Shown here: one piece after another, positions 1-64,000 of the stretch
Numbering within the stretch: the stretch's first letter is position 1
Layout of the letters: the number at the start of each line of letters is the position of its first letter
Source of the DNA: Bacillus sp. 123MFChir2
GTDB lineage: Bacteria; Bacillota; Bacilli; Bacillales; Bacillaceae_G
NCBI RefSeq assembly: GCF_000383235.1
Contig: NZ_KB910934.1
Span: forward strand, 32,159-96,158
Direction of reading: 5' to 3'
DNA length: 64,000 nucleotides
Program-made: the position numbers and the translations under genes
The notes under the pieces: generated by a model
Told to the model about the DNA's origin: nothing
The model's database searches: none
Seen by the model: only the letters and a program-made list of their open reading frames with translations

Positions 1-444
1 ATCGCGATGCACAATACCTTGACTATGAAAATAGGAAACAACATAAAGCACCTTATATAAAATAAGAAAAACTTCTTTCTCTGTATACATTTCTCCATAC
101 TCAAAAATAAAATCTTCAAATGTCTTTCCGCACATTTCCTCCATTACAAAAAAAGATCCTTTTCTCCATGAAAAACTATGAAAGAAACGAGGTATTGCAT
201 GATGCTCTACCTGCTGTAAAATCGCTTGCTCATATGTAAACGATTTCCTACCTGATGCATAGCGCTGTTTACTTTTTCGAAGTTGTTTTAATACTTTTTC
301 CTCACCAGACAACAAGTCAGTAACAAGATATGTAAAACCATAGCTCCCCATACCAAGAATACGCTGAATTTGATACCGCTGTGCAACGACAGTATCAATA
401 CACAGCGGTCGATCAAACCACGCCAAAACTTTTTGAAAATTCAT
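1..444 (-). CDS. YbdM-like serine/threonine protein kinase, 3' part outside window
   Basis: The first 148 residues are present; the gene runs off the left edge. The N-terminal lobe of a Hanks-type kinase is visible: a glycine-rich loop (LGMGSYGFTYLV, about residues 30-41), the ATP-anchoring lysine in VLKQLRK (about residue 53), and the HRD catalytic-loop motif exactly at the window edge (146-148). The start, with FDRP before the kinase fold and VLKQLR, resembles B. subtilis YbdM. No N-terminal membrane segment is seen. The start ATG overlaps the TGA of the upstream small gene by one base (TGATG), so translation is probably coupled. The substrate is unknown; the coupled Ser-rich peptide is a candidate by inference only. 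Confidence 0.85.
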   Translation of the reverse strand, partial: MNFQKVLAWFDRPLCIDTVVAQRYQIQRILGMGSYGFTYLVTDLLSGEEKVLKQLRKSKQRYASGRKSFTYEQAILQQVEHHAIPRFFHSFSWRKGSFFVMEEMCGKTFEDFIFEYGEMYTEKEVFLILYKVLYVVSYFHSQGIVHRD

Positions 445-635
445 CAACTACTAGAGAAAAAACTGCGACTTTTATGTTTTCTTTTATAATGATGATGCCC
501 ATACCCATGTGATGGATGATGCTTATGATGATCGCTGCTAGAATACGAACGATGTCGATGACGATAATCACTACTGGAGTAAGAGCGGTGCTTATGCTTA
601 TTGCCTAGAATAGAATCAATAATTTTTTTGAACAT
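444..635 (-). CDS. Small His/Ser/Tyr-rich basic protein coupled to kinase
   Basis: A 63-residue protein with no recognised domain. After a short hydrophobic/basic start, the rest is low complexity: the segment HRSYSSSD occurs twice, followed by a His-rich stretch (HHKHHPSHGYGHHHY) and a Lys/Arg/Ser tail ending SFFSSS. The ATG at 635 lies five bases after GAGGTG. A GTG one codon upstream is less well spaced. It is the promoter-proximal gene of a two-gene unit with the kinase. Composition suggests metal or nucleic-acid binding, or a phosphorylation substrate; these are inferences. Confidence 0.7.
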   Translation of the reverse strand: MFKKIIDSILGNKHKHRSYSSSDYRHRHRSYSSSDHHKHHPSHGYGHHHYKRKHKSRSFFSSS

Positions 636-721
636 CACTTCACCTCTTCAGAAAATTTTCCCTTTCATTATACCAAATACAGCACGATATAGTGATATTA
701 GTTTTATTATTTATACCGCAT

Positions 722-857
722 TAACGGGCAGTAAGCCCCCACCTCAAAATTGAGAGAAAAGCGAAGAATGTATTCGGGGGATAACTGCCCGTAAAAGCCC
801 GATTGGTTCAACTAACCATCAGTGAGAATGAAGCCCTCTACTGATGGAAGTTTCACT
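722..857. repeat. Dispersed hairpin repeat containing CCATCAGTG arms
   Basis: A non-coding stretch with nested inverted repeats. GGGCAGTAAGCCCCC near the left pairs with GGGGGATAACTGCCC in the middle, and CCATCAGTGAGA pairs with TCTACTGATGG near 820-850. The CCATCAGTG...CACTGATGGAAGTTTC theme recurs near 5919, 16132, 20599 and 45681 in this window. B. cereus group genomes carry many such small repeat families (bcr2-bcr18), but I cannot assign the exact family by eye. Confidence 0.6.
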
Positions 858-870
858 TTATACGATGCAA

Positions 871-895
871 AAAACGACGAGTCTATCCCGTCGTT
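871..895 (-). terminator. Intrinsic terminator of yozD
   Basis: The stem AACGACG/CGTCGTT is followed on the minus strand by TTTT. The yozD stop codon lies inside the 5' side of the hairpin. Confidence 0.75.
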
Positions 896-1079
896 ACTTC
901 CCCTCATCATCTTCGTCAAATACTTCATCAATCATACATTTCTCTAACAAATAATCAAATGCAATGTCTGCAAGGTCTTCAATTTCTTCGCGCTTTGGTA
1001 CGTATCCTCTTACAATTAATTGCTCATAAAAAAATTCTGCAATTTCTTCCGTATCAATCACGACTTCTATTTCCTTCAT
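894..1079 (-). CDS. yozD: YozD family small acidic protein
   Basis: A 61-residue, strongly acidic protein (MKEIEVVIDTEEIAEFFYEQ...) that I recognise as the YozD family of Bacillus. Its function is unknown. The in-frame reading can be extended two codons upstream, but the ATG at 1079 lies about six bases after AGGGGTG and is the likely start. It sits at the far end of the yod/kam cluster, as in B. subtilis (yozD-yodN-yozE-yokU-kamA). It has its own terminator. Confidence 0.85.
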   Translation of the reverse strand: MKEIEVVIDTEEIAEFFYEQLIVRGYVPKREEIEDLADIAFDYLLEKCMIDEVFDEDDEGK

Positions 1080-1233
1080 GAGCATCACCCCTTTAATTCT
1101 GTTTTATGAAGAAAAATAGAAATTATGTATAACAATAGAAAAACATTTTTCTTTTTTTGCTAGATATATAGGTTATATAAAAAAATAGTTTTGCATAAGA
1201 TGTAGTACAAGCTATATAAAGGAGGAAAACACA

Positions 1234-1389
1234 ATGAACTATAAACAAGAAATACTACATACAGAAGAAGATTTCATACATGAGGATGCGTGGGTGGACA
1301 AGCTAGTTTCTATATTTATTATCTTTTTAACAATTGTAGGCATACCATATACAATTTATATTTTCTTTCAATTCCTTCTCTCTTTCTAA
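1234..1389 (+). CDS. Small single-pass membrane protein, 51 aa
   Basis: A short gene (51 codons) opposite to its neighbours. A near-perfect ribosome binding site (AAAGGAGG) lies eight bases before the ATG. The first 24 residues are acidic and soluble (MNYKQEILHTEEDFIHEDAW). Residues 25-51 form one long hydrophobic helix rich in Ile and Phe. This looks like an N-in/C-out or tail-anchored peptide. I do not recognise a family. It ends two bases from the stop of the convergent yodN gene. Confidence 0.7.
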   Translation: MNYKQEILHTEEDFIHEDAWVDKLVSIFIIFLTIVGIPYTIYIFFQFLLSF

Positions 1390-1390
1390 G

Positions 1391-2053
1391 TTATTTTTTC
1401 TCGGATAATTTAATTAAATAATTACGTACAACTTCCATCACAATTTTATATTCTTCATCTTGAAATGTTTCATACAATGTTCTGTAATCATTAAAAATAT
1501 CTAACAAACCATCAATAATTTCTTTACGATTCGTTTTTATACTTACTTTTTTCGAATTATTAATAGACTTTAATTTCCCTAAATCTAGCTTATTCATACC
1601 CGCCTTATCTTGTTTCATCTTCTTTAAAATGACATTTGCTGTTTGCGCATTCGCAATCAGTGTCAAATCGGATTCATCTGCTTCGAGCCATTCACCATCT
1701 GTAATACGAGATAATTCATAAATTGCATCTTCCCAAGCATCATTTTTATAACGCCATACTTCCGTCCGGTAACCAACAACACGAAATACATCCTTTTCAT
1801 AGCCTGTAACTTGAACGAGATCACCAAACGTAAATTTATAATGAAGTTCAATCCATTCTGATTCGCCATCTTTCATTTCTTGCTCCGTCACAAGCTGCAG
1901 TGTATGTTCTACATAAAATCCATCGTGGTTGTTTACTTCATATACATAAACTCCGTCAAGCATTTTTATATTCGTGATTTTGCCCACTGTACCATATAAC
2001 GTAATCACGACTATATCTCCTATATTGTATTTGGGCTGCTTTTTTCTCGTCAT
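1391..2053 (-). CDS. yodN: YodN-like conserved protein
   Basis: A 220-residue soluble protein with no catalytic motif I can name. It contains two KOW/SH3-like beta-rich stretches (YNIGDIVVITLYGTVGKI near residue 10; YKFTFGDLVQVTGYE near residue 70) and a basic, helical C-terminal half. The assignment rests on its place between yozD and yozE, as in B. subtilis. The open frame extends to 2194, but the ATG at 2053 follows AAAGGAGAGAGAGAC and is preferred. A terminator separates it from yozE, so it probably has its own promoter. Confidence 0.7.
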   Translation of the reverse strand: MTRKKQPKYNIGDIVVITLYGTVGKITNIKMLDGVYVYEVNNHDGFYVEHTLQLVTEQEMKDGESEWIELHYKFTFGDLVQVTGYEKDVFRVVGYRTEVWRYKNDAWEDAIYELSRITDGEWLEADESDLTLIANAQTANVILKKMKQDKAGMNKLDLGKLKSINNSKKVSIKTNRKEIIDGLLDIFNDYRTLYETFQDEEYKIVMEVVRNYLIKLSEKK

Positions 2054-2169
2054 GTCTCTCTCTCCTTTTGAAGTCGTGATTTTAAGTATGTGACGATAAC
2101 AGTATATGCGACCCAATACGAAAACGCTTATCACATGAGGTTGTATACTTGAATATTTTTCATAAAAAA

Positions 2170-2191
2170 TACACTCCTCTATTGGAGTGTA
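2170..2191 (-). terminator. Terminator downstream of yozE
   Basis: TACACTCC/GGAGTGTA stem with a six-base loop, followed on the minus strand by ATTTTTTATG. It lies between the yozE stop and the yodN start. Confidence 0.7.
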
Positions 2192-2246
2192 CATAAAACA
2201 AATTGAAAATGATTAATTAAAACGTTCTAAAAATAGGCGTTTCACT

Positions 2247-2465
2247 CTACCGCTCTTGCATATATAATTCCCATGCGCGATCAAAAATGCTCATACTATC
2301 TAATGAACCGCTTAATTCTAAGTATGAACTAATTTCATCATAATCCTCCGATTGCTTTGGAAAACTATGATCTTCATACATTATTTCCGCCAAGTCGCAT
2401 AGTTCATTTTTTGCTAAAGAAGCACGATGCTTCATCATATAATGATAAAATGACTTTTTCAACAA
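2247..2465 (-). CDS. yozE: YozE family protein (SAM-like fold)
   Basis: A 72-residue protein matching the YozE family: SFYHYMMKHR at the start, then YEDHSFPKQSEDYDEISSYLE. The family is a small all-helical (SAM-like) protein of unknown function. It starts with TTG (two adjacent TTG codons at 2465 and 2462, after TAGGGA). Upstream yokU is separated by a terminator at 2517-2539. Confidence 0.85.
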   Translation of the reverse strand: MLKKSFYHYMMKHRASLAKNELCDLAEIMYEDHSFPKQSEDYDEISSYLELSGSLDSMSIFDRAWELYMQER

Positions 2466-2516
2466 TATTCCCTACCTTTCTAACTTGGCTACATTATACA
2501 AGCCAAACAAGAAAAA

Positions 2517-2539
2517 AACCAGCATAAAAAATGCTGGTT
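2517..2539 (-). terminator. Terminator after yokU
   Basis: AACCAGCAT/ATGCTGGTT stem followed on the minus strand by TTTTTTTC. It begins at the yokU stop codon and ends the kamA-yokU transcript. Confidence 0.8.
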
Positions 2540-2810
2540 AAAAATCAAAATAATTTCGCTTTAATAAACGCGGACGCTCCATGAGATCTGTATATGTGAC
2601 TTGTTTTGGTAAATCTTTCGTATAAATTAAAAAGAGCTGGTCTTCAATTTCTTTCACAGTAGTATCTGATTGATAATGCATTCCGCAATTTGGACATGCG
2701 ATACAAGGTGTTTCTTCAATTGTAACTGTTTGTGTTCCATCTGGTAATTCCCAGTATACAGTATTTACACTTTCAATTGCTTCTTCACCTTCACACCACA
2801 TACATCTCAT
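2538..2810 (-). CDS. yokU: YokU family zinc-finger-like protein
   Basis: A 90-residue protein with two CxxC pairs (MRCMWCEG at the N terminus and CPNCG near residue 40, preceded by PCIAC). This is typical of the YokU family and its YgiT-type zinc-binding fold. Its ATG overlaps the kamA stop as ATGA, so translation is coupled to lysine aminomutase. The role is unknown; the tight link to kamA suggests an accessory or regulatory function (inference). Confidence 0.85.
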   Translation of the reverse strand: MRCMWCEGEEAIESVNTVYWELPDGTQTVTIEETPCIACPNCGMHYQSDTTVKEIEDQLFLIYTKDLPKQVTYTDLMERPRLLKRNYFDF

Positions 2811-4225
2811 ACTGCATCTCCCTCAGTTTTTGTACTCTCATCTAATTTTGCCATTTGTGCTTGATATTTTTTATCTTTCAACTGGTCACGTTTGTCACGT
2901 TTATCTTTTAATGAAGCATGCGTTGTATTTGTTTCATAATCTTTACGGCGGTTCATACGCTGTAAGCCTTCTGGTACAAGGTTAAACTTCTTATCACTCA
3001 TAAGTGCTGCTACACCAACATCAGAGCGCTTTTCTTCGTAAGTAGGATAAATTTCTTTGAAATATCCTTCTGCTCTGCCTGCTACATAATTCTCTGGCTC
3101 TGGATACGTTGTAATCACACCTTCAAAGTTACGAAGAACAACTTTATCAGCGCTTTGTGAAATAATGTAGTTTGGCTGAACGGCAATTTTACCACCGCCG
3201 CCCGGTGCATCTACAACAAATGTTGGAACTGCATAACCAGATGTATGTCCGCGTAATCCTTCAATAATTTCAAGACCTTTTGATACTGGCGCACGGAAAT
3301 GGCCAATACCTTCTGATAAGTCACATTGATAAATATAGTAAGGACGTACGCGAATTTTCACTAAATCGTGCATCAATTTTTTCATAATTGGTACGCTATC
3401 GTTAATACCTGCTAAAATAACAGCTTGATTTCCAAGCGGTACACCTGCATTTGCAAGCATTTCACAAGCAAGTTTCGATTCTTCTGTAATTTCAATAGAC
3501 GTATTAAAATGTGTATTTAACCAAACTGGATGGTATTTCTTAATAATATTGCAAAGGTTTTCCGTAATACGCTGCGGAAATACAACAGGAGCCCTTGTTC
3601 CAATACGAATAATTTCCACATGCGGAATTGCACGTAAGTTCTTTAAAATATACTCTAAAATGTTATCGTTAATAAGAAGTCCGTCACCACCAGATATTAA
3701 TACGTCACGAACTTGCGGCGTTTCACGAATATAAGCAATCGCTTCGTCTAATTGCTTCTTTGGAACACCCATTCCAATTTGTCCACTAAAACGACGACGT
3801 GTACAGTAACGGCAATACATAGAACATTGATTTGTTACTAAAAATAGAACACGGTCTGGATAACGGTGTGTTAACCCCGGAACTGGTGAATCTTCATCTT
3901 CATGAAGCGGGTCTTCTAAATCATACTTCGTTTTATATAATTCTTCTGAAATCGGTACAGATTGCATGCGAATTGGACAACGTGGATCATCTGGATTCAT
4001 AAGAGATGCATAGTATGGTGTAATGTTTAATGGGATTGTTTTTGTTGAAATTTTAACACCTTCTTCTTCTTCTGGTGTTAAATTAATGACTTTCTTTAAA
4101 TCATCTAATGTTTTAATTGTATTTGTTAATTGCCAAATCCAATCGTTCCATTGCTCCTCTGTAACATCTTTCCATAGTTCAATCTCTTTCCAATGACGTT
4201 CTGGTTTATATACGTCGTGTAACAT
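2807..4225 (-). CDS. kamA: L-lysine 2,3-aminomutase
   Basis: A 472-residue radical-SAM/PLP enzyme converting L-lysine to L-beta-lysine. The radical-SAM triad CSMYCRYC is at about residues 134-141, and the glycine-rich loop with the PLP lysine (PGGGGK) is near residue 338. The whole protein closely follows Bacillus KamA, including PYYASLM and IRIGTRAPVVFPQRI. The second ATG (4225) is chosen because the first (4231) touches the GGGGG Shine-Dalgarno. A textbook -24/-12 promoter lies 39-55 bases upstream. It is the first gene of a kamA-yokU unit. In B. thuringiensis kamA is known to be driven by sigma-54 with KamR and by sigma-K read-through. Confidence 0.96.
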   Translation of the reverse strand: MLHDVYKPERHWKEIELWKDVTEEQWNDWIWQLTNTIKTLDDLKKVINLTPEEEEGVKISTKTIPLNITPYYASLMNPDDPRCPIRMQSVPISEELYKTKYDLEDPLHEDEDSPVPGLTHRYPDRVLFLVTNQCSMYCRYCTRRRFSGQIGMGVPKKQLDEAIAYIRETPQVRDVLISGGDGLLINDNILEYILKNLRAIPHVEIIRIGTRAPVVFPQRITENLCNIIKKYHPVWLNTHFNTSIEITEESKLACEMLANAGVPLGNQAVILAGINDSVPIMKKLMHDLVKIRVRPYYIYQCDLSEGIGHFRAPVSKGLEIIEGLRGHTSGYAVPTFVVDAPGGGGKIAVQPNYIISQSADKVVLRNFEGVITTYPEPENYVAGRAEGYFKEIYPTYEEKRSDVGVAALMSDKKFNLVPEGLQRMNRRKDYETNTTHASLKDKRDKRDQLKDKKYQAQMAKLDESTKTEGDAV

Positions 4226-4263
4226 TGCCATTCCCCCTTTTTCAAACGCTCACTACTTATTAA

Positions 4264-4280
4264 AGCAATAATCATGCCAA
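4264..4280 (-). promoter_or_regulatory. Sigma-54 promoter of kamA
   Basis: On the minus strand the sequence reads TTGGCATGATTATTGCT. It matches TGGCAC-N5-TTGCW except for the final C, with exact GG-to-GC spacing. It lies 39 bases before the kamA ATG, directly downstream of a gene for a sigma-54 activator. Confidence 0.85.
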
Positions 4281-4469
4281 CTTTAACAGTTACATCTAAA
4301 TTTTGATCCTCATCTATTCGTACAACCTTGGCTATTACAAGCTTCTTTACTATAAAAATATCGTTTTATACGAAAATAAAATAAAAACACCTCTTAAAAA
4401 ACAGAATTTTCTTTACTTTTATATATGTAAGCTCTCATTTATTGGTGCAAATGCACAAAAAGCTGCCAA

Positions 4470-5849
4470 TTATTCGGCATATTTCGCATATTTATTTAAT
4501 TTATACTGCAAAGTTTGTCTTGGAATGCCTAACAACTTTGCAGCTTGCAAAACATTTCCTTTCGCTTCTAACATTGCATGTTCAATCAACTCGTTTTCCG
4601 TTTTATACAGCGCCTCCCGAAGCGGTAATATCGGCCTTTTCTGCAGATGCGGCGTTTGTCGAAACGAACGTGGTAAACAAGATAGCGTTAGTATTTTCCC
4701 TTCTGCTACAATGACCGCATGTTCAATCATATGCTTTAATTCACGTACATTACCTGGCCAATGGTATTGAAGCAATCGCTTCTTTGCCCCTTCATCTATA
4801 CCAATCACATTCTTTTTATATTCCTTGTTATAAGCCTGTAAAAAGTGCGGAGCTAATAATACAATATCTTCCTTCCGCTCACGAAGCGGCGGGATAAATA
4901 AAGAAAACACATTTAATCGATAATATAAATCTGTACGAATTTTATTTTCACGAAGGCACTCATCTGGGGGTTGATTCATTGCGGTAATCACACGCACATC
5001 AACTTTTCTTGTCTTATTATCACCGATGCGGCGAATAACACCATCTTCTAGTACGCGAAGCATTTTTGCTTGTAAATCTAACGGCATCGAATTCAGTTCA
5101 TCTAAAAATAATGTACCACCGTCCGCAAGCTCAAATAAACCTGCGCGCTCTATTGCACCTGTATAACTTCCTTTAGTTGTTCCAAACAGTAAACTTTCAA
5201 GTAATGATTCTGGCAAAGCAGCACAGTTTTGAGCGATAAACGCGTTATTTCTTCTTTTCGATGCTTCATGTATTGCTTGTACAAATAACTCTTTTCCCGT
5301 TCCTGTTTCCCCGTAAATCAGTACGTTCGCATTCGTAGTCGCAACCTTTTGCGCCAATTGTTTCGTTTGTAAAAAGCGCATATCATTCGTTATAATCGTA
5401 TCGAATGCTACATGTCTGTATGGTGCTTTTTTCGGTGGTGACCGCTTCATTTTGGACTGCAAGTCAGCAATTTTTTCCGTCAACTTTTGAATAGTAGAAT
5501 AATCTTTTGCAATTTCAACAGCGCCAGCAATGCGTCCTTCTATAAAAATAGGAAGTGTTGTATTCACCGTGTATACATCTTCTCCCCTTCGATTTTGATA
5601 TCGCTGCACTTGGTGTAGAATTGGCTTTTTCATTTGCAATACCTTTAACAGTGTACTCGTTTCTGGAGTTAACGAAGGAAATGCTTCTAATAAATATTTA
5701 CCAAGTACATCTTCTACATTCGATCCATCATGTTTTGCTGCTACTGAATTATAAAAAATCGTAACCCCATTTTCATCTACTGCATGAATAGCTTCATCAA
5801 TGCTACTTAAAATCGCTTCAATTACTTCTTGTGTTGAAATCGCCAGCAA
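4470..5849 (-). CDS. kamR: Sigma-54-dependent transcriptional activator KamR
   Basis: A 459-residue enhancer-binding protein of the RocR type. It has an N-terminal PAS domain (about 5-120), an AAA+ domain with Walker A GETGTGKE (180-187), a sigma-54 contact loop GSYTGA (227-232; the common form is GAFTGA), Walker B TLFLDE (about 246-251), and a C-terminal Fis-type helix-turn-helix ([17 protein letters not shown]). It starts with TTG, seven bases after AGGAGGGG; no in-frame ATG is better placed. It lies between yodP and kamA and presumably activates both flanking units. The PAS domain suggests small-molecule sensing, perhaps of lysine or a product. Confidence 0.93.
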
Positions 5850-5876
5850 CGCATTCCCCTCCTTCGCTCAAAAACC

Positions 5877-5892
5877 AGCAATTATGATGCCT
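5877..5892 (-). promoter_or_regulatory. Probable sigma-54 promoter of kamR
   Basis: The minus strand reads AGGCATCATAATTGCT: GG and GC at exactly the -24/-12 spacing, with TTGCT as in the kamA promoter. The predicted start leaves a leader of about 15-20 bases, just enough to include the AGGAGGGG ribosome binding site. This implies positive autoregulation. Confidence 0.6.
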
Positions 5893-5918
5893 AATTTTGA
5901 GCATTTACTGCTAAAATG

Positions 5919-5966
5919 AAACTCCCATCAGCGAAGATTTTTTTCTTCTACGCTGATGGAAGTTAA
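5919..5966. repeat. CCATCAGCG hairpin repeat
   Basis: Inverted repeat AACTCCCATCAGCG...CGCTGATGGAAGTT with a T-rich loop, between yodP and kamR. It belongs to the same repeat theme as the elements near 820 and 20599 and could also act as a terminator or attenuator of the yodT-P transcript. Confidence 0.6.
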
Positions 5967-6000
5967 ACGAATCGATTCTTAATGAATCCTTATCTACTAG

Positions 6001-6136
6001 ATAAGACCATTTTGGTTATTTAACATACAACTCCAGGCTATACAGAACGAAACCTGACCGCTTCTATGCACGACCAGATGCTCTCGCCCCCCTAAAAAAG
6101 GATCTGCATGTCAGTTTTTCAATTTGTATTTATATA
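6001..6136 (+). repeat. Decayed bcr1 repeat
   Basis: The left part (CCATTTTGGTTATTTAACATAC), the middle (CCTGACCGCTTCTATGC, CCAGATGCTCTCGCCCCCCTAAAAAAGG) and the right end (TCAGTTTTTCAATTTGTATTTATAT) align with the full copies at 51637 and 59651, with about 60 bases missing. Its right TTTATAT end provides the stop codon of yodP. Confidence 0.8.
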
Positions 6137-6975
6137 CGTGATAAATCCTTTACCCAAACGTTCATATCCTCTAACTTATCAAAAATATAACAGTTATTCG
6201 CAAGTCTTCCTGTGTACGTATATCCAAGTTGATAAAACGCTGCGTTCATACCAAATGAGAGTGACCGTGCAATTGTATACGAACAAAAAACACCTCTCTC
6301 TTGCAGTTCATCTTCTAACTTCATCAGTAAACTTTTCATAAAACCATGCTTTCGATACTCAGGTAACGTTGCACAATTTGTTAATTCTGCATTTCCCTCT
6401 TTTACGTTTATTTCTGCTGAAGCAGTACTTATAATCTTTCCTTCCGTTTCATACACGTAATAAATTGTATCTTCCTTCATCGTTTTCACAATATAATCGA
6501 ATTCATTTAAAGGTGTAGGATAAATCTCAAATACTTTTCCGAATACGTCCGCAAGCTGCTTTGCATCTCCTTCTGTTGCTTTTCGCAACACAAACTGTGC
6601 TGGTATCTCCTTTTCTACTACTTGTTTAGCGATTACAACACTCACAATCTCATCTTCCTTCACCCACTGCACACTATTACGGCGCTCATCATCTCGATAT
6701 TTCACCATAAAATACGCATCATGACCTTGAAAGTACTGTGGAATACTTGCTTCTAGCATATAACCAAGAGAGAGCCACGCCGAAATATGTTCCCTTTTTC
6801 CTTTTATAATTAATTTCGTGAAAGAATGAGAGTTTGCGAGTTCTTCAACCCTATGCATTACTTGTTCGACATTTCCCTTATAATGGTCAACTCGAATACG
6901 TTTATTAAAATAATCTAATGTACCTTCTACTGTATAGTACTTCGTCTGTTCTGCAAATTCTTCGTAGTATTTCAT
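6130..6975 (-). CDS. ablB: Beta-lysine N6-acetyltransferase YodP
   Basis: A 281-residue GNAT enzyme, equivalent to YodP/AblB, that acetylates L-beta-lysine at N6. The acetyl-CoA loop reads YRKHGFMKSLL near residue 215, preceded by a typical beta4 strand. Only the C-terminal ~140 residues are a classical GNAT domain; the N-terminal half is the usual family extension. Its ATG overlaps the yodQ stop as ATGA, and GAGGTGG is well spaced. An upstream in-frame reading to 7008 exists but is unnecessary. The last codons and stop come from the TTTAT target and end of a bcr1 repeat, so the C terminus may differ slightly from relatives. Confidence 0.92.
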   Translation of the reverse strand: MKYYEEFAEQTKYYTVEGTLDYFNKRIRVDHYKGNVEQVMHRVEELANSHSFTKLIIKGKREHISAWLSLGYMLEASIPQYFQGHDAYFMVKYRDDERRNSVQWVKEDEIVSVVIAKQVVEKEIPAQFVLRKATEGDAKQLADVFGKVFEIYPTPLNEFDYIVKTMKEDTIYYVYETEGKIISTASAEINVKEGNAELTNCATLPEYRKHGFMKSLLMKLEDELQERGVFCSYTIARSLSFGMNAAFYQLGYTYTGRLANNCYIFDKLEDMNVWVKDLSRI

Positions 6976-8240
6976 TTGTCCACCTCGCACCACTCTAGCA
7001 GTGTGCATGCAATAATCTTTGCTGCTGCAATCATTTTATTAATTTCAATATATTCATTTGGATAATGAGCGACTTTCGTTTCACCTGGGCCGAACACGAT
7101 CGTTGGAATATTTGCGATTTGCGTAAATAACCCTCCATCTGTTCCCCACGGTGATGCCTCAATAATTGGCTCTGTACCTTCAATTTGTACAAAATTGTCC
7201 TTTAACATCGTGATAAGCGGATGATTTTCTTCTAATTCACCTGGAACCCATCGTGCGCCAAACCATTCTACTTCTACTGGATGTTCTGTAAACCATGGAT
7301 CTACCTGATTTAACTGTCCTATCCAATTTTCAAACTCTTTTTTTGCCTCTTCCATACTTTCATTTGGCGCTACCCCATATCTTCCTTCTAAAGTAAGAAA
7401 ATCAGGTACAGAACTTGGCCAGCTGCCACCTTCAATTTTCCCGATATTAATCGGAATTGGAATCGGGATTTCTTTATATAATGGATCAGTAATCCGTTCA
7501 TTTCGTTTTCCTTCTAGCTTCCTTATATGCTCTATAACAAACATACTTTTTTCAATAGCACTTACACCTTCATAACGTGTCCCACCATGCGCAGCTTTCC
7601 CTTTTACGAATAAACGAAACCACATTGAACCTTGTTGTTTCGAGAAAAATTTCATATTCGTCGGCTCTGGGATAATTACACCATCTGCCTCGTAGCCTCG
7701 TAAAAGTGTCGCAAGCGTACCTGCGCCGCCACTCTCTTCTTCTATTACACTTTGAAAATATACATCTCCCTTTAAAGAAATGCCTGTTGCTACAATGGCT
7801 TCTATCGCCAACATAAGCGATACATTACCACCTTTCATATCAGTTGTGCCGCGCCCGTATACACGATTCCCAATTTTTTCTCCGGCATATGGATTATGCT
7901 CCCACTGCTTTAAATCACCTTCAGGCACAACATCAATATGACCATTTAAAATCATCGACTTTCCGCCGCCACTTCCCTTTAACGTTGCTACAATATTAGG
8001 ACTATCGTTAAAATTTGTACGCGGTGAGACGAAATACGGATGATCTTTCATTTTCGTAAACGAAGGTTCCCAAATATCTAAATCTAAACCAAGCTCACGC
8101 AGCTTTTCAATTACAACCGCTTGCGCACCGCTTTCATCTCCACTCGTACTTTTTTCTTGAATTAAACGTTTTAATAATTTCACACTCATATTTTCATGAC
8201 TTTCAATATATTCACACACTTGTTTTTTATATTGCTCCAA
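6972..8240 (-). CDS. yodQ: M20-family deacylase/peptidase YodQ
   Basis: A 422-residue ArgE/DapE-type metallohydrolase. Metal-binding motifs are visible: GHIDVVPEG (about residue 100), GRGTTDMKGG (about 132), EEESGG (catalytic Glu, about 167). In the kam locus it probably removes the acetyl group from a late intermediate such as 4-acetamidobutyrate (inference from context and subsystem knowledge). TTG start six bases after AAGGAGAGG. It follows yodR by 15 bases and is coupled to yodP. Confidence 0.9.
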   Translation of the reverse strand: MEQYKKQVCEYIESHENMSVKLLKRLIQEKSTSGDESGAQAVVIEKLRELGLDLDIWEPSFTKMKDHPYFVSPRTNFNDSPNIVATLKGSGGGKSMILNGHIDVVPEGDLKQWEHNPYAGEKIGNRVYGRGTTDMKGGNVSLMLAIEAIVATGISLKGDVYFQSVIEEESGGAGTLATLLRGYEADGVIIPEPTNMKFFSKQQGSMWFRLFVKGKAAHGGTRYEGVSAIEKSMFVIEHIRKLEGKRNERITDPLYKEIPIPIPINIGKIEGGSWPSSVPDFLTLEGRYGVAPNESMEEAKKEFENWIGQLNQVDPWFTEHPVEVEWFGARWVPGELEENHPLITMLKDNFVQIEGTEPIIEASPWGTDGGLFTQIANIPTIVFGPGETKVAHYPNEYIEINKMIAAAKIIACTLLEWCEVDK

Positions 8241-8255
8241 TTGTTACCTCTCCTT

Positions 8256-8918
8256 TCAGTCAATCACTAGTAAAGACGGACTTACATGAAAAGCAGCTTC
8301 TGTGCATTTTTTTACATCCTCTACTGTGTACGGACTCATTAATTCTTGTAGCACTAGTCCTTTCGGTGTTACTTCCATTACTGCCATATCTGTAATAATT
8401 ACGTCTACACATCGTTTTGATGTTAGCGGTAGTGTACATTCTGAAACAATTTTTGATTTTCCGTATTTATCGACATGATTCATGACAACGACAACACGTT
8501 TTGCTTTTTGCGCTAAATCCATGGCACCACCTATTCCTGGCACACGCTTACCAGGTACAATCCAGTTTGCTAAGTCACCTTTTTCACTTACTTGTAGTGA
8601 CCCAAGAATGGTAATATCAAGCAAGCCTTTTCGAATCATCCCAAATGCTGTGCTGCTATCAAAATAACTAGCTCCGGCAATAATTGATGTCGGCAAGCCA
8701 GCCGCATTACATAAATTTTCATCCTCTTCGCCTTTTACAGGTGTTGGTCCCATACCAACGATACCGTTTTCCGCATGAAACATAACATGCATATCATCTG
8801 GCAAATGGTTCGGAATTAGAGATGGGATACCGATTCCTAAATTCACAATCATTCTGTTTTGAATTTCCTTTGCTGCACGCTTTGCAATTTTGTTACGAAC
8901 ATCTACTCCCATGCCCAT
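8256..8918 (-). CDS. yodR: CoA-transferase beta subunit YodR
   Basis: A 220-residue subunit of a 3-oxoacid CoA-transferase family I enzyme (AtoA-like). It carries the catalytic glutamate motif ENG in FHAENGIVGMGP near residue 50, and GGAMDLA near residue 130. It overlaps the end of yodS by 16 bases and lies 15 bases upstream of yodQ. With YodS it would make the CoA ester of a beta-keto intermediate in beta-lysine breakdown (inference). Confidence 0.92.
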   Translation of the reverse strand: MGMGVDVRNKIAKRAAKEIQNRMIVNLGIGIPSLIPNHLPDDMHVMFHAENGIVGMGPTPVKGEEDENLCNAAGLPTSIIAGASYFDSSTAFGMIRKGLLDITILGSLQVSEKGDLANWIVPGKRVPGIGGAMDLAQKAKRVVVVMNHVDKYGKSKIVSECTLPLTSKRCVDVIITDMAVMEVTPKGLVLQELMSPYTVEDVKKCTEAAFHVSPSLLVID

Positions 8919-9601
8919 TTCCAGTTCACTCCTTCCGATGGAACGATATAATCAACAAACACACCCGGTGTAATAATTTCTTCAGGATCGAGTTCTCCAA
9001 GTGGAACAATTTCTTCAGCCTCAACAATTGTAATATCACCAGCCATGGCGACATGCGGATTCATATTGCGCGCACTTTTATCAAACACAAGGTTTCCAAA
9101 TGGGTCTGCTTGTTTCGCAAATACGATAGACACTTCTGCTGTTAATGCTGTTTCTATCAAATATGTTTTCCCGCTAATTTCAACTGTTCGTTTTCCTTCT
9201 TCCATAATCGTATCCATCCCAACATCAACAAGAACACCGCCAAGTCCGACTCCTCCAGCTCGGATTCGTTCTGCTAATGTACCTTGAGGAGAAAATTCAA
9301 TTTTCAATCTTCCTTCATTTAATTGTCGTCCTGCATTTGGATTTGAACCAATATGTGATGTAATTAACGACTTTACACGTTCGTTCGTCACAAGGCGGCC
9401 AATTCCCACTTCAGGAAAACCCGTATCATTTCCGATTAAATGTAAATCATGAATTCCTTTATCTAAGATTGCTTGAATTAAAGAGGGGGGAGCACCAATG
9501 CCTCCAAACCCTCCAAACATAAGTGTCATTCCATCGTAAAAATGTGGCATAACATCTTGTATTGTTTTTAATTTTCCAAATGTATTTGTAATAGTTTTCA
9601 T
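8903..9601 (-). CDS. yodS: CoA-transferase alpha subunit YodS
   Basis: A 232-residue AtoD-like subunit. It has the glycine-rich MFGGFGGIGAPPSLIQAIL near residue 30, and GTLAERIRAGGVGLGG near residue 107. The ATG overlaps the yodT stop as ATGA, and the 3' end overlaps yodR, so stoichiometric coupled translation of both subunits is expected. Confidence 0.92.
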   Translation of the reverse strand: MKTITNTFGKLKTIQDVMPHFYDGMTLMFGGFGGIGAPPSLIQAILDKGIHDLHLIGNDTGFPEVGIGRLVTNERVKSLITSHIGSNPNAGRQLNEGRLKIEFSPQGTLAERIRAGGVGLGGVLVDVGMDTIMEEGKRTVEISGKTYLIETALTAEVSIVFAKQADPFGNLVFDKSARNMNPHVAMAGDITIVEAEEIVPLGELDPEEIITPGVFVDYIVPSEGVNWKWAWE

Positions 9602-10908
9602 GCGATACTATGCCCTCCTTTTTGCGTCATTTCCTCTACGCTTTTCGCAAAAATATGAAGTAGTTCATCAAGCTCTGCATATGTAGTCGTAAGCGGCGGC
9701 GCAACTAATAATGCACTATCTTCCTTACCCGCTTGCCCTGATACAGCTTGGTATAAAAGAAGACCATTTTTCGCCGCAACCGAAATAAGTTCAGATGCCT
9801 TTGTAAACGATTGCAATTCTACTCCAATCAGAAAGCCTTTCCCGCGTACATCAGCGATAATTGTCGATTGTTGCTGTACCTTTTGCAAACCTGCAATTAA
9901 ATATTCCCCTTTTTCAGCAGTTTCTTCTGGCAAACGGCGCTTCTCTGTATATTCAATTACCGCTAAAGCTGTTGCTGCAGAAAGTGGATTTGCGCTCAAT
10001 GTATGCCCACTCATCACAGAACGAGACCCTCTTAAAATCGGTTCCATCACACGATCACTTACCATCGTTGCAGCAATTGGTGCATAACCAGCTGCCAACC
10101 CTTTTCCAAGCGTCATAATATCTGGCTGGACACCCCAATGTTCCATCGCAAACCATGCTCCCGTGCGGCCAAGCCCTGTCATAACTTCATCGGCAATAAA
10201 TAAAATATCATAATGTTCACAAATATCCTTAATTACCTTATAATAATCTTTCGGTGGTACAACCGCTCCCCCAGCTGCGCCAATAATCGGCTCCGCAATG
10301 AATGCCGCAATATGCTCTGCACCAATACGTTCAATGGATCGCTCTAACTCTGTTGCACACGAAAGTTGACATGTTGGATACACCTTTTGTACTGGACAAC
10401 GGAAACAATACGGTGCGGGTAATGTCGGATAATCTTCCAATATGGAAACAAAACGTTGTCTACGCAGCGGATGTCCAGACATCGAAAGTGCCCCCATCGT
10501 AATTCCGTGATAACTCATCCAACGCGATAAAATTTTATGCTTTCCTTGAATACCGCGCTCTTGAAAATGTTGAATTGCAACTTTCATTGCCGTTTCATTT
10601 GCCTCTGTACCACTATTAACGAAAAAGCTCCAATTTAAATCTCCCATATTTAAGTCGCTCAGCTTCTTTGCGAGCTTTTCTGCTGGTTCGCTCGTAAACT
10701 GCGAACGATACACAAAGGCAATTTCCTCTGCTTGCTGCTTAATAACTTCTGCAATCTCTGTTACGCCATGACCAATACTTGCTGTTATTGCTCCTGACGA
10801 ACCATCAAAATATTTATTACCGTTTTGATCATATAAATAAACACCTTTCCCGTGCGAAATCATCGGATACGGTTGACCAACAAGTGGTTTAATTAAGTAA
10901 TCACGCAT
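9598..10908 (-). CDS. yodT: Class III aminotransferase YodT
   Basis: A 436-residue PLP fold-type I omega-aminotransferase. FIADEVMTGLGRTG contains the PLP-binding aspartate, and LGKGLAAGYAPIAA carries the Schiff-base lysine (about 265). It has an extra cysteine cluster (CFRCPVQKVYPTCQLSC) near residue 167, typical of the YodT group. It is the first gene of the yodTSRQP unit; AACGGGGGGAGCGTC precedes the ATG. It probably transaminates N6-acetyl-beta-lysine (inference). In B. subtilis the unit is expressed in the mother cell under sigma-E. Confidence 0.92.
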   Translation of the reverse strand: MRDYLIKPLVGQPYPMISHGKGVYLYDQNGNKYFDGSSGAITASIGHGVTEIAEVIKQQAEEIAFVYRSQFTSEPAEKLAKKLSDLNMGDLNWSFFVNSGTEANETAMKVAIQHFQERGIQGKHKILSRWMSYHGITMGALSMSGHPLRRQRFVSILEDYPTLPAPYCFRCPVQKVYPTCQLSCATELERSIERIGAEHIAAFIAEPIIGAAGGAVVPPKDYYKVIKDICEHYDILFIADEVMTGLGRTGAWFAMEHWGVQPDIMTLGKGLAAGYAPIAATMVSDRVMEPILRGSRSVMSGHTLSANPLSAATALAVIEYTEKRRLPEETAEKGEYLIAGLQKVQQQSTIIADVRGKGFLIGVELQSFTKASELISVAAKNGLLLYQAVSGQAGKEDSALLVAPPLTTTYAELDELLHIFAKSVEEMTQKGGHSIA

Positions 10909-11292
10909 GACGCTCCCCCCGTTTCTTCAACTCATATATAAATATGTAAAAAATCGATTCTTCTTTCATAAAAAAAAGAACTCTCTGCCTAAGCAGTGAA
11001 TCTATTAAAAGCCATTATTATAGAATATAAAAATAAATGCATAAAAATAAAATAGAAAGAAATTTCAGAAATAACAATTTACAATTCAACAACACACTCT
11101 CTACATCACTCCCTACCTATCTAAACGAAACCAGTAACTAAAAATTTCCTTACTCCTCTCTTCTTATATATCATTTGAGATGAAAACATGTTGCTAATGT
11201 GTAAACTTCGACAACACTCCAGGGATATTCCTTCTTACTTCTTCATTTTATTCCATATACTTTCAAACAAATTTAGACAAAATTTTCACAAA
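10909..11292. other. Intergenic region upstream of yodT
   Basis: About 380 bases, very AT-rich, with no credible gene. It presumably holds the yodT promoter; a TATAAT-like box reads on the minus strand near 11023-11033. I find no convincing -24/-12 or sigma-E/K pair. Confidence 0.4.
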
Positions 11293-11325
11293 AATAAACT
11301 CGTCCTATGATAAGACGAGTTTATT
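11293..11325. terminator. Bidirectional hairpin AATAAACTCGTC/GACGAGTTTATT
   Basis: A perfect 12-base inverted repeat with a nine-base loop and T-rich flank, placed just downstream (minus strand) of the flavoprotein relic. Confidence 0.6.
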
Positions 11326-11348
11326 CTACAATGTCCTCTACTTCCACT

Positions 11349-11470
11349 TTAAATTTCATGTCCTTTATCAATTAGTAGCACTTTTGCTTCCGGCATTTTA
11401 CCAATTGTTTCATAGCAAGCAAAAATTCCCGCAGGACCTGCACACATCATAGTTCGTATTCATATATTCA
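11349..11470 (-). pseudogene. Relic of FAD-dependent oxidoreductase N terminus
   Basis: A 32-codon frame starts at 11447 (MCAGPAGIFACYETIGKMPE..., ending LLIDKGHEI-stop). It is the dinucleotide-binding beta-alpha-beta start of a flavin dehydrogenase (normally VGAGPAGIFACYEL...VLLIDKG). The true start with its GGGGGA ribosome binding site lies about 20 bases upstream in another frame, so the first strand is damaged. The gene stops at codon 32 and several hundred downstream codons are gone. Confidence 0.75.
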
Positions 11471-11614
11471 TTCCCCCATTACATTCCTTGCTAAAGGGAT
11501 CATGTCCCATTTGGAATGTCAGCATAATTAACGAATTATAATTATAAAGTTAATGTTCGTGAAAAATGATGTTTTTTATGTTTTCCCGGTTAATAAAGGG
11601 GGATTCAAAAGAAA

Positions 11615-11643
11615 GAACCGATCAATCTATAATTAATCGGTTC
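11615..11643 (-). terminator. Terminator of the YjcZ-type gene
   Basis: Stem GAACCGAT/ATCGGTTC followed on the minus strand by TTTCTTTTG, 23 bases after the stop codon. Confidence 0.65.
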
Positions 11644-11666
11644 ACCATGACGCTCTTTCTGAATAA

Positions 11667-11816
11667 CTAGAAGCGTACGCAAGTAGCTCCAATAATAATT
11701 AATAAAATAAATAACACAACAACAATCGCAAAGCCATATCCACAGCCTCCAGCACCATAGCCATATCCACAGCCTCCAGCGCCATAACCTGGATATCCTC
11801 CACCGTAACCCCACAT
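11667..11816 (-). CDS. YjcZ family sporulation protein
   Basis: A 49-residue protein: a Gly/Tyr/Cys-rich N-terminal half with [10 protein letters not shown] occurring twice (a 30-base DNA duplication), then one hydrophobic helix ([18 protein letters not shown]). This is the YjcZ/YhcZ-like small sporulation membrane protein family. The ATG at 11816 is preceded by AAGGAGTG at good spacing. A longer open frame on the same strand, shifted in phase, is spurious. Cysteines may cross-link in spores (inference). Confidence 0.88.
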
Positions 11817-12027
11817 AGTTTTTCACTCCTTACATCCATTTAAAATAGTTTACATTGACAAAATATGTAGGACATACATCTTTTTGTATGTGTGTTTGCC
11901 TAGAAATAAAAAAAATCTCCATCTTATCTAGAAATTCCATCTCCTTAAAGATCAGCAAGACTTTTTTGCATATCTTCTCTTTGTACATGCATATAGTTGT
12001 AATAATGATAATAGAGGAGGCAAATCA

Positions 12028-12792
12028 ATGAATACATCAGAAGTAGAAAAATATGCACAGCAAGCTGCAATGTATGAGCAACTTGCTTGTTATTACAAAT
12101 ATACAAATCCGCAAAAATATATAGAAGTATATTTAAAACACTATGAGGCGATGAAACAATTTGTACAAGCTTACGAGAAAAGCCGTGTATCACCACCACA
12201 TTCAAGCGAACAATCCTTACCCTCTTACGTTCGAATCTTACACGCTTCTCCTGATTCATCTGCTATTGATATTGTTATAAATGGACAAAAAGTAGTTAAA
12301 AACATTTCGTTTAAGCAATATAGTCCATATCTTTCACTTACACAAGGGCAATACCGCGTTGATATCGTACCTGCTGGCGGGGAAACTCCTATCTTTTCAA
12401 CCCTCGTTCCTGTAATGGGAAATCATGCATATACTCTTGCTGCAATTGGTAATGCTGATAAACTGCAACTGTTAAATTTAACCGATAATACACCCCTTCC
12501 ATTCGGACAAGCAAAAATACGATTCGTTCATTTGTCTCCTGATGCACCTCAAGTAGATGTATCTTTAAAGGATGGAGAAAAGCTGTTTGAAAAAGTTTCA
12601 TTCAAACAAGCAACAGATTATTTACAAGTGAGTCCTGGTGTAGCAGATATAGAAATAGCTGATGCGGGAACAAAAAACGTTATATTAACAATTCCTGAAG
12701 TGAAAATTGAGGCAAATAAAATTTATACAATTATTACACTTGGCTATGTAAATAAATCCCCGAAATTGGAAAGTTTATTTTTGACAAATTAA
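12028..12792 (+). CDS. DUF4397 domain protein
   Basis: A 254-residue protein with a helical N terminus (about 1-50, rich in Tyr/Gln) and two DUF4397 repeats. The first starts SYVRILHASPDSSAIDIVI (about 66) and the second AKIRFVHLSPDAPQVDVSL (about 162); each contains a VSFKQ/ISFKQ and a DIEI/DIVP strand. No signal peptide is seen. In bacilli such proteins are often spore-associated, but the function is unknown. AGAGGAGG precedes the ATG. Confidence 0.85.
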   Translation: MNTSEVEKYAQQAAMYEQLACYYKYTNPQKYIEVYLKHYEAMKQFVQAYEKSRVSPPHSSEQSLPSYVRILHASPDSSAIDIVINGQKVVKNISFKQYSPYLSLTQGQYRVDIVPAGGETPIFSTLVPVMGNHAYTLAAIGNADKLQLLNLTDNTPLPFGQAKIRFVHLSPDAPQVDVSLKDGEKLFEKVSFKQATDYLQVSPGVADIEIADAGTKNVILTIPEVKIEANKIYTIITLGYVNKSPKLESLFLTN

Positions 12793-12878
12793 ATTTCTTA
12801 TAAACAAAAAACAGAATAGAAAAAATATTTAATTTTATTTATAATTATAGGTGAATCTATATTTCCAGGAGGTTACTT

Positions 12879-14111
12879 ATGACTCATTTTGAAGAGAATT
12901 TAAAAAAATACGCACAATTAGTGATACAAGTTGGGATTAATATTCAAGAAGGACAAACTCTCGTGATTCATGCCCCTATTACATCTTCTCGCTTAGTTCG
13001 TGAATTATCAAAGCAAGCCTATAAATTCGGAGCAAAAAATGTCCATGTCGAATACTCAGATGAAGATTTAACATTAATTAAATACTTACATTCACCATTA
13101 GAAGGGTTGAAGGAATTCCCTCACTGGAAAGCAAAAGGACTTGTTGAATTAGCGAAAAACAATGCTGCTTTTTTATATATCGATGCGTCTAACCCTACTC
13201 TTCTTCAAGATATTGATGCAGAAAGACTTGCAATTGCGATGAAAGCCAATGCCTCTGGTTTGAAGGAACTTACCGAATACCGAGTTAATAGTCAATGTAG
13301 TTGGTCAATTATCTCTGTCCCAAGCAACGAATGGGCTTCGCAAATCTTCCCTGAGCTCGATGAGGAAGAAAGTATCAATAAATTATGGGACCTTATCTTT
13401 ACAACTACAAGAGTAACTGATGACAACCCAATACAAGCATGGCAAAACCATATTCAATTATTAAATAGTAAAGCGCATCATTTAAATGGGAGAAAGTATA
13501 AAAAATTACATTACAAATCTGACAAAACAGATTTAACGATCGAACTCCCTGATAACCACAAATGGTTAAGTGCACAATTTCAAAATAAGTTACATACTCC
13601 GTTTATTCCGAACATGCCTACAGAAGAAGTATTTACTGTCCCATTAAAAACAGGGGTAAACGGTATAGTAGGAAGTACTAAACCGTTAAATTACGGTGGT
13701 ACATTAATCAATAATTTCTCTCTTACTTTCCACGGCGGAAAAGTTATAGATTGTTCAGCTGAAACTGGCTATGAAACTTTGAAAAAATTGTTGGAAACAG
13801 ATGAAGGAGCTCTGCATTTAGGAGAAGTTGCGCTCGTTCCGCACGATTCACCTATTTCGAATACAAACGTTACCTTTTACAACACATTATTTGATGAAAA
13901 TGCATCCTGTCATCTCGCATTAGGCAGCGCACTCCCTATATGTATTCAAGGAGGTATTCATATGAGTAAAGAAGAGATTCAAAAAAATGGATTAAATGAT
14001 AGTATTACTCATGTTGATTTTATGATTGGATCAGCCACTCTCGATATTGATGGCGAAACATCAGACGGAAAACTTGAGCCTATTTTTAGAAAAGGTAACT
14101 GGGCATTTTAA
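12879..14111 (+). CDS. ampS: M29 family aminopeptidase (AmpS/PepS)
   Basis: A 410-residue leucyl-type metallo-aminopeptidase. The thermophilic aminopeptidase pattern is complete: IQEGQTLVIHAPI near residue 25, EVFTVPLKTGVNG (metal-binding Glu, about 251), ETGYE, GEVALVPHDSPIS (about 321), HLALG (about 346) and DFMIGSATLDIDG (about 385). It releases N-terminal residues from peptides in the cytoplasm. Strong AGGAGG site seven bases before the ATG; a terminator follows. Confidence 0.94.
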   Translation: MTHFEENLKKYAQLVIQVGINIQEGQTLVIHAPITSSRLVRELSKQAYKFGAKNVHVEYSDEDLTLIKYLHSPLEGLKEFPHWKAKGLVELAKNNAAFLYIDASNPTLLQDIDAERLAIAMKANASGLKELTEYRVNSQCSWSIISVPSNEWASQIFPELDEEESINKLWDLIFTTTRVTDDNPIQAWQNHIQLLNSKAHHLNGRKYKKLHYKSDKTDLTIELPDNHKWLSAQFQNKLHTPFIPNMPTEEVFTVPLKTGVNGIVGSTKPLNYGGTLINNFSLTFHGGKVIDCSAETGYETLKKLLETDEGALHLGEVALVPHDSPISNTNVTFYNTLFDENASCHLALGSALPICIQGGIHMSKEEIQKNGLNDSITHVDFMIGSATLDIDGETSDGKLEPIFRKGNWAF

Positions 14112-14147
14112 AGACTTCACATTATGATACAACAACATTTCTCTAAT

Positions 14148-14184
14148 AAAAAACACACCGTTCAAAATGAAAACGGTGTGTTTT
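14148..14184 (+). terminator. Terminator of the M29 aminopeptidase gene
   Basis: AAAACACACCGTT/AACGGTGTGTTTT inverted repeat with a T-tract, 37 bases after the stop. Confidence 0.8.
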
Positions 14185-14228
14185 AAAATTTAACAAACGA
14201 CCAGACTATGGTACTTCTTAAAAAAGAT

Positions 14229-14330
14229 ATAAATCCATTTTAATTTTCCGACATACAAATCATACTATACATATCCAGATGCTCTCGCCCCTCTAAAAAG
14301 AAAGACGTATTACTTTTTATTATAATCAGT
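14229..14330 (+). repeat. Internally deleted bcr1 repeat
   Basis: Left end ATAAATCCATTTTAATTTTC, GACATACAAAT, and CCAGATGCTCTCGCCCCTC near the right side match full bcr1 copies. About half of the element is missing and the right end has degenerated. Confidence 0.7.
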
Positions 14331-14367
14331 ACCAATATCAACTACTCTACAATATTTCATTGTATTT

Positions 14368-15507
14368 CTATATTACTTTTTCAAATGAAATATGAAATTC
14401 TGTCCACTCTTCTGTTGACTTACATGTGAGTGACCCTTTATGCTTCTCCACAATTTGTTTACAAACAAACAAACCGATACCAGTTCCTAATTTCTTTGTA
14501 GTTACAAATGGTTCAAATATTGTTTCTATATTTTCTGCTGGAATCATCGGCCCATTATTTTTAATAAAAATATGTATTAATTCTTCGTCTTCACATACAT
14601 CAATAACAATTCTCTTACTTTCTGCCATTCCTTCAAGAGCGTCAATAGAGTTCATTAAAATATTTAAAAACACTTGTCTAACTTCACTTCGATACCCCGT
14701 AAATGGTATTGGATGCGGCAAATTTTTCTCAATAGAAACATTTGCATTTACTAAACTCGGATATAGGAAGTGAATAATATCATGAAATAAATCATTCAGC
14801 CCAAATCTTTCTGCTTCATTCCATATTTCTTTTTTTGACACAAGTAAGAATTGAGAAATTCTAAAATTTAATTGATCAAGTTCATGTGAAATAATATCTA
14901 AATACGGGAGATGTGGTTGATCAGATTTTAACAATTTTACAAATCCCATTATAGATGTTAATGGATTACGAAATTCATGAACGAAACTTGCTGACATTTG
15001 CCCTAATATTGTCAATCTCTCTTTATGTGTTTCGTTAATGAATTTTTGCTTTTCTTCCAAATTTTTCGATATAATTTCTGAGTATTTCAAAACTGTATAA
15101 TAAATTAAACGATCAAAACAAATATGTATCTTTCCCATGATTGGTTTCAGTTCACGAGCACTCACATCTAATTCACACATTGCTTCAAATAATTCATTCC
15201 GCCCTACATTCGCATTATAGACAAAATCGCCAATATTTGCGTCTGCCCCGGCACGCTCAATAGCAATTTTTTCGCCTAATGGTCTAATGAGATCAATATC
15301 ATCTTCACTCATAATAAGTTTAATCATTAATGATAACAATTTTTCTCCGTTCTCAAAAATTTCTTGTTTAAAAGGATCATTTTCAGAAATAATAATTTTG
15401 TTTTTCCAGTTCTCTACAAATTGCTGATTATTCTTTTCTAAGTACGTACAAAACATTTTACTAATATCTTTTTCGATCGGAAAAACCCCCATTCCCTCCA
15501 TCTCCAT
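14368..15507 (-). CDS. Sporulation-type sensor histidine kinase with N-terminal HisK_N domain
   Basis: A 379-residue soluble kinase. Residues 1-165 fit the helical HisK_N sensor type, followed by HisKA (phospho-accepting His in SFVHEFRNPLTSIMGF, about 187) and HATPase with N box NILMNSIDAL, G1 NNGPMIP and G2 TGIGLFVCKQI. No membrane segments or response regulator are nearby, as expected of an orphan phosphorelay kinase. B. anthracis BA2291 has this architecture; orthology is inferred only. The start is unclear among ATGs at 15507, 15501 and 15492; none has an ideal ribosome binding site. Confidence 0.85.
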   Translation of the reverse strand: MEMEGMGVFPIEKDISKMFCTYLEKNNQQFVENWKNKIIISENDPFKQEIFENGEKLLSLMIKLIMSEDDIDLIRPLGEKIAIERAGADANIGDFVYNANVGRNELFEAMCELDVSARELKPIMGKIHICFDRLIYYTVLKYSEIISKNLEEKQKFINETHKERLTILGQMSASFVHEFRNPLTSIMGFVKLLKSDQPHLPYLDIISHELDQLNFRISQFLLVSKKEIWNEAERFGLNDLFHDIIHFLYPSLVNANVSIEKNLPHPIPFTGYRSEVRQVFLNILMNSIDALEGMAESKRIVIDVCEDEELIHIFIKNNGPMIPAENIETIFEPFVTTKKLGTGIGLFVCKQIVEKHKGSLTCKSTEEWTEFHISFEKVI

Positions 15508-15685
15508 ACGAAAAATACCCTATATATTTTGAATATTAACACAAAAAACATTTTTCGTTAAGACACTATTGTCACATTTTGTTATTTCATGTTGATAAAA
15601 TTTTTCAATTTAGTATGTGAAATTATTTTTTTTTGCATCCTATTCATTTTTTTCATACAATAGAAACAGGAAAGGTGTGAAAAAA

Positions 15686-16078
15686 ATGGCAAATAAAAAT
15701 GTGGAAGATTACCTTCAAGAAGGCATTTATGGACAAAAACAAAATAAACCCGAAGAGCGTAACATGTTTTTAAGCACATTGCGTGAACGTGTGGAAATAG
15801 CATTAACGATTGGGCAAGTCATGCAAACAAACGTATATCCAGAAATCAAAAACACGATGAGTTCTTCACAACAATTAACATTGTATGTGAACGGTACCAT
15901 AACTTATTCACATTTATCTAAATACATTAAATTAGCAAATGAAAAACAAGTACCTTTTACAATTGTGCAAAATAAAGATACAAATACACCAATTGGACTT
16001 GTTCTTGCACATAATACAGCGGTAGAAAAAGAACATATTTATGTAGAAGATGAAATTTACAAGCAAGAGATGAACTGA
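15686..16078 (+). CDS. yueI: YueI family protein (DUF1694)
   Basis: A 130-residue protein with the family's RERVEIALTIGQV motif near residue 33 and the L7Ae-like core YPEIKNTMSS...TLYVNG. Its function is unknown. An upstream open frame exists, but AAAGGTGTG before the ATG at 15686 defines the start. It is monocistronic with its own terminator. Confidence 0.88.
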   Translation: MANKNVEDYLQEGIYGQKQNKPEERNMFLSTLRERVEIALTIGQVMQTNVYPEIKNTMSSSQQLTLYVNGTITYSHLSKYIKLANEKQVPFTIVQNKDTNTPIGLVLAHNTAVEKEHIYVEDEIYKQEMN

Positions 16079-16080
16079 CA

Positions 16081-16111
16081 AAATACGCCCGACCTCTAAA
16101 CGGGCGTATTT
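16081..16111 (+). terminator. Terminator of yueI
   Basis: AAATACGCCCG/CGGGCGTATTT stem followed by TT, three bases after the stop. Confidence 0.85.
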
Positions 16112-16131
16112 TTGTGAATTCTTTACGATAA

Positions 16132-16205
16132 AATGGACCTTCCATCAATGGATTCCCTCTCCGAATCTTGAGGTAGGGACTTTCTGCCCACGAAGAGCAG
16201 TTTAA
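16132..16205 (+). repeat. Degenerate CCATCA-type repeat
   Basis: CTTCCATCAATGG at the left and TGCCCACGAAGAGCAG at the right match the element at 45681 (CTTCCATCAGTGG...CCCACGAATAGCGG). Non-coding, between convergent genes. Confidence 0.5.
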
Positions 16206-16233
16206 ACTAAAAAACTCACCGTAAAGGTAAAGG

Positions 16234-17589
16234 TTATGAACTGACTTGTTCTTGAAATGAAACCGGTTGTTCCACTACTTCTACAGGCTGGATTGCAGGT
16301 TGCTTTGTCACTTCAATTTGTTTAATATAATGTCCATCTAATTCAACAATACGAAACTTATAATTTTCTATATCAATGCTATCACCTTGTTCAATTTCAA
16401 GATGTTCTGTTAAAATCCAACCTCCAATTGTATCAACGTCTTCATCGTCAATTGAAAGTCCTAATAATGCATTTACTTCACTAACAAGTACTTTTCCTTC
16501 TAAAATTGTTTTTGTTTCACTAATGCGCTGAATTTCTGACTTTTCATCCGTATCAAATTCATCTTGAATGTCGCCAACAATTTCTTCTAATATATCTTCA
16601 ACTGTTACAAGTCCAGACGTTCCGCCGTACTCATCCACTAAAATTGCCATATGTGTGCGTTCCCTTTGCATTTTTACAAATAAATCATGAATAGCGACGG
16701 ATTCAATAATTTGAATAATCGGACGGACATACTGTGCAACGGTTTCTTTATTTGTACCATCATGTTTCACAAAATCTGTGAAAATATCTTTAAAGTTTAC
16801 AAAACCAATAACATGATCTTTATCACCGTCAATGACAGGATATCTCGTATATTTCTCATTTGACATCATTTTCATTGCTTCAATAACAGATTGCTCTTTC
16901 TCTAAAATTACCATTTCTGTACGCGGAACTATTATTTCTTTCGCAATTCGATCGTCAAATTCAAAAATTTTATTAACATATTTATATTCTGATTGATTGA
17001 TTTCACCATTTTTATAACTTTCTGATACAAGCATACGTAACTCTTCTTCTGAATGTGCTACTTCATGTTTTTGCATTGGTTTTAAGCCAAACATTCTCGT
17101 AACAATGCGCGCTGAACCATTCAATGCCCAGATAAAAGGATACGCAAGTCGATAGAAGAAGATAAGCGGTCTTGCAACTGATAAGCTAATCCATTCTGCC
17201 TTCTGAATCGCCAATGTTTTCGGAGCTAGTTCGCCGACGACAACGTGAAGAAAGGTAATGAACATAAAAGCTAGAAAAACAGATAAAATGGATGTCACCG
17301 AGGGAGGCACTTCCAATTTTGTGAAAATCGGATCTAGCATACGCTTCACTGTCGGTTCTCCTAACCATCCAAGGCCGAGCGCTGTCACTGTAATTCCTAA
17401 CTGACATGCTGATAAATACTCGTCTAAGTTTGTAATGACTGTTTTCGCAGCAGTTGCACGTTTGTTTCCTTCTGCAATTAAATAATCGATGCGTGAGCTC
17501 CTAACCTTGACAATTGCAAATTCAGACGCAACGAAAAAAGCAGTTAAGGCAATTAAAACAATCACCATACTTATACCAAATATGTCCAA
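16234..17589 (-). CDS. CNNM/CorC-HlyC type membrane protein with CBS pair
   Basis: A CNNM (DUF21) domain with three to four helices (about residues 5-190), two CBS domains (IVPRTEMVILEKEQ near 215 and the HMAILVDEYGGTSGLVTVED block near 310-330), and a C-terminal CorC_HlyC domain. Relatives such as B. subtilis YhdP (MpfA) and YqhB act in Mg2+ export or homeostasis. TTG at 17589 after AAGGAAA is preferred. A GTG at 17607 would be 17 bases from AGGAGG, with a small hairpin (CTTCCTTAC/GTAAGGAA) between them. Isolated transcription unit. Confidence 0.9.
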   Translation of the reverse strand: MDIFGISMVIVLIALTAFFVASEFAIVKVRSSRIDYLIAEGNKRATAAKTVITNLDEYLSACQLGITVTALGLGWLGEPTVKRMLDPIFTKLEVPPSVTSILSVFLAFMFITFLHVVVGELAPKTLAIQKAEWISLSVARPLIFFYRLAYPFIWALNGSARIVTRMFGLKPMQKHEVAHSEEELRMLVSESYKNGEINQSEYKYVNKIFEFDDRIAKEIIVPRTEMVILEKEQSVIEAMKMMSNEKYTRYPVIDGDKDHVIGFVNFKDIFTDFVKHDGTNKETVAQYVRPIIQIIESVAIHDLFVKMQRERTHMAILVDEYGGTSGLVTVEDILEEIVGDIQDEFDTDEKSEIQRISETKTILEGKVLVSEVNALLGLSIDDEDVDTIGGWILTEHLEIEQGDSIDIENYKFRIVELDGHYIKQIEVTKQPAIQPVEVVEQPVSFQEQVSS

Positions 17590-17607
17590 ATACGTTTCCT
17601 TACCCAC

Positions 17608-17947
17608 TTTGTAAGTAAGGAAGCCACCTCCTAATTATTATATTCTAAAAAAAAGATTCTCTAACAATCTTACAAATTTCTACACTAGTAATTCCCTTTT
17701 ATACATTATATGCATACATAAAAAAGATATTTACGTTTATGATAACGAAACTTATACTCTCCGTCAAATAAGAGAAACAACTGGAATTAGACAACTTTTT
17801 TCCATTTTCGCGGTGTTTTCTTCCTAAAAAAATATTTTTGTCAAAAAGCGCTTTCTTTGCCGATTTCTCACTTCTTTTGTCAGCCATGCAGGGAACAAAC
17901 GAGTTATCACGAAACCTTCTAACTAATGAGACATAGGAGGGGTTATT
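17608..17947. other. Divergent promoter region between CNNM gene and racA
   Basis: About 340 bases between divergently transcribed genes. It holds the AGGAGG and AT-rich promoter material of both; I see no convincing gene. A 62-codon minus-strand frame here lacks a ribosome binding site and is discounted. Confidence 0.4.
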
Positions 17948-18439
17948 GTGGAGTATAAAACGCCGATGATTGCCAAAACGTTAGGTATTAGTCCAAAAGC
18001 TGTTATCCGTCTTGCACAGCAAATCGGATTAGAGTTAAAAAAAAATAAATTTGGCCACTATGTTTTTTATGAAAAGGATTTACAGCAAATGCTTGATTTT
18101 CAGCGCTCTGCACCAAGTCATAAACATGAACCAGCTTCCTATCATGCTGCTGAAGCAGCACCGTCAAATGAAATACAACAATTTATAAAAGAATTAAAAC
18201 ACATTTCCTTACGTTTAGATCGGCTAGAAGAAAAGTTACAAGACAAAGCAGATGATGTTGTAAGTTATCAGTTGTTACAACACCGTAATGAAATGGAAGA
18301 AATGCACGCAAAAATTAACCAATTAGAAACAGCACTTAACCGAAAAGAATCAATCTATATTACACCAGAAGTGGCCGCAGCAAAACAAGAAGAAAAACCA
18401 AAGCGCCGTAAAATGATTTTAAGCATTTTTGGATTTTAA
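17948..18439 (+). CDS. racA: Chromosome-anchoring protein RacA
   Basis: A 163-residue protein: MerR-like helix-turn-helix (about 5-50, KTLGISPKAVIRLAQQIGL), linker, coiled coil (about 85-140) and a basic amphipathic C terminus (KRRKMILSIFGF) that fits membrane/DivIVA contact. RacA binds origin-proximal DNA and tethers the axial filament to the cell pole during sporulation. GTG start after AGGAGGGG. It is shorter in the linker and considerably divergent from B. cereus RacA as remembered. Confidence 0.92.
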   Translation: MEYKTPMIAKTLGISPKAVIRLAQQIGLELKKNKFGHYVFYEKDLQQMLDFQRSAPSHKHEPASYHAAEAAPSNEIQQFIKELKHISLRLDRLEEKLQDKADDVVSYQLLQHRNEMEEMHAKINQLETALNRKESIYITPEVAAAKQEEKPKRRKMILSIFGF

Positions 18440-18446
18440 TATATGT

Positions 18447-18487
18447 AATGAAAAAGGTGATGTTCATCGAACATCACCTTTTTCATT
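18447..18487. terminator. Shared bidirectional terminator of racA and hcp
   Basis: Nineteen-base perfect inverted repeat (AATGAAAAAGGTGATGTTC and its complement) with a three-base loop. It provides a T-tract on both strands for the two convergent genes. Confidence 0.9.
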
Positions 18488-19775
18488 ATGATAACATCGC
18501 TTTCATATCTTCTTCTGCTGTTGTAATGAGTTGTAAACGAAATGCGTCTTGTAACACTTGTAGTACAGATGGTGATATAAACTCTGGTGCTTTGGGACCG
18601 ATACGAATATCTTGAATACCAAGACTAAATAATCCAAGTAAAATTGCTACAGCCTTTTGCTCAAACCAAGACAATACAATGCTGACTGGTAACTCATTCA
18701 CTTCACATTGAAATGCTTCCGCTAAAGCGGCTGCAATTTTCACTGTTGAAATCGAATTATTACATTGACCAAGATCAATATAACGCGGTATATTCGTTCC
18801 TGGCACAACGCCATAATCTACGTCATTAAAGCGAAATTTCCCGCAAGACGTCGTTAGAATGACTGTTTCTGGTGGTAAGGATGTAGCTAATTCCCGATAA
18901 TATTCTCCGCCTTTTCCAGGTGCATCACAACCAGCAATGACGAAGAAACGTTGGATTTTACCACCTTTCACCGCATCAATAATTTCTGGTGCAAGCGATA
19001 ATACGGTTTCATGGTGAAATCCCGTTGTTAACTGTTCTTCTGATTCCATTTGGACATCTGGAAGTTCCAACGCCGTTTCAATAAGCGATGTAAAATCATT
19101 ATTTTCAATTTTTCGTACTCCTTCTAACCCTGCAATATCATAGGAAAAGAAGCGATTTGCATATGTTCCTTTAATTGGCATCACACAATTTGTCGTTGCT
19201 AATATAGCTCCTGAAAATTTTTCGAATAAACGGCGCTGATCATACCAAGCCTTTCCGATATTCCCCTTTAAATGCACATATTTTTTCAACTGCGGATAAC
19301 CATGTGCTGGCAGCATTTCAGAATGGGTATAAATATTAATACCTGTTCCTTCTGTTTGCTTTAATAACTCTTCTAGTGCAAATAAATTATGTCCTGTAAC
19401 TACAATTGCTTTTCCATAAGCACGGTTTTGTGTAATTTGTACTGGTTCTGGCACTCCGAAATGATCAGTATGTGCCTTATCAAGTAATTCCATCACGCGA
19501 ATCGCGGCTTTTCCAACTTTCATTGCCATATCTAAATGTTCTTGTTCATTAAAGTTTGAATTTGTTAACGTCATATATAACGCTTCATGCGTTACTTCAT
19601 CTACAAATGGGTCTGTGTATCCAAGCTGTGCTGCATGAGTACGATATGCAGCAATTCCTTTTAAAGCAAAGACAATAATATCTTGTAAGCTTGCAATGGT
19701 TTCATCTTTTCCACAAACTCCGATAATTTCACATCCTCCGGTAGGCGTTTGTTCACATTGATGACAAAACATCAT
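18486..19775 (-). CDS. hcp: Hydroxylamine reductase (hybrid-cluster protein)
   Basis: A 429-residue Hcp. The N-terminal cysteine motif CHQCEQTPTGGCEIIGVC (Cx2Cx7Cx5C) binds the cubane cluster. Hybrid-cluster ligands are seen as GHN (about 149), TNCVMP (about 223), GCDAPGKGGEYY (about 296) and TSCGKFRFN (about 322). It acts in nitrosative/nitrogen-oxide stress as NO or hydroxylamine reductase. The ATG pair at 19775/19772 follows AGAGGGG; the longer frame to 19850 is unnecessary. A perfect FNR site lies 60-76 bases upstream. Confidence 0.95.
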   Translation of the reverse strand: MMFCHQCEQTPTGGCEIIGVCGKDETIASLQDIIVFALKGIAAYRTHAAQLGYTDPFVDEVTHEALYMTLTNSNFNEQEHLDMAMKVGKAAIRVMELLDKAHTDHFGVPEPVQITQNRAYGKAIVVTGHNLFALEELLKQTEGTGINIYTHSEMLPAHGYPQLKKYVHLKGNIGKAWYDQRRLFEKFSGAILATTNCVMPIKGTYANRFFSYDIAGLEGVRKIENNDFTSLIETALELPDVQMESEEQLTTGFHHETVLSLAPEIIDAVKGGKIQRFFVIAGCDAPGKGGEYYRELATSLPPETVILTTSCGKFRFNDVDYGVVPGTNIPRYIDLGQCNNSISTVKIAAALAEAFQCEVNELPVSIVLSWFEQKAVAILLGLFSLGIQDIRIGPKAPEFISPSVLQVLQDAFRLQLITTAEEDMKAMLS

Positions 19776-19835
19776 TCCCATCCCCTCTCTAGCAATCTTT
19801 ATATTGTAAGCGTAATACAAACCGCTATTGAAAGA

Positions 19836-19851
19836 TGTGATGATAATCACA
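19836..19851 (-). promoter_or_regulatory. FNR/CRP-family operator of hcp
   Basis: TGTGATGATAATCACA is an exact TGTGA-N6-TCACA palindrome. On the minus strand a TACAAT -10 box follows at 19803-19808, placing the site at about -41 to -47. That is the activator position known for Bacillus Fnr and implies anaerobic induction of hcp. Confidence 0.85.
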
Positions 19852-19878
19852 TGGAATGATGCAATTCTGTGACAACAT

Positions 19879-20475
19879 TCATCTTGTTAACATAATATTT
19901 TTACTGCCTTCTTTAATCAATGTTTGTGCATGTGCATTTCCTTGAATCACATCACGAAATTCTTTCAAAGAATACATATGCGTCAATCCTTTCATAACAT
20001 GAATACAAACTGGTACACCTTGTAGTTCATCATTAACAGTAAATACATCATCGATAGGCTCTATCGGGAATCCTAATGAACGTAAGTACATATACATACG
20101 CTTTGTTACAACTGCAATATACCACTCTGCTTTTACCTCTAATGCATGTATAAATAAAATCGTCGCAAGTTGCTTAAATTGTCCACGACCGCGAGATGTT
20201 TTCGCAATACTTAATTTTCCAATTTCGTATACATTTTTTAATCCTTTTATATATTCATTTTCAGAAAATGGATAAAAAAACTCGGAATTTGATTGTTCAG
20301 GTGTTTTATATTGTATGCATTCAACAGTTCCAATATAATGATTATCTTCTATCAATAAAAATCTTGATGGTGTTAAATTTCTTTCTACAAACATTATGTT
20401 TCGTTCTTCACAAAAATCTCCCCATAATTGCTCGAACCAAAAATGTTCTTCCTTTGTTTGAACACGTTGGAACAT
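19879..20475 (-). CDS. GNAT-fold acyltransferase, function unknown
   Basis: A 198-residue protein. The acetyl-CoA/ACP-binding loop SRGRGQFKQLATIL is near residue 95, preceded by YEIGKLSIAK. The layout recalls the N-acyl amino acid/autoinducer-synthase-like branch of GNAT proteins rather than simple N-acetyltransferases (inference). It lies downstream of the McrBC-like cassette in the same direction, 171 bases away, behind a hairpin repeat, so it is probably separate. Confidence 0.65.
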   Translation of the reverse strand: MFQRVQTKEEHFWFEQLWGDFCEERNIMFVERNLTPSRFLLIEDNHYIGTVECIQYKTPEQSNSEFFYPFSENEYIKGLKNVYEIGKLSIAKTSRGRGQFKQLATILFIHALEVKAEWYIAVVTKRMYMYLRSLGFPIEPIDDVFTVNDELQGVPVCIHVMKGLTHMYSLKEFRDVIQGNAHAQTLIKEGSKNIMLTR

Positions 20476-20598
20476 ACTTCCCCGCCTTTCCTATCACCCT
20501 TTGCTTATTTGTTAGCGCTTTCACCATCTATCATATAAAAAGGAAACTTGCTATGCAAGAAAAACTATTTTTCCAATATCTCAAACTTTAAAAAATAC

Positions 20599-20656
20599 GA
20601 AACCTCCATCAGTGCGGATTTTCTTAATTCCTCACTGATGGAAGTTTCACTTTATC
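20599..20656. repeat. CCATCAGTG hairpin repeat at the 3' end of mcrC
   Basis: GAAACCTCCATCAGTGCGG pairs over 19 bases (two mismatches) with CCTCACTGATGGAAGTTTC. It covers the stop codon of the McrC-like gene and may serve as its terminator. Same repeat theme as near 820, 5919 and 45681. Confidence 0.7.
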
Positions 20657-22494
20657 CCCGCTAACCAGTGCTGCAAGATATTTATTAGTTCTTTTTTTCC
20701 CGCTACCCTCTCTTTGCCTTTTTTTGTTTTATACGGATACAATTGTAAAAATACACCGCAACCTGTTTCAATTTTTTTCGCATGCATATTACTACCTGGA
20801 TATACACATATAACTTCATAAATTGCACGGCGGTGAAATAAGCGTTTTCCATTTTTCTCTTCTACATATTTAATTGACCAATATTTATACATCTGCTCAG
20901 TTGCTTTCGTATTTCCAACTGGTTGAAAAATGTTATACATTGGACTATATTTTACTTCAACTATAATAGATGATTGATATTCATAGGCAGTTTCCCCTTG
21001 TTTATAACAATCAATACGAATATCTGGTTTTTTTGTATCCTCTCCATTATAAAATTGACTCTGTTTACTGAGCGCAATAAGCGGATGCGTTTCAATTAAA
21101 TCATTAAATACTACATGCAACTGTAAATCTTCGTCCTCCAACACAATTGTTGTACCATCTTGTAAACCATCTAAATAAAAATACGATTGAATTTGCTCTG
21201 CAATTGACATGTAATCGTTAAAACCAAGTTCTTGTAGAATTGCCACAACAGTAAAGTAGGCATAATACTCATAAATTAAAAATGTCGGCTTATAAACAAA
21301 TAGAAATGATGGTTCTAATTCATTACGATGTGGCGAGAATTCAAGCTGATATAATAATTGATGGTATACAGGAGGCATCGAATGTGTTGTAAGTGTAATT
21401 TCTTCCCGAATCTCTCTCCAAAACGGCGTATATAAAAGGCTTGAAAAATATGTTAGTGTACTTTGCAAAATTGTATAAAGCACCTTATATTCTTGAATTT
21501 TCATAGCCATTTTGCGTAAGTCTGTGTCTTTTAACAAATTCATGTTACGATATTTTTGTTTGTCTCGTTCCGTCACAGAACCATTTCGCTCAATTGTTTG
21601 TAAAATTGTATGCACTGCTTTTTTCTCGTCTCTTCGCGTTTGCTGTGCCCTCTCTAATTTCTGAATCGTTTCGCGCAAAAATAAATCAATTTCTAATAGC
21701 TGATTGTAAAACAACTTCGTCTTATATTTTACATAGCCATTCACTTTATCATGCTTTTTCTCTACAAAACGGCGATTATACCATTTTTCATACGGTTTTT
21801 TCTCGCGTATAATAGTGCTCTTTCTTCCCTGCTTCCTCTCCCGCATTTCCCATATATACTCATCTTCAAAATTTACTTTTTGCTGCACTTCATAATATAA
21901 CTGCTTTATTTTTTTCATTTTTTGCGGCAACATCCGGAGCATACGCATATATGAATAATCTTCAATATCTGCAAATGTAACAAATGTCTTTTTATAATAT
22001 CCTCGATCTAAAATGATCCCACTTAGCACAGACTTTACATATTGCTGAATTAACTCTAATTGATCATCAAAAAAATTTTTCGGAACGATTTGAAATGCGC
22101 CGTAAAACAACTCTTCTCCAATCTGCACTTCAAAATGATATACACCGCAGCGCCACGGATATAAATAATCCGTTTTTCCATGCTCATACAGTAAAATAGT
22201 ACGTTGTTTTTCATGCAGTTCATATTTCCATTCCATATGTTGCTTTTGTCCTTCGTATACTTTATTCCAAATAAACGTAATCTTTATTGGATATTGTGAT
22301 TGTATATGTAGCCGAAGCGGTTTTAACTCTTGTACTTTGTACACACACGACGAAATCGTAATGGGTGAAGCGCAAAGCTTATTTAATACTATATGTTCTC
22401 CCTTCTCTTCTGCCCCTACTATAACTTTCAATACAAACGGAAGCTTCTCTCCTGTTTCTATAATTTCTGTCTCATACGTGCTTTCATTTAACAT
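20647..22494 (-). CDS. McrC-like protein: DUF2357 plus PD-(D/E)XK nuclease
   Basis: A 615-residue protein. The N-terminal ~190 residues are beta-rich (DUF2357-like). Residues ~190-345 form a long, highly charged helical/coiled segment. The C-terminal domain is a PD-(D/E)XK nuclease with PDIRID (Asp491), IIVEVKYSP (Glu513, Lys515) and a downstream Q in TEQMYKYW. Classical McrC is about 350 residues, so this is a large variant with an expanded stalk. It overlaps the McrB-like gene by 11 bases. Expected role: nuclease subunit of a type IV-like restriction or anti-phage complex. Alternative: a housekeeping DNA-repair pair. Confidence 0.82.
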   Translation of the reverse strand: MLNESTYETEIIETGEKLPFVLKVIVGAEEKGEHIVLNKLCASPITISSCVYKVQELKPLRLHIQSQYPIKITFIWNKVYEGQKQHMEWKYELHEKQRTILLYEHGKTDYLYPWRCGVYHFEVQIGEELFYGAFQIVPKNFFDDQLELIQQYVKSVLSGIILDRGYYKKTFVTFADIEDYSYMRMLRMLPQKMKKIKQLYYEVQQKVNFEDEYIWEMRERKQGRKSTIIREKKPYEKWYNRRFVEKKHDKVNGYVKYKTKLFYNQLLEIDLFLRETIQKLERAQQTRRDEKKAVHTILQTIERNGSVTERDKQKYRNMNLLKDTDLRKMAMKIQEYKVLYTILQSTLTYFSSLLYTPFWREIREEITLTTHSMPPVYHQLLYQLEFSPHRNELEPSFLFVYKPTFLIYEYYAYFTVVAILQELGFNDYMSIAEQIQSYFYLDGLQDGTTIVLEDEDLQLHVVFNDLIETHPLIALSKQSQFYNGEDTKKPDIRIDCYKQGETAYEYQSSIIVEVKYSPMYNIFQPVGNTKATEQMYKYWSIKYVEEKNGKRLFHRRAIYEVICVYPGSNMHAKKIETGCGVFLQLYPYKTKKGKERVAGKKELINILQHWLAGIK

Positions 22495-24292
22495 AACCGT
22501 ATAACTCCAACTCTCGCCGTTTTTGCTTCATATACAACAGCGAGTGTTCAAAAGTTGATACACGATTTGCAAGTGATGATTGCAATAATTGTACAAGAGA
22601 CACTTCTTTTTTCCCCTCTTCCCGAAGCAATGTCCCTATTGTAGCTTCTGTACCACGTAACTTCGTTAAAATACGTTGTTTTATTTGTAAATCAAATGCT
22701 TCTTCACGGCTTATTAATAAAATTCCCCCTTCATCACATGGTATATTTTGTAAATAATATGCAATTGCTGAGGCAACGCGAAAAGAGATCCCTTTGGACG
22801 CATCGTGAAGAAATAACAGCTGATGCATTTTATCTAATAACTCCACTTCTTCTTCTGTAAACACATTAAGCATTTCCTTGTGTTGAACCCAGTTCATTCG
22901 AAATTCTAGAGCTGGAATAGAAAATGCAAATGGACGTGGTAGCGCTTTTCTCTCAATCATACTCATCTCACAAAATGGAATTTTTTGAAGGAATACAACA
23001 TTCACACGATCCAATAAACGGTCGGATAACTCTTTTGTTGTTTCATCAAAATTAACTGTACCCACAAAAATGATATTATCACCAATTTCTATTTGTGATG
23101 GCACATCTTGCTCTTTTCCATTTTCCGCTGCATACAAAGATAAAATACGATTTTTCCGTTCTAACTGTAGGAGTGATAAAAAAGGAGTAAACCAATGTTC
23201 AATATATGACAAATTCATTTCATCAAATGCAATTATATATAATTGATTTGGATTTTCCGCTGCTTCTAAAAGAGTTCGAACAAGTTTTGTTTCACTTTCC
23301 ATATATGTTCCATTTGAATGGAGATAACCTAGCACATCATGGGGTTCTTGATAGGATGGTGAGACTGGAACCCAAATGAACTCTTTCCCAAATGCTAATC
23401 CGAGTGCTTCCGCATAAGCTTGAACAAACTGTGATTTCCCAATTCCAGGCATACCACCTACTATTGTTAATAAATTTGTCTTCACACAAATATGAAAATT
23501 GTAAATATCACTTTCATCAATATATAATTCTTTTTCTGCGAGAATTTGCTTCACATATTGTATAAAAGAATATTCACGTTCATTCCATACCTTTTCTTTT
23601 TCTTGTTTGCTTGTATCGATAATTTCAATTATTTTTCCGTTCTCTTTTATTTGTTTTTCTAATCGTTCATATACTTCTGTTCGAACAAAAAATAAGCTAT
23701 TCTCAACATTCATATCGACATACTGCACCCAATCATCAATATCAAGGTAACGAACATCCCTTCCCTGCTCTCGATATGCAATGGCACTAATAGAATGCTT
23801 TAAAGTTACATTTCCATATATCCTTCCTTCATACCATAACAACTCTGGTACACCAAGATCATGCGGGAATTTTGGTACTAGAAATGAAACATATCCTTTC
23901 CCAAGTTTTCTTTCAAATACTTCTCTTTCCTTTAAGACTGATAGTTTAGGCGAAGGGATCATTTTATAGGAATTTGCTATGTCTTGTTCCTCACAACGTA
24001 TTAGTTCTGCATATAAATTGCCACTTGTATAAGAAAGTCGAAATAACAACAGCTGTTTTTCTCGGTTTCCTTCTTTTATACTCGCAAAAAATTTTTCATT
24101 TTGTTTATTTTTATATAAACCCTCAAAGATATAACAACCATCTCCAAAAGCTGCCTCGATTATGTTAGGGATTGGTGAAAGACAAACGACAAAAAATGAT
24201 TCTTTCTTCTGCTTTTCTGCGAATTTCCCGACAAAACGCATATGCTGCAATCTCTTTATAAAGCTTGGATGAAGAGGTTTCTCTAATTTCAT
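22484..24292 (-). CDS. McrB-like AAA+ NTPase
   Basis: A roughly 600-residue protein. Residues 1-270 are a unique, unrecognised N-terminal region, the position of the substrate-recognition domain in McrB. The AAA+ module follows: Walker A GGMPGIGKS (~280-288), the McrB-typical QEPHDVLGYL (~316-325), Walker B IIAFDEMN (~353-360), sensor GTVNFDET (~411-418) and arginine finger DRLLDR (~424-429). E. coli McrB has GTMNTADRS at the sensor, so nucleotide preference may differ. The ATG at 24292 follows GAAGGTGA. First gene of the cassette; it feeds the nuclease gene by overlap. Confidence 0.85.
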   Translation of the reverse strand: MKLEKPLHPSFIKRLQHMRFVGKFAEKQKKESFFVVCLSPIPNIIEAAFGDGCYIFEGLYKNKQNEKFFASIKEGNREKQLLLFRLSYTSGNLYAELIRCEEQDIANSYKMIPSPKLSVLKEREVFERKLGKGYVSFLVPKFPHDLGVPELLWYEGRIYGNVTLKHSISAIAYREQGRDVRYLDIDDWVQYVDMNVENSLFFVRTEVYERLEKQIKENGKIIEIIDTSKQEKEKVWNEREYSFIQYVKQILAEKELYIDESDIYNFHICVKTNLLTIVGGMPGIGKSQFVQAYAEALGLAFGKEFIWVPVSPSYQEPHDVLGYLHSNGTYMESETKLVRTLLEAAENPNQLYIIAFDEMNLSYIEHWFTPFLSLLQLERKNRILSLYAAENGKEQDVPSQIEIGDNIIFVGTVNFDETTKELSDRLLDRVNVVFLQKIPFCEMSMIERKALPRPFAFSIPALEFRMNWVQHKEMLNVFTEEEVELLDKMHQLLFLHDASKGISFRVASAIAYYLQNIPCDEGGILLISREEAFDLQIKQRILTKLRGTEATIGTLLREEGKKEVSLVQLLQSSLANRVSTFEHSLLYMKQKRRELELYGYVK

Positions 24293-24359
24293 CTTGCTCA
24301 CCTTCTTTTTCCGATGCTTTTATCATTGTATGAGTAATAAAAGCAAACTAGAAACAAAA

Positions 24360-24382
24360 AACCTGACACTTATTGTCAGGTT
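24360..24382 (-). terminator. Terminator overlapping end of the 24.4 kb small gene
   Basis: AACCTGACA/TGTCAGGTT stem followed by TTTTTT on the minus strand. The TGA stop codon of the upstream small gene is in the 5' arm. It separates that gene from the McrBC-like pair. Confidence 0.85.
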
Positions 24383-24636
24383 GAATGAAATCCTTCTTTT
24401 TCTTGAGAAATTGCGTTGTGAGCAATCTTCATTTTCGTTAGGACATAACGTAATGTATCTTCTACATTCTTATCTTCTTGTATGTGCATATTAGCTAAAA
24501 CTTCTACAGAACATGCTAAATTTTCTACCGCTCCACGTAGTTCGGGGTGTCGATTAAAGAACGATTCTTGCACTAATAATTTTCGGACGTCTATTGCTAA
24601 CTCTACAATTCTCACTAATTTTTCCTTTTCTTCCAT
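24376..24636 (-). CDS. Small helical conserved protein, 86 aa
   Basis: An 86-residue, mostly helical, acidic protein with no membrane segment and no domain I recognise. Features include IVELAIDVRKLLVQ and LRGAVENLACSVEVLANMHIQ. A good AGGAGGGG site precedes the ATG. It is upstream of the McrBC-like pair in the same direction, but an intrinsic terminator at its stop codon argues against a shared operon. Confidence 0.7.
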   Translation of the reverse strand: MEEKEKLVRIVELAIDVRKLLVQESFFNRHPELRGAVENLACSVEVLANMHIQEDKNVEDTLRYVLTKMKIAHNAISQEKEGFHST

Positions 24637-24740
24637 AACAATCCCCTCCTACATACCTTTTACATTAAAATATTCTGCTCATTACTAGAAATACCTGCTA
24701 ACTCTTTAAAAATTAAAACACAAAATACTTTATTCCGCAT

Positions 24741-24780
24741 AAAAAAAGGATCTATGCTCACTTCGCATAAATCCTTTTTT
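24741..24780 (-). terminator. Terminator of the APC permease gene
   Basis: AAAAAAGGATCTATGC pairs with GCATAAATCCTTTTTT, giving a strong stem and T-tract on the minus strand 15 bases after the stop. Confidence 0.85.
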
Positions 24781-24794
24781 GTATATTGATATAT

Positions 24795-26210
24795 TCACAT
24801 CCCGATTTTTCCAGAAGCTAACATATAAATAGAAGTAACTGCTGCTAGTAAGATAATAATCATTACATATTGTTCAACGCGAGTAAAGCAGCGATTTCCT
24901 TGCTCTTTTCTTGCTGCAACATAAACGATTAGACCGATGCCATATACTAAAGAAACAAGTAATAAGTTTTTCAATCCAGCTGCATACACAAGCCAAACAC
25001 CATATGCAGCTGCCATTAGAGCAAGTATCCCATCTTTCCATCTGTTTCCTTCGTATGCTTCTGTAATCACTAATTTCAACTGATATAGTGCTGAAAATAC
25101 ATACGGAAGTAAAATTGATGTTGATGCAATAAAATACATGATCTGATATGTTGATTCTGAAAATAACACAATAATAAATAATGTTTGGGCAACACAATTT
25201 GAAATCCATAACGCTGCATGCGGCGTATGATTTTTGTTCGTTTTTGTAAATACCTTCGGAAACACAGCGTCTTTTCCAGCAACGTGGGAAATTTCCGAAA
25301 CAAGTAAAAACCAACCAATTAATGTGCCGATAAGAGACGCAATTAATCCTATGTTAATAACCAATACTCCCCATGAACCGACAACATGTTCTAATACATG
25401 TCCCATTGACGGCGTTTCAAGTGCTGCTAATTCCTCTCGCGGCATCACTCCTAGCGATAAAACTGAAATTAGAATATAAACGCCCATTACTAACAGTAAA
25501 CCAAATACAGTTGCTTTTCCGACATCACGGCTACGTTTTGCTCGCCCTGATAAAACGACAGCTCCTTCTACGCCAATAAATACCCAAAGCGTAACGAGCA
25601 TCGTATTTTTAACTTGTCCAAGTACAGAAGATACTGAAACCTGGCCTTTTCCCCAAAAGTCATGTGTAAATGTATCCCAGCGAAATGCCGTTACCATAAT
25701 GACAATAAATAATACGATCGGGACAAGTTTGCCAATTGTCGCAATAAAATTCATAATCGAAGCTTCGCGAATGCCAAGTAAAATAAGAAAATGAAGCGTC
25801 CACAATAACACTGATGCACCGACGATAGCCGGAACAGTATTACCACCTTTGAAAATTGGAAAAAAGTATGCTAACGAGTTAAATAACAACATAATTGTTG
25901 CAACGTTACCTAATATTCCAGCAATCCAATATCCCCATGCGCTGTTAAATCCAATGTATTCTCCAAAACCAGCGCGTGCATAACTATAAATACCACCTTC
26001 AAGTTCTGGCTTCCGCTGTGCCAATGATTGATATACAAGAGCAAGTGGTATCATTCCTAATGCTGTAATACACCAACCAATTAAGGTAGCACCGCTGTTT
26101 GCCCCTGCTGCTAAATCGTGCGGTAAACTAAATACACCGCCTCCAACCATTGTTCCTACTACAAGTGCGATTAATGGAAAAAATCCTAATTTCTTTTCTA
26201 TTGGTATCAC
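24795..26210 (-). CDS. APC superfamily basic amino acid/polyamine antiporter
   Basis: A 471-residue membrane protein with about 12 hydrophobic segments. The APC signature is in helix 1 (LVVGTMVGGGVFSLP), with GIREASIMN in helix 5 and IGVEGAVVLSGRAKR in helix 6, typical of the arginine/ornithine (ArcD, YdgI) antiporter branch. The exact substrate is not readable. It starts with GTG, but the best Shine-Dalgarno match (GGGGTGA) overlaps that codon, so the start is uncertain by a few codons. Monocistronic. Confidence 0.88.
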   Translation of the reverse strand: MIPIEKKLGFFPLIALVVGTMVGGGVFSLPHDLAAGANSGATLIGWCITALGMIPLALVYQSLAQRKPELEGGIYSYARAGFGEYIGFNSAWGYWIAGILGNVATIMLLFNSLAYFFPIFKGGNTVPAIVGASVLLWTLHFLILLGIREASIMNFIATIGKLVPIVLFIVIMVTAFRWDTFTHDFWGKGQVSVSSVLGQVKNTMLVTLWVFIGVEGAVVLSGRAKRSRDVGKATVFGLLLVMGVYILISVLSLGVMPREELAALETPSMGHVLEHVVGSWGVLVINIGLIASLIGTLIGWFLLVSEISHVAGKDAVFPKVFTKTNKNHTPHAALWISNCVAQTLFIIVLFSESTYQIMYFIASTSILLPYVFSALYQLKLVITEAYEGNRWKDGILALMAAAYGVWLVYAAGLKNLLLVSLVYGIGLIVYVAARKEQGNRCFTRVEQYVMIIILLAAVTSIYMLASGKIGM

Positions 26211-26402
26211 CCCGTCTGCAATTTCTTGATGTGCTCATTCCGTTCTACCAGGCATTCATATTATGAGTTATTTATATATAAAATACGTACCTCGAAAATA
26301 ACGAACTGTTTCACTTTATATTCTTTCAGAAAAACATTACTTATTCTAAAAGAAAACGAGCAAAAATGGAATACTTTTTCGAAAAAAAGTATAAGTATGC
26401 AT

Positions 26403-26440
26403 AAAAAAAGGGCGTTTTTTTATATAAACGCCCTTTTTTT
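26403..26440. terminator. Terminator of betaine ABC transporter operon
   Basis: AAAAAAAGGGCGTTT/AAACGCCCTTTTTTT inverted repeat, symmetrical. It ends the minus-strand transporter operon. Confidence 0.85.
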
Positions 26441-26459
26441 ATGTATTTGTAAATGAATT

Positions 26460-27971
26460 TTATTTTAATAACCCTTCTTTTTGTAAAAACTCTCTTGCTA
26501 CTTTCTCTGCTTTTTTCCCTTCTACGTTCACTTCATAATTCATTTTACGCATTTCTTCGTCAGTAATTTTCCCTGCAAGTTTATTTAATGTTTTTTCAAT
26601 TTCTGGGTATCTCTTTAACGTTTCTCCCCGTAATAATGGTGCTCCTTGATATGGTGGAAACAACCCTTTATCATCTTCTAGTACTTGCAGACCGTATTGC
26701 TGTAATTCACTGTCTGTTGAATAGGCATCAATGAGATTCACATCGCCAGATTGAATGGCGCTATAACGCAGCTTCGGTTCCATCGTTTTTAAATTAGGAA
26801 ACTGTATGTCATATAGTGTTTGTATTCCTTTATATCCATCTTCACGATCTCCAAATTCAAGTGTAAATCCCGCTTTCATATTAGAAGAAACATTTTTTAA
26901 ATCAGAAATTGTTTTGATGTTATACTGCTGCGCTATTTGTTTTGGTACTGCTAATGCGTACGTGTTGTTATACTGCATTGGTTTTAACAGCTTCATATTA
27001 AACTTCTGCTCCATCCCATTTTGGGCCTGCTCATATACTTCTTGACGATCTGTACTTTTTGGTTCTTCCTTTACGAAAGTCGATAAAGCCGTTCCTGAAA
27101 ATTCTGGATAAATATCAATTTCTTTAGATTTTAACGCTTCAAATACAAAAGATGTTTTTCCGAATCCTGGTTTTACCTCTACTTTTAAATCGGTATCCTG
27201 TTCAATTAATTGTTTATACATCTGAATTAAAATTTCCGGCTCTGAGCCAAGTTTACCGGCAATTATAATATCTTTCTTTTGAGTACTCCAAAGAAACGGT
27301 ACGATGATGATTCCAACTACAACGGCAATTGTAACAATCGTTCGCTTCGGTGAACGTCTTACATGCAGGGTCATGCGCAGCACACCATCAAAAAATAATG
27401 CTAATAATGCAGCGGGAATAGCACCTAACAAAATAAGAGCATGGTCATTCCTATCAATTCCAAGCAAAATAAGCTTTCCTAACCCTCCTGCTCCAATTAA
27501 AGCAGCCAATGTCGCTGTACCAACAATTAGTACCATTGCCGTCCGAATTCCTGCCATAATAATAGGCCAAGCAAGTGGTATTTCTACCTTCCATAAACGT
27601 CTCCAATTGTTCATCCCCATCGCTTTTGCTGCTTCAATAAGCGATGGATCTAGTTCACGAATCCCTGTGTATGTATTTCTTAAAATAGGAAGCAGTGCAT
27701 AAATCACAAGCGCAATTATAGCTGGGACCTTTCCAATACCAACTAACGGGATTAATAACCCAAGAAGCGCCAAAGAAGGAATCGTTTGCATCACAGCAGA
27801 AGTACCAATTACCCATTCCGCAATACGCTCTTTTCTTGTTAACAAAATTCCAAGCGGCACTGCGATAAGAATTGCAAAAAATAAAGCAATCAACGAAATT
27901 TGCAAATGTTCCAAAAGGGCACTGAACAGTTCTTGTTTACGCTCTTGCATCGTTTGTAAAAAGGTTGTCAC
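26460..27971 (-). CDS. Betaine/choline-type ABC permease fused to substrate-binding protein
   Basis: A 503-residue fusion. Residues 1-215 are a BPD-type permease (QTIPSLALLGLLIPLVGIG, TYTGIRELDPSLIEAAKAMG). One further helix near 215-230 leads to an OpuAC/OsmF-like extracellular binding domain (GKLGSEPEILIQMYKQLI onward) tethered to the membrane. Fused quaternary-amine transporters of this design import glycine betaine, carnitine or choline for osmoprotection. The start ATG is four bases after the ATPase gene's stop. Confidence 0.9.
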   Translation of the reverse strand: MTTFLQTMQERKQELFSALLEHLQISLIALFFAILIAVPLGILLTRKERIAEWVIGTSAVMQTIPSLALLGLLIPLVGIGKVPAIIALVIYALLPILRNTYTGIRELDPSLIEAAKAMGMNNWRRLWKVEIPLAWPIIMAGIRTAMVLIVGTATLAALIGAGGLGKLILLGIDRNDHALILLGAIPAALLALFFDGVLRMTLHVRRSPKRTIVTIAVVVGIIIVPFLWSTQKKDIIIAGKLGSEPEILIQMYKQLIEQDTDLKVEVKPGFGKTSFVFEALKSKEIDIYPEFSGTALSTFVKEEPKSTDRQEVYEQAQNGMEQKFNMKLLKPMQYNNTYALAVPKQIAQQYNIKTISDLKNVSSNMKAGFTLEFGDREDGYKGIQTLYDIQFPNLKTMEPKLRYSAIQSGDVNLIDAYSTDSELQQYGLQVLEDDKGLFPPYQGAPLLRGETLKRYPEIEKTLNKLAGKITDEEMRKMNYEVNVEGKKAEKVAREFLQKEGLLK

Positions 27972-27974
27972 TTT

Positions 27975-28934
27975 CTATGCCCTCACTTTCATTTGCTCTA
28001 CTATGTATTGAACGATATGCTCACTTGTTAATGTACCGATATATGTACCGTTTTCTTCGATTGGTATTTCTTTTTCGTGTTCTAAACGAAGTAAAGCATC
28101 ATGCAGGGTCACTTCAGTCGAAAGTGGATGAGCATCGCCTTGTTTTCCTTCTTGCGCTAATATTGATACTATATCTTCTACTTTTCTTTGATCATACCAA
28201 GATAATCGTGGCCTCCCAATAAACTCTTCTACAAATGTATTTGCAGGATTTTGTAAAATGACTTCTGGCGTATCAAGTTGGACAACTTTTCCATCTTTCA
28301 TTATACAAATACGATCACCAAGCGCTAGCGCTTCTTGCATATCATGAGTTACGAAAACAATTGTTTTTTGAATCTTTTTTTGCAAGTCTACTAAATCACG
28401 CTGCAGCTGCTCACGGCTTAAAGGATCAAGCGCACTAAACGGTTCATCCATTAAAACAATTTTGGGATTGGCAGCAAGTGCCCGCACAACACCAACGCGC
28501 TGCTTTTGACCGCCAGATAATTCATCTGGCATACGTTCCCTATATATATGTGGATCTAAACCAACCATTTCTAATAACTCATCAACACGCTTTTCGATTT
28601 TCACTTTACTCCATTTGCGCATTTCTGGTACAACCGCAATGTTTTCTGCAATTGTCATATGCGGAAAAAGCGCAATCTGTTGCAAAACATACCCAATGTC
28701 CCATCGTAATTCATGAATGTTATAATCCTGGATGTTCTTCCCATCAATAAAAATTGAACCTTCTGTTGTTTCAATTAATCTATTAATCATTTTCATCGTC
28801 GTTGTCTTTCCACATCCACTCGGGCCAATCAAAACAAAAAATTCTCCTTTACGAATCTCTAGCTGCAAGGAATCTACGGCCTTTGTTTTATCATCAAACG
28901 TTTTTGAAACGTGTTCAAATCGAATCACATACAC
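27975..28934 (-). CDS. Quaternary-amine ABC transporter ATPase (OpuA/OpuC type)
   Basis: A 319-residue ATPase. Walker A GPSGCGKTTT (~38-47), LSGGQKQR signature (~140), Walker B IVLMDEPFSALDP and the H-loop FVTHDMQEA are all present. The C-terminal tail (~245-319) holds one poorly conserved CBS-like unit; OpuA-type ATPases normally use two CBS units to sense ionic strength, so sensing may be altered. AAGGAG precedes the ATG. Forms a two-gene operon with the permease/binding fusion. Confidence 0.92.
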   Translation of the reverse strand: MYVIRFEHVSKTFDDKTKAVDSLQLEIRKGEFFVLIGPSGCGKTTTMKMINRLIETTEGSIFIDGKNIQDYNIHELRWDIGYVLQQIALFPHMTIAENIAVVPEMRKWSKVKIEKRVDELLEMVGLDPHIYRERMPDELSGGQKQRVGVVRALAANPKIVLMDEPFSALDPLSREQLQRDLVDLQKKIQKTIVFVTHDMQEALALGDRICIMKDGKVVQLDTPEVILQNPANTFVEEFIGRPRLSWYDQRKVEDIVSILAQEGKQGDAHPLSTEVTLHDALLRLEHEKEIPIEENGTYIGTLTSEHIVQYIVEQMKVRA

Positions 28935-29011
28935 AACTCCTTTTTCATTCTTTCCTCTATTCTCATGGAAATTCGAGCTATTTTCAAATAATTTGTCTTC
29001 TCAAAATAAAA

Positions 29012-29031
29012 AGAGCTCTATTTTGAGCTCT
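29012..29031 (-). terminator. Terminator of the DUF218 gene
   Basis: AGAGCTC/GAGCTCT stem followed by TTTTTATTTT on the minus strand. The TAG stop of the gene forms the edge of the stem. Confidence 0.8.
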
Positions 29032-29587
29032 AATAATCTTTTAAAATTGTCTTTATGATTGCCGCATATTCACGTATATACGCCTTTTTCCGCGAACGCT
29101 TTGGCGTCGGTGCAGCAAGTGCTTCCATCTTCATACCTAAGCGATTTGCGATGATTTTCGTCCGGTATAAATGATAGGTGTTACTTACTACAACTGCATG
29201 TTTCACATCATATAGCTCCTTAGAAAACTTTAGATTTTCATATGTACTTGTAGAACGATCTTCAAGTAAAATTCTTTCTTTTCCAATACCATTTCCTATT
29301 AAATATCGACTCATACTAAGAGCCTCTGAAATATCTTCATCGTCTCCTTGTCCGCCAGATACAACTACTTTTGCCTCTGGATGTGAGCGTAAATAACTTA
29401 CTGCTACATCTAATCGATTTTGTAGTGACAAGGAAGGTCTATCTCCAAATAATTTTGCTCCTAGAACTAAAACATAAGGTGCTGTATGACTTACTTTCTC
29501 ATTGGCAATTTTTCTCATGCGGTATGTTGTATACACAATATACAATGGTGGCAATAACATCAATAATAATAAAAAGCATTTCTTCAT
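29030..29587 (-). CDS. YdcF/SanA-like DUF218 membrane-anchored protein
   Basis: A 185-residue protein with one N-terminal membrane anchor (LLLLMLLPPLYIVYTTY) and a DUF218 domain: YVLVLGAKL (~38), VVSGGQGDDEDISEA (~78), EDRSTSTYENLKFS (~109), VVVSNTYHLYRT (~131). The domain faces outward and is associated with envelope functions such as vancomycin sensitivity in enterics. No enzymatic activity is firmly known. Confidence 0.88.
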   Translation of the reverse strand: MKKCFLLLLMLLPPLYIVYTTYRMRKIANEKVSHTAPYVLVLGAKLFGDRPSLSLQNRLDVAVSYLRSHPEAKVVVSGGQGDDEDISEALSMSRYLIGNGIGKERILLEDRSTSTYENLKFSKELYDVKHAVVVSNTYHLYRTKIIANRLGMKMEALAAPTPKRSRKKAYIREYAAIIKTILKDY

Positions 29588-29670
29588 CGCAGTTCTCTCC
29601 CTTTCTTTTCATTATATGAAAAAAAGGAATCATGCAGAAGTGCTTTCTCTACACATATTTCATTTCAAAA

Positions 29671-29699
29671 AAATAGTGAGGATACACTCCTCACTATTT
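29671..29699 (-). terminator. Terminator of the 37-aa basic peptide gene
   Basis: AAATAGTGAGGA/TCCTCACTATTT perfect stem with a five-base loop and T-run on the minus strand, directly after the stop codon. Confidence 0.85.
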
Positions 29700-29701
29700 C
29701 C

Positions 29702-29815
29702 CTATCCTTGACGCTGCCCTGCGTTTTGAGGATTGCGTGCTTTCTTTGAGGACGTATGATCTTGCGTTTGATTGCCTTTATGCTTTGCTGAACCTAATGC
29801 CTTTGTTTTTCCCAT
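29702..29815 (-). CDS. Small basic hydrophilic peptide, 37 aa (spore-protein-like)
   Basis: A 37-residue, Gly/Gln/Lys/Asn-rich peptide beginning MGKTKALGSAKHKGNQTQ and ending NAGQRQG, with no hydrophobic stretch. Composition resembles minor acid-soluble spore proteins or the YuzL group, but I cannot place it in a named family. GGTGTG lies about nine bases before the ATG, and a strong dedicated terminator follows, supporting a real gene. Confidence 0.6.
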   Translation of the reverse strand: MGKTKALGSAKHKGNQTQDHTSSKKARNPQNAGQRQG

Positions 29816-29871
29816 ATCATTTCACACCTTTTTTAATTGTTACTTTTATAGGATGTGTATTAGATTCGTTA

Positions 29872-30105
29872 CTATACAACCGTTTTATTGGTAATGTGAA
29901 TTCGTTCTTTCTGTTGCATTTTCACATATGAAATCCCAATACACGTTGCACCAATTAATAATATGCTCAGTGCATAAAACGGAACCATAACGCCGATTTG
30001 AGACACAAACGTTGTAAAAGCAATAAGAAGAATAACTCGTACACCTGTACCAACAAATCGAAAGAGACTGTCCACACGCCCAATTATTTCATTTGGAACC
30101 TCGAA
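29872..30105 (-). pseudogene. C-terminal relic of an MFS transporter
   Basis: The frame reads VPNEIIGRVDSLFRFVGTGV followed by two hydrophobic helices and a short polar tail. This is the loop after helix 10 and the last two helices of a major facilitator (usual motif vPnexxGRV). The reading frame continues upstream only to about 30105, with no start and no N-terminal ~330 residues. It abuts the FMN reductase gene, so a deletion removed the rest. Confidence 0.75.
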
Positions 30106-30126
30106 TCACGGTAAAGAGATGACAAA

Positions 30127-30663
30127 TTAATCAGCTCCTAACTGTTTTTTCAGTTCTGGAAACATGCTCATGTACCCTCTTAGTTCTTTTAACAAATCCG
30201 CAATTAGCGGTTTCGCATCTTCCCCTAATTCTCCGTTCTGTACATGAAGACTATCAATAACAACTTGTTTCGGAATCACATTCGCATATACGCCTCTTGC
30301 CACGATGCGCATACTATTTAAGGCATTTATACCACCTTTACCTCCGCCTGCAACTGCAAGAAGCCCAACCGGCTTATGCATAAACTCGCTGCTTCCAAGA
30401 AAATCAAATGCATTTTTCAGTGCACCGCTCATCGCATTATGATATTCCGGCGTACATAGTACAACACCATCTGCTTCTTTAACAAGTTTCTTTAATTTTG
30501 CTACTGCTTGTAATTCATATTGAGAATTTTCTCCGTTATATAATGGGAGTGCCTCAACAGCCAAATCATATAATTCTCCGTTAAAAGTTTGTGCAATATG
30601 CTTTGCAATGACGCGAGTTTTACCGAATTTACGTGGTGTACCATTAATGACAACTAGTTTCAT
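30127..30663 (-). CDS. NADPH-dependent FMN reductase (YhdA/azobenzene-reductase type)
   Basis: A 178-residue flavodoxin-like enzyme: N-terminal phosphate-binding loop VVINGTPRKFGKTR, the CTPEYHNAMSGALKNAFDFL motif (~75-94), and the GGGKGGINALNSMR loop. Closest known type is B. subtilis YhdA (Azr). It lies downstream of a YhcY/YhcZ-like two-component pair exactly as in B. subtilis yhcY-yhcZ-yhdA, though here a terminator sits between the regulator and this gene. Confidence 0.9.
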   Translation of the reverse strand: MKLVVINGTPRKFGKTRVIAKHIAQTFNGELYDLAVEALPLYNGENSQYELQAVAKLKKLVKEADGVVLCTPEYHNAMSGALKNAFDFLGSSEFMHKPVGLLAVAGGGKGGINALNSMRIVARGVYANVIPKQVVIDSLHVQNGELGEDAKPLIADLLKELRGYMSMFPELKKQLGAD

Positions 30664-30775
30664 GATTATTTCTCTCCCTTGTTTGAATTTCTATATTTAT
30701 CTTATCAGAAAATTCCCTATTATAAACCGTAAGAAAGATGGAAACCGCTTGAGAAAATAGTATGAAAAACCAAAA

Positions 30776-30805
30776 CAGAAACTCATACTTTCGTATGAGT
30801 TTCTG
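30776..30805 (-). terminator. Terminator between response regulator and FMN reductase
   Basis: CAGAAACTCATAC/GTATGAGTTTCTG perfect stem with a four-base loop, then TTTTGGTTTTT on the minus strand. Confidence 0.85.
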
Positions 30806-30817
30806 TCATTACTTTTC

Positions 30818-31453
30818 CTATACAACGCCATGTTTTACCGCATACAAGGCTGCTTGCGTTCGATCATCTACATGTAATTTAGCTAGAACATTTGAAACAT
30901 GCGTTTTCACAGTTTGTTCTGTAATATGTAATTCTACTGCAATTTCTTTATTACTTCTTCCTTTGGCGATTTCTCGCAGCACTTCTTTTTCACGCTTCGT
31001 TAACATAGTTAAATGATCTTTCTTTATCTCACCAGTTGCTTGGCGTCCTAATAAAGCAGGCGTTACTTTCGGATGGAAATTCGCATTTCCTTGATAAACT
31101 GCAATAATAGAAGCTACAAGTTGATCCGGTTGTACTTCTTTTAATTGATATCCATCTGCGCCTGCTTCTAGAGCTGGAAGAACATAATCTTGTTCCGAAA
31201 AACTGCTCAACATTAGTACCTTAATAGATGGATCATAGTGTTTTATACGCTTCGTTGCTTCGATTCCGTCCATTTTCGGCATCGACACATCCATTAATAC
31301 AACATCAGGTCGTTCTGTTTGAATAAATTGTAATGCCTCTTCTCCATCTCCCACTTCACCAATAATGTCAAATTCTTCTTTTGTTTTTAAAAAGAAAACG
31401 AGTCCTCTTCGGACAATATGATGATCTTCTACAAGCAGTAATTTAATTTTCAA
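30818..31453 (-). CDS. NarL/FixJ-family response regulator (YhcZ-like)
   Basis: A 211-residue regulator. The receiver domain has acidic pocket EDHH, phospho-acceptor Asp in PDVVLMDVSMP (~55) and Lys in QLKEVQPDQ (~104). The C-terminal LuxR-type helix-turn-helix has TKREKEVLREIAKGRSNKEI (~150) and TVKTHVSNVLAKL. It pairs with the upstream histidine kinase, 14 bases away. Confidence 0.93.
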   Translation of the reverse strand: MKIKLLLVEDHHIVRRGLVFFLKTKEEFDIIGEVGDGEEALQFIQTERPDVVLMDVSMPKMDGIEATKRIKHYDPSIKVLMLSSFSEQDYVLPALEAGADGYQLKEVQPDQLVASIIAVYQGNANFHPKVTPALLGRQATGEIKKDHLTMLTKREKEVLREIAKGRSNKEIAVELHITEQTVKTHVSNVLAKLHVDDRTQAALYAVKHGVV

Positions 31454-31467
31454 TACATGTCTCCCCT

Positions 31468-32598
31468 TTAGACTGGTAACTGAATCTCAATCTTCGTTCC
31501 TTCCCCTAGTTTCGTTTGAATATGAAACTTCCCTTTCAACAACTCAATGCGTTCCTTCATATTCTTTAAACCAAGCGCAGAATCTCTTACTTTTTCTTTC
31601 ATAAACCCTATTCCATTATCCTCAATTTGAAACTTCAATATATTGTTTTCCATTCTTAAATGTACAAATACGTTTTCGCAAAAGGCATGTTTTTTACAAT
31701 TATGAAGCGCTTCTTGACTAACACGCCAAAGCATTTCTTCTATTTCATCATCTATAGAAATTACCCCATCAATTCGCATAATGACATGGATACCAAGGAG
31801 ATTCCCATAATTTTGAATTGCTTCAGCAAGACCTTTTTCTAAACCCTCCGGCCGTAACTGCCAAATTAATAATGTCATCTCTTGCAGCGCCTCTTGTGAT
31901 AACTCTCCTATATAAGTTAACATCTCCTTTAATTCTGTATTCTTCGTCATATCCATTGTTCCTCGAGCTGTTAACATAATTGAAAAAAGAAGCTGTTTAA
32001 CAGAATCATGTAAATCACGTGCTAGACGATTTCTTTCTGCAACGATTACATATTTCCGCTCCTTCTCAACTAGCCTAATCCGTTGAATCGTTGTCCCAAT
32101 TTGAAAAGCAATCGCTTCTAATAAAGCTAATTCTTCTTCTATAAAATGCGTTTTATAAGGAGAAGCAACATTTAATAATCCAAACTTTTCTTCTCCTGCC
32201 TGAAGCGGGATCGTCGCATGATGCGTAATATCCTCTGTTTCTCCCCATTCATATTCAATCGCATCTTCTATTCGCTTGCATTCAATAATATTTGTTGCTT
32301 TTTGCAAACGTCCTGCAACAAATCGATTAATACACCAACAATCGCCTTCGCACATTGGTTTCTTTTCTTCCCATGTAAGAGCTGGCGGTAAATTTGTATC
32401 AACAAGCATTTGATGTGTTCCTTTTTCATCAATAAAAAAAATCCATCCTGTTTGTAAATTCATGACTTGCAAAAGGGTATGTAGAACTTTTTCTAACATT
32501 TGCTGCAAATCAGTTGCTTCATTTAATAACTCAGCAATTTCTTTTAACGCTTGCAATCGATGCATTTGTCTTTCATTTTCATTCATGTTCATCACCAT
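31468..32598 (-). CDS. GAF-domain sensor histidine kinase (YhcY-like)
   Basis: A 376-residue cytoplasmic kinase: coiled N terminus (1-40), GAF domain (~40-175), HisKA_3 (His in ARDLHDSVKQLLFS, ~198), and HATPase with N box EALHNCKKHAF and G box DNGIGF. The GAF domain contains a cysteine group, CEGDCWC, followed 17 residues later by another Cys in NIIECKR, which could bind a metal or Fe-S cluster or react with oxidants (inference). Start ambiguous among closely spaced ATGs (32598, 32592, 32586). Confidence 0.92.
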   Translation of the reverse strand: MVMNMNENERQMHRLQALKEIAELLNEATDLQQMLEKVLHTLLQVMNLQTGWIFFIDEKGTHQMLVDTNLPPALTWEEKKPMCEGDCWCINRFVAGRLQKATNIIECKRIEDAIEYEWGETEDITHHATIPLQAGEEKFGLLNVASPYKTHFIEEELALLEAIAFQIGTTIQRIRLVEKERKYVIVAERNRLARDLHDSVKQLLFSIMLTARGTMDMTKNTELKEMLTYIGELSQEALQEMTLLIWQLRPEGLEKGLAEAIQNYGNLLGIHVIMRIDGVISIDDEIEEMLWRVSQEALHNCKKHAFCENVFVHLRMENNILKFQIEDNGIGFMKEKVRDSALGLKNMKERIELLKGKFHIQTKLGEGTKIEIQLPV

Positions 32599-32660
32599 AT
32601 CCTATTATAACATTACGAAATTTCTAAATACTAGGAATAAAACAAAACTCCTGTTACTTA

Positions 32661-32858
32661 TATATAAATATAAATTGAAAAAATGACATAAAAACCACTT
32701 TTTTAGCTGATTAAGAGGGACTGGCTACGCTTGGAGCGGTCAGAGCCCTTTTCTGCCACAGGCAATGTTAAAACAAAGAAGGTAAGCAAGTTCAAAGTAT
32801 GTTGTATTGTTATATAGCGATGATTTATATGTCGAAAAATAAAAATAGATTACTATAT
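32661..32858 (-). repeat. Full-length bcr1 repeat, inverted orientation
   Basis: It reads TATATAAATATAAATTGAAAAAATGACAT at one end and TATGTCGAAAAATAAAAATAGAT at the other, with an internal GAGCGGTCAGAGCCCTTTTCTGCCACAGGCA block. This is the complement of the copies at 51637 and 59651. It lies between the kinase gene and the methyltransferase gene; no coding capacity. Confidence 0.85.
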
Positions 32859-32971
32859 AACTTTCTGATCATGTAATTTTATTCATTTTGTCCTCTTTAA
32901 ATTTAATCGACTTTTATTAAAAAACTACCTCATCCTTTTTTAAAAAGGAATTTGAAAAAAGATAAAGAAAA

Positions 32972-33012
32972 ATATACAGTGAAAAGTTCTATAAGAAATT
33001 TTCACTGTATAT
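32972..33012 (+). promoter_or_regulatory. Perfect 14-bp inverted repeat upstream of methyltransferase
   Basis: ATATACAGTGAAAA, 13 bases, then TTTTCACTGTATAT: a perfect dyad ending 22 bases before the TTG start. No T-tract follows, so an operator or a translation-blocking hairpin is more likely than a terminator. Confidence 0.6.
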
Positions 33013-33034
33013 GAAATAGAAAGATGATAAAAAA

Positions 33035-33625
33035 TTGAGTGTTTTGACTAAATTAATAGCACAAGCTAAAAATCCAAGAGGTTTTGTGGGGTCATCTATG
33101 TTATGCATCATGAATGTGGCTCATACTAGTATGACAAAATGGGCTTTAAGTAAGATTAACATTAGTCAGCGTGCAAAAATGCTTGATATAGGGTGCGGCG
33201 GTGGAAAGACAATACATACTCTCTCGAAAATGAATCCAGACGGAAAGATATACGGCATAGATTACTCCAAAAAAGCAGTAGAAAATTCTATCAAACTGAA
33301 TAAAAAAGATGTGGACTCAGGAAAAGTGTTCATTAAACAAGCAAGCGTATCAGCTATGCCTTTTTCAAATGGCTTTTTTGATATGATTACTGCTTTTCAA
33401 ACCCATTATTTTTGGCCAAATTTAGAGAATGATGTTAAAGAAATATTTCGAGTATTAAAAGCAAATGGCTCCTTCCTCATTGTTGCTGAGCTCTATAAAA
33501 TAAATTATCACATGACAAAATTCAAAACAAAAACGGATTTAGAAAAATTACTAAAAGAAACTGGATATAGAAACGTAGTATTTCATGAATATAAAGGAGC
33601 AATTTGTATAACTGCGAGAAAATAA
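33035..33625 (+). CDS. Class I SAM-dependent methyltransferase
   Basis: A 196-residue enzyme: motif I MLDIGCGGGKTIHTLS (~50-65), acidic loop YGIDYSKKAVE (~74), motif IV FDMITAFQTHYFWPN (~110) and post-IV FRVLKANGSFLIVAEL. Substrate unknown. It starts with TTG after a weak AAAGATG sequence; no in-frame ATG lies before residue 22. An adjacent inverted repeat may regulate it. Confidence 0.85.
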   Translation: MSVLTKLIAQAKNPRGFVGSSMLCIMNVAHTSMTKWALSKINISQRAKMLDIGCGGGKTIHTLSKMNPDGKIYGIDYSKKAVENSIKLNKKDVDSGKVFIKQASVSAMPFSNGFFDMITAFQTHYFWPNLENDVKEIFRVLKANGSFLIVAELYKINYHMTKFKTKTDLEKLLKETGYRNVVFHEYKGAICITARK

Positions 33626-33631
33626 CGAAAA

Positions 33632-33656
33632 CGCCAGAATTTCTATTTTTCTGGCG
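33632..33656. terminator. Shared terminator between methyltransferase and nicotinamidase genes
   Basis: CGCCAGAA/TTCTGGCG stem between convergent genes. T-rich stretches lie on both sides. Confidence 0.7.
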
Positions 33657-33667
33657 ATCTTTTCTAC

Positions 33668-34216
33668 CTACTTTATTGCAGCTTGCAAGCAAGACTTTAC
33701 ATGCTGCAGAGCAAACTCATGCCCTTGTTGATTAAATGAAGCAACTGCTTTTTCATATACTACAATGCGAAACCCTTTATTATAAGCATCGATTGCTGTA
33801 TGTAACACGCAAATGTCCGTACAAACTCCAACAAGATGTACTTCTTGTATTCCTCTTTCTCGAAGTTTAATTTCTAAATCTGTTCCAGCAAAGGCGCTGT
33901 ATCTTGTTTTATCCATATAATAAACAGTTTCATCATCTTTGTGTGCATTGTATATAGTTTGTAATTCACCGTACAACTCTCTTCCCTTTCTTCCCGCTAT
34001 ATTATGAGGTGGATATAATTGTCTCTCAGGATGATAAAAGTCATTTTCTACATGTTTATCAACAGCAAATACAACATAATCTCCATTTTCAATACACCGT
34101 TTCGTTACTTCTACAATGTTTTTTTCTATATCTTGCCCAGGTTTACCACATGTCAAAGCCCCATCTTCTGCAACGAAATCATATGTATAATCAATATTTA
34201 TAAGTGCTCGTTTCAT
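33668..34216 (-). CDS. pncA: Nicotinamidase / isochorismatase-family hydrolase
   Basis: A 182-residue cysteine hydrolase converting nicotinamide to nicotinate in NAD salvage. Catalytic Asp in NIDYTYDF (residue 8), Lys in MDKTRYSAFAGTD (~102), cis-peptide and nucleophile Cys in VGVCTDICV (~134-138), and metal ligands D52/H54 in VDKHVENDFYHPE. It closely follows B. subtilis YueJ. Monocistronic, convergent with the methyltransferase. Confidence 0.9.
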   Translation of the reverse strand: MKRALINIDYTYDFVAEDGALTCGKPGQDIEKNIVEVTKRCIENGDYVVFAVDKHVENDFYHPERQLYPPHNIAGRKGRELYGELQTIYNAHKDDETVYYMDKTRYSAFAGTDLEIKLRERGIQEVHLVGVCTDICVLHTAIDAYNKGFRIVVYEKAVASFNQQGHEFALQHVKSCLQAAIK

Positions 34217-34318
34217 CTTTTCTCTTCCTTTCGTTTCACAGTAAACAATAGAAAACGTGTTATAACGACGTTTTATTACATATTCGACAGGTGTAATGAA
34301 AATCCCTATAAAAGAAAA

Positions 34319-34343
34319 AGAAACCTGCTTATCAAGCAGATTT
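34319..34343 (-). terminator. Terminator of the lipoprotein gene
   Basis: GAAATCTGCTT/AAGCAGGTTTC stem with a three-base loop, followed by TTTTTC on the minus strand. Confidence 0.8.
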
Positions 34344-34347
34344 CCTC

Positions 34348-34836
34348 TTACTGTGCTGGTTTATTTTCAAGCTGCGCCTGGACAAAGTTGATTACTTTTC
34401 CGTTTGGATCATTATTTTCATACTGAATTGCTGTTACGGTATGGATACCTGGTTGTAGTGTCTCTTCTTTTAACGCGATTGTCGTTTGCGCTAATTTATT
34501 TACTTGATGCTTGTCTTCAAATTTTTTATCGATGTATACAAATATTTCTTTATCCTCTTGGAAATTTGCAACTTCAATTTCTACTTGTTGAATAAGCGTA
34601 TCTTTTTTTATAAATACGACAGGTACATTCCCATTTTCCGATGTACCATCTGGTGTAACAACTTTGATTTTTCCTTCACCAACTGAAGTTACCCCTTCTG
34701 GGAATGAATATTTTATTTCTTGCTGTCCATTAACAGCTCGTTCCTGTTGTTTTTCTTCCTTAACGTTCTTTTCTTCTGTTACTCCACAACCTACTAACAA
34801 CATAACAGATAATCCAGTGATTATGAATTTTTTCAA
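34348..34836 (-). CDS. Predicted lipoprotein, unknown function
   Basis: A 162-residue protein with a lipoprotein signal (KKFIITGLSVMLLVGCG; lipobox LVGC) and a charged linker. A beta-rich C-terminal region (~50-160) includes IKVVTPDGTSENGN and TTIALKEETLQPGIHTVTAIQYE, suggesting an Ig-like fold. The TTG at 34836 is six bases after AGGGGGA; the open frame to 34920 would destroy the signal peptide. Attached to the outer face of the membrane. Confidence 0.82.
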   Translation of the reverse strand: MKKFIITGLSVMLLVGCGVTEEKNVKEEKQQERAVNGQQEIKYSFPEGVTSVGEGKIKVVTPDGTSENGNVPVVFIKKDTLIQQVEIEVANFQEDKEIFVYIDKKFEDKHQVNKLAQTTIALKEETLQPGIHTVTAIQYENNDPNGKVINFVQAQLENKPAQ

Positions 34837-35023
34837 AATCCATTCCCCCTGTATCTCAATGTACAATTTATTATACAAGAATAATTCTTGAATATATACA
34901 CAGTTTACTTTCATAAACAAATTCTTTCATTATACCATTAACTGTACCACACTTATTCCCTGTTAATCACCATTATTTTTTCAAGAAATTTTTAACAAAT
35001 CTTTTTTCTATTATTTTTCACAA

Positions 35024-35056
35024 AAATAATCTTAGTCCTTATAACTAAGATTATTT
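35024..35056 (-). terminator. Terminator of the nitroreductase gene
   Basis: AAATAATCTTAG/CTAAGATTATTT perfect stem with a nine-base loop and T-rich flank on the minus strand. Confidence 0.75.
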
Positions 35057-35090
35057 CAATCATTCTCCCCTTACTCATGGAGAGTTCATT

Positions 35091-35738
35091 TTATCGAATA
35101 AATTTTGTAATTTCCGCTACTGCTTTTCGAGCTAGTTTTTTCGGCTGTTCTTTCGGATGCCCTAACGCAATCACCATATTGATTTGTTTATCAGATGCAA
35201 TTTGTAAGTAATCTCTTAGCTCGTTTTGCGCTAATAAAACTGGCCCTGTCATCGGGCATGTACCAAGGCCCCTAGCATGAGCTGCAAGCATTAAGTTTTG
35301 CGAGGCTAAGCAACTACTTTTAATACCTTCTTCTTCCCAAACAGACTCTGGAACAAACTCAATTGGATCAAAAATCTTTTCCCGAAATTTTGATTGATAT
35401 GGCGTTGCTAAGCAAATGATTAAAACTGGTGCATCTGAAAATGCTGTTGCATATGGTCCGAAAGAGCGAGTCAATAATTTCCCTGCTTTTTCCTCTCCTT
35501 TTTGCGTAGCTTCTTCAGCTCGCGTATGTAGCGCATTCCATGTCATTTCTTCTATATCTTTAATTTTGTCTCGGTTCATAATCACGACAAATTCCCATGT
35601 TTGTGAATTTGTATCACTCGGTGCATATCTCGCACAATCAATAATTTCTTCAATATCTTCCACAGAAACGTCTTGGTCAATAAATTTCCGAACACTGCGA
35701 CGGCCGTGAATAATATCTTTAAATGCTTGATAATCCAT
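35091..35738 (-). CDS. Nitroreductase family FMN protein
   Basis: A 215-residue NAD(P)H-FMN oxidoreductase. FMN-binding RRSVRKF at the N terminus (~12), APSDTNSQTWEFVV (~40), and the C-terminal GTCPMTGP (~160) and IALGHPKEQP motifs are typical of the family. Likely reduces quinones or nitro compounds. Start is either ATG at 35738 or TTG at 35747; AAAGGGGAT is not ideally spaced for either. Confidence 0.88.
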   Translation of the reverse strand: MDYQAFKDIIHGRRSVRKFIDQDVSVEDIEEIIDCARYAPSDTNSQTWEFVVIMNRDKIKDIEEMTWNALHTRAEEATQKGEEKAGKLLTRSFGPYATAFSDAPVLIICLATPYQSKFREKIFDPIEFVPESVWEEEGIKSSCLASQNLMLAAHARGLGTCPMTGPVLLAQNELRDYLQIASDKQINMVIALGHPKEQPKKLARKAVAEITKFIR

Positions 35739-35879
35739 ACGATTCAAAATCCCCTTTTATAACGTTTTCAAAATCTCTACCTGACTGATTATATCATATA
35801 ATGAAAAAAGCCGGAGGTGTTCCAGCCTTTTTCATATTTACTCGTTTGTAGCATCTAATTTACATTCATCCTATACACA
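35739..35879. other. Intergenic with terminator-like hairpin
   Basis: AAAAAGCCGGAGG...CCAGCCTTTTT near 35803-35835 forms an imperfect stem that would terminate the relic aminotransferase gene reading leftwards. No gene. Confidence 0.5.
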
Positions 35880-36115
35880 CTCTCCTTATATGCCGCTTGC
35901 AACTTTCTTATAACCCGTTGTTCTCCTGTTTGATATCAAGCGGCCCCAATTTGTGTCACCGGTACAATTTCAATTGGTGTAGCGGTAAAGAAATGACATG
36001 ATGACGTGTAATATCATACAAAATAAACTGGTTCGCAAGGTGTGTAATCAGAGTTCCATTTTTAACAATAAGGAAATTAGAATGACAGCTTGCTGTTATA
36101 ATGCCATTACGAATT
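35880..36115 (-). pseudogene. dat: Relic of D-amino acid aminotransferase
   Basis: Minus-strand reading gives IRNGIITASCHSNFLIVKNG and THLANQFILYDITRHHVISL. It then jumps, in another frame, to TATPIEIVPVTQIG and finally RKLQAAYKE. These are consecutive blocks of a class IV PLP aminotransferase (D-alanine aminotransferase), including the end of the substrate loop and the PLP-phosphate TxTP motif. The catalytic-lysine N-terminal half and an internal piece are missing, with frame changes. Confidence 0.8.
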
Positions 36116-36358
36116 AATTAAGAAACAAAAAATATTTTCTCCATTTACTAGCGAATTTTCTTTTTTACATATAAGATACTGTTATGTATAGCCAAACGTT
36201 TTCATCTACATAAAAAAGGTGTTTTTTTCAATTTGTGTTTATATAAAATATAAAAAACATTATACAAATTCGAAAATACCACATTTTCTAATTTATCTAC
36301 AGTAAATTTTGTTTTATAATAATATCGTTATGTTAAAATATTTAAAAGGAGAACACAT
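36116..36358. other. AT-rich intergenic region with bcr1 remnant
   Basis: No gene seen. It contains the right half of a bcr1 repeat and the promoter and ribosome binding site (AAAGGAGAA) of the next gene. Confidence 0.5.
36190..36245 (+). repeat. Right-half remnant of bcr1
   Basis: AGCCAAACGTTTTCATCTACATAAAAAAGG matches the GCCAGACGCTCTCACCCACC...AAAAGG part of full copies, followed by TTTTTTTCAATTTGTGTTTATAT, the bcr1 right end. Confidence 0.6.
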
Positions 36359-36811
36359 GTGCATATCCAAAATCTATTTATTCAAACAAACTATGACTGT
36401 TTCACTTATGGACAATTAGAAGCAGAAGCGTCTAAGCTTCCAGCAAATATGCAGCAATTCTATATACATACGATTACAGCATTAAAGAGAGAATTGGCAC
36501 CTAACGAATGCTTCTATCATTTATCGACAGGCGCATTTCGTCATACATCAATTGGCTTTTTATTCTTTACAGATAGACAAATTATTATGGGGGAACAACA
36601 AGGTTTAAGCGTGAAATGTCATACCATACACTACCGTGATTTTAAAAGTTGTATCGCTCGTACTGGTCATATTTTAGGGATAAAAACAAATGTAATTTAT
36701 CTTGAAGACCCTCTTTCTCCTTTAGTAAAAGAAGAGTGTGTTACCCATATTCCAGACGAACAATTTCAGATCATATATGAATTTGTACAAGATAAAATTA
36801 CAATGAATTAA
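36359..36811 (+). CDS. Bacterial PH-like domain protein
   Basis: A 150-residue soluble protein. Residues ~60-145 alternate beta strands as in bacterial PH (YokE-like) domains: TSIGFLFFTDRQIIMGEQQG, followed by IHYRDFKSCIARTG and a C-terminal helix. Function unknown. GTG start ten bases after AAAGGAG. Confidence 0.6.
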   Translation: MHIQNLFIQTNYDCFTYGQLEAEASKLPANMQQFYIHTITALKRELAPNECFYHLSTGAFRHTSIGFLFFTDRQIIMGEQQGLSVKCHTIHYRDFKSCIARTGHILGIKTNVIYLEDPLSPLVKEECVTHIPDEQFQIIYEFVQDKITMN

Positions 36812-36944
36812 TTACTAATAACCAATGTTATTAGTAATTAAATTCTTCAAAAAGACTTGCTCATATTGGATATAAAAGCATAAAATATTAGACGCACACT
36901 ATTGATGCTCATTGTTTTTTATCTCCTACAAAGGAGGAAATAAC

Positions 36945-37115
36945 TTGGGGTTATTGGAAGGATATAATAATTTTAGCGGAACATTTTCTCCTCTAATTGT
37001 TCGTTCAATTCATTCTTATAGCCGGCGGTGGAAGCAAAGAGTTCATAAAAAACAGCGCTTAATTCTACGAACAAATAAAAGAAGACGGTATTATACGAAG
37101 AAAATTCCATGGTAA
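36945..37115 (+). CDS. Small very basic protein, 56 aa
   Basis: A 56-residue protein with a TTG start eight bases after a perfect AAAGGAGG. The C-terminal half is crowded with Arg/Lys (RRWKQRVHKKQRLILRTNKR). No family recognised; it may bind nucleic acid or membrane phosphate. A very strong terminator follows. Confidence 0.6.
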   Translation: MGLLEGYNNFSGTFSPLIVRSIHSYSRRWKQRVHKKQRLILRTNKRRRYYTKKIPW

Positions 37116-37143
37116 AAAGTCTCAAGTCAAAAACTTTCTATTC

Positions 37144-37194
37144 AAAAAACACCTAGGATTTCTTGTGAATTCCAAGAAACCCTAGGTGTTTTTT
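37144..37194 (+). terminator. Strong terminator after the small basic protein gene
   Basis: AAAAAACACCTAGG...CCTAGGTGTTTTTT with a second paired segment TTTCTTG/CAAGAAA inside: over 18 paired bases. Confidence 0.9.
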
Positions 37195-37271
37195 ATATAC
37201 CAGGGCAATAAATCCGCTGTAGCACTCACCCTATTTTATTCATAGAATTACAATAATAGACAAAAACAATC

Positions 37272-37607
37272 TTATGAAAAACGATTTCCGTCATCTCGAT
37301 TCAACCAATTTAAAATCAAAATATAACTTTGATAGTGGACATGCCTCAGGAAAAATAGACCACATAAGATTCCCATTCCGATACAGCTATATAACAAACC
37401 AAATTTCAAGAAAATTTCAATGGTTGGTGGAAAAAGAGTCACTTTTTGCAAAATAAATAGTATAAGAAACAACATTAAAAATAATGGGAAATATTGAAAT
37501 TCATATGGTGTACGTCTATTGTTTAATATTTTTCTTAAAAGAAATTGAAAGAATTCTGCAAACAAAAAGCAACTTAGAACTACAATAAGCGCTAGTGTCA
37601 TCCCCAT
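37272..37607 (-). CDS. Small integral membrane protein, unknown
   Basis: A 111-residue protein with three predicted membrane helices (about 3-24, 40-58 and 68-92) and a polar C-terminal tail. No motif recognised. AAGGTGG/TAGGTG precedes the ATG. It begins 12 bases downstream of the decayed acetyltransferase gene, whose end overlaps its ribosome binding site. Confidence 0.65.
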   Translation of the reverse strand: MGMTLALIVVLSCFLFAEFFQFLLRKILNNRRTPYEFQYFPLFLMLFLILFILQKVTLFPPTIEIFLKFGLLYSCIGMGILCGLFFLRHVHYQSYILILNWLNRDDGNRFS

Positions 37608-37619
37608 ACACCTACCACC

Positions 37620-37855
37620 TTATTTTATGATATATTGATAAAATAACACGTCTTGCCACTCAGTGAACTTATAGTCAACTTCTCGAAAGCATACTACATA
37701 TGTAAATCCCAGCTGTTCATGCAGTTTCACACTAATATCATTTCCGCTAATGTCTTTTCCTGTAAATCAAATGTAGCGGTTGTATGTATAACTGCATCAT
37801 TATATATGTGTACAATACTTCTTACATCTTCTTTATCTGCATTGCGAATTTCCAT
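37620..37855 (-). pseudogene. Relic of phosphinothricin-type N-acetyltransferase
   Basis: The N-terminal block MEIRNADKEDVRSIVHIYND, then THTTATFDLQEKTLAEM-like residues, is followed after a frameshifting internal deletion by SVKLHEQLGFTYVVCFREVD and WQDVLFYQYIIK-stop. These are the two ends of a Pat/Bar-type GNAT enzyme of about 165 residues; the acetyl-CoA binding middle is gone. Confidence 0.8.
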
Positions 37856-37871
37856 TGCTCTGTCTCCCCTA

Positions 37872-38231
37872 TTACAATTTCTTTATATAAACATCATTAT
37901 TTTTTTGAAAACCGAGTTGTCCAAAAAACGATTCTATTCTTTCGTTTTTATCCATACATATTAATTGAATCTCCATCATGTGTTCACTTTTTACTATTTC
38001 TTCAAACGTATAATAAGCATTTGTTCCATACCCGTATCCTTCATAATCATGATGAATAAGAAGATACGATAATAGTACTTTCTCATGTTGCACAGTGTAG
38101 TCAATGATACCAATATATGTATCATCTGCTTTTATACAATATGCCACATCTCTAACTGGTAAATCATAAGAAGAAAACATTTCTTCTACTACTAGCTTTG
38201 TTTCGTCTGTTACTTTTTCAAACATTAACAT
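37872..38231 (-). CDS. GNAT family acetyltransferase, small
   Basis: A 119-residue protein. Loop DYEGYGYGTNAYYTFEEI (~62-79) is the acetyl-CoA site, and SFFGQLGFQKNNDVYIKKL is the usual C-terminal strand pair. It is short for the family (usual 140-170) because the N-terminal arm is compact. AAGGAGTG precedes the ATG. It lies 16 bases upstream of the decayed Pat relic, same strand. Confidence 0.75.
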   Translation of the reverse strand: MLMFEKVTDETKLVVEEMFSSYDLPVRDVAYCIKADDTYIGIIDYTVQHEKVLLSYLLIHHDYEGYGYGTNAYYTFEEIVKSEHMMEIQLICMDKNERIESFFGQLGFQKNNDVYIKKL

Positions 38232-38288
38232 ATGTATGTCACTCCTTATTATTATTGTATCGGGCAGGACAAGTATTTATGAAAAAAA

Positions 38289-38315
38289 CCTTAAGATAGT
38301 CATACTATCTTAAGG
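38289..38315 (-). terminator. Terminator of asnB
   Basis: CCTTAAGATAG/CTATCTTAAGG perfect stem, five-base loop, TTTTTTTC on the minus strand. Confidence 0.9.
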
Positions 38316-38323
38316 CTTCCTCT

Positions 38324-40225
38324 TTATACTAAGCTATAAGCGTGCTTTGTTTCTTCATGAAACGCATTTGTATCATATTTATGTTCAACAAAAATTTGGT
38401 GCCATACCATAAACGCAAGGACTGTCCAAATTTTACGGCTGTAATCGCCTTTATCTGCACAATGTGCTTCTAATAAGTCTAATACGTACTGCTTATCGAT
38501 TAAATGCTCTGTTTTGCTTTCTTTAATGATATTTACCGCCCAATCATGCATTTCATCTTTTAACCAGTGACGGATAGGTACTGGGAAGCCTAACTTCTTA
38601 CGATCTAATACGTGATCCGGTACAATACCGCGTACTGCTTCGCGTAAAATCGCTTTTGTTGTACCATTTGCAATCTTTAATTCTGTTGGAATTTTAGATG
38701 CAACATCAAATACTTCTTTATCTAAAAATGGTACACGAAGTTCTAACGAATGTGCCATTGTCATTTTATCAGCTTTTAATAAAATGTCGCCGCGCAGCCA
38801 TGTGAACATATCAATGTATTGCATTTTACTTACATCGTCATAATTCTTGATATCATCATACAACGGCTTCGTAATATCCATGTAATTCACACGCTCATTG
38901 TAGTGCTTCATAAGCACTGCTTTTTCTTCTTCACGGAAGATTTTCGCATTTCCATAGTAACGCTCTTCAATCGGCGTGCATCCACGTTCTAAGAAGCTTT
39001 TCCCTTTGAATCCTTCTTTTAATGCACCACTTAACGCTTTTAATACACGTTTTCCTGGACTAGGGATGTAAGAGAACATTTTTAAAGAGTTTGGCTCACG
39101 ATAAATGTTATATCCGCCAAATAATTCATCTGAACCTTCCCCAGAAAGAACAACTGTTACATGTTTACGCGCTTCTTTTGCAACGAAGTACAATGGTACA
39201 GCTGCTGGATCCGCTAACGGATCATCCATATGCCACATGATTTTTGGGAATTCATCCATAAATTCTTGTGGTGTTACGAACACGCTATAGTTTTTCACAC
39301 CTAATTTTTCTGCTGTTTCTTTCGCTACGTCAACCTCACTAAAGCCACGACGTTCAAAACCAACAGAGAAAGTTAAAAGATTTGGATTCATTTCTTTGGC
39401 GATAGATGCGATAATCGATGAATCGATACCACCAGATAAGAATGATCCTACTGGTACATCACTGCGCATATGCATTTTTACGGAATCGTATAATACGTCA
39501 CGAATTGCTTGAATATGCTCTTCTTTCGTCGCATCAGATGCATTGAAATATGGTTGCCAATAACGACGGACTTCCATCTCTTTTCCAAGTTCTTTTACGA
39601 AGTAATGCCCTGGCTCAATTTTGTTAATATCAACTGTTAACGTTTCAGGCTCTGGAGCATATTGATACGTAAAATAGTGTTGTAAAGAAGCTGGATTTAC
39701 CCCTTTATCTTCCATCACATGTAAGATACTTTTCTTTTCAGATGCAAAAAATGTTGTATCCTCGTGCTGCGCAACGTAAAGTGGTTTAATACCGAAATGA
39801 TCACGTGCACCGAAAAGCTTTTTCTCTTCGCGATCCCAAATCATAAATGCAAACATACCACGAAGGTAATCTACACATTTTTCTTTCATATGAGCATATA
39901 ATGCAATGATTACTTCTGTATCAGATTGTGTCGCAAATGTTGCCCCTTTTTCAAGAAGCATTTCGCGAAGTTCTACATAGTTATAAATTTCACCATTAAA
40001 AATAATTACATAACGATCATTTTCATACGTTAACGGCTGATGTCCTGCTTCTAAGTCAATAATACTTAAACGGCGGAAGCCAAATTGTACATGTTCATCA
40101 CGAAAGTACCCTTCATCGTCTGGACCGCGGTGAAAGATAATCGTATTCATATTTTCAAATTGATGTTTTTCTTCTTCCGAAAACCCTCTAGGGTTTTCAC
40201 ATAAACATCCTACAAAACCACACAT
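38324..40225 (-). CDS. asnB: Asparagine synthase (glutamine-hydrolysing), AsnO-like
   Basis: A 633-residue two-domain enzyme. Cys2 (MCGFVG) is the glutaminase nucleophile; FHRGPDDEG and FNGEIYNY line the glutamine pocket. The synthetase domain has the PP-loop SFLSGGIDSSIIA (~262) and GEGSDELFGGYNIYRE (~365). It follows B. subtilis AsnO (YisO), the sporulation-linked paralogue, more closely than AsnB/AsnH in length and motifs (from memory). Makes asparagine from aspartate, glutamine and ATP. Confidence 0.94.
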   Translation of the reverse strand: MCGFVGCLCENPRGFSEEEKHQFENMNTIIFHRGPDDEGYFRDEHVQFGFRRLSIIDLEAGHQPLTYENDRYVIIFNGEIYNYVELREMLLEKGATFATQSDTEVIIALYAHMKEKCVDYLRGMFAFMIWDREEKKLFGARDHFGIKPLYVAQHEDTTFFASEKKSILHVMEDKGVNPASLQHYFTYQYAPEPETLTVDINKIEPGHYFVKELGKEMEVRRYWQPYFNASDATKEEHIQAIRDVLYDSVKMHMRSDVPVGSFLSGGIDSSIIASIAKEMNPNLLTFSVGFERRGFSEVDVAKETAEKLGVKNYSVFVTPQEFMDEFPKIMWHMDDPLADPAAVPLYFVAKEARKHVTVVLSGEGSDELFGGYNIYREPNSLKMFSYIPSPGKRVLKALSGALKEGFKGKSFLERGCTPIEERYYGNAKIFREEEKAVLMKHYNERVNYMDITKPLYDDIKNYDDVSKMQYIDMFTWLRGDILLKADKMTMAHSLELRVPFLDKEVFDVASKIPTELKIANGTTKAILREAVRGIVPDHVLDRKKLGFPVPIRHWLKDEMHDWAVNIIKESKTEHLIDKQYVLDLLEAHCADKGDYSRKIWTVLAFMVWHQIFVEHKYDTNAFHEETKHAYSLV

Positions 40226-40321
40226 ACTTTCTTACCCTCTTTCGGTTTTCATTCTTTTTCTATACTACTTATATCAACCCTATTTATACTAGCATAATCA
40301 TAGCAATATGGCGACAAAAAG

Positions 40322-40376
40322 TACATAAATCCATTTTGTTTTTTCAGCATTTTCATTACTGCTATGCAAAATAAAA
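40322..40376 (+). repeat. Left-end remnant of bcr1
   Basis: ACATAAATCCATTTTGTTTTTTCAGC...TTACTGCTATGCAAAA matches the first ~55 bases of the full copies (ATAAATCCATTTTGATTTTTTAACATA...TTGCTGCTATGTAGAA). The rest is lost. Confidence 0.65.
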
Positions 40377-40515
40377 AATAATTTATTCGTTTTTCCCCTT
40401 TCATTTGAAAAAAAGATGTTTCTTGTCATTTTTTTACCTTGCATTTACATATAAAACAATTCTATTCTTACCCTTCACCAATTTCCGATTTTTCCCTTAA
40501 CAAAAAATCTATTTT

Positions 40516-40543
40516 CACACTTAGGCGTTTTTGTCATATGATA
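40516..40543 (+). promoter_or_regulatory. Candidate sigma-K/E promoter of the Hsp20 gene
   Basis: The -10 element CATATGATA matches CATANNNTA exactly. An AC-containing -35 (CACAC) lies 16 bases upstream. The start would fall about 20-25 bases before the ribosome binding site. Confidence 0.5.
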
Positions 40544-40572
40544 TTTCAGATTTATCTTTAGGAGGAGAAATT

Positions 40573-41031
40573 ATGAGTGATGAAAGAAAACCTTCACGTC
40601 CACAATTTCGAAGTTACTTAAAACAAATTGATGATTTCTTTGAACAAACTCCGCTTCGTGACGTTATTGCAGATATGAACCACTTTTTCCAAAAAGGAAA
40701 CCGTCTAGTAACATTTCCCGTTGATTTATTTGAAGTAGAAGAGGACCTAATTATAAAAGCTGAACTTCCTGGTATCCAAAAAGAACAACTTCAAGTTGAA
40801 ATACAAGGTGAATACTTAAAAATTGCCGTAAAAGAAGATATCTTAGGCGAAGAAGTAAACGAATCACCTAATTATTATCGGCGCGAACGCACAATGTCGG
40901 AAGCTTCTCGCGTTATCAAATTACCTTATCCAATTAACAAAAAACAAGCAAAGGCTTCGTATCAAAATGGCATATTAGAAATTCGTGCACCTAAACTACC
41001 GCAGCAACACGATATTTTATCGATTGAATAA
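40573..41031 (+). CDS. Hsp20/alpha-crystallin protein (CotP-like)
   Basis: A 152-residue small heat-shock-type protein. N-terminal arm (SYLKQIDDFFEQTPLRDVI), alpha-crystallin domain from VDLFEVEEDLIIKAELPGI (~49) to the A-G-x-L-like YQNGILEIRAPK (~134). The ATG at 40573 after AGGAGG is preferred over an upstream in-frame ATG. Size and the sporulation-type promoter fit a spore-coat CotP/Hsp20 relative. Confidence 0.9.
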   Translation: MSDERKPSRPQFRSYLKQIDDFFEQTPLRDVIADMNHFFQKGNRLVTFPVDLFEVEEDLIIKAELPGIQKEQLQVEIQGEYLKIAVKEDILGEEVNESPNYYRRERTMSEASRVIKLPYPINKKQAKASYQNGILEIRAPKLPQQHDILSIE

Positions 41032-41060
41032 GAAAAGGATGCTCATTCGCATCCTTTTCT
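41031..41060. terminator. Shared terminator of Hsp20 and sco genes
   Basis: AGAAAAGGATGC/GCATCCTTTTCT perfect stem between convergent genes. It overlaps the stop codons on both sides. Confidence 0.9.
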
Positions 41061-41647
41061 TATTGTGTTAAACGTCTAATATCACGTAATATATCATCGT
41101 ATGGTGTATTTTTCATACCATTATATTCCTTCATCACTTTCCCATTTTGATCCACTAAGTAAAACTTTGTACCATGTATAACTTGATCTTGATTTTCTGG
41201 TTTATCAACTAACGTTTTAAAATTGTCTTTCGCAAATTTTTCAATTTCATCTTGCGAATAACCCGTTAACAAATTCCAATTCTTCGTATCATCAGTAAAT
41301 TTCTGCACAAATTCTTTTAGTTTTTCCGGCTTATCAATCTCTGGATCAACACTAAATGATACAAATTGAACATCTAGTTTTTCTTCTTTCGCTAACTTTT
41401 GCAACTTCGCCAAATTCGCTGTCATCGGCGGACAAATTGTTTGACAATTTGTAAATACAAGATCTGCTACCCACACTTTTCCTTTTAAATCTTTTGTACC
41501 AAATTTTTCGCCATTTTGATTTATGTATTGAAAACTTTGAACATCCCAATTTAACGGCTTGCGAAGTTTTGATCCTGAACCGCATCCGGCTAAGAGTAGT
41601 AAACAAAAGGCAGTAAGAAGCCCAATCCATTTTTGAAATCGCTTCAT
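41060..41647 (-). CDS. Sco1/SenC lipoprotein (copper chaperone for cytochrome oxidase)
   Basis: A 195-residue thioredoxin-fold lipoprotein. Signal with lipobox LLAGC (Cys22), copper-binding CQTIC (~73-77) and the distal His in VIHGTKFYLVD (~161). It delivers copper to the CuA centre of cytochrome c oxidase on the outer membrane face, like B. subtilis YpmQ (SCO1). Confidence 0.93.
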   Translation of the reverse strand: MKRFQKWIGLLTAFCLLLLAGCGSGSKLRKPLNWDVQSFQYINQNGEKFGTKDLKGKVWVADLVFTNCQTICPPMTANLAKLQKLAKEEKLDVQFVSFSVDPEIDKPEKLKEFVQKFTDDTKNWNLLTGYSQDEIEKFAKDNFKTLVDKPENQDQVIHGTKFYLVDQNGKVMKEYNGMKNTPYDDILRDIRRLTQ

Positions 41648-41751
41648 TCTAAAACACCCTTCTCTCCTTCAAAATATAACCACCCCTTCTTTCCCATACT
41701 AACAGAAGGTTCACTTTATTGTAACAAAGGTAAACACTATGAGAAAACCGT

Positions 41752-42210
41752 TTACATCACTTGTTCACTAAATCGTACTAATTTTTCCAGCGCTTCTTCT
41801 TTATGAAACGTGCTGAACCATCTATAATTTTCACCGTCTAAAATCCGATAATGTTGGCTAACAATGTTTTGTTGTAAACAAAAAGCTCCTCTTTTCTCAA
41901 TTTCCTTCCACCATATTTGTCCACCCATCGTTTTTTCTTTTTTATATTCCATTTTATGGTGAGCAATTGTTTGAACAACTTCAAGAGCAGACCCTCCAAA
42001 TGCAGACTGCAATACTTCACTGTTTTGAAACAAAGCACAAATCGCAACAACAGTCGTCCACGAGGGCAAAATGCGCTCTTTTTCAATTTGAACAAGCGTC
42101 TTTTTGGAAAGACCTAAAACCTCTGCCATTTCTTCTTGTGTATAATTATGTTCTGTTCGAACCAGCTTCATTTTTTTCGCAATTATTTGTACTACTTCGT
42201 CTTTATTCAT
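41752..42210 (-). CDS. XRE-family transcriptional regulator
   Basis: A 152-residue protein with an N-terminal Cro/CI helix-turn-helix (YTQEEMAEVLGLSKKTLVQIEKE, split QEEMAEVLG and KKTLVQIEK at ~21-40). The C-terminal half has no recognised domain and contains several Trp/Phe. Start chosen at 42210 behind AGAAGGGGTG. Target unknown. Confidence 0.85.
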   Translation of the reverse strand: MNKDEVVQIIAKKMKLVRTEHNYTQEEMAEVLGLSKKTLVQIEKERILPSWTTVVAICALFQNSEVLQSAFGGSALEVVQTIAHHKMEYKKEKTMGGQIWWKEIEKRGAFCLQQNIVSQHYRILDGENYRWFSTFHKEEALEKLVRFSEQVM

Positions 42211-42371
42211 TTGAACACCCCTTCTTACTATGTAAATCATATTAAATTGTATTTTTACACTTTTTTAATACTTAGTCAATTCCACTTACTTCTTTCGTGG
42301 TTTTACAAAGATTGGTGACGCTTTTCAATCGATATTCCCCGCATGTTAACTAAGTTTATCCAGTATAAAAA

Positions 42372-42398
42372 AGCTACTTGAATATAATCAAGTAGCTC
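42372..42398 (-). terminator. Terminator of degV
   Basis: AGCTACTTGA/TCAAGTAGCT stem then TTTTTTATAC on the minus strand, four bases after the stop. Confidence 0.85.
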
Positions 42399-42402
42399 TC
42401 TT

Positions 42403-43245
42403 CTATTCTGCAAAATATGAAAATCCAATTGCTCCAGCACCTGTATGTGTACTAATAACAGGTGTTGTAAAAAAGATTTCTGATTGTGTAAATCCACTAA
42501 TTTTTTCAACTGCTTCTTTCATTTTCTGCGCCAAAGGCAATGCTTTTGCATGTGGAATCGCAACTGCTTTTACTGTTTTACCAGCTATATCCTCTTCAAA
42601 TATTTTCATTAATGTTTTTACAATTTGTCCTTGGCTACGTACCTTAGCAATCGGATTGTAGACTCCGTCCTCAATACCAGCAATTGGCTTAATATTTAAT
42701 AAAGATCCAATCATCGCTTTTCCTTTACCAATACGACCGCCTTTCACGAGGTTCTCTAACGTATCAACAACAACGAATAGACGTGTGTTTTTTCTAACTT
42801 CTTCAAGACGGTTTAATATTTCTTCTAAAGAGCGACCTTCTTGCACCATTCCCGCTGCTTCAATTACTTGATAAGCTAAAGCGTGACTAATAAATAAAGA
42901 ATCCACTACTGTTACTTTTGTATCTGTCATCGTTGCTGCACTATTTGCCGTTGCAACTGATCCGCTTAATCCATTCGTTAAGTGAATTGAAAGAACTTGA
43001 CTACCGTCCTCTCCTAAGCGATCATACAATTCTACAAATGAACCAACTGCTGGTTGCGATGTTTTAGGTAATACTTCTGATTTTTGCATTTCTTCAATAA
43101 ACTCATCTGGTTGTAAATCTACACGATCTAAATAAGTTTGTCCGTTCACAGAAATTGATAATGGGATAACATGAATATCATATTTCTCAATCACATCTGG
43201 TGATAAATCCGCCGTTGAGTCTGTGACAATTTTAATTTTTTGCAT
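42403..43245 (-). CDS. DegV family fatty-acid-binding protein (FakB-like)
   Basis: A 280-residue protein. N-terminal IVTDSTADLSPDVI (~5-18) and KTSQPAVGSF (~61-70) with the family TSQPS/A loop, VSIHLTNGLSGSV, and ISTHTGAGAIGFSYF at the C terminus are complete. DegV/FakB proteins present fatty acids to the FakA kinase. Monocistronic here; no fakA in the window. Confidence 0.92.
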   Translation of the reverse strand: MQKIKIVTDSTADLSPDVIEKYDIHVIPLSISVNGQTYLDRVDLQPDEFIEEMQKSEVLPKTSQPAVGSFVELYDRLGEDGSQVLSIHLTNGLSGSVATANSAATMTDTKVTVVDSLFISHALAYQVIEAAGMVQEGRSLEEILNRLEEVRKNTRLFVVVDTLENLVKGGRIGKGKAMIGSLLNIKPIAGIEDGVYNPIAKVRSQGQIVKTLMKIFEEDIAGKTVKAVAIPHAKALPLAQKMKEAVEKISGFTQSEIFFTTPVISTHTGAGAIGFSYFAE

Positions 43246-43363
43246 GTTTTATTTCTTCCCTTTCCACTACGCTCTCCCTGTTATTATACTAGTATTCCGA
43301 CTGCTTTCAACAGTTTAAGGTAATTTTCCGACAAAATTATTATTTTTATGTCTAAAAAAAACA

Positions 43364-43383
43364 GCAGAGCGCTGATGCTCTGC
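43364..43383 (-). terminator. Terminator of the 43.4 kb hypothetical gene
   Basis: GCAGAGC/GCTCTGC stem then TGTTTTTTTT on the minus strand, 12 bases after the stop. Confidence 0.85.
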
Positions 43384-43395
43384 CGCAATTTTTTC

Positions 43396-43647
43396 TTATG
43401 CATTTTTTTCTAACGTATTTATTTCATATACATTTGAATAATCATTCCATTTTAAGCAACTCTGCAAATATTCTCGAAATGAGTACGAAAACCTTGGTTG
43501 TTTTTGTTTTTGAATTTTAGAAATAAAGAGCTGAAGACGCGACTGAATTTGAAACGCTAATGGGTGCTGTGTTTGTAACACTGGGATTTCAACCACCTTT
43601 ACGCATTTTCCTGTTGGATGAGTGAAATAAAAACTCTTCATAATCAC
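43396..43647 (-). CDS. Conserved hypothetical protein, 83 aa
   Basis: An 83-residue soluble protein starting (GTG) VIMKSFYFTHPTGKC, rich in aromatic and basic residues (QKQKQPRFSYSFREYLQSCL). No domain recognised; similar short proteins occur in the B. cereus group. AGAGG lies nine bases before the GTG; an ATG two codons later is an alternative start. Confidence 0.6.
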   Translation of the reverse strand: MIMKSFYFTHPTGKCVKVVEIPVLQTQHPLAFQIQSRLQLFISKIQKQKQPRFSYSFREYLQSCLKWNDYSNVYEINTLEKNA

Positions 43648-43802
43648 GATATCAATCCTCTTTTTTTTTTGATTTATAATGTTAGTATAAACCGACAAAG
43701 TCAAAAAGTTTGTCTAAATTTTGGAGGAGCTTTAATTTTTTTCTCCTTTATATTGTATGCGCTTACACTAATAGTATAACAAATAAATAAAAAAAGTGCC
43801 CG

Positions 43803-44546
43803 TCATAAAGAGGCACTTTTCGATGAAGATTGCAATTCTCGTTTTATCTTTCTTTTATATACAATTTTTGACATCGTAATACTTAATTCGTAAATTACTA
43901 ACAGTGGAATTGCTACAGAGAAATCCGAAATAAAGTCAGGTGGTGTAATACAAACCGCAATCACAATTAATATAAAGTACGCATATCTTCTAATCTTTTG
44001 TAGTGCTACTGGATTTAAAATCCCAATGCTCGTTAAAAACATTGTTACAACAGGTAATTCAAAAATTACAGCAAATGGTACGGTCATGTTCATAACAAAA
44101 GAAAAATACTTGTCTGTTGTAAACATCGTTTGAAACATTTCATCACCAAGACTAACTAAAAACTTCAGTACAAATGGTAAAATAATAAAATATCCGAAAC
44201 ATAGTCCACCAATAAATAATATAAATAATCCTGGTACGTATAATAGCGTCATTTTTCGTTCATGCGGAAGCAACGCCGGCTTGACGAATAACCAAATCTG
44301 CAGGGCAGCGATTGGAATGGTACATACAATTGAAAACACAGCTGCAATTACAAAATAAATCCACAAAATATCGCTCGGCCCAAGAACTGTTAATTTCATA
44401 TGTAAATCTTTCACAATAAAACTATAAATCTCCTTCGTAAAAGAAAATCCAATAATAAGGAAAAATATAAATGCCATCGCTGTAATAATAAGTCGTTTTC
44501 GCAACTCACCGAGATGATCTACTATGCTCATTTCGTGATCGTTCAT
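43803..44546 (-). CDS. tatC: Sec-independent translocase TatC
   Basis: A 247-residue membrane protein with six predicted helices. Family motifs: HLGELRKRLI in the N-terminal cytoplasmic region (signal-peptide docking), FGYFIILPFVLKFL, FVMNMTVPFAVIFELPVV and AVCITPPDFISD. Partner tatA lies upstream on the same strand, separated by a hairpin. The ATG at 44546 is preferred to the one at 44558. Confidence 0.95.
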   Translation of the reverse strand: MNDHEMSIVDHLGELRKRLIITAMAFIFFLIIGFSFTKEIYSFIVKDLHMKLTVLGPSDILWIYFVIAAVFSIVCTIPIAALQIWLFVKPALLPHERKMTLLYVPGLFILFIGGLCFGYFIILPFVLKFLVSLGDEMFQTMFTTDKYFSFVMNMTVPFAVIFELPVVTMFLTSIGILNPVALQKIRRYAYFILIVIAVCITPPDFISDFSVAIPLLVIYELSITMSKIVYKRKIKRELQSSSKSASL

Positions 44547-44571
44547 ATTCTCACCCATTTCTCTATTAACT

Positions 44572-44608
44572 GGAAAAAAGATGCAAGTCCCTCTTACATC
44601 TTTTTTCC
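44572..44608 (-). terminator. Hairpin between tatA and tatC
   Basis: GGAAAAAAGATGTAAG pairs with CTTGCATCTTTTTTCC (15 of 16 Watson-Crick plus one G-U), then T-rich. It probably terminates part of the tatA transcripts and lowers tatC expression. Confidence 0.75.
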
Positions 44609-44669
44609 TATCAAACAGACTCCATTTAATTTAACTAAAAACAGGAACTCCTTCCTACTGGTACATACT

Positions 44670-44834
44670 TCATTTTTTCTCATCTATATCATCATGCAAA
44701 CCTTTTGCAGATCTTTTAAATTCTTTTAAGGTTTCTCCAAATGCTCGTCCAATTTCCGGTAATTTTTTTGGTCCAAAAATAATTAATGCTAAAATTAAAA
44801 TTAAAATTAATCCTGGAAACCCAATATTCGGCAT
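44670..44834 (-). CDS. tatA: Twin-arginine translocase subunit TatA
   Basis: A 54-residue protein: short N terminus, one membrane helix ([13 protein letters not shown]), the conserved [14 protein letters not shown] hinge, and an amphipathic helix with charged tail. It forms the protein-conducting part of the Tat system with TatC. GGGGGGAG precedes the ATG. Confidence 0.95.
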
Positions 44835-45026
44835 ACTGCTCCCCCCTTATTTTCAATTAATTTTATTTTGTCAAAAAAGTTTGAAAACGTCAATGTATCC
44901 GCTGTCTTTTGTCAAAAAAATTTGAAAATACAATCCTTATACAATTTTCATTTCCTATTCCCCTTGTATATGATATGGTGAAAGAAACTACACTCTTCAT
45001 TTTACCTATGGGAAAGAGGTCGAAAT

Positions 45027-45683
45027 ATGACTCAAAAAATGACACGAATGACTCAGTTTGTTAAAGAAGAAATCGCAAATGCAATTACACATGGCATCGG
45101 CGCCATTTTAAGTATTCCTGCGTTAATCATTTTAATTATTCATGCATCAAAGCATGGAACTGCATCAGCAATTGTAGGATTTACTGTATATGGTGTGAGC
45201 ATGTTTTTACTGTATTTATGTTCAACACTATTGCATAGCATCCATCATCCAAAAGTGGAAAAATTATTCACCATTTTAGATCACTCTGCCATCTACTTAT
45301 TAATCGCTGGCACATATACACCATTTTTACTTGTTACACTACGCGGGCCACTTGGCTGGACATTACTTGCGATCATTTGGACACTTGCAATTGCAGGAAT
45401 CATTTTTAAAATCTTTTTTGTACGTCGCTTTATTAAACTATCAACTTTATTTTACGTCCTTATGGGATGGCTCATTATTGTTGCCATTAAGCCATTATAT
45501 GAGAATTTAACAGGTAGCGGTTTCTCATTATTATTAATTGGCGGAATGTTATACTCTGTCGGTGCTATCTTCTTCCTATGGGAGAAGCTCCCATTTAACC
45601 ATGCAATTTGGCACGTCTTTGTATTAGGCGGAAGTACGATGATGTTTTTCTGCGTTTTATTTTATGTATTACCTGTAGCATAA
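45027..45683 (+). CDS. hlyIII: Hemolysin III family (PAQR/YqfA-like) membrane protein
   Basis: A 218-residue protein with seven helices. PAQR metal-ligand motifs: EIANAITHGIGA (~15), LLHSIHH (~74), ILDHSAIYLLIAGTYTPF (~88) and NHAIWHVFVLGGS (~192). B. cereus hemolysin III has this length and fold; whether this copy is the haemolytic one or the YplQ-like paralogue cannot be told by eye. Confidence 0.88.
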   Translation: MTQKMTRMTQFVKEEIANAITHGIGAILSIPALIILIIHASKHGTASAIVGFTVYGVSMFLLYLCSTLLHSIHHPKVEKLFTILDHSAIYLLIAGTYTPFLLVTLRGPLGWTLLAIIWTLAIAGIIFKIFFVRRFIKLSTLFYVLMGWLIIVAIKPLYENLTGSGFSLLLIGGMLYSVGAIFFLWEKLPFNHAIWHVFVLGGSTMMFFCVLFYVLPVA

Positions 45684-45731
45684 AGTGAAACTTCCATCAG
45701 TGGGGGTTTTACTACCCACGAATAGCGGGAC
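45681..45731 (+). repeat. CCATCAGTG-type repeat, one arm
   Basis: GTGAAACTTCCATCAGTGGGGG followed by CTACCCACGAATAGCGGGA. The first part is identical to the arms near 850 and 20640, and the second matches the element at 16132. Confidence 0.6.
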
Positions 45732-45773
45732 AAAAAAGGTCTCAGCTTTCATATAAAAGCTGAGACCTTTTTT
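45732..45773. terminator. Shared terminator of hlyIII and plsC
   Basis: AAAAAAGGTCTCAGCTTT/AAAGCTGAGACCTTTTTT perfect 18-base stem between convergent genes. Confidence 0.9.
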
Positions 45774-45775
45774 AC

Positions 45776-46495
45776 TTATTTTTTCAACTGACTTGCAATA
45801 ATATCTTGCGTATATTTCGTTAATTCTTTAATATCCATACTTTCATATTGTTCTGCAGTAATTGGTTTCGAAATTGTGACTGTTGCATGCGCCGACTTCA
45901 TTCGATTACCGTTTGCTTCAAACATTTTATACGTTCCGTCCAATGTTACAGGTAAAATCGCTACACCTGCTTTTACAGCAAGATGGAAACTACCAGCCTT
46001 AAATTCTCCCATTTCACCACCCTTACTACGAGTACCTTCAGGGAAAATCACGATAGAGTGCCCTTGTTTTAACAGTTCAATCCCATTTTTAATGGCTTGT
46101 AACGATTGACGTCGGTCTTTACGATCCATAAATACACAATTCATCATTTCCATCCATGTTGAAACAAGTGGAAACTTTTTAATTTCTACTTTCGAAACAA
46201 AGCCAATTGGCTTATTTAAATATCCTAGTAAAACAGGAATATCCATATCACTTTGATGATTACTTACAACTAATACCGGCTTATCTTGTGGCACATTTTC
46301 GAGTCCATTCACTTGTATTGTTGATCCAACTACACGAATCATCTTCTTGCCAAACCAATTTGTTGTTTGATACACTAGCTGATCTTTTTCTTGTACTGGT
46401 AGTGTATGTATCTTTCGTTTTAAACGCCACATTCTTGGTGTAATACCAATTACAATTAAAATTAAGTATAAAATTTTTAAAAACGTCTGAATCAT
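45776..46495 (-). CDS. plsC: 1-acyl-sn-glycerol-3-phosphate acyltransferase
   Basis: A 239-residue enzyme with an N-terminal membrane helix and the four acyltransferase blocks: NHQSDMD (HX4D, ~79-85), GFVSKVEIKKFP, FPEGTRSKGG (~151-160) and VAILPVTLDGTY. Makes phosphatidate at the membrane. The ATG at 46495 has GGGGG six bases upstream. Confidence 0.92.
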   Translation of the reverse strand: MIQTFLKILYLILIVIGITPRMWRLKRKIHTLPVQEKDQLVYQTTNWFGKKMIRVVGSTIQVNGLENVPQDKPVLVVSNHQSDMDIPVLLGYLNKPIGFVSKVEIKKFPLVSTWMEMMNCVFMDRKDRRQSLQAIKNGIELLKQGHSIVIFPEGTRSKGGEMGEFKAGSFHLAVKAGVAILPVTLDGTYKMFEANGNRMKSAHATVTISKPITAEQYESMDIKELTKYTQDIIASQLKK

Positions 46496-46560
46496 ATAGA
46501 ACCCCCACATATTGTCATTCCGTTCTTCATTATACTAGACAAACGAAGGAAAAAGAAGAA

Positions 46561-46594
46561 AAAATGTCCAAACGACAATTGTTTGGACATTTTT
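46561..46594 (-). terminator. Terminator of azoR
   Basis: AAAATGTCCAAAC/GTTTGGACATTTT perfect stem with T-tract on the minus strand. Confidence 0.9.
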
Positions 46595-46608
46595 CATAAT
46601 ATACTAGA

Positions 46609-47250
46609 TTAGAATTGTTTTGCTAACTCTTGTGCTTTTTCAATAGCACTTTCTTTAATTTCAGGTGCTTGCGCAGGATTTGCGCTCATACCTTCTACTG
46701 CGATATATTCGACATCCGTTACTCCCATAAAGCCTAGCATTGCTTTTAAGTGATTGCGTCCAAAATCCACTCCTGCATACGGGCCTTCAGAATACACACC
46801 GCCTGTCGCTTGGATATGAAGTGCTTTTTTGCCTTCTAACAAACCGATCGGACCATTTTCAGTATATTTAAATGTTTTTCCTGCAATTGATAGGTTATCT
46901 AAGTATGCTTTTACAACTGGTGGATAGCTTAAATTCCACATCGGTGTTACGAATACATATTTATCTGCATGCATAAATGTTTCTAAGTTTCCGTTCATAG
47001 CTGCAATTTTTTGTTGTTGGCTTTCACTTAATGTTTCAAAGCCTTCTCCTGCTCCAAGTTTCCCCCAAGCAGCAAGCACTTCACCATCAATTGCAGGTAC
47101 GTTTGTATGGAATAAATCAATTGTTAAAATTTCATCTTGAGGATTCGCTTGTTTGTATACTTCAATAAATGCTTCTCCTACCGCCATACCGAATGATACT
47201 TCTGCTGGATTTGGATTTGCTGTAATAAATAATACTTTTGACATGTTCAT
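46609..47250 (-). CDS. azoR: FMN-dependent NADH-azoreductase
   Basis: A 213-residue flavodoxin-like enzyme. FMN loop ITANPNPAEVSFGMAVGEAF (~10-29), TPMWNLSYPPVVKAYLDN (~102) and IQATGGVYSEGPYAGVDFG (~147) are typical of AzoR. Reduces quinones and azo compounds. The promoter carries a repeat like those bound by HxlR-type electrophile sensors (YodB regulates azoR1 in B. subtilis). GGGAG precedes the ATG; a second ATG two codons later is possible. Confidence 0.93.
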   Translation of the reverse strand: MNMSKVLFITANPNPAEVSFGMAVGEAFIEVYKQANPQDEILTIDLFHTNVPAIDGEVLAAWGKLGAGEGFETLSESQQQKIAAMNGNLETFMHADKYVFVTPMWNLSYPPVVKAYLDNLSIAGKTFKYTENGPIGLLEGKKALHIQATGGVYSEGPYAGVDFGRNHLKAMLGFMGVTDVEYIAVEGMSANPAQAPEIKESAIEKAQELAKQF

Positions 47251-47307
47251 TTCTCTCCCTTTTCTATAAATATCTTCAATTCGAGATTCTTAACAAAAAA
47301 GTAAATC

Positions 47308-47354
47308 ACTTACCTTACGTAAGTAATAATACCTAATTAACGCTTTCCTGTCAA
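47308..47354 (-). promoter_or_regulatory. Sigma-A promoter and operator of azoR
   Basis: On the minus strand: TTGACA (47349-47354), 17-base spacer, TATTAT (47326-47331). An inverted repeat ACTTAC-GTAAG-GTAAGT (47308-47324) covers the start site. A further half-site-like AGTAAGTAA lies near 47377. The arrangement is that of repression by an HxlR/YodB- or MarR-type regulator. Confidence 0.7.
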
Positions 47355-47398
47355 TAAAAAAATAGTTGCTTTTTTTTAGTAAGTAAATAACCATATAG

Positions 47399-47438
47399 AA
47401 AAGGAGTTATCTCGCTTATGAACGAGATAACTCCTTTT
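47399..47438 (-). terminator. Terminator of the PBP gene
   Basis: AAAAGGAGTTATCTCG/CGAGATAACTCCTTTT perfect stem with a seven-to-eight-base loop. Confidence 0.9.
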
Positions 47439-47441
47439 CTA

Positions 47442-49436
47442 TTACTGCCCTAATACATGCTTTACTTTCTCAGCCGGAATACTACTTCCGCCTCTTCCTT
47501 TTACATCTTCAATCATCATTGAGATAATCATATTTGGAGAATTTGCATCAAATGCTACAAACCATCCTAACTCTTTACCATCTGCTTCTTTTGATTCTTT
47601 TAATTCAGCTGTTCCTGTTTTTCCAGCAAGTGTAATGCCATCTAATTTCGCAATCTTACCTGTGCCTTCTGGATCATTCACAACTTTTATTAAAGAGTTT
47701 TTCAAAATATCGCCGTTCTCTTTGGATACCACTTTTTCTTTCCACGCTTTTATCAGTTTATCGTCTTTTAAAAGGTGCGGAGATGGAATATTTCCTTCAT
47801 TCACAATTGGCGCATACGATAATGCAACATGAAGTGATGACATTAAAACTTGCCCTTGACCATATCCAGTATCAGCAAGTTGAATATCACCTTTTATACC
47901 GTCTTTTGCGATTTGCGACGTTGCAAATCCATATTCAATTGGTAACTTTTCACCTAGTCCAAATTTCTTCGCTTCTTCTGTAAATTTATCTTTACCAATT
48001 TTCAATGCTTCCTGCGCAAAATAAATGTTATCAGAATACATCATTGCTTTTTCAAAATCTACTGGATTTGCATCTTTAACACGCGTTACATAATAGTTAC
48101 CCCAAGAAGAATCTTTTGCCCATTTTAAACCATCAATTTTAAGAGATTCTTTCGGATCGAGTGCTTTTGTTTCTAGACCAATTGCTCCTGTAATCGGTTT
48201 AAAAACAGAACCTGGTGCGTATACTTGCGTAAATCGATTTGTCATCGGCCTTTTCGGGTCATTATTCAAAGCCTCTCGCTCTGCTTTCGCTGACTCTCGC
48301 ATCATAACATTCGGGTTGTATGATGGACTACTTACGAGCGCTAATGTTTCCCCTGTTTTCGGATGGACTGCTGCACTTGAACCTGCTTCATTCTTCATTT
48401 CTGCATAAATTTTTTGTTGCAAGTTCCCATCAATCGTTAATGTAATATTTTCTCCATCTTTTGCTTGTTTTTTCGCAAGCTCTTTTAATTCTTTTCCTTT
48501 TGCATCGGCAATATAAACACGTCCGCCTTTTTCACCGCGAAGTTTATCCTCAAAGACACTTTCAAGGCCTGTTCTTCCAATCGGCTCATCAGCCTTATAT
48601 CCTTTTCCCTCTAATTTCTTCAAATCCTCTGCATTTACTTTTCCCATATAGCCAGTTAAATGAGCGGCAGCTTCTCCTAGAGGATATGTCCGAGCATTTA
48701 CGGAGCTCGTTTTGACACCAGGCATAGAGATGTAATCATTTTCATTTGCACCTTCTGGTAAAGTAGAAAGTGGCACATAGTAACTTGGTTGTACCCACTT
48801 CGCTGTTAATTTTTTTTCGATATCTTCAACTGGCATTTGTAATAATTTCGCTAACGTTTCTTTCGTTTGCTGTGCCGATTCGCCTAACTTCCCAGGGACA
48901 ACTCCAACTTCTGCCGCTTTCCCATTTGTCGCCAATCCGTTTCCATTCCTATCATAAATTTCACCACGCTTTGGCGAAAATGATTGAACAAGTACTTTAT
49001 CATCTTGTTTCATAGTTGGAAAAATAAATGATGGATTCCAATCAACTTTCCAGACGTCCTTATCTCCGTCCTTTTCTTTCACAAGTTTTGCTTCATTTTC
49101 AAACGAAATCTTTCCACCGATTGTATCCATACTTACTTTAAACGGTACATTCGCACTATTTTTTTCATCTTTCTTATCTTCTTTTTTCGTTTCTGCTGCT
49201 ACTTTTAAATTTTTCACTGCAATTCCTGTATAAACATTTTCATATTTCTTTACAAAATCTTCTTTTGTAATGGACTGCTTTGCCTCTTTCGATAACTGTT
49301 CATACATTTTATCAAACTTTTTTTCATTCCATGTTTTCACATATGTATCCATCGCTTGTTCTGGCTTCTCTTCTTTCCCACAGCCTACTACTAGTAGCAA
49401 TGAAAAAACAAGAAGCATTCCCCATAACTTTTTCAC
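47442..49436 (-). CDS. Class B penicillin-binding protein with NTF2-like MecA_N domain
   Basis: A 664-residue lipoprotein-anchored transpeptidase. Signal with lipobox VVGC, MecA_N/NTF2-like domain (~28-140), PBP dimerisation domain (~145-310), transpeptidase domain (~345-664) with SVFK (APGSVFKPITGA), SDN (MYSDNIYFA) and KTG (LAGKTGTAE). Domain order is that of B. subtilis PbpC (PBP3) and PBP2a-type enzymes. Cross-links peptidoglycan outside the membrane. The GTG at 49436 follows AAAGGAGG. Confidence 0.93.
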   Translation of the reverse strand: MKKLWGMLLVFSLLLVVGCGKEEKPEQAMDTYVKTWNEKKFDKMYEQLSKEAKQSITKEDFVKKYENVYTGIAVKNLKVAAETKKEDKKDEKNSANVPFKVSMDTIGGKISFENEAKLVKEKDGDKDVWKVDWNPSFIFPTMKQDDKVLVQSFSPKRGEIYDRNGNGLATNGKAAEVGVVPGKLGESAQQTKETLAKLLQMPVEDIEKKLTAKWVQPSYYVPLSTLPEGANENDYISMPGVKTSSVNARTYPLGEAAAHLTGYMGKVNAEDLKKLEGKGYKADEPIGRTGLESVFEDKLRGEKGGRVYIADAKGKELKELAKKQAKDGENITLTIDGNLQQKIYAEMKNEAGSSAAVHPKTGETLALVSSPSYNPNVMMRESAKAEREALNNDPKRPMTNRFTQVYAPGSVFKPITGAIGLETKALDPKESLKIDGLKWAKDSSWGNYYVTRVKDANPVDFEKAMMYSDNIYFAQEALKIGKDKFTEEAKKFGLGEKLPIEYGFATSQIAKDGIKGDIQLADTGYGQGQVLMSSLHVALSYAPIVNEGNIPSPHLLKDDKLIKAWKEKVVSKENGDILKNSLIKVVNDPEGTGKIAKLDGITLAGKTGTAELKESKEADGKELGWFVAFDANSPNMIISMMIEDVKGRGGSSIPAEKVKHVLGQ

Positions 49437-49583
49437 AGTTTCTCCTCCTTTATTTCTCGAATCTATCATACTATAAAAATCCATTTTCACAAAATTAATC
49501 CAAAAAAAACGACGCAATATGCGCCGTTCTTTATATTATCATTATAACATTCAGAAATTTTTTATATAAGACTTTGTTTTTAT

Positions 49584-49910
49584 TTGTTCTATGTAGGTGT
49601 TCCTTCTCCAACTCTTAGCATTATTGCGACCTTTTTACTGGGTATTACCTTTAATCAAAGTGTTGTATTGGCGCAAATCTACATTCAACAGTCATGTGAA
49701 GAACAGTATTTAGGGCGAGTATTTGCAACATGGACGTTACTCGCTGTTTTAGGCGGAGGAATAGGAGCTTATTTATCTGGACTACTACATGATATCTTTA
49801 ACTTCAAAACAGCCTTTTTTGTAACAGGATTCTGTATGCTGCTTCCTCTCTGCATTACTTTACTAAAAAGATTTCATCGCCGCCAACAGCAAAAGAAGAT
49901 TGGTATGTAA
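49584..49910 (+). pseudogene. C-terminal relic of an MFS transporter
   Basis: About 105 codons encode the last three to four helices of a major facilitator: IIATFLLGITFNQSVVLAQI, then CEEQYLGRVFATWTLLAVLGG (the GRV motif) and a final helix with basic tail. There is no ribosome binding site, and the N-terminal three quarters are absent. The frame starts directly after the PBP promoter region. Confidence 0.75.
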
Positions 49911-49924
49911 CACACCAATCTTCT
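49894..49924. terminator. Hairpin between MFS relic and dfrA
   Basis: AGAAGATTGGT/ACCAATCTTCT stem overlapping the relic's stop, six bases past the dfrA stop. Probably ends the thyA-dfrA transcript. Confidence 0.75.
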
Positions 49925-49930
49925 CTCTTC

Positions 49931-50419
49931 TTATTTCATTCTTCCATACACATGATAAGCATATGTATATGGATTTTTCTCATCTGTCACGCCTTGTGTT
50001 ACAGATATTTCTTCCCACTCATTGTAATTTATTTCTGGGAAAAATGTGTCACCTTCAAATACCTCTTCAATTTTGGTAATATACAAGCGATCGGCAAAAG
50101 GAAGTACTTCTTTAAAAATTTCTGCACCGCCAATGACAAAAAGTTCTTCATTCATTTGCTCGTCCATCTTCTTCACATCATTGATAGAATGAATGACTTT
50201 ACAGCCTTCCATTTCATAATTTGGATTACGAGTTAAAATGATATTCGTTCTGCCAGGTAACGGTCTGCCAATCGATTCAAACGTTTTTCTCCCCATTATA
50301 ATCGGATGCCCCATCGTTACTTTTTTAAAATACGCCAAATCTGCTGGAAGATGCCAAGGTAATTGATTTTCTTTACCGATTAGTCGATTTTTATCCATTG
50401 CTACAAGTAATGAAATCAT
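49931..50419 (-). CDS. dfrA: Dihydrofolate reductase
   Basis: A 162-residue enzyme: MISLLVAMDKNRLIGKENQLPWHLPAD split across MDKNRLIG and LPWHLPADLAYFK, with catalytic Asp27-equivalent in PADLAYF, GRKTFESIGRPLPGR for NADPH, and GGAEIFKEVLP. Reduces dihydrofolate. Lies 21 bases after thyA, forming a thyA-dfrA operon as in B. subtilis. Confidence 0.95.
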   Translation of the reverse strand: MISLLVAMDKNRLIGKENQLPWHLPADLAYFKKVTMGHPIIMGRKTFESIGRPLPGRTNIILTRNPNYEMEGCKVIHSINDVKKMDEQMNEELFVIGGAEIFKEVLPFADRLYITKIEEVFEGDTFFPEINYNEWEEISVTQGVTDEKNPYTYAYHVYGRMK

Positions 50420-50440
50420 ATATATACCCCCTAGTTTTAT

Positions 50441-51397
50441 TTACACTGCTACTGGTGCTTTAATTACTGGATGTGGATCGTATCCTTCTAACACAAGATC
50501 ATTCATTTCAAAATCAAAGATAGACTTCACATCTTGGTTTAACTTTAACACCGGGAATGGACGTGGTTCACGTGCTAATTGTTTTTCCACTTGTTCAAAA
50601 TGGTTCGTGTAAATATGAGCATCACCAATTGTATGAACGAACTCCCCTACTTCTAAACCACACTCATGGGCAATTAAATGTGTTAATAAAGAATAACTCG
50701 CTATATTAAACGGAATACCAAGGAAAATATCACCACTGCGTTGATATAACTGACAAGATAATTTTCCGTCAGCCACATAAAACTGGAATAACGTATGACA
50801 AGGCGGCAGCGCCATACTTGGTATATCTTCTGGATTCCATGCAGACACAATAAGACGGCGGGAATCAGGATTTTTCTTAATCATCTCAATTACATCGTGC
50901 AATTGATCAAGCGTTTCCCCAGCAGTCGTTTTCCATGCACGCCACTGCTTCCCATACACATCACCTAAGTTACCGTAACTCTTTGCAAACTCATCATCTT
51001 CTAACACCTTTGTTTTAAACAATTCCATTTGTTCTTCATATTGCTTATTAAACTCTTCATCTTGCTGCGAACGAAGTCCAAAATCAGTCATATCTGGACC
51101 CGTATACACGTCGCTCTCTACCCAGTTCTTAAACGCCCATTCGTTCCAAATATTATTATTATGCTGCAACAAATAACGAATGTTCGTATCACCTTTCATA
51201 AACCAAAGAAGTTCGCTCGCTACTAAACGAAACGGCACACGTTTTGTCGTAAGTAACGGAAAACCTTGACTTAAATCAAAGCGCATTTGATACCCAAATA
51301 CAGATACTGTTCCTGTACCAGTGCGGTCTTCTTTTCTCGTACCGTTTTCCATAACATGACGGCACATATTTAAATATTCATACTCTACGTGTTTCAT
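50441..51397 (-). CDS. thyA: Thymidylate synthase
   Basis: A 318-residue ThyA, long form with the ~50-residue insertion after WNEWAF typical of Bacillus ThyB and Lactobacillus enzymes. Catalytic Cys in [12 protein letters not shown] (~197), [20 protein letters not shown], and HIYTNH. Converts dUMP to dTMP with methylene-THF. The ATG at 51397 follows AGAAGG. Confidence 0.95.
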
Positions 51398-51636
51398 CAA
51401 GTAACCTTCTTTCACAATTGCTTTATGTAATTCCTATATGGAGTTTATCATATATGCCTTTGAATTTCACATGACCTTTTAAAAAACTTCTTCTATATAC
51501 AATACACACGTTAAAACTCAGTATTAAAAAAATTTTTCACCTTCAAAATCTGACATACTTTCGGCAATCTTTCTTCAAAAAAGAAAAGGAATTTCCTACC
51601 TGTTTCAAGAAGCTATAGTGTGGAATTAAATAAAAA

Positions 51637-51830
51637 ATAAATCCACTTTGATTTTTTAACACATAAATTGCTGCTATGTAGAATACAGCATGCTCGCGAC
51701 TGGCCGGCTTTTTTGTTTAAAACCTGGCATGTGGCAGGAATAGGCCCTGACCGCTCCTATACGCGCCCAAACGCTCTCACCCTCCCCTAAAAAGGTGGAG
51801 TATGTCAGTTTTTCAATTTGGATTTATAAA
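51637..51830 (+). repeat. Full-length bcr1 repeat
   Basis: Starts ATAAATCCACTTTGATTTTT and ends TTTTCAATTTGGATTTATAA. Internal TTGCTGCTATGTAGAA, GGCATGTGGCAGGAATAGGC, CCTGACCGCTCCTATACGCG and CCAAACGCTCTCACCCTCCC blocks recur in the other copies. The right end lies about 10 bases before the ribosome binding site of the next gene. Confidence 0.88.
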
Positions 51831-51849
51831 TATGAATGGAGGTTTTACT

Positions 51850-53307
51850 ATGCAAAAAACTGAAATGCCTCTTACAAGTAAATTACATACGACAATCCAA
51901 AACATGATGAGAGATTTAAACGTTCCTGGAGCGGCAGTGGCCATCGTAAAAAATGGAGAAGTAATATTCTCAGAAGGTTATGGGTACCGTGATACAAAAA
52001 ATAAAAAAACAGTTACACCAAAAACATTATTTGCAATCGGTTCAGCAACAAAAGCATTTGGTACTTTTTCTTTAAGTTTACTTGCGCAGCAGCAAAAATT
52101 TAATTGGGATACACCTGTACAAACGTATATTCCAAATTTTTCACTTCATGACACGCTAGCAAGCGCACAAACAACAGCTCGCGATCTAGCCTCTCACCGC
52201 ACCGGTGTCAGTCGCCACGATTTACTATGGCGCGCGGCTACCTTAAGTAGAAAAAATATCGTTGAAAATATTCGTCACTTAGAACTAGATGCACCGTTCC
52301 GCTCCACATTTTTATATAACAATTTAATGTATGCCACTATTAGCTCAATCGTCGAAAACATTACAAATGAAACATGGGAACAATATACAACAGAACATAT
52401 TTTAAACCCACTTCAAATGGAACATACAAACTTCTCAGTTACCACTTCACAAAAATCAAATGACCATGCACTTCCTTACATCGAGAAAAATGGAAACATA
52501 ACAGAAGTGCCTTTTTGCAATCTGAATACAATTGGTGCTGCTGGATGTATGAACTCTAATATAGAAGATATGGCAAAATGGGTATTACTTCATTTAAATA
52601 AAGGAAAAGTTGGTGAACATGAACTACTTGCACAAAATCTGCTTGAGCAAATGTATACACCGCATATCCCGATTCCAGATGCACCAATGTTCACTATGCC
52701 AGAAACTCCAGTAAACAGTTACGGTCTTGGCTGGTTTATTACTGCCTATCGCGGCCATAAGGAAATCTATCACGGAGGGAATATCGATGGATTCTCAGCA
52801 TTTGTCTCCTTTATGCCAGAACATAATATCGGTCTTGTCGTATTAACGAACCGTGGTAACACATTACTCCCTCCATATCTTGCACATCAAATTTATAATG
52901 AATTGCTCGGATTAGAACCAATTGATTGGCACAACCGTGCGATAGAAGATACAGAAAAATTTAACGACATGATGAAAGAAATGAACAAACCATTACCTCA
53001 AGTAAAGGATACTGTTCTTTCTCATCCGTTAAAAGATTATACAGGAACGTTCGAACACCCTGCTTACGGCACAATTGAAGTGAACAAACGAAATGAATCA
53101 TTATATTTAAAATTCGCTTCATTCGACATTGAAATGAACCATCACCACTACGATATGTTCAACACGAAATGGAATGTTTTCCAAACGGAAATGGACATAT
53201 TAATTTCTTATGAAATGAATCCAGTAGGCGAACTGCACGAACTGAAAGTACACCTCCCAGCAACGTTAAGCACAAAACCGCTTCTGTTTACGAAAACTGA
53301 AAAATAG
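51850..53307 (+). CDS. Beta-lactamase-fold serine hydrolase with C-terminal DUF3471
   Basis: A 485-residue class C-like hydrolase. Nucleophile motif SATK in AIGSATKAFG (~66), YNN in FLYNNLMYA (~150), and HGG in EIYHGGNIDGF (~315) form the three active-site motifs. A DUF3471-type beta domain follows (~395-485, YTGTFEHPAYGTIEV). No signal peptide: cytoplasmic esterase or peptidase of unknown substrate. The in-frame codons before 51850 derive from bcr1 and are not counted; ATGGAGG precedes the ATG. Confidence 0.88.
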   Translation: MQKTEMPLTSKLHTTIQNMMRDLNVPGAAVAIVKNGEVIFSEGYGYRDTKNKKTVTPKTLFAIGSATKAFGTFSLSLLAQQQKFNWDTPVQTYIPNFSLHDTLASAQTTARDLASHRTGVSRHDLLWRAATLSRKNIVENIRHLELDAPFRSTFLYNNLMYATISSIVENITNETWEQYTTEHILNPLQMEHTNFSVTTSQKSNDHALPYIEKNGNITEVPFCNLNTIGAAGCMNSNIEDMAKWVLLHLNKGKVGEHELLAQNLLEQMYTPHIPIPDAPMFTMPETPVNSYGLGWFITAYRGHKEIYHGGNIDGFSAFVSFMPEHNIGLVVLTNRGNTLLPPYLAHQIYNELLGLEPIDWHNRAIEDTEKFNDMMKEMNKPLPQVKDTVLSHPLKDYTGTFEHPAYGTIEVNKRNESLYLKFASFDIEMNHHHYDMFNTKWNVFQTEMDILISYEMNPVGELHELKVHLPATLSTKPLLFTKTEK

Positions 53308-53324
53308 AGTTTTTATTAGTCAAG

Positions 53325-53356
53325 AAAACGCAGGGTCTTCGAAATCCTGCGTTTTT
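53325..53356 (+). terminator. Terminator of the serine hydrolase gene
   Basis: AAAACGCAGG/CCTGCGTTTT stem with T-tract, 17 bases after the stop. Confidence 0.85.
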
Positions 53357-53411
53357 TAATACTTTTCTTCTTTCATATATACACCCGCTAATCAATATCA
53401 ATTGTCCTATA

Positions 53412-53543
53412 TTATTTACTTACTTTTATTTCCTTCGCAAACCATAGGTTAACACTTTCGAAAAACTTTGCACCGTTTTTAATCATACCCAAAGCATCAT
53501 CTACAAAATTTTTATCCAGATAATATCTTTCAGCACATTCCAC
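53412..53543 (-). other. Open stretch in alternate frame after the 53.5 kb hydrolase
   Basis: 43 sense codons (from GTG at 53543; YYLDKNFVDDALGMIKNGAK in the middle) overlap the hydrolase end. It could be the true C terminus displaced by a frameshift or a chance frame. No ribosome binding site of its own is evident. Confidence 0.35.
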
Positions 53544-54564
53544 GTATTATCTCGCCAATAATACCCTTCATTTGATGAACTCCTAAATCGGTATTTGTCA
53601 TAATAACCACACCAGTTCCTAAATATGGATAAGCTACAAGCATACATTGAAATCCAACTCCCCAACCAAGTGAAGAAAATTCAATTTCTTGTTCTGTACC
53701 ATCAAGAAAAACACCTAAGCCCGCCCATTCTTTACACCCTTGTGAAGTAATGAGTTCTGTTGCCTTATTTTCAGAAAGACCTATTTTACTTTTACCTTTT
53801 AACGAATTCATGACTTCAATTACCAAAATAGCTAAATCTGTTGGTGTTGTCCAAAGTCCAGCAGCTGCTGGATATGGATAAATTGGATATTCGCTCGAAA
53901 CGACTTCCCCTTTTTTATTATGACCACAAGAAAATCGCCCGCTACTTCCTGTTAATGCTGTTAGTCCAAATGTACTGTTTTTCATATGTAACGGTTCAAA
54001 TATAAGCTCGTCTATTAACACCTCAAAAGGTTTACCACAAACATCTTCTATTACTTGCTGTATGATACAAAAACCTGCATCGGAATATTGAAAGTCGCTT
54101 TCTGGTTCATATTTCACTTCAATGCGTTCTTTACAATATGGGGTTTTTCCTTCTAATAATTCAACCATTGTAGGTTCGCCTAGAGTGGAATTATATTCGT
54201 AAAAACTCCCTTCAGGATCGATAATTCCAGATTGATGGCTAAGTAATGTTCGTAACGTAACTTTTTTATTTTGCGTATATTCATTTTCAAGAAGCATCCA
54301 AGATATAAGTCTATCATTTATATCCTCATCTAAATAAAGGATTCCTTGTTCGGTTAACTTTAAAACTAGCATTGCTGTTAAAAACTTACTAATCGAACAA
54401 GCATTAAAAATAGAATTACTGTTTACACTTCTATTCGTTCCCGCTTTCATGACACCAAATTCTTTTGTCATATGTACTTCACCATTTTCAATGAAAGCAA
54501 TGCTTAAACCTGATACATTATAGTGCTCCATACGCTCAGAAATATTTATACTCCTGAATTCCAC
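53530..54564 (-). CDS. Beta-lactamase-fold serine hydrolase, possibly 3'-frameshifted
   Basis: A 344-residue hydrolase of the same superfamily. Catalytic SISK in NACSISKFLTA (~57), YSD in FQYSDAGFC (~160), and a GWGVGF stretch where the third motif (HxG/KTG) is expected, so that motif is atypical. GTG start nine bases after GGAGG. It stops at TGC-TGA, but a 43-codon open stretch continues in another frame to 53412, suggesting a frameshift near the end. No signal peptide. Substrate unknown. Confidence 0.82.
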   Translation of the reverse strand: MEFRSINISERMEHYNVSGLSIAFIENGEVHMTKEFGVMKAGTNRSVNSNSIFNACSISKFLTAMLVLKLTEQGILYLDEDINDRLISWMLLENEYTQNKKVTLRTLLSHQSGIIDPEGSFYEYNSTLGEPTMVELLEGKTPYCKERIEVKYEPESDFQYSDAGFCIIQQVIEDVCGKPFEVLIDELIFEPLHMKNSTFGLTALTGSSGRFSCGHNKKGEVVSSEYPIYPYPAAAGLWTTPTDLAILVIEVMNSLKGKSKIGLSENKATELITSQGCKEWAGLGVFLDGTEQEIEFSSLGWGVGFQCMLVAYPYLGTGVVIMTNTDLGVHQMKGIIGEIIRGMC

Positions 54565-54649
54565 ACCAAAACACCTCCATATTATTCCATGTAAATTTCA
54601 ATAAAAGAATATATGTTCGTAAATCGTTTTTATCCTATCTTAGGTAATT

Positions 54650-54766
54650 AAATGGCAGAATATTAACGATGTTGCGGGTCCTTATGTAAAATATTTTGCT
54701 ATAGGTGCAGTGTGTCTTGCTGTTTTCTATTTTATTGTAAAGACATTAATGAAAAAACGTGGTTAG
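54650..54766 (+). pseudogene. C-terminal relic of a membrane protein
   Basis: The frame reads NINDVAGPYVKYFAIGAVCL, then AVFYFIVKTLMKKRG-stop: one final membrane helix with a basic tail, as at the end of a transporter. No start or upstream sequence remains. Family not identifiable. Confidence 0.5.
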
Positions 54767-54866
54767 TAATGTATTATTAATGATGGGAACATCTCAATTA
54801 TTTAGTGGAACTAGATTATTCTCTCTTCTATTTGTCTCGTTTCGCAGTATATTCATTCATCAAAAA

Positions 54867-54900
54867 CAGAACAGCTAATTTATGAATATTAGCTGTTCTG
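54867..54900. terminator. Hairpin CAGAACAGCTAAT/ATTAGCTGTTCTG
   Basis: Perfect 13-base stem with an eight-base loop. Likely the terminator of the lost plus-strand gene. Confidence 0.65.
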
Positions 54901-55014
54901 TCCTTGGTCAGTTTTTATTTGATGCATTTATTTGTATTTAAAATTCAATATGATGAATACCAGGTTCAAACGTTTTCTCCAACATACTCCCCTTACTCCC
55001 TTTTCCACTTCACA

Positions 55015-55644
55015 TTATTGTGAATGTACAACACTTACAATTTCTTCTGGCTCATTGACAATGTAATTCGGAGATTCAGCCTGTACTGTTTCTATCACAT
55101 CATATCCCCAGCTTACCCAAATAACTTCTACACCAACTTTTTTACAAGAGACAATGTCTCGAAGTTCGTCTCCTACGTATATCACATCGGAATTTTTTAG
55201 TTTCTTTTCTTTTAGAAATTTCTTTATCATTTTATCTTTTCCGAATATATTATGGGAACAAAAAACATCATGAATATAATCAATTTCATTCTGACGTAAA
55301 AATTCCCGAATATGCTCCTCAGCGTTCGATGATACAATGATAATTTCATAACCGCTCTCTTTCAACGTCTGCAAAACATCTCTAATTCCATCAAACAAAG
55401 AAAGACTTTGAATCGATGGCTGATATAATTTATAGAACTCTAATGCGATCATAGGGATTTTATAGAGGGGTACGTGAAGCAATTTACATCTCTCTGGAAT
55501 TGATAACTTCCGCAATGCTTCAACATCCTCTTCTTTTACCTGTTTAAAACGGTGTTTCTCTGCTATTTCATTGAAAATAGGGATAAAAATATCTTTAGAA
55601 TCTACTAAAGTACCGTCAAAATCAAACATAACATATTTACTCAT
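55015..55644 (-). CDS. HAD-family hydrolase (phosphatase-like)
   Basis: A 209-residue HAD. Motif I MFDFDGTLVDS (~6-16), motif II IIVSSNAEEH (~100), Lys of motif III in FGKDKMIKKF (~133), motif IV VIYVGDELRDIVSCKK (~151). Substrate unknown. The ATG at 55644 follows AAGGAG. Confidence 0.88.
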   Translation of the reverse strand: MSKYVMFDFDGTLVDSKDIFIPIFNEIAEKHRFKQVKEEDVEALRKLSIPERCKLLHVPLYKIPMIALEFYKLYQPSIQSLSLFDGIRDVLQTLKESGYEIIIVSSNAEEHIREFLRQNEIDYIHDVFCSHNIFGKDKMIKKFLKEKKLKNSDVIYVGDELRDIVSCKKVGVEVIWVSWGYDVIETVQAESPNYIVNEPEEIVSVVHSQ

Positions 55645-55724
55645 TACCAATGCTCCTTGCTATCATTTTCTTTATTCTTAAGAATTCTCTTTCAATATGG
55701 ATATAACCTTTTATTTACAAAAAA

Positions 55725-55749
55725 AGAACAAGGCATCTCTCCTTGTTCT
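55725..55749 (-). terminator. Terminator of ypjP
   Basis: AGAACAAGG/CCTTGTTCT stem followed by TTTTTTT on the minus strand. Confidence 0.85.
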
Positions 55750-55756
55750 CCTTTTC

Positions 55757-56332
55757 CTATGACAGCCATTGCGGCGGTGTATTTGTATTCCAATAAATAT
55801 CACCAAGCTCATGATGTGCTGTAAAGTTATCATCATAACGATGGTAATGAAAATTAAAATAATGACCATCTTGCGGGGGGTGATCTCGTCTTACGTGAAA
55901 ACGGAGTAAATCATCACCAGTTTTTGTATCATAAACATGAAAAATCTTTTCATGTTTCCCGCCGGCTGGTTTTTGTGAAATTGCCAAAGACTGTAACGAT
56001 TCTTCTGATGTATAATTCGCAAGATCTGCAAGTGCTTCTTCTATTTTCGGCAATATCACATCTTTAAACTCATCTTCAATTATTGGGCCAATTTTCGATC
56101 CGAATTTCTCCATCGATTGCCGCTCAGCTTCTTGCATCGCATAAGTAAGAAATACTTCTGAACCTATTTCATTTGACTTTTCATCCAGTGTATACGAGGG
56201 TTGCTCTAGATTTTGTTGTTTTGCAGGCTTGTCCGCTTTTGCAGTATCAAGCAGTACAGAAGGAGGTGTTACTAATCCAAATGTAAATACAGTAATTAAC
56301 GCGACGAGTGTCTTTTTCATCCAATTTGGCAT
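55757..56332 (-). CDS. ypjP: YpjP family exported protein
   Basis: A 191-residue protein with a signal peptide (KKTLVALITVFTFGLVTPPS, cleavage near AKA-DK). The YpjP domain ends with a His/aromatic-rich region (FNFHYHRYDDNFTAHHELGDIYWN). Function unknown. In B. subtilis ypjP lies next to thyB-dfrA; here it is about 4 kb away on the same strand, with the two hydrolases and relics inserted between. Confidence 0.88.
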   Translation of the reverse strand: MPNWMKKTLVALITVFTFGLVTPPSVLLDTAKADKPAKQQNLEQPSYTLDEKSNEIGSEVFLTYAMQEAERQSMEKFGSKIGPIIEDEFKDVILPKIEEALADLANYTSEESLQSLAISQKPAGGKHEKIFHVYDTKTGDDLLRFHVRRDHPPQDGHYFNFHYHRYDDNFTAHHELGDIYWNTNTPPQWLS

Positions 56333-56503
56333 GTTGTATCCCTCCCTTTCTTTTTATATTTTTATGACTATTTCTTCTATTATACAAAATGATGCCAATT
56401 TTTGCACTTTACAAATTTATTAATGTTAACATGCTTTGAATTTGAAATAGTAAGATTTCATATAATAAATATTATTCCTTAATTTTACTAGGAGGGTTTC
56501 CAT

Positions 56504-56581
56504 TTGAGCCTTGACCTACTCTTTTCAGCCGTAAGCATTTGTGTTCTCTTCTATTTTATGTATGTATCGATTACAGATTAA
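56504..56581 (+). CDS. Tiny membrane peptide, 25 aa
   Basis: TTG start three to eight bases after AGGAGGGTT, then 25 codons: SLDLLFSAVSICVLFYFMYV forms a single membrane helix. Upstream, TTGAAT (56436) and TATAAT (56461) with a 19-base gap form a plausible sigma-A promoter. A strong terminator follows the stop by one base. The promoter-RBS-ORF-terminator layout makes a real gene likely despite its size. Confidence 0.55.
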   Translation: MSLDLLFSAVSICVLFYFMYVSITD

Positions 56582-56582
56582 C

Positions 56583-56608
56583 AAAAAAGAGCTATCCAGC
56601 TCTTTTTT
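56583..56608. terminator. Shared terminator of tiny peptide and Ecs-like permease
   Basis: AAAAAAGAGCT/AGCTCTTTTTT stem between convergent genes. Confidence 0.85.
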
Positions 56609-57809
56609 TATTAGGAATAAATAGAATCCACACTGTTAATCCAATTACAATCCCTGCACAAACTACAGCAGGAATCAAATAAAAATGAGCTAGTGCTGCA
56701 ATGCCATATACACATAAAGCGGGTATAAAGAGATATGCTTTTGCTTTCTGTGACAGCCATAGTTTCTTCCCTTCTGAACAATATAACTGTAAAAAGAGTT
56801 TCTCTGAAAAAACTTTCCATTTTCCGCTCGAATAACGATAGATTGCAAATAACGCAAACGAAATAACGATTACAGCAATCCACCACGGCGTACGCCAAAT
56901 AGCAATTGCGCTTACAATGATAATCTGAATGTAAAAACCACTTGCATCACCCGAACGAAAATATTCCTTTAGAAAAGCTTCAATAATTCTAGCGTCATTG
57001 TCCTTTCCTAATAATATACGTTTAGAACGCGGAAATAACCACGGCTTCGCTGTATTTGTAGGTTTTTGTACTTGGCCCCCCATTGCTATTATTTGTGATG
57101 TCCATCTCATTGCTTCTCCTTTTTCTTTTTCAGTTTCTTTAAAGAAGAAGCGATGATACTCCCTTTTTTCTTTTACTAAGAAAAAACTTATGATAAAGAG
57201 AAGGAGAAAGAACAAAATTGCATAAAAAGACTGTTGTAATATGTATCTACATGTTATGCCTACATATATAGTACCTATAAAAAAGAAAATATTTTTAATA
57301 ATAATCACTTGCCACTGTTTATGAAACCGAACATCAATATACCGTTGTAGCACGGAAACTGTGAAACGAAAGCAAGTCAAAAAGACAAAACAGATAAAAG
57401 CCTGTATTCCTGTTCCATGTAAACCTTTCAAAAAGATGGGTAGGAATAGTATTGTTACAAGTCCACTTGTGAAACAAATACGACAAAAAGAATATATCAT
57501 TCCGTATTTCATCATTTGTTTAATCCGATCTGGAAATTGAATTAAAAACAAACTGTCTGCTTGTTCCAAAAATGAACGTACACTTCTTGAAAACGTTGTG
57601 CTGTAAAGGATAAAAAGCCCGATAAACCAATATAATATATCTTCATCTTCTGGTCCATTGTTCCAAAGTGAAGCGTAGTATATCCAACTAAATACAAGTG
57701 CTGGAACAACTCCATATAATGCGATCGTCCAATCAACAACAGAACGCACTGCTTTCCATTTTCGTTTTAATTCATAAAAGAGTCTCTTATAAAATAATGT
57801 TCTAATCAT
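56592..57809 (-). CDS. EcsB/YthQ-like ABC transporter permease
   Basis: A 405-residue protein with about eight hydrophobic helices and a cytoplasmic basic N terminus (FYKRLFYELKRKWKAVRS), as in EcsB. Helices cluster at ~28-75, 110-150, 170-215 and 290-400. Works with the ATPase encoded just upstream (8-base overlap). EcsAB affects protein secretion and cell-surface processes; YthPQ is the paralogue. Substrate unknown. Confidence 0.88.
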   Translation of the reverse strand: MIRTLFYKRLFYELKRKWKAVRSVVDWTIALYGVVPALVFSWIYYASLWNNGPEDEDILYWFIGLFILYSTTFSRSVRSFLEQADSLFLIQFPDRIKQMMKYGMIYSFCRICFTSGLVTILFLPIFLKGLHGTGIQAFICFVFLTCFRFTVSVLQRYIDVRFHKQWQVIIIKNIFFFIGTIYVGITCRYILQQSFYAILFFLLLFIISFFLVKEKREYHRFFFKETEKEKGEAMRWTSQIIAMGGQVQKPTNTAKPWLFPRSKRILLGKDNDARIIEAFLKEYFRSGDASGFYIQIIIVSAIAIWRTPWWIAVIVISFALFAIYRYSSGKWKVFSEKLFLQLYCSEGKKLWLSQKAKAYLFIPALCVYGIAALAHFYLIPAVVCAGIVIGLTVWILFIPNKKRAG

Positions 57810-58512
57810 GTTGCTCCCGCCTTACAATCACATCAAAACAATCTAACAACGTACCTTCTGGCATATTAGCAAGCGTTTGAATACTACGTAAATCTCCATT
57901 TGCAAATAACGTTCCTTCTGAAATTAATAAGAAACGCTCACATATTCTTTCTGCTGTATCTAACACATGTGTACAAAGTAAAATGCCTGCCCCGCGCTCT
58001 TTTTCTTTATACAAAAAATTGAGAAAATCACGTGTTGCCGTCGGATCTAATCCAATAAACGGCTCATCAATAATATAAAAATCAGGCTCTGTTAAAAAAG
58101 CTAAAATGAGCATTGACTTTTGTTTCATTCCTTTTGAAAACTTCGATAAATATTCATGCTTATGCTTGTCCATCCGAAATGTACGCAACAACTCATCCGC
58201 CTTTATTTCCCAGCTTCCTGATTTAACATCCCTAGCAGCCATTAAAAGGTCAATATGCTCCCATAATGTTAAGTAATCATAATACGTTGGATGTTCTGGT
58301 ACATAGGCATACGGATTCTTTTTCTCTCCAAATGAGATTTCCCCGTCTATATGTGCCAATAATCCAAGAATTGCTTTTATCGTTGTACTCTTTCCTGCTC
58401 CGTTTGCACCAATTAAAGCAACGAGTTCACCTTTTTCAATTGAAAAAGCAATGTTATGTATCGTTTGCTCTCCATATTCGTATCCAGCTGAATTTATATT
58501 TACTTGCAGCAA
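57802..58512 (-). CDS. EcsA/YthP-like ABC transporter ATPase
   Basis: A 236-residue ATPase. Walker A GANGAGKSTT (~36-45), signature FSKGMKQKSM (~129, SKGMKQK in place of LSGGQ as in EcsA), Walker B FYIIDEPFIGLDP (~148), H-loop LLCTHVLD. Operon with the permease. TTG/ATG-type start; ATG not evident at 58512 in the canonical position but frame begins MLQVNINSAG. Confidence 0.9.
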   Translation of the reverse strand: MLQVNINSAGYEYGEQTIHNIAFSIEKGELVALIGANGAGKSTTIKAILGLLAHIDGEISFGEKKNPYAYVPEHPTYYDYLTLWEHIDLLMAARDVKSGSWEIKADELLRTFRMDKHKHEYLSKFSKGMKQKSMLILAFLTEPDFYIIDEPFIGLDPTATRDFLNFLYKEKERGAGILLCTHVLDTAERICERFLLISEGTLFANGDLRSIQTLANMPEGTLLDCFDVIVRREQHD

Positions 58513-58595
58513 CTATATCCCTCTCCCTATGTAAACTTACAATAAATCCCTATGAAAATAATAACATATTTTTCAATAAAATGATTTTTCAATCT

Positions 58596-58790
58596 ATATA
58601 AATACAAATTAAAAAAACGACATAAAACCATCTTTTTTTTAAGTGGGTGAGAGCATCTGTCCATGCATAGAAGCGGTCAGTTCTTTTTCCTGCCACATGC
58701 TAAGTTTAAACAAAGGGATAAAGCGAGTGGAAGCTCCTTTTTTCTGCATAGCAACAATCTATATGTCGGAAAATCAAAATGGATTCATAT
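58596..58790 (-). repeat. Full-length bcr1 repeat, inverted orientation
   Basis: Complement of bcr1: begins TATATAAATACAAATTAAAAA, contains GTGGGTGAGAGCATCTGTCC, TTCCTGCCACATGC and GCATAGCAACAATCTATATG, and ends AAATCAAAATGGATTCATAT. Confidence 0.88.
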
Positions 58791-58937
58791 GATACGTAGT
58801 AAAGATACCATCCATAAGCAGGAAAATAAGCTCAATAATAGAATACTTTATATTCTGAGCTCAAAATATTTTTTTATTATTCCATTTACACCTTCTTATA
58901 AAACATTTCTAGCAAATGACGAGAAAGGATATTTACT

Positions 58938-59477
58938 ATGACAAATAAGCGAAACATCGAAGCTATTTTCATCGACCGCGATGGTACAATCGGCGGCGAT
59001 ACGACGATTCATTATCCTGGAGAGTTTCAGTTATTCCCATTTACTGAGATGGCTCTAAATAAACTGAAAGAACAAAACATACAACTATTTTCCTTTACAA
59101 ACCAACCGGGCATTGCGGATGGCAAAGCAACAACTGAAGACTTTATTCAAGAATTAAAAGCATTCGGTTTTGACGACATCTATCTTTGTCCACACCGGCA
59201 TAGTGATAGCTGCAATTGTCGTAAGCCAGAAACAGGAATGCTCCTTCAAGCAGCGAAAAATCATCATCTTGATTTAACAAAATGTGTGGTAATCGGCGAT
59301 CGATGGAGCGATATTGTTGCAGGTATAAAGGTCGGTGCCACGACAATTTTAGTACAAACAGGTGCCGGATACGATGCTCTGCGTACATACCGTCATAAAT
59401 GGGCGAACATGAATGCTGATTATATTGCTATAAATTTAGAGGATGCTGTTTCATGGATCTTTTCGCATTCTGTATAA
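58938..59477 (+). CDS. HAD-IIIA phosphatase, GmhB/HisB-N-like
   Basis: A 179-residue phosphatase. Nucleophile motif AIFIDRDGTIGGD (~9-21), SFTNQPG (motif II, ~52), zinc-loop CPHRHSDSCNCRKPETG (~90-106) and VIGDRWSDIVAGIKVG (motif IV). The Cys/His zinc loop is characteristic of heptose-bisphosphate or histidinol phosphatases. No heptose or histidine genes are nearby, so the substrate is open. AAAGGA precedes the ATG. Confidence 0.88.
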   Translation: MTNKRNIEAIFIDRDGTIGGDTTIHYPGEFQLFPFTEMALNKLKEQNIQLFSFTNQPGIADGKATTEDFIQELKAFGFDDIYLCPHRHSDSCNCRKPETGMLLQAAKNHHLDLTKCVVIGDRWSDIVAGIKVGATTILVQTGAGYDALRTYRHKWANMNADYIAINLEDAVSWIFSHSV

Positions 59478-59479
59478 AA

Positions 59480-59520
59480 ACAAAACAGCAATGCCATGTA
59501 AAACGGCATTGCTGTTTTGT
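59480..59520 (+). terminator. Terminator of the HAD-IIIA phosphatase gene
   Basis: ACAAAACAGCAATGCC/GGCATTGCTGTTTTGT perfect 16-base stem with T-tract. Confidence 0.9.
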
Positions 59521-59650
59521 CATTCCGATCGTTCTGCATACCTCATCTACAAAATACAAAAATTATATCTTTATAAAAAGCTCGTCCTTCCATATCCATA
59601 TGTTATGAAAATGAATTACACTATGTTTGGATATATATCACTAGTTATAT

Positions 59651-59842
59651 ATAAATCCATTTTGACTTTTTAACATATAGATTGCTGCTATGTAGAAAAA
59701 AGATTCTGCTACTTTCTTTCTCACTTTGTTTGAACTTCGCATGTGGCAGGAAAAGGCCCTGACCGCTTCCACGCATGGCCAGACGCTCTCACCCACCTAA
59801 ATGAAAAGGGGATTGTGTAAGTTTTTTAATTCGGATTTATAT
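59651..59842 (+). repeat. Full-length bcr1 repeat
   Basis: ATAAATCCATTTTGACTTTT at the left, GCATGTGGCAGGAAAAGGCC and CCAGACGCTCTCACCCACC inside, and TTTTTTAATTCGGATTTATAT at the right. It ends nine bases from the stop of the next (minus-strand) gene. Confidence 0.88.
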
Positions 59843-59850
59843 ATGGATTT

Positions 59851-60291
59851 TTACAAAGTTAATTCATAATGAAAATAGCGATCATCTCTTATATAACCAT
59901 TCCCTACATATAAACGCTGTGCCGCGGCATTATTTACTTCCGTTTGGAGCTTTAATCCTTTTGCTCCTGTATCCACTGCGAATTGCTTCGCCTTTGCTAA
60001 CAATTCTTTTCCTACTCCAGTTCCTCTTGCTTCTTTCCGTACAAATAAATCATTTAATATCCATAGCTTTTTCATCGAAATAGAAGAAAAAGAAGGATAT
60101 AGCTGTGTAAATCCAACGTATTTTCCATCTTCTACTGCCACAAAGATAATGGATTCTTTTCGCTCTATACGTTCACGTAAAAATTGTTCCGCTCTTTCAA
60201 TAGTAGAATCTTGTTTATAAAACACGCGGTACTCATTAAATAATAATGCTACTCCTTGTGAGTCTTCCATAGTTGCTTGATATATTTTCAC
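59851..60291 (-). CDS. GNAT family acetyltransferase
   Basis: A 146-residue enzyme. Motif A DLFVRKEARGTGVGKELLAKA (split VRKEARGTGVGKELL, ~92-106) and motif B with NNAAAQRLYVGNGYI are complete. GTG start (60291) six bases after AAAGGAAG. It overlaps the end of the disrupted trmO gene by four bases (GTGA-type overlap), so it was in that operon. Substrate unknown. Confidence 0.85.
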   Translation of the reverse strand: MKIYQATMEDSQGVALLFNEYRVFYKQDSTIERAEQFLRERIERKESIIFVAVEDGKYVGFTQLYPSFSSISMKKLWILNDLFVRKEARGTGVGKELLAKAKQFAVDTGAKGLKLQTEVNNAAAQRLYVGNGYIRDDRYFHYELTL

Positions 60292-60761
60292 TTCGCTTCG
60301 CTTCCTTTCCAATAGTTCTTCATTAAATCCGTTGCCCAGTCTGGCTGTTTAATTTCTTCTTTTGGTAAAAACTCTTTCATAACTGGTTTCATATCTAAAA
60401 TAAGGGTACCATCAATCGCATCTAACCCTTGCACAACTAAGCACTTTCCTTCTCTTCGTACGACTTTTACAATCGTAGCACCTAGTCGATTCGGACAATT
60501 TTTCCCCCGCTGTGCAAAAATACCTACTTTCGGATATTCTTCATTATTTCGAGGATGTCTTGCTGTGTACCGAATGTTCTCTTCTCTCACTCTATTAAAA
60601 TAAAAAATTACTTCAATATGTGAAAATCGTTCAATCCCTTACAAACTCTCTTCTGTATACAAATCTGCCAACTCAATAACAGATTCAATTTCTCCCCACA
60701 AATCATCTTCTACATTGATTCGTTCATTATGTACAAAAGCAATCGGTTGTAACGAAAACAT
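60288..60761 (-). pseudogene. trmO: tRNA methyltransferase TrmO (TsaA/YaeB) with premature stop
   Basis: Read from the ATG at 60761 (AAAGGGGATACG before it), the frame encodes QPIAFVHNERINVEDDLWGE and continues in phase to the end, except for a TAA at codon 41 (60639-60641). Downstream are IERFSHIEVIFYFN, ARHPRNNEEYPKVGIFAQRG and GLDAIDGTLILDMKPV, all TrmO landmarks. The SAM-site motif RPN is changed to CPN (NCPNRLG). TrmO methylates t6A37 of tRNA. A restart at GTG 60590 could give a 100-residue fragment lacking the first third. Confidence 0.88.
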
Positions 60762-60890
60762 CGTATCCCCTTTTTGTAACCACTTACATTATAATATATT
60801 TTCTGAATATTTTCCACGAATATTGTTTCAGTTTACATAATAATATTATAAAAATAGAAGAGAGTACATATGCTCTCTTCTATCTTAAGG

Positions 60891-61435
60891 TTATACAAGA
60901 CCTGTTAAGCTATACATGCCAATTACAACAAATACAGTTGCTGTTTTAATAATTGTAATCGCAAAAATATCCCGATATGATTGTTTATGCGTTAATCCAG
61001 TTACCGCAAGTAATGTAATAACAGCTCCGTTATGCGGCAATGTATCCATCCCCCCGGAAGCCGAACCTGTTATACCTGCAAGTACATTTGTTGTAATGGC
61101 CCCGTTAATTAGTGGATTTGTAAAAGTAGTTGAAATACCATCACGAATTACACCAAATCCATATTCTGCCCCTGTATTCATTGCTGCTAGTAACGCTCCG
61201 CCAATACTAGCATTTAACCCTGTTTGAAAGTCTACAAATACACAGGGAAATATAATTTAATGAAACCAACCATTTTCTCCATAAAAATATTTGAGAAAAA
61301 AGGCAAAACATAAGTCGGCTCTGTTAACAAAACAGCAAACAGAGCACAAATAGGTGCAAACAAAATAACAGAAAATCCGCGATACGCTACAAACATTAGC
61401 ATACTAAGTGCCAGTAAAATAATGACTAATTCCAT
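60891..61435 (-). pseudogene. gntP: GntP-family permease with large internal deletion
   Basis: The start (ATG 61435 after AAAGGAG; MELVIILLALSMLMFVAYRG..., to LYFPVYL-stop at 61232) is the first ~65 residues of a gluconate:H+ symporter. The next frame (FQTGLNASIGGALLAAMNTG, then GITGSASGGMDTLPHNGAV) is the C-terminal third, out of phase by one base. About 270 middle residues are missing. Nonfunctional. Confidence 0.88.
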
Positions 61436-61564
61436 GAGCTTCTCCTTTACAATTTCCAAGGAAATATTTATAGAATTTTCAGTTTATTTTAAAGTTCCAG
61501 TTTATAACTAAAATTCCTTTTTCAAACACTGAATATAGTCATTTTTACAACATCTCTATACAAA

Positions 61565-61592
61565 AAAAGACAAGGTATCAACCTTATCTTTT
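61565..61592 (-). terminator. Terminator of the HAD/methyltransferase unit
   Basis: AAAAGACAAGGT/ACCTTATCTTTT stem (one mismatch) with T-tract on the minus strand, seven bases after the stop. Confidence 0.8.
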
Positions 61593-61599
61593 CAATCAA

Positions 61600-62256
61600 C
61601 TATTTTTCTACCACATAATGAAACTTCTTTATACTTTCTACATCTTTAATAATATGAGTAGCTCCCGCCACCACTAATTCTTCTTTACTACCGTATCCAT
61701 ACATGACTCCGATAGAATCGATACCAACTTGACGCGCTCCGATTATATCGTGCTCTCGATCACCTACCATAACTACATGTTCTTTCTCTAAATCGTGATA
61801 TGTATGTAAAATATGCTGAATGATGTCCGCTTTGGCAATGCGTGTTCCATCTAAATTACTACCGACAATCTCTTCAAAATAATGTGCCATCTGAAAGTGT
61901 TCTAAAATTTTTTTTGCAAATACAGTTGGCTTTGACGTTGCCACAAATAGCCGCTTCCCTTCATCCTTTAACTCTTGTAAAACATTAGGAATATCCTCAT
62001 ATACATGATTTTCAAACATTCCCTTCGTTTTAAAATATTCACGGTAATACGTTACTGCATCTGTTACTTGTTTTTCATTCATTCCATATATATTCGCAAA
62101 TGAATGTTGAAGCGGAGGACCGATAAAAGTAAGTAATTTGTTATTATCCTGCTCATCTATTCCCATTTTTCGCAAGGCATAAATGACTGAATTTACAATA
62201 CCTTCTTTTGGGTCTGTTAATGTGCCATCTAAATCGAATAAAAAAGTTGTATACAT
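61600..62256 (-). CDS. HAD-family phosphatase (Gph/PgmB-like)
   Basis: A 218-residue HAD. FLFDLDGTLTDPKEGI (motif I, ~5-20), cap domain with IGPPLQHSF (~45), VATSKP (motif II, ~104), and VVMVGDREHDIIGARQVG (motif IV, ~160). IGPPL in the cap is typical of the phosphoglycolate-phosphatase-like YP_/HAD_2 group. Lies 14 bases after the methyltransferase gene. Confidence 0.88.
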   Translation of the reverse strand: MYTTFLFDLDGTLTDPKEGIVNSVIYALRKMGIDEQDNNKLLTFIGPPLQHSFANIYGMNEKQVTDAVTYYREYFKTKGMFENHVYEDIPNVLQELKDEGKRLFVATSKPTVFAKKILEHFQMAHYFEEIVGSNLDGTRIAKADIIQHILHTYHDLEKEHVVMVGDREHDIIGARQVGIDSIGVMYGYGSKEELVVAGATHIIKDVESIKKFHYVVEK

Positions 62257-62270
62257 CTATTCTCCTCCAC

Positions 62271-62912
62271 TCACTTTACTTTATATGTTAAAATCCAAAA
62301 ACATGTATTCATACGAATCTCTAAATCGACTGCAAATGGTTCAAAAATAGTTGTAAGTTCTTCTTTCGAGTAATAATTTTTTATAATTTCATATTGCTGC
62401 CCACTAGCTAATGAACGAATTTTATATGTATTTTCATCATTTGGCTTAGAAATAAGTGTTCCACCCATTCCTTCGTTATACATATTATCTACTATGCATA
62501 CAATCGAACCTGATTCTAAAACCTCATGAAACTGTTCTAAAAAGGAAAAAATATTTTCTTTCGGAATATGAGAAAACCAAAAATTTGCGTATGCTCCATT
62601 AAATGTTTTTGCTAATTGATTTAGTTTATATGCATTTCCTTGTACAAAAGAAACTTTAGCTGGCAAAAGCCGCTTTGCTTTCGCTATCGTAAGTACTTCT
62701 TCCGAGTAATCAAGTGCAGTAATGTGCTCAGCCGTTTCAGCAACATATTGCGTCCAGTATCCTGTACCACAAGCAACCTCAAGTACATCCCTTCCTGTAA
62801 ACTTTTCTTTCAAAACATCTTTTATTTGTATCAGTTCTGCTTGCCTAATAGGGTCTTCTCGAAAATATACTTCTTCATAACTTTTTGCTCGGTTACTGTA
62901 ATATGCTTTCAT
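62271..62912 (-). CDS. Class I SAM-dependent methyltransferase
   Basis: A 213-residue enzyme with motif I DVLEVACGTGYWTQYVA (~40-56), acidic loop TALDYSEEVLTIAKAK, and FNGAYANFWFSHIPKE (motif IV). The ATG at 62912 has AAGGGGG upstream; a frame to 62948 is open but not needed. Operon with the HAD gene. Substrate unknown. Confidence 0.86.
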   Translation of the reverse strand: MKAYYSNRAKSYEEVYFREDPIRQAELIQIKDVLKEKFTGRDVLEVACGTGYWTQYVAETAEHITALDYSEEVLTIAKAKRLLPAKVSFVQGNAYKLNQLAKTFNGAYANFWFSHIPKENIFSFLEQFHEVLESGSIVCIVDNMYNEGMGGTLISKPNDENTYKIRSLASGQQYEIIKNYYSKEELTTIFEPFAVDLEIRMNTCFWILTYKVK

Positions 62913-63095
62913 TCCCATCCCCCTTACCATTCTAGCCACACCCTTCACTATTTTACAAAATAATCATTTAAATGTAAATATTCAGTCAATAAGATACTAT
63001 AAGTCACCATCAAAACAAAATTCAAGATGTACAAAACCCTTCTCATCATGTATGATTAAATTTATTTCCCAATTTATAACAGATGGTGAATACAT

Positions 63096-63893
63096 ATGAC
63101 GACAAAATTAATTTTCATAGTAGCTTTTACGATTATCATTCATGCTGTGGAAACAAGTTCTTATAGTATCCGACTTGCAGGCATTCGTTTAAAAAAGATT
63201 GCTGTTTCGTTATCTGTAGTTGGAATTGTATTACTTGTTTCAAGAACATCTAACTTACTGCAAGCTTTTTTAGTTGGCGGTATTGTCGATCAGGCAAAAC
63301 TAGACGATTCTATCGATTTAAAAGGAACGATTCATCTTATTTTATTCGCTGCCTCAATCGGTACATTACTAGCCATCTTTTTGTATCCAACGCTTACAAA
63401 ACTATTTGGCTATGTTATTAAAAACTTTGAAACAGACGGTTCTTTTATAAGCATGATGAAAACAGGCAATATTCAAAAACTAAAATACACAAAAAAATAT
63501 ATTCGTTCTCCAAAATGGGAAATGATTCACCGGATGCGAGTTGGCGGCATTCCAAAGCGAATCATGCTCATTAATATGTTTGCTACTGCTATTTATACAG
63601 CAGGCGTTCTTTCTGCTTTATACGCTTCTTTTTTAAATCCATCATATGCAACAAATGCAAGTACAGCTTCCGGTCTCGTTAATGGATTTGCAACAATCTT
63701 ATTAACGGTACTATTAGACCCACGAATCGCCCTATTAACGGAACGGGCTCTCCAAAAAGAAAACGGCGCAGAAACAATGGGGAAAATGTATGGATGGCTT
63801 ATGATTTCTAGATTGTTAGGAACATTACTAGCTCAGCTTCTTTTTGTACCAGGAGCTCATTGGATATTGTGGATTATTTCGATTACGAATTGA
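63096..63893 (+). CDS. amj: Lipid II flippase Amj (DUF2837)
   Basis: A 265-residue membrane protein with about six helices. IHAVETSSYSIRLAGIRLKK near the N terminus, SRTSNLLQAFLVGGIVD (~50), and GLVNGFATILLTVLLDPRIAL (~195) are the family landmarks. Amj is the alternate lipid II flippase that backs up MurJ in B. subtilis (YdaH) and is induced by envelope stress. GATGGTGA precedes the ATG. Confidence 0.92.
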   Translation: MTTKLIFIVAFTIIIHAVETSSYSIRLAGIRLKKIAVSLSVVGIVLLVSRTSNLLQAFLVGGIVDQAKLDDSIDLKGTIHLILFAASIGTLLAIFLYPTLTKLFGYVIKNFETDGSFISMMKTGNIQKLKYTKKYIRSPKWEMIHRMRVGGIPKRIMLINMFATAIYTAGVLSALYASFLNPSYATNASTASGLVNGFATILLTVLLDPRIALLTERALQKENGAETMGKMYGWLMISRLLGTLLAQLLFVPGAHWILWIISITN

Positions 63894-64000
63894 AAATTGT
63901 ACATTAAAAAAGGGATGAAGCCATTCTATGTTTTGTATACTGTCATTTCAAATTTACTTTCGTTTCTTCATAACAAATCCCCGGTAAACTAAAATGTACC
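63894..64000. other. Window end, non-coding
   Basis: 107 bases with no supported gene. A five-codon minus-strand frame after GGGGATTTGTT is too short to judge. Confidence 0.4.

What the first reader, a model, noticed from the sequence alone, without database searches (positions are those of the whole stretch)
20647..24292. Unusual McrBC-like two-gene cassette with an enlarged nuclease subunit
Seen: a McrB-like AAA+ protein (GGMPGIGKS, LGYL, IIAFDEMN) overlaps by 11 bases a 615-residue DUF2357/PD-(D/E)XK protein with a ~150-residue charged helical insertion. The first 270 residues of the ATPase match no domain I know, and the sensor is GTVNFDET instead of McrB's GTMNTADRS, so NTP choice may differ. 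Known: McrBC proteins restrict modified DNA, and related two-gene cassettes are common in defence islands. Inference: this is a divergent type IV or abortive anti-phage system.
Basis: partly seen in the sequence, partly recalled or inferred. Interest (0 to 1): 0.75.

Follow-up and report, generated by a model that had tools for sequence, protein, structure and literature searches.

The report
Fixed McrBC-like nuclease, perhaps sporulation-linked
Two overlapping genes encode a probable motor-driven nucleic-acid cutter of the restriction-enzyme kind that, unlike its scattered relatives, sits at one unchanging chromosomal spot in the related species examined and may be switched on when the cell makes a spore.

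Summary
The two genes are real. They are the CnuB/CnuC pair of a CoCoNuT (McrBC-family) system and fit the "Pseudo-Type I-B CoCoNuT" of Bell et al. 2024, which lacks CnuA: the kind is in print. The organism is Ectobacillus-like, not B. cereus.

Added here: (1) both genes are in 19 of 19 genomes of the family, at one syntenic site in the 18 neighbourhoods read; matches elsewhere in the order are patchy (25 of 288). (2) All 21 non-family loci read have a CnuA-size gene beside cnuB; none of the 18 family loci does. (3) Active-site residues are kept in all family rows; dN/dS is the lowest of seven genes compared. (4) A stalk-tip motif TxRxKxKY is in 19 of 19 family nucleases and 0 of 21 others. 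(5) A sigma-E-type promoter is conserved upstream (z 8.5) but not before cnuA elsewhere.

Inferred: a mobile restriction-type nuclease became a core locus, perhaps made in the sporulating mother cell. Target unknown; no experiment was done.

The parts
20647..22494 (-). cnuC (McrC-like nuclease, 615 aa): beta-rich N terminus about 9-137, helical stalk/hairpin about 250-354, PD-(D/E)XK domain about 431-615
   Evidence: (mean pLDDT 50, boundaries approximate)
22484..24301 (-). cnuB (McrB-like NxD NTPase); likely start ATG at 24292
22484..22494 (-). 11-base overlap of the cnuB end and the cnuC start
23594..24292 (-). CnuB N-terminal region of unidentified fold, presumed target reader
   Evidence: no credible Pfam or PDB match; homologous region present in three-gene relatives
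23432..23455 (-). Walker A (residues 283-290)
23042..23053 (-). NxD signature N417-E420
21550..21573 (-). stalk-tip motif TxRxKxKY (residues 308-315), found in the two-gene clade only
20950..21027 (-). PD..ExK catalytic residues (490-515)
24325..24353 (-). sigma-E-type promoter TTCTAGTT-N13-CATACAAT
24360..24382 (-). terminator-like hairpin between the upstream small gene and the cassette (not part of the cassette)
   Evidence: 3 such sites found, 2.2 expected
19879..20475 (-). GNAT-like gene, conserved neighbour (16 of 18 family loci); weak, sub-cut-off Pfam match to FeeM
17948..18439 (+). racA-like (MerR-type) neighbour; the name is my reading, not a database hit

Best explanation
The cassette is a Pseudo-Type I-B CoCoNuT: CnuB (NxD-type McrB NTPase) and CnuC (beta-rich N terminus, helical stalk, PD-(D/E)XK nuclease) without CnuA. 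By homology to McrBC (inferred), CnuB forms a ring that hydrolyses nucleotide when the CnuC stalk activates it and brings the CnuC nuclease to nucleic acid chosen by the unidentified CnuB N terminus. Shown here: the CnuA-less form is one clade nested among three-gene relatives; it is present at one site across the family, with intact active sites, strong purifying selection and its own stalk-tip motif. Inferred with moderate support: it has a sigma-E-type promoter and so is made mainly in the sporulating mother cell, where it either protects the sporulating cell from invading nucleic acid or cuts the mother cell's own.
For: NxD followed by E, no CnuA beside it and a GNAT next door match the printed description. 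Both genes in 19 of 19 family genomes; racA-like neighbour in 17 of 18 and GNAT in 16 of 18 loci read. CnuA-size gene beside cnuB in 21 of 21 non-family loci read and in none of 18 family loci. Family clade support 98/95. Catalytic residues identical in all 19 family rows. Median dN/dS 0.036 and 0.040 in 11 second-lineage loci, lowest of seven genes. Tip motif 19 of 19 against 0 of 21. Sigma-E z 8.5 at the cassette with at most 1.8 for seven other factors there; at four neighbour genes sigma-E z is at most 1.0 (2.2 with the weighted score). Top of 14 gene starts in the second lineage; no signal in 22 cnuA upstream regions.
Against: Sigma consensuses are recalled; rows are related, so z is inflated. 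The window's site alone is reached by 5% of plain shuffles and ranks 3 of 44 gene starts. G019 (L032) does not fit the promoter pattern. The sigma-E -10 overlaps a passable sigma-A -10. The term search of a B. anthracis sporulation Tn-seq paper found no mention of McrB or AAA (PMC12700454, passages only), though racA was missed by that screen too. A review says that the B. anthracis type IV enzymes may act on methylated DNA in transformation tests (PMC4722110); if its McrB3P is this CnuB, some vegetative activity exists, and it lists a frameshifted homologue in one B. cereus strain.
Confidence: 0.6

Rival explanations
1. A resident modification-dependent restriction system, active in growing cells against methylated phage or plasmid DNA, that happens to be stably inherited.
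For: Intact PD-(D/E)XK and NTPase residues; PADLOC candidate match PDC-M26A; McrB as the only PDB match. PMC4722110 calls McrB3P the most ubiquitous type IV gene of the B. cereus group and reports that such loci may restrict methylated DNA. The cassette lies 0.41-0.43 of the chromosome from dnaA, near where I would place BA_2283 from its number (recalled gene count).
Against: That McrB3P is this gene is not shown: its quoted 76% identity to B. cytotoxicus does not match my deepest second-lineage row (65-67%), and that row's species is unknown. Such fixation and low dN/dS are unusual for restriction genes (general knowledge). Sigma-E-type promoter.
Confidence: 0.25
2. An overcrowding or quorum stress effector, as Bell et al. 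2024 propose, with the GNAT neighbour as synthase of a signal.
For: GNAT neighbour in 16 of 18 loci; weak Pfam match to FeeM (E 8.5e-4, under cut-off). In the order sample the 9 strongest GNAT matches (E under 1e-80) all lie in family genomes.
Against: GNAT is missing beside the cassette in L003 and L030 while the cassette stays; GNAT's own start shows no sigma-E signal (z 0.8).
Confidence: 0.1
3. A mobile abortive anti-phage island.
For: Three-gene relatives are patchy (25 of 288 non-family genomes) and occur on plasmids with a cnuA-like gene.
Against: Both genes in 19 of 19 family genomes with conserved neighbours; no relative found in the phage collection or among viral contigs.
Confidence: 0.05

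Closest known systems
Pseudo-Type I-B CoCoNuT (Bell et al. 2024, eLife, PMC11090510; sections 7 and 8 read)
   Same: CnuB/CnuC pair without CnuA, NxD motif, Bacillus-type host, synthase-like neighbour gene
   Different: The sections read do not mention a fixed site across a family, the tip motif or a promoter; their supplements were not seen, so identity rests on features, not on a shared accession
Type I-B CoCoNuT (cnuABC)
   Same: Homologous CnuB and CnuC over their length, overlapping gene order
   Different: Has a CnuA gene, is patchy, includes plasmid copies, lacks TxRxKxKY and shows no sigma-E-type signal upstream of cnuA
E. coli McrBC
   Same: AAA+ core (E 7e-4) and a two-gene McrB/McrC arrangement
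   Different: NxxD motif, methylcytosine-binding N terminus, McrC without the beta domain (as told in PMC11090510); canonical McrC PF10117 is in 1 of 19 family genomes

Membership tests
CoCoNuT / NxD clade of McrB | NxD signature instead of NxxD | tested here: met
   N417-x-D419-E420 in all 19 family rows
CoCoNuT / NxD clade of McrB | Place in the CoCoNuT GTPase phylogeny | tested here: inconclusive
   Groups with cnuABC-type relatives, but no reference CoCoNuT accessions were in the tree
Pseudo-Type I-B CoCoNuT | CnuB/CnuC without CnuA | tested here: met
   No CnuA-size gene beside cnuB in 18 loci; CnuA found in 1 of 19 genomes, at a separate cnuABC locus; a very divergent CnuA elsewhere is not excluded
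Pseudo-Type I-B CoCoNuT | Neighbouring quorum-hormone-synthase-like gene | tested here: met
   GNAT with a weak FeeM match beside it, 16 of 18 loci; that it makes a signal is untested
Type I CoCoNuT CnuB | Cold-shock/OB-fold and often YTH-like N terminus | tested here: inconclusive
   No credible Pfam or PDB match; model too poor (mean pLDDT 43)
Type I CoCoNuT CnuC | Ig-like N-terminal beta-sandwich | tested here: inconclusive
   Strands at about 9-137 in a weak model; Foldseek lists Ig domains among other folds, none at E under 0.001
McrC | DUF2357 plus PD-(D/E)XK | tested here: met
   By homology: E 2e-15 to a DUF2357 protein, Pfam DUF2357 in 2 of 3 three-gene relatives scanned, catalytic residues intact; no direct Pfam hit in the window protein
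Type IV restriction | Cleaves modified DNA | not testable with these tools
   Needs an assay
Sigma-E regulon | Sigma-E-type promoter in front of the operon | tested here: met
   Sequence signal only; G019 (L032) does not fit
Sigma-E regulon | Expression in the mother cell that depends on sigE | not testable with these tools
   Needs a reporter or RNA data

The most novel reading that the evidence does not exclude
A mobile restriction-type nuclease (Type I-B CoCoNuT) lost its CnuA component once, gained a sigma-E promoter and a new stalk-tip contact, and became a core part of the sporulation programme of a whole bacterial family, acting in the mother cell on invading or on the mother cell's own nucleic acid.
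Probability: 0.42. Interest if true: 0.82.

Novelty: new member of a known kind. Interest (0 to 1): 0.6.

Why it matters
Restriction-type systems are generally gained and lost quickly (general knowledge). A catalytically intact McrBC-class nuclease that is fixed, under strong purifying selection and apparently tied to spore formation would be a clear case of defence machinery turned into a developmental function. It also gives the printed overcrowding guess a rival that one reporter experiment can test.

Tried and rejected
Small ORF 24376-24636 as a third component: rejected. It is found in 46 of 299 genomes of the order, 42 of them outside the family, lies about 5 kb from the cassette in G019, and is followed by a terminator-like hairpin.

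GNAT as an obligate partner: weakened by its absence beside the cassette in L003 and L030.

A CnuA borrowed from a second system: found in 1 of 19 family genomes. The CnuA profile also fails on some genes in the cnuA position (L080 E 1.4; L094, L096 and L097 not listed; L095 E 0.014), so a very divergent CnuA elsewhere is not excluded.

Folds: two AlphaFold jobs on four sequences each gave mean pLDDT 43 and 50; one Foldseek search of the CnuC model gave nothing at E under 0.001. Not pursued.

Phage and viral copies: none in the phage collection for the nuclease and none among viral contigs for either profile.

Rows dropped or not seen: of 25 non-family genomes with a match I fetched 19; G029, G074, G109, G131, G209 and G259 were not looked at. 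G013 was judged from a short contig and is not among the 18 neighbourhoods. L090 was left out of the tree. The L088 nuclease fragment was left out of the residue and motif counts. L034 was left out of dN/dS, and L034 and L038 out of the second-lineage promoter set. Saturated pairs were left out of dN/dS (ATPase 9 of 55, nuclease 15 of 55, GNAT 1, g14368 9). The promoter tests used at most 11 representative rows.
Full report
OBSERVATION. The ATPase matches PADLOC candidate PDC-M26A (E 1.5e-34) and, in the PDB, only McrB (E 7e-4). The nuclease has no Pfam, NCBIfam or PADLOC hit of its own. It matches a RefSeq DUF2357 protein on a Priestia plasmid (E 2e-15), and 2 of 3 three-gene relatives scanned pass the Pfam DUF2357 cut-off.

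WHERE IT IS. The nearest named relatives are three Ectobacillus species (53-58%), two of them with the same GNAT, Hcp and racA-like neighbours; the third lacks GNAT and Hcp there. The window is therefore Ectobacillus-like. No genome is held for it. In the family of E. panaciterrae as the tool groups it, 19 of 19 genomes carry both genes: five at 54-59% and fourteen at 34-37% nuclease identity. In the 18 neighbourhoods read, a racA-like gene lies on the cnuC side in 17 (one contig ends first) and a GNAT gene in 16. Canonical McrC (PF10117) is in 1 of 19.

RELATIVES. Of 299 genomes drawn from the order, 36 match the nuclease profile: 11 of the family and 25 others. I read 19 of those 25 and two plasmid loci. 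All 21 have a 346-456-aa gene that overlaps the cnuB start or ends within 20 bases of it, the CnuA position of Type I-B CoCoNuTs. A profile from nine of these genes and L045's recognises most of the others, but L080 not at all and L095 only marginally, and L094, L096 and L097 were not listed. None of the 18 family loci has such a gene, and the profile's best hit among their ORFs is E 0.054. G019 has both: the fixed pair and a separate complete cnuABC (L045). CnuA was found in no other family genome. In the ATPase tree (40 rows) the 19 two-gene rows are one group at 98/95 among three-gene rows. One loss of CnuA is the simplest reading; an unrooted tree does not prove the direction.

CONSTRAINT. 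Walker A and B, N and D of NxD, the arginines checked and the PD..ExK residues are identical in the 19 family rows. In 11 second-lineage loci the median dN/dS is 0.036 (ATPase) and 0.040 (nuclease), against CNNM 0.058, GNAT 0.062, g14368 0.067, racA-like 0.126 and g12028 (8 loci) 0.314 (Nei-Gojobori, saturated pairs dropped). Across genera the proteins are nevertheless divergent (33-37% identity). Some groups of the nuclease tree recur in a flanking-gene tree (quick method, partial). In the helical hairpin all 7 invariant columns of 105 lie at 308-322. TxRxKxKY there is in 19 of 19 two-gene and 0 of 21 three-gene nucleases. PMC11090510 says that the McrC stalk activates McrB, so a role of this tip in activation or substrate guidance is a guess.

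PROMOTER. A terminator-like hairpin follows the upstream small gene (24382-24360). About 40 bases before the cnuB ATG is TTCTAGTT-N13-CATACAAT. Three rows of the Ectobacillus lineage have CATACAAT, two CATATAAT and L031 CATATAAA; the second lineage has TCATAATT-like, N13, CGTAAAAT at the same distance. Against eight recalled sigma consensuses, up to 11 representative rows give z 8.5 for sigma-E at the cassette and at most 1.8 for any other factor there. At four neighbour genes sigma-E gives at most 1.0 (2.2 with the weighted score), while racA-like gives sigma-H 4.8 and CNNM sigma-A 3.9. In the second lineage the cassette has the highest sigma-E value of 14 gene starts (8.6; next 4.3 and 3.0), and 22 cnuA upstream regions show none (z 1.4; 0.4 in the seven nearest). 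Against this: related rows inflate z; the window's site alone is reached by 5% of plain shuffles and ranks 3 of 44 gene starts; G019 (L032) does not fit. The spacing agrees with mapped B. subtilis sigma-E promoters, and sigma-E and sigma-K share their -10 (PMC517825, legend passage and section 14 read).

WHAT IS KNOWN. Bell et al. 2024 (PMC11090510; sections 7 and 8 read, other passages by term search) define NxD McrBs, CoCoNuTs and, in one paragraph, Pseudo-Type I-B in many Bacillus species: a Type I-B relative without CnuA near a quorum-hormone synthase, guessed to act in overcrowding stress. Their idea that it may still use the CnuA of a co-resident Type I-B system is not borne out in 18 of 19 family genomes at the sensitivity used. 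PMC4722110 (section 4 part 1 and passages read) lists B. anthracis type IV genes, says that they may act on methylated DNA, and calls McrB3P (BA_2283) homologues the most ubiquitous. Whether that is this cnuB is open: the position fits (0.41-0.43 from dnaA; the gene-number estimate is recalled), the identities do not settle it, and a frameshifted strain is listed. PMC12700454 (passages): no mention of McrB or AAA in a B. anthracis sporulation screen. Searches for McrB/McrC or DUF2357 with sporulation, for defence with mother cell, for McrBC in the B. cereus group core genome and for Pseudo-Type I-B listed no paper that I recognised as linking this system to sporulation; this is judged from listings in an open-access library.

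VERDICT. A new member of a known kind. Four points were not in the sections I read: the fixed site across a family, the consistent lack of CnuA there, the tip motif, and the sigma-E-type promoter. Mother-cell function is inference.

Noticed in passing
L002 13343-14683: The racA-like gene of Ectobacillus funiculus holds a long run of near-identical in-frame repeats (SSTIEEPHSVKTQG), ten or more copies, between its HTH and its C terminus.
   Followed up: no
L045 7693-9588 (G019): The separate three-gene Type I-B CnuC has Arg where the catalytic Lys stands in the other nucleases checked.
   Followed up: partly
L088 (G088): Type I-B nuclease gene in two parts about 9 kb apart on opposite strands, a rearranged copy.
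   Followed up: no
window 12028-12792: Gene with the best sigma-E-type promoter score of 44 gene starts in the window.
   Followed up: no
window 17948-18439 and orthologues: Upstream regions of the racA-like gene carry a sigma-H-type signal (z 4.8).
   Followed up: no
window 24376-24636: Small helical protein of unknown function, in 46 of 299 genomes of the order.
   Followed up: partly
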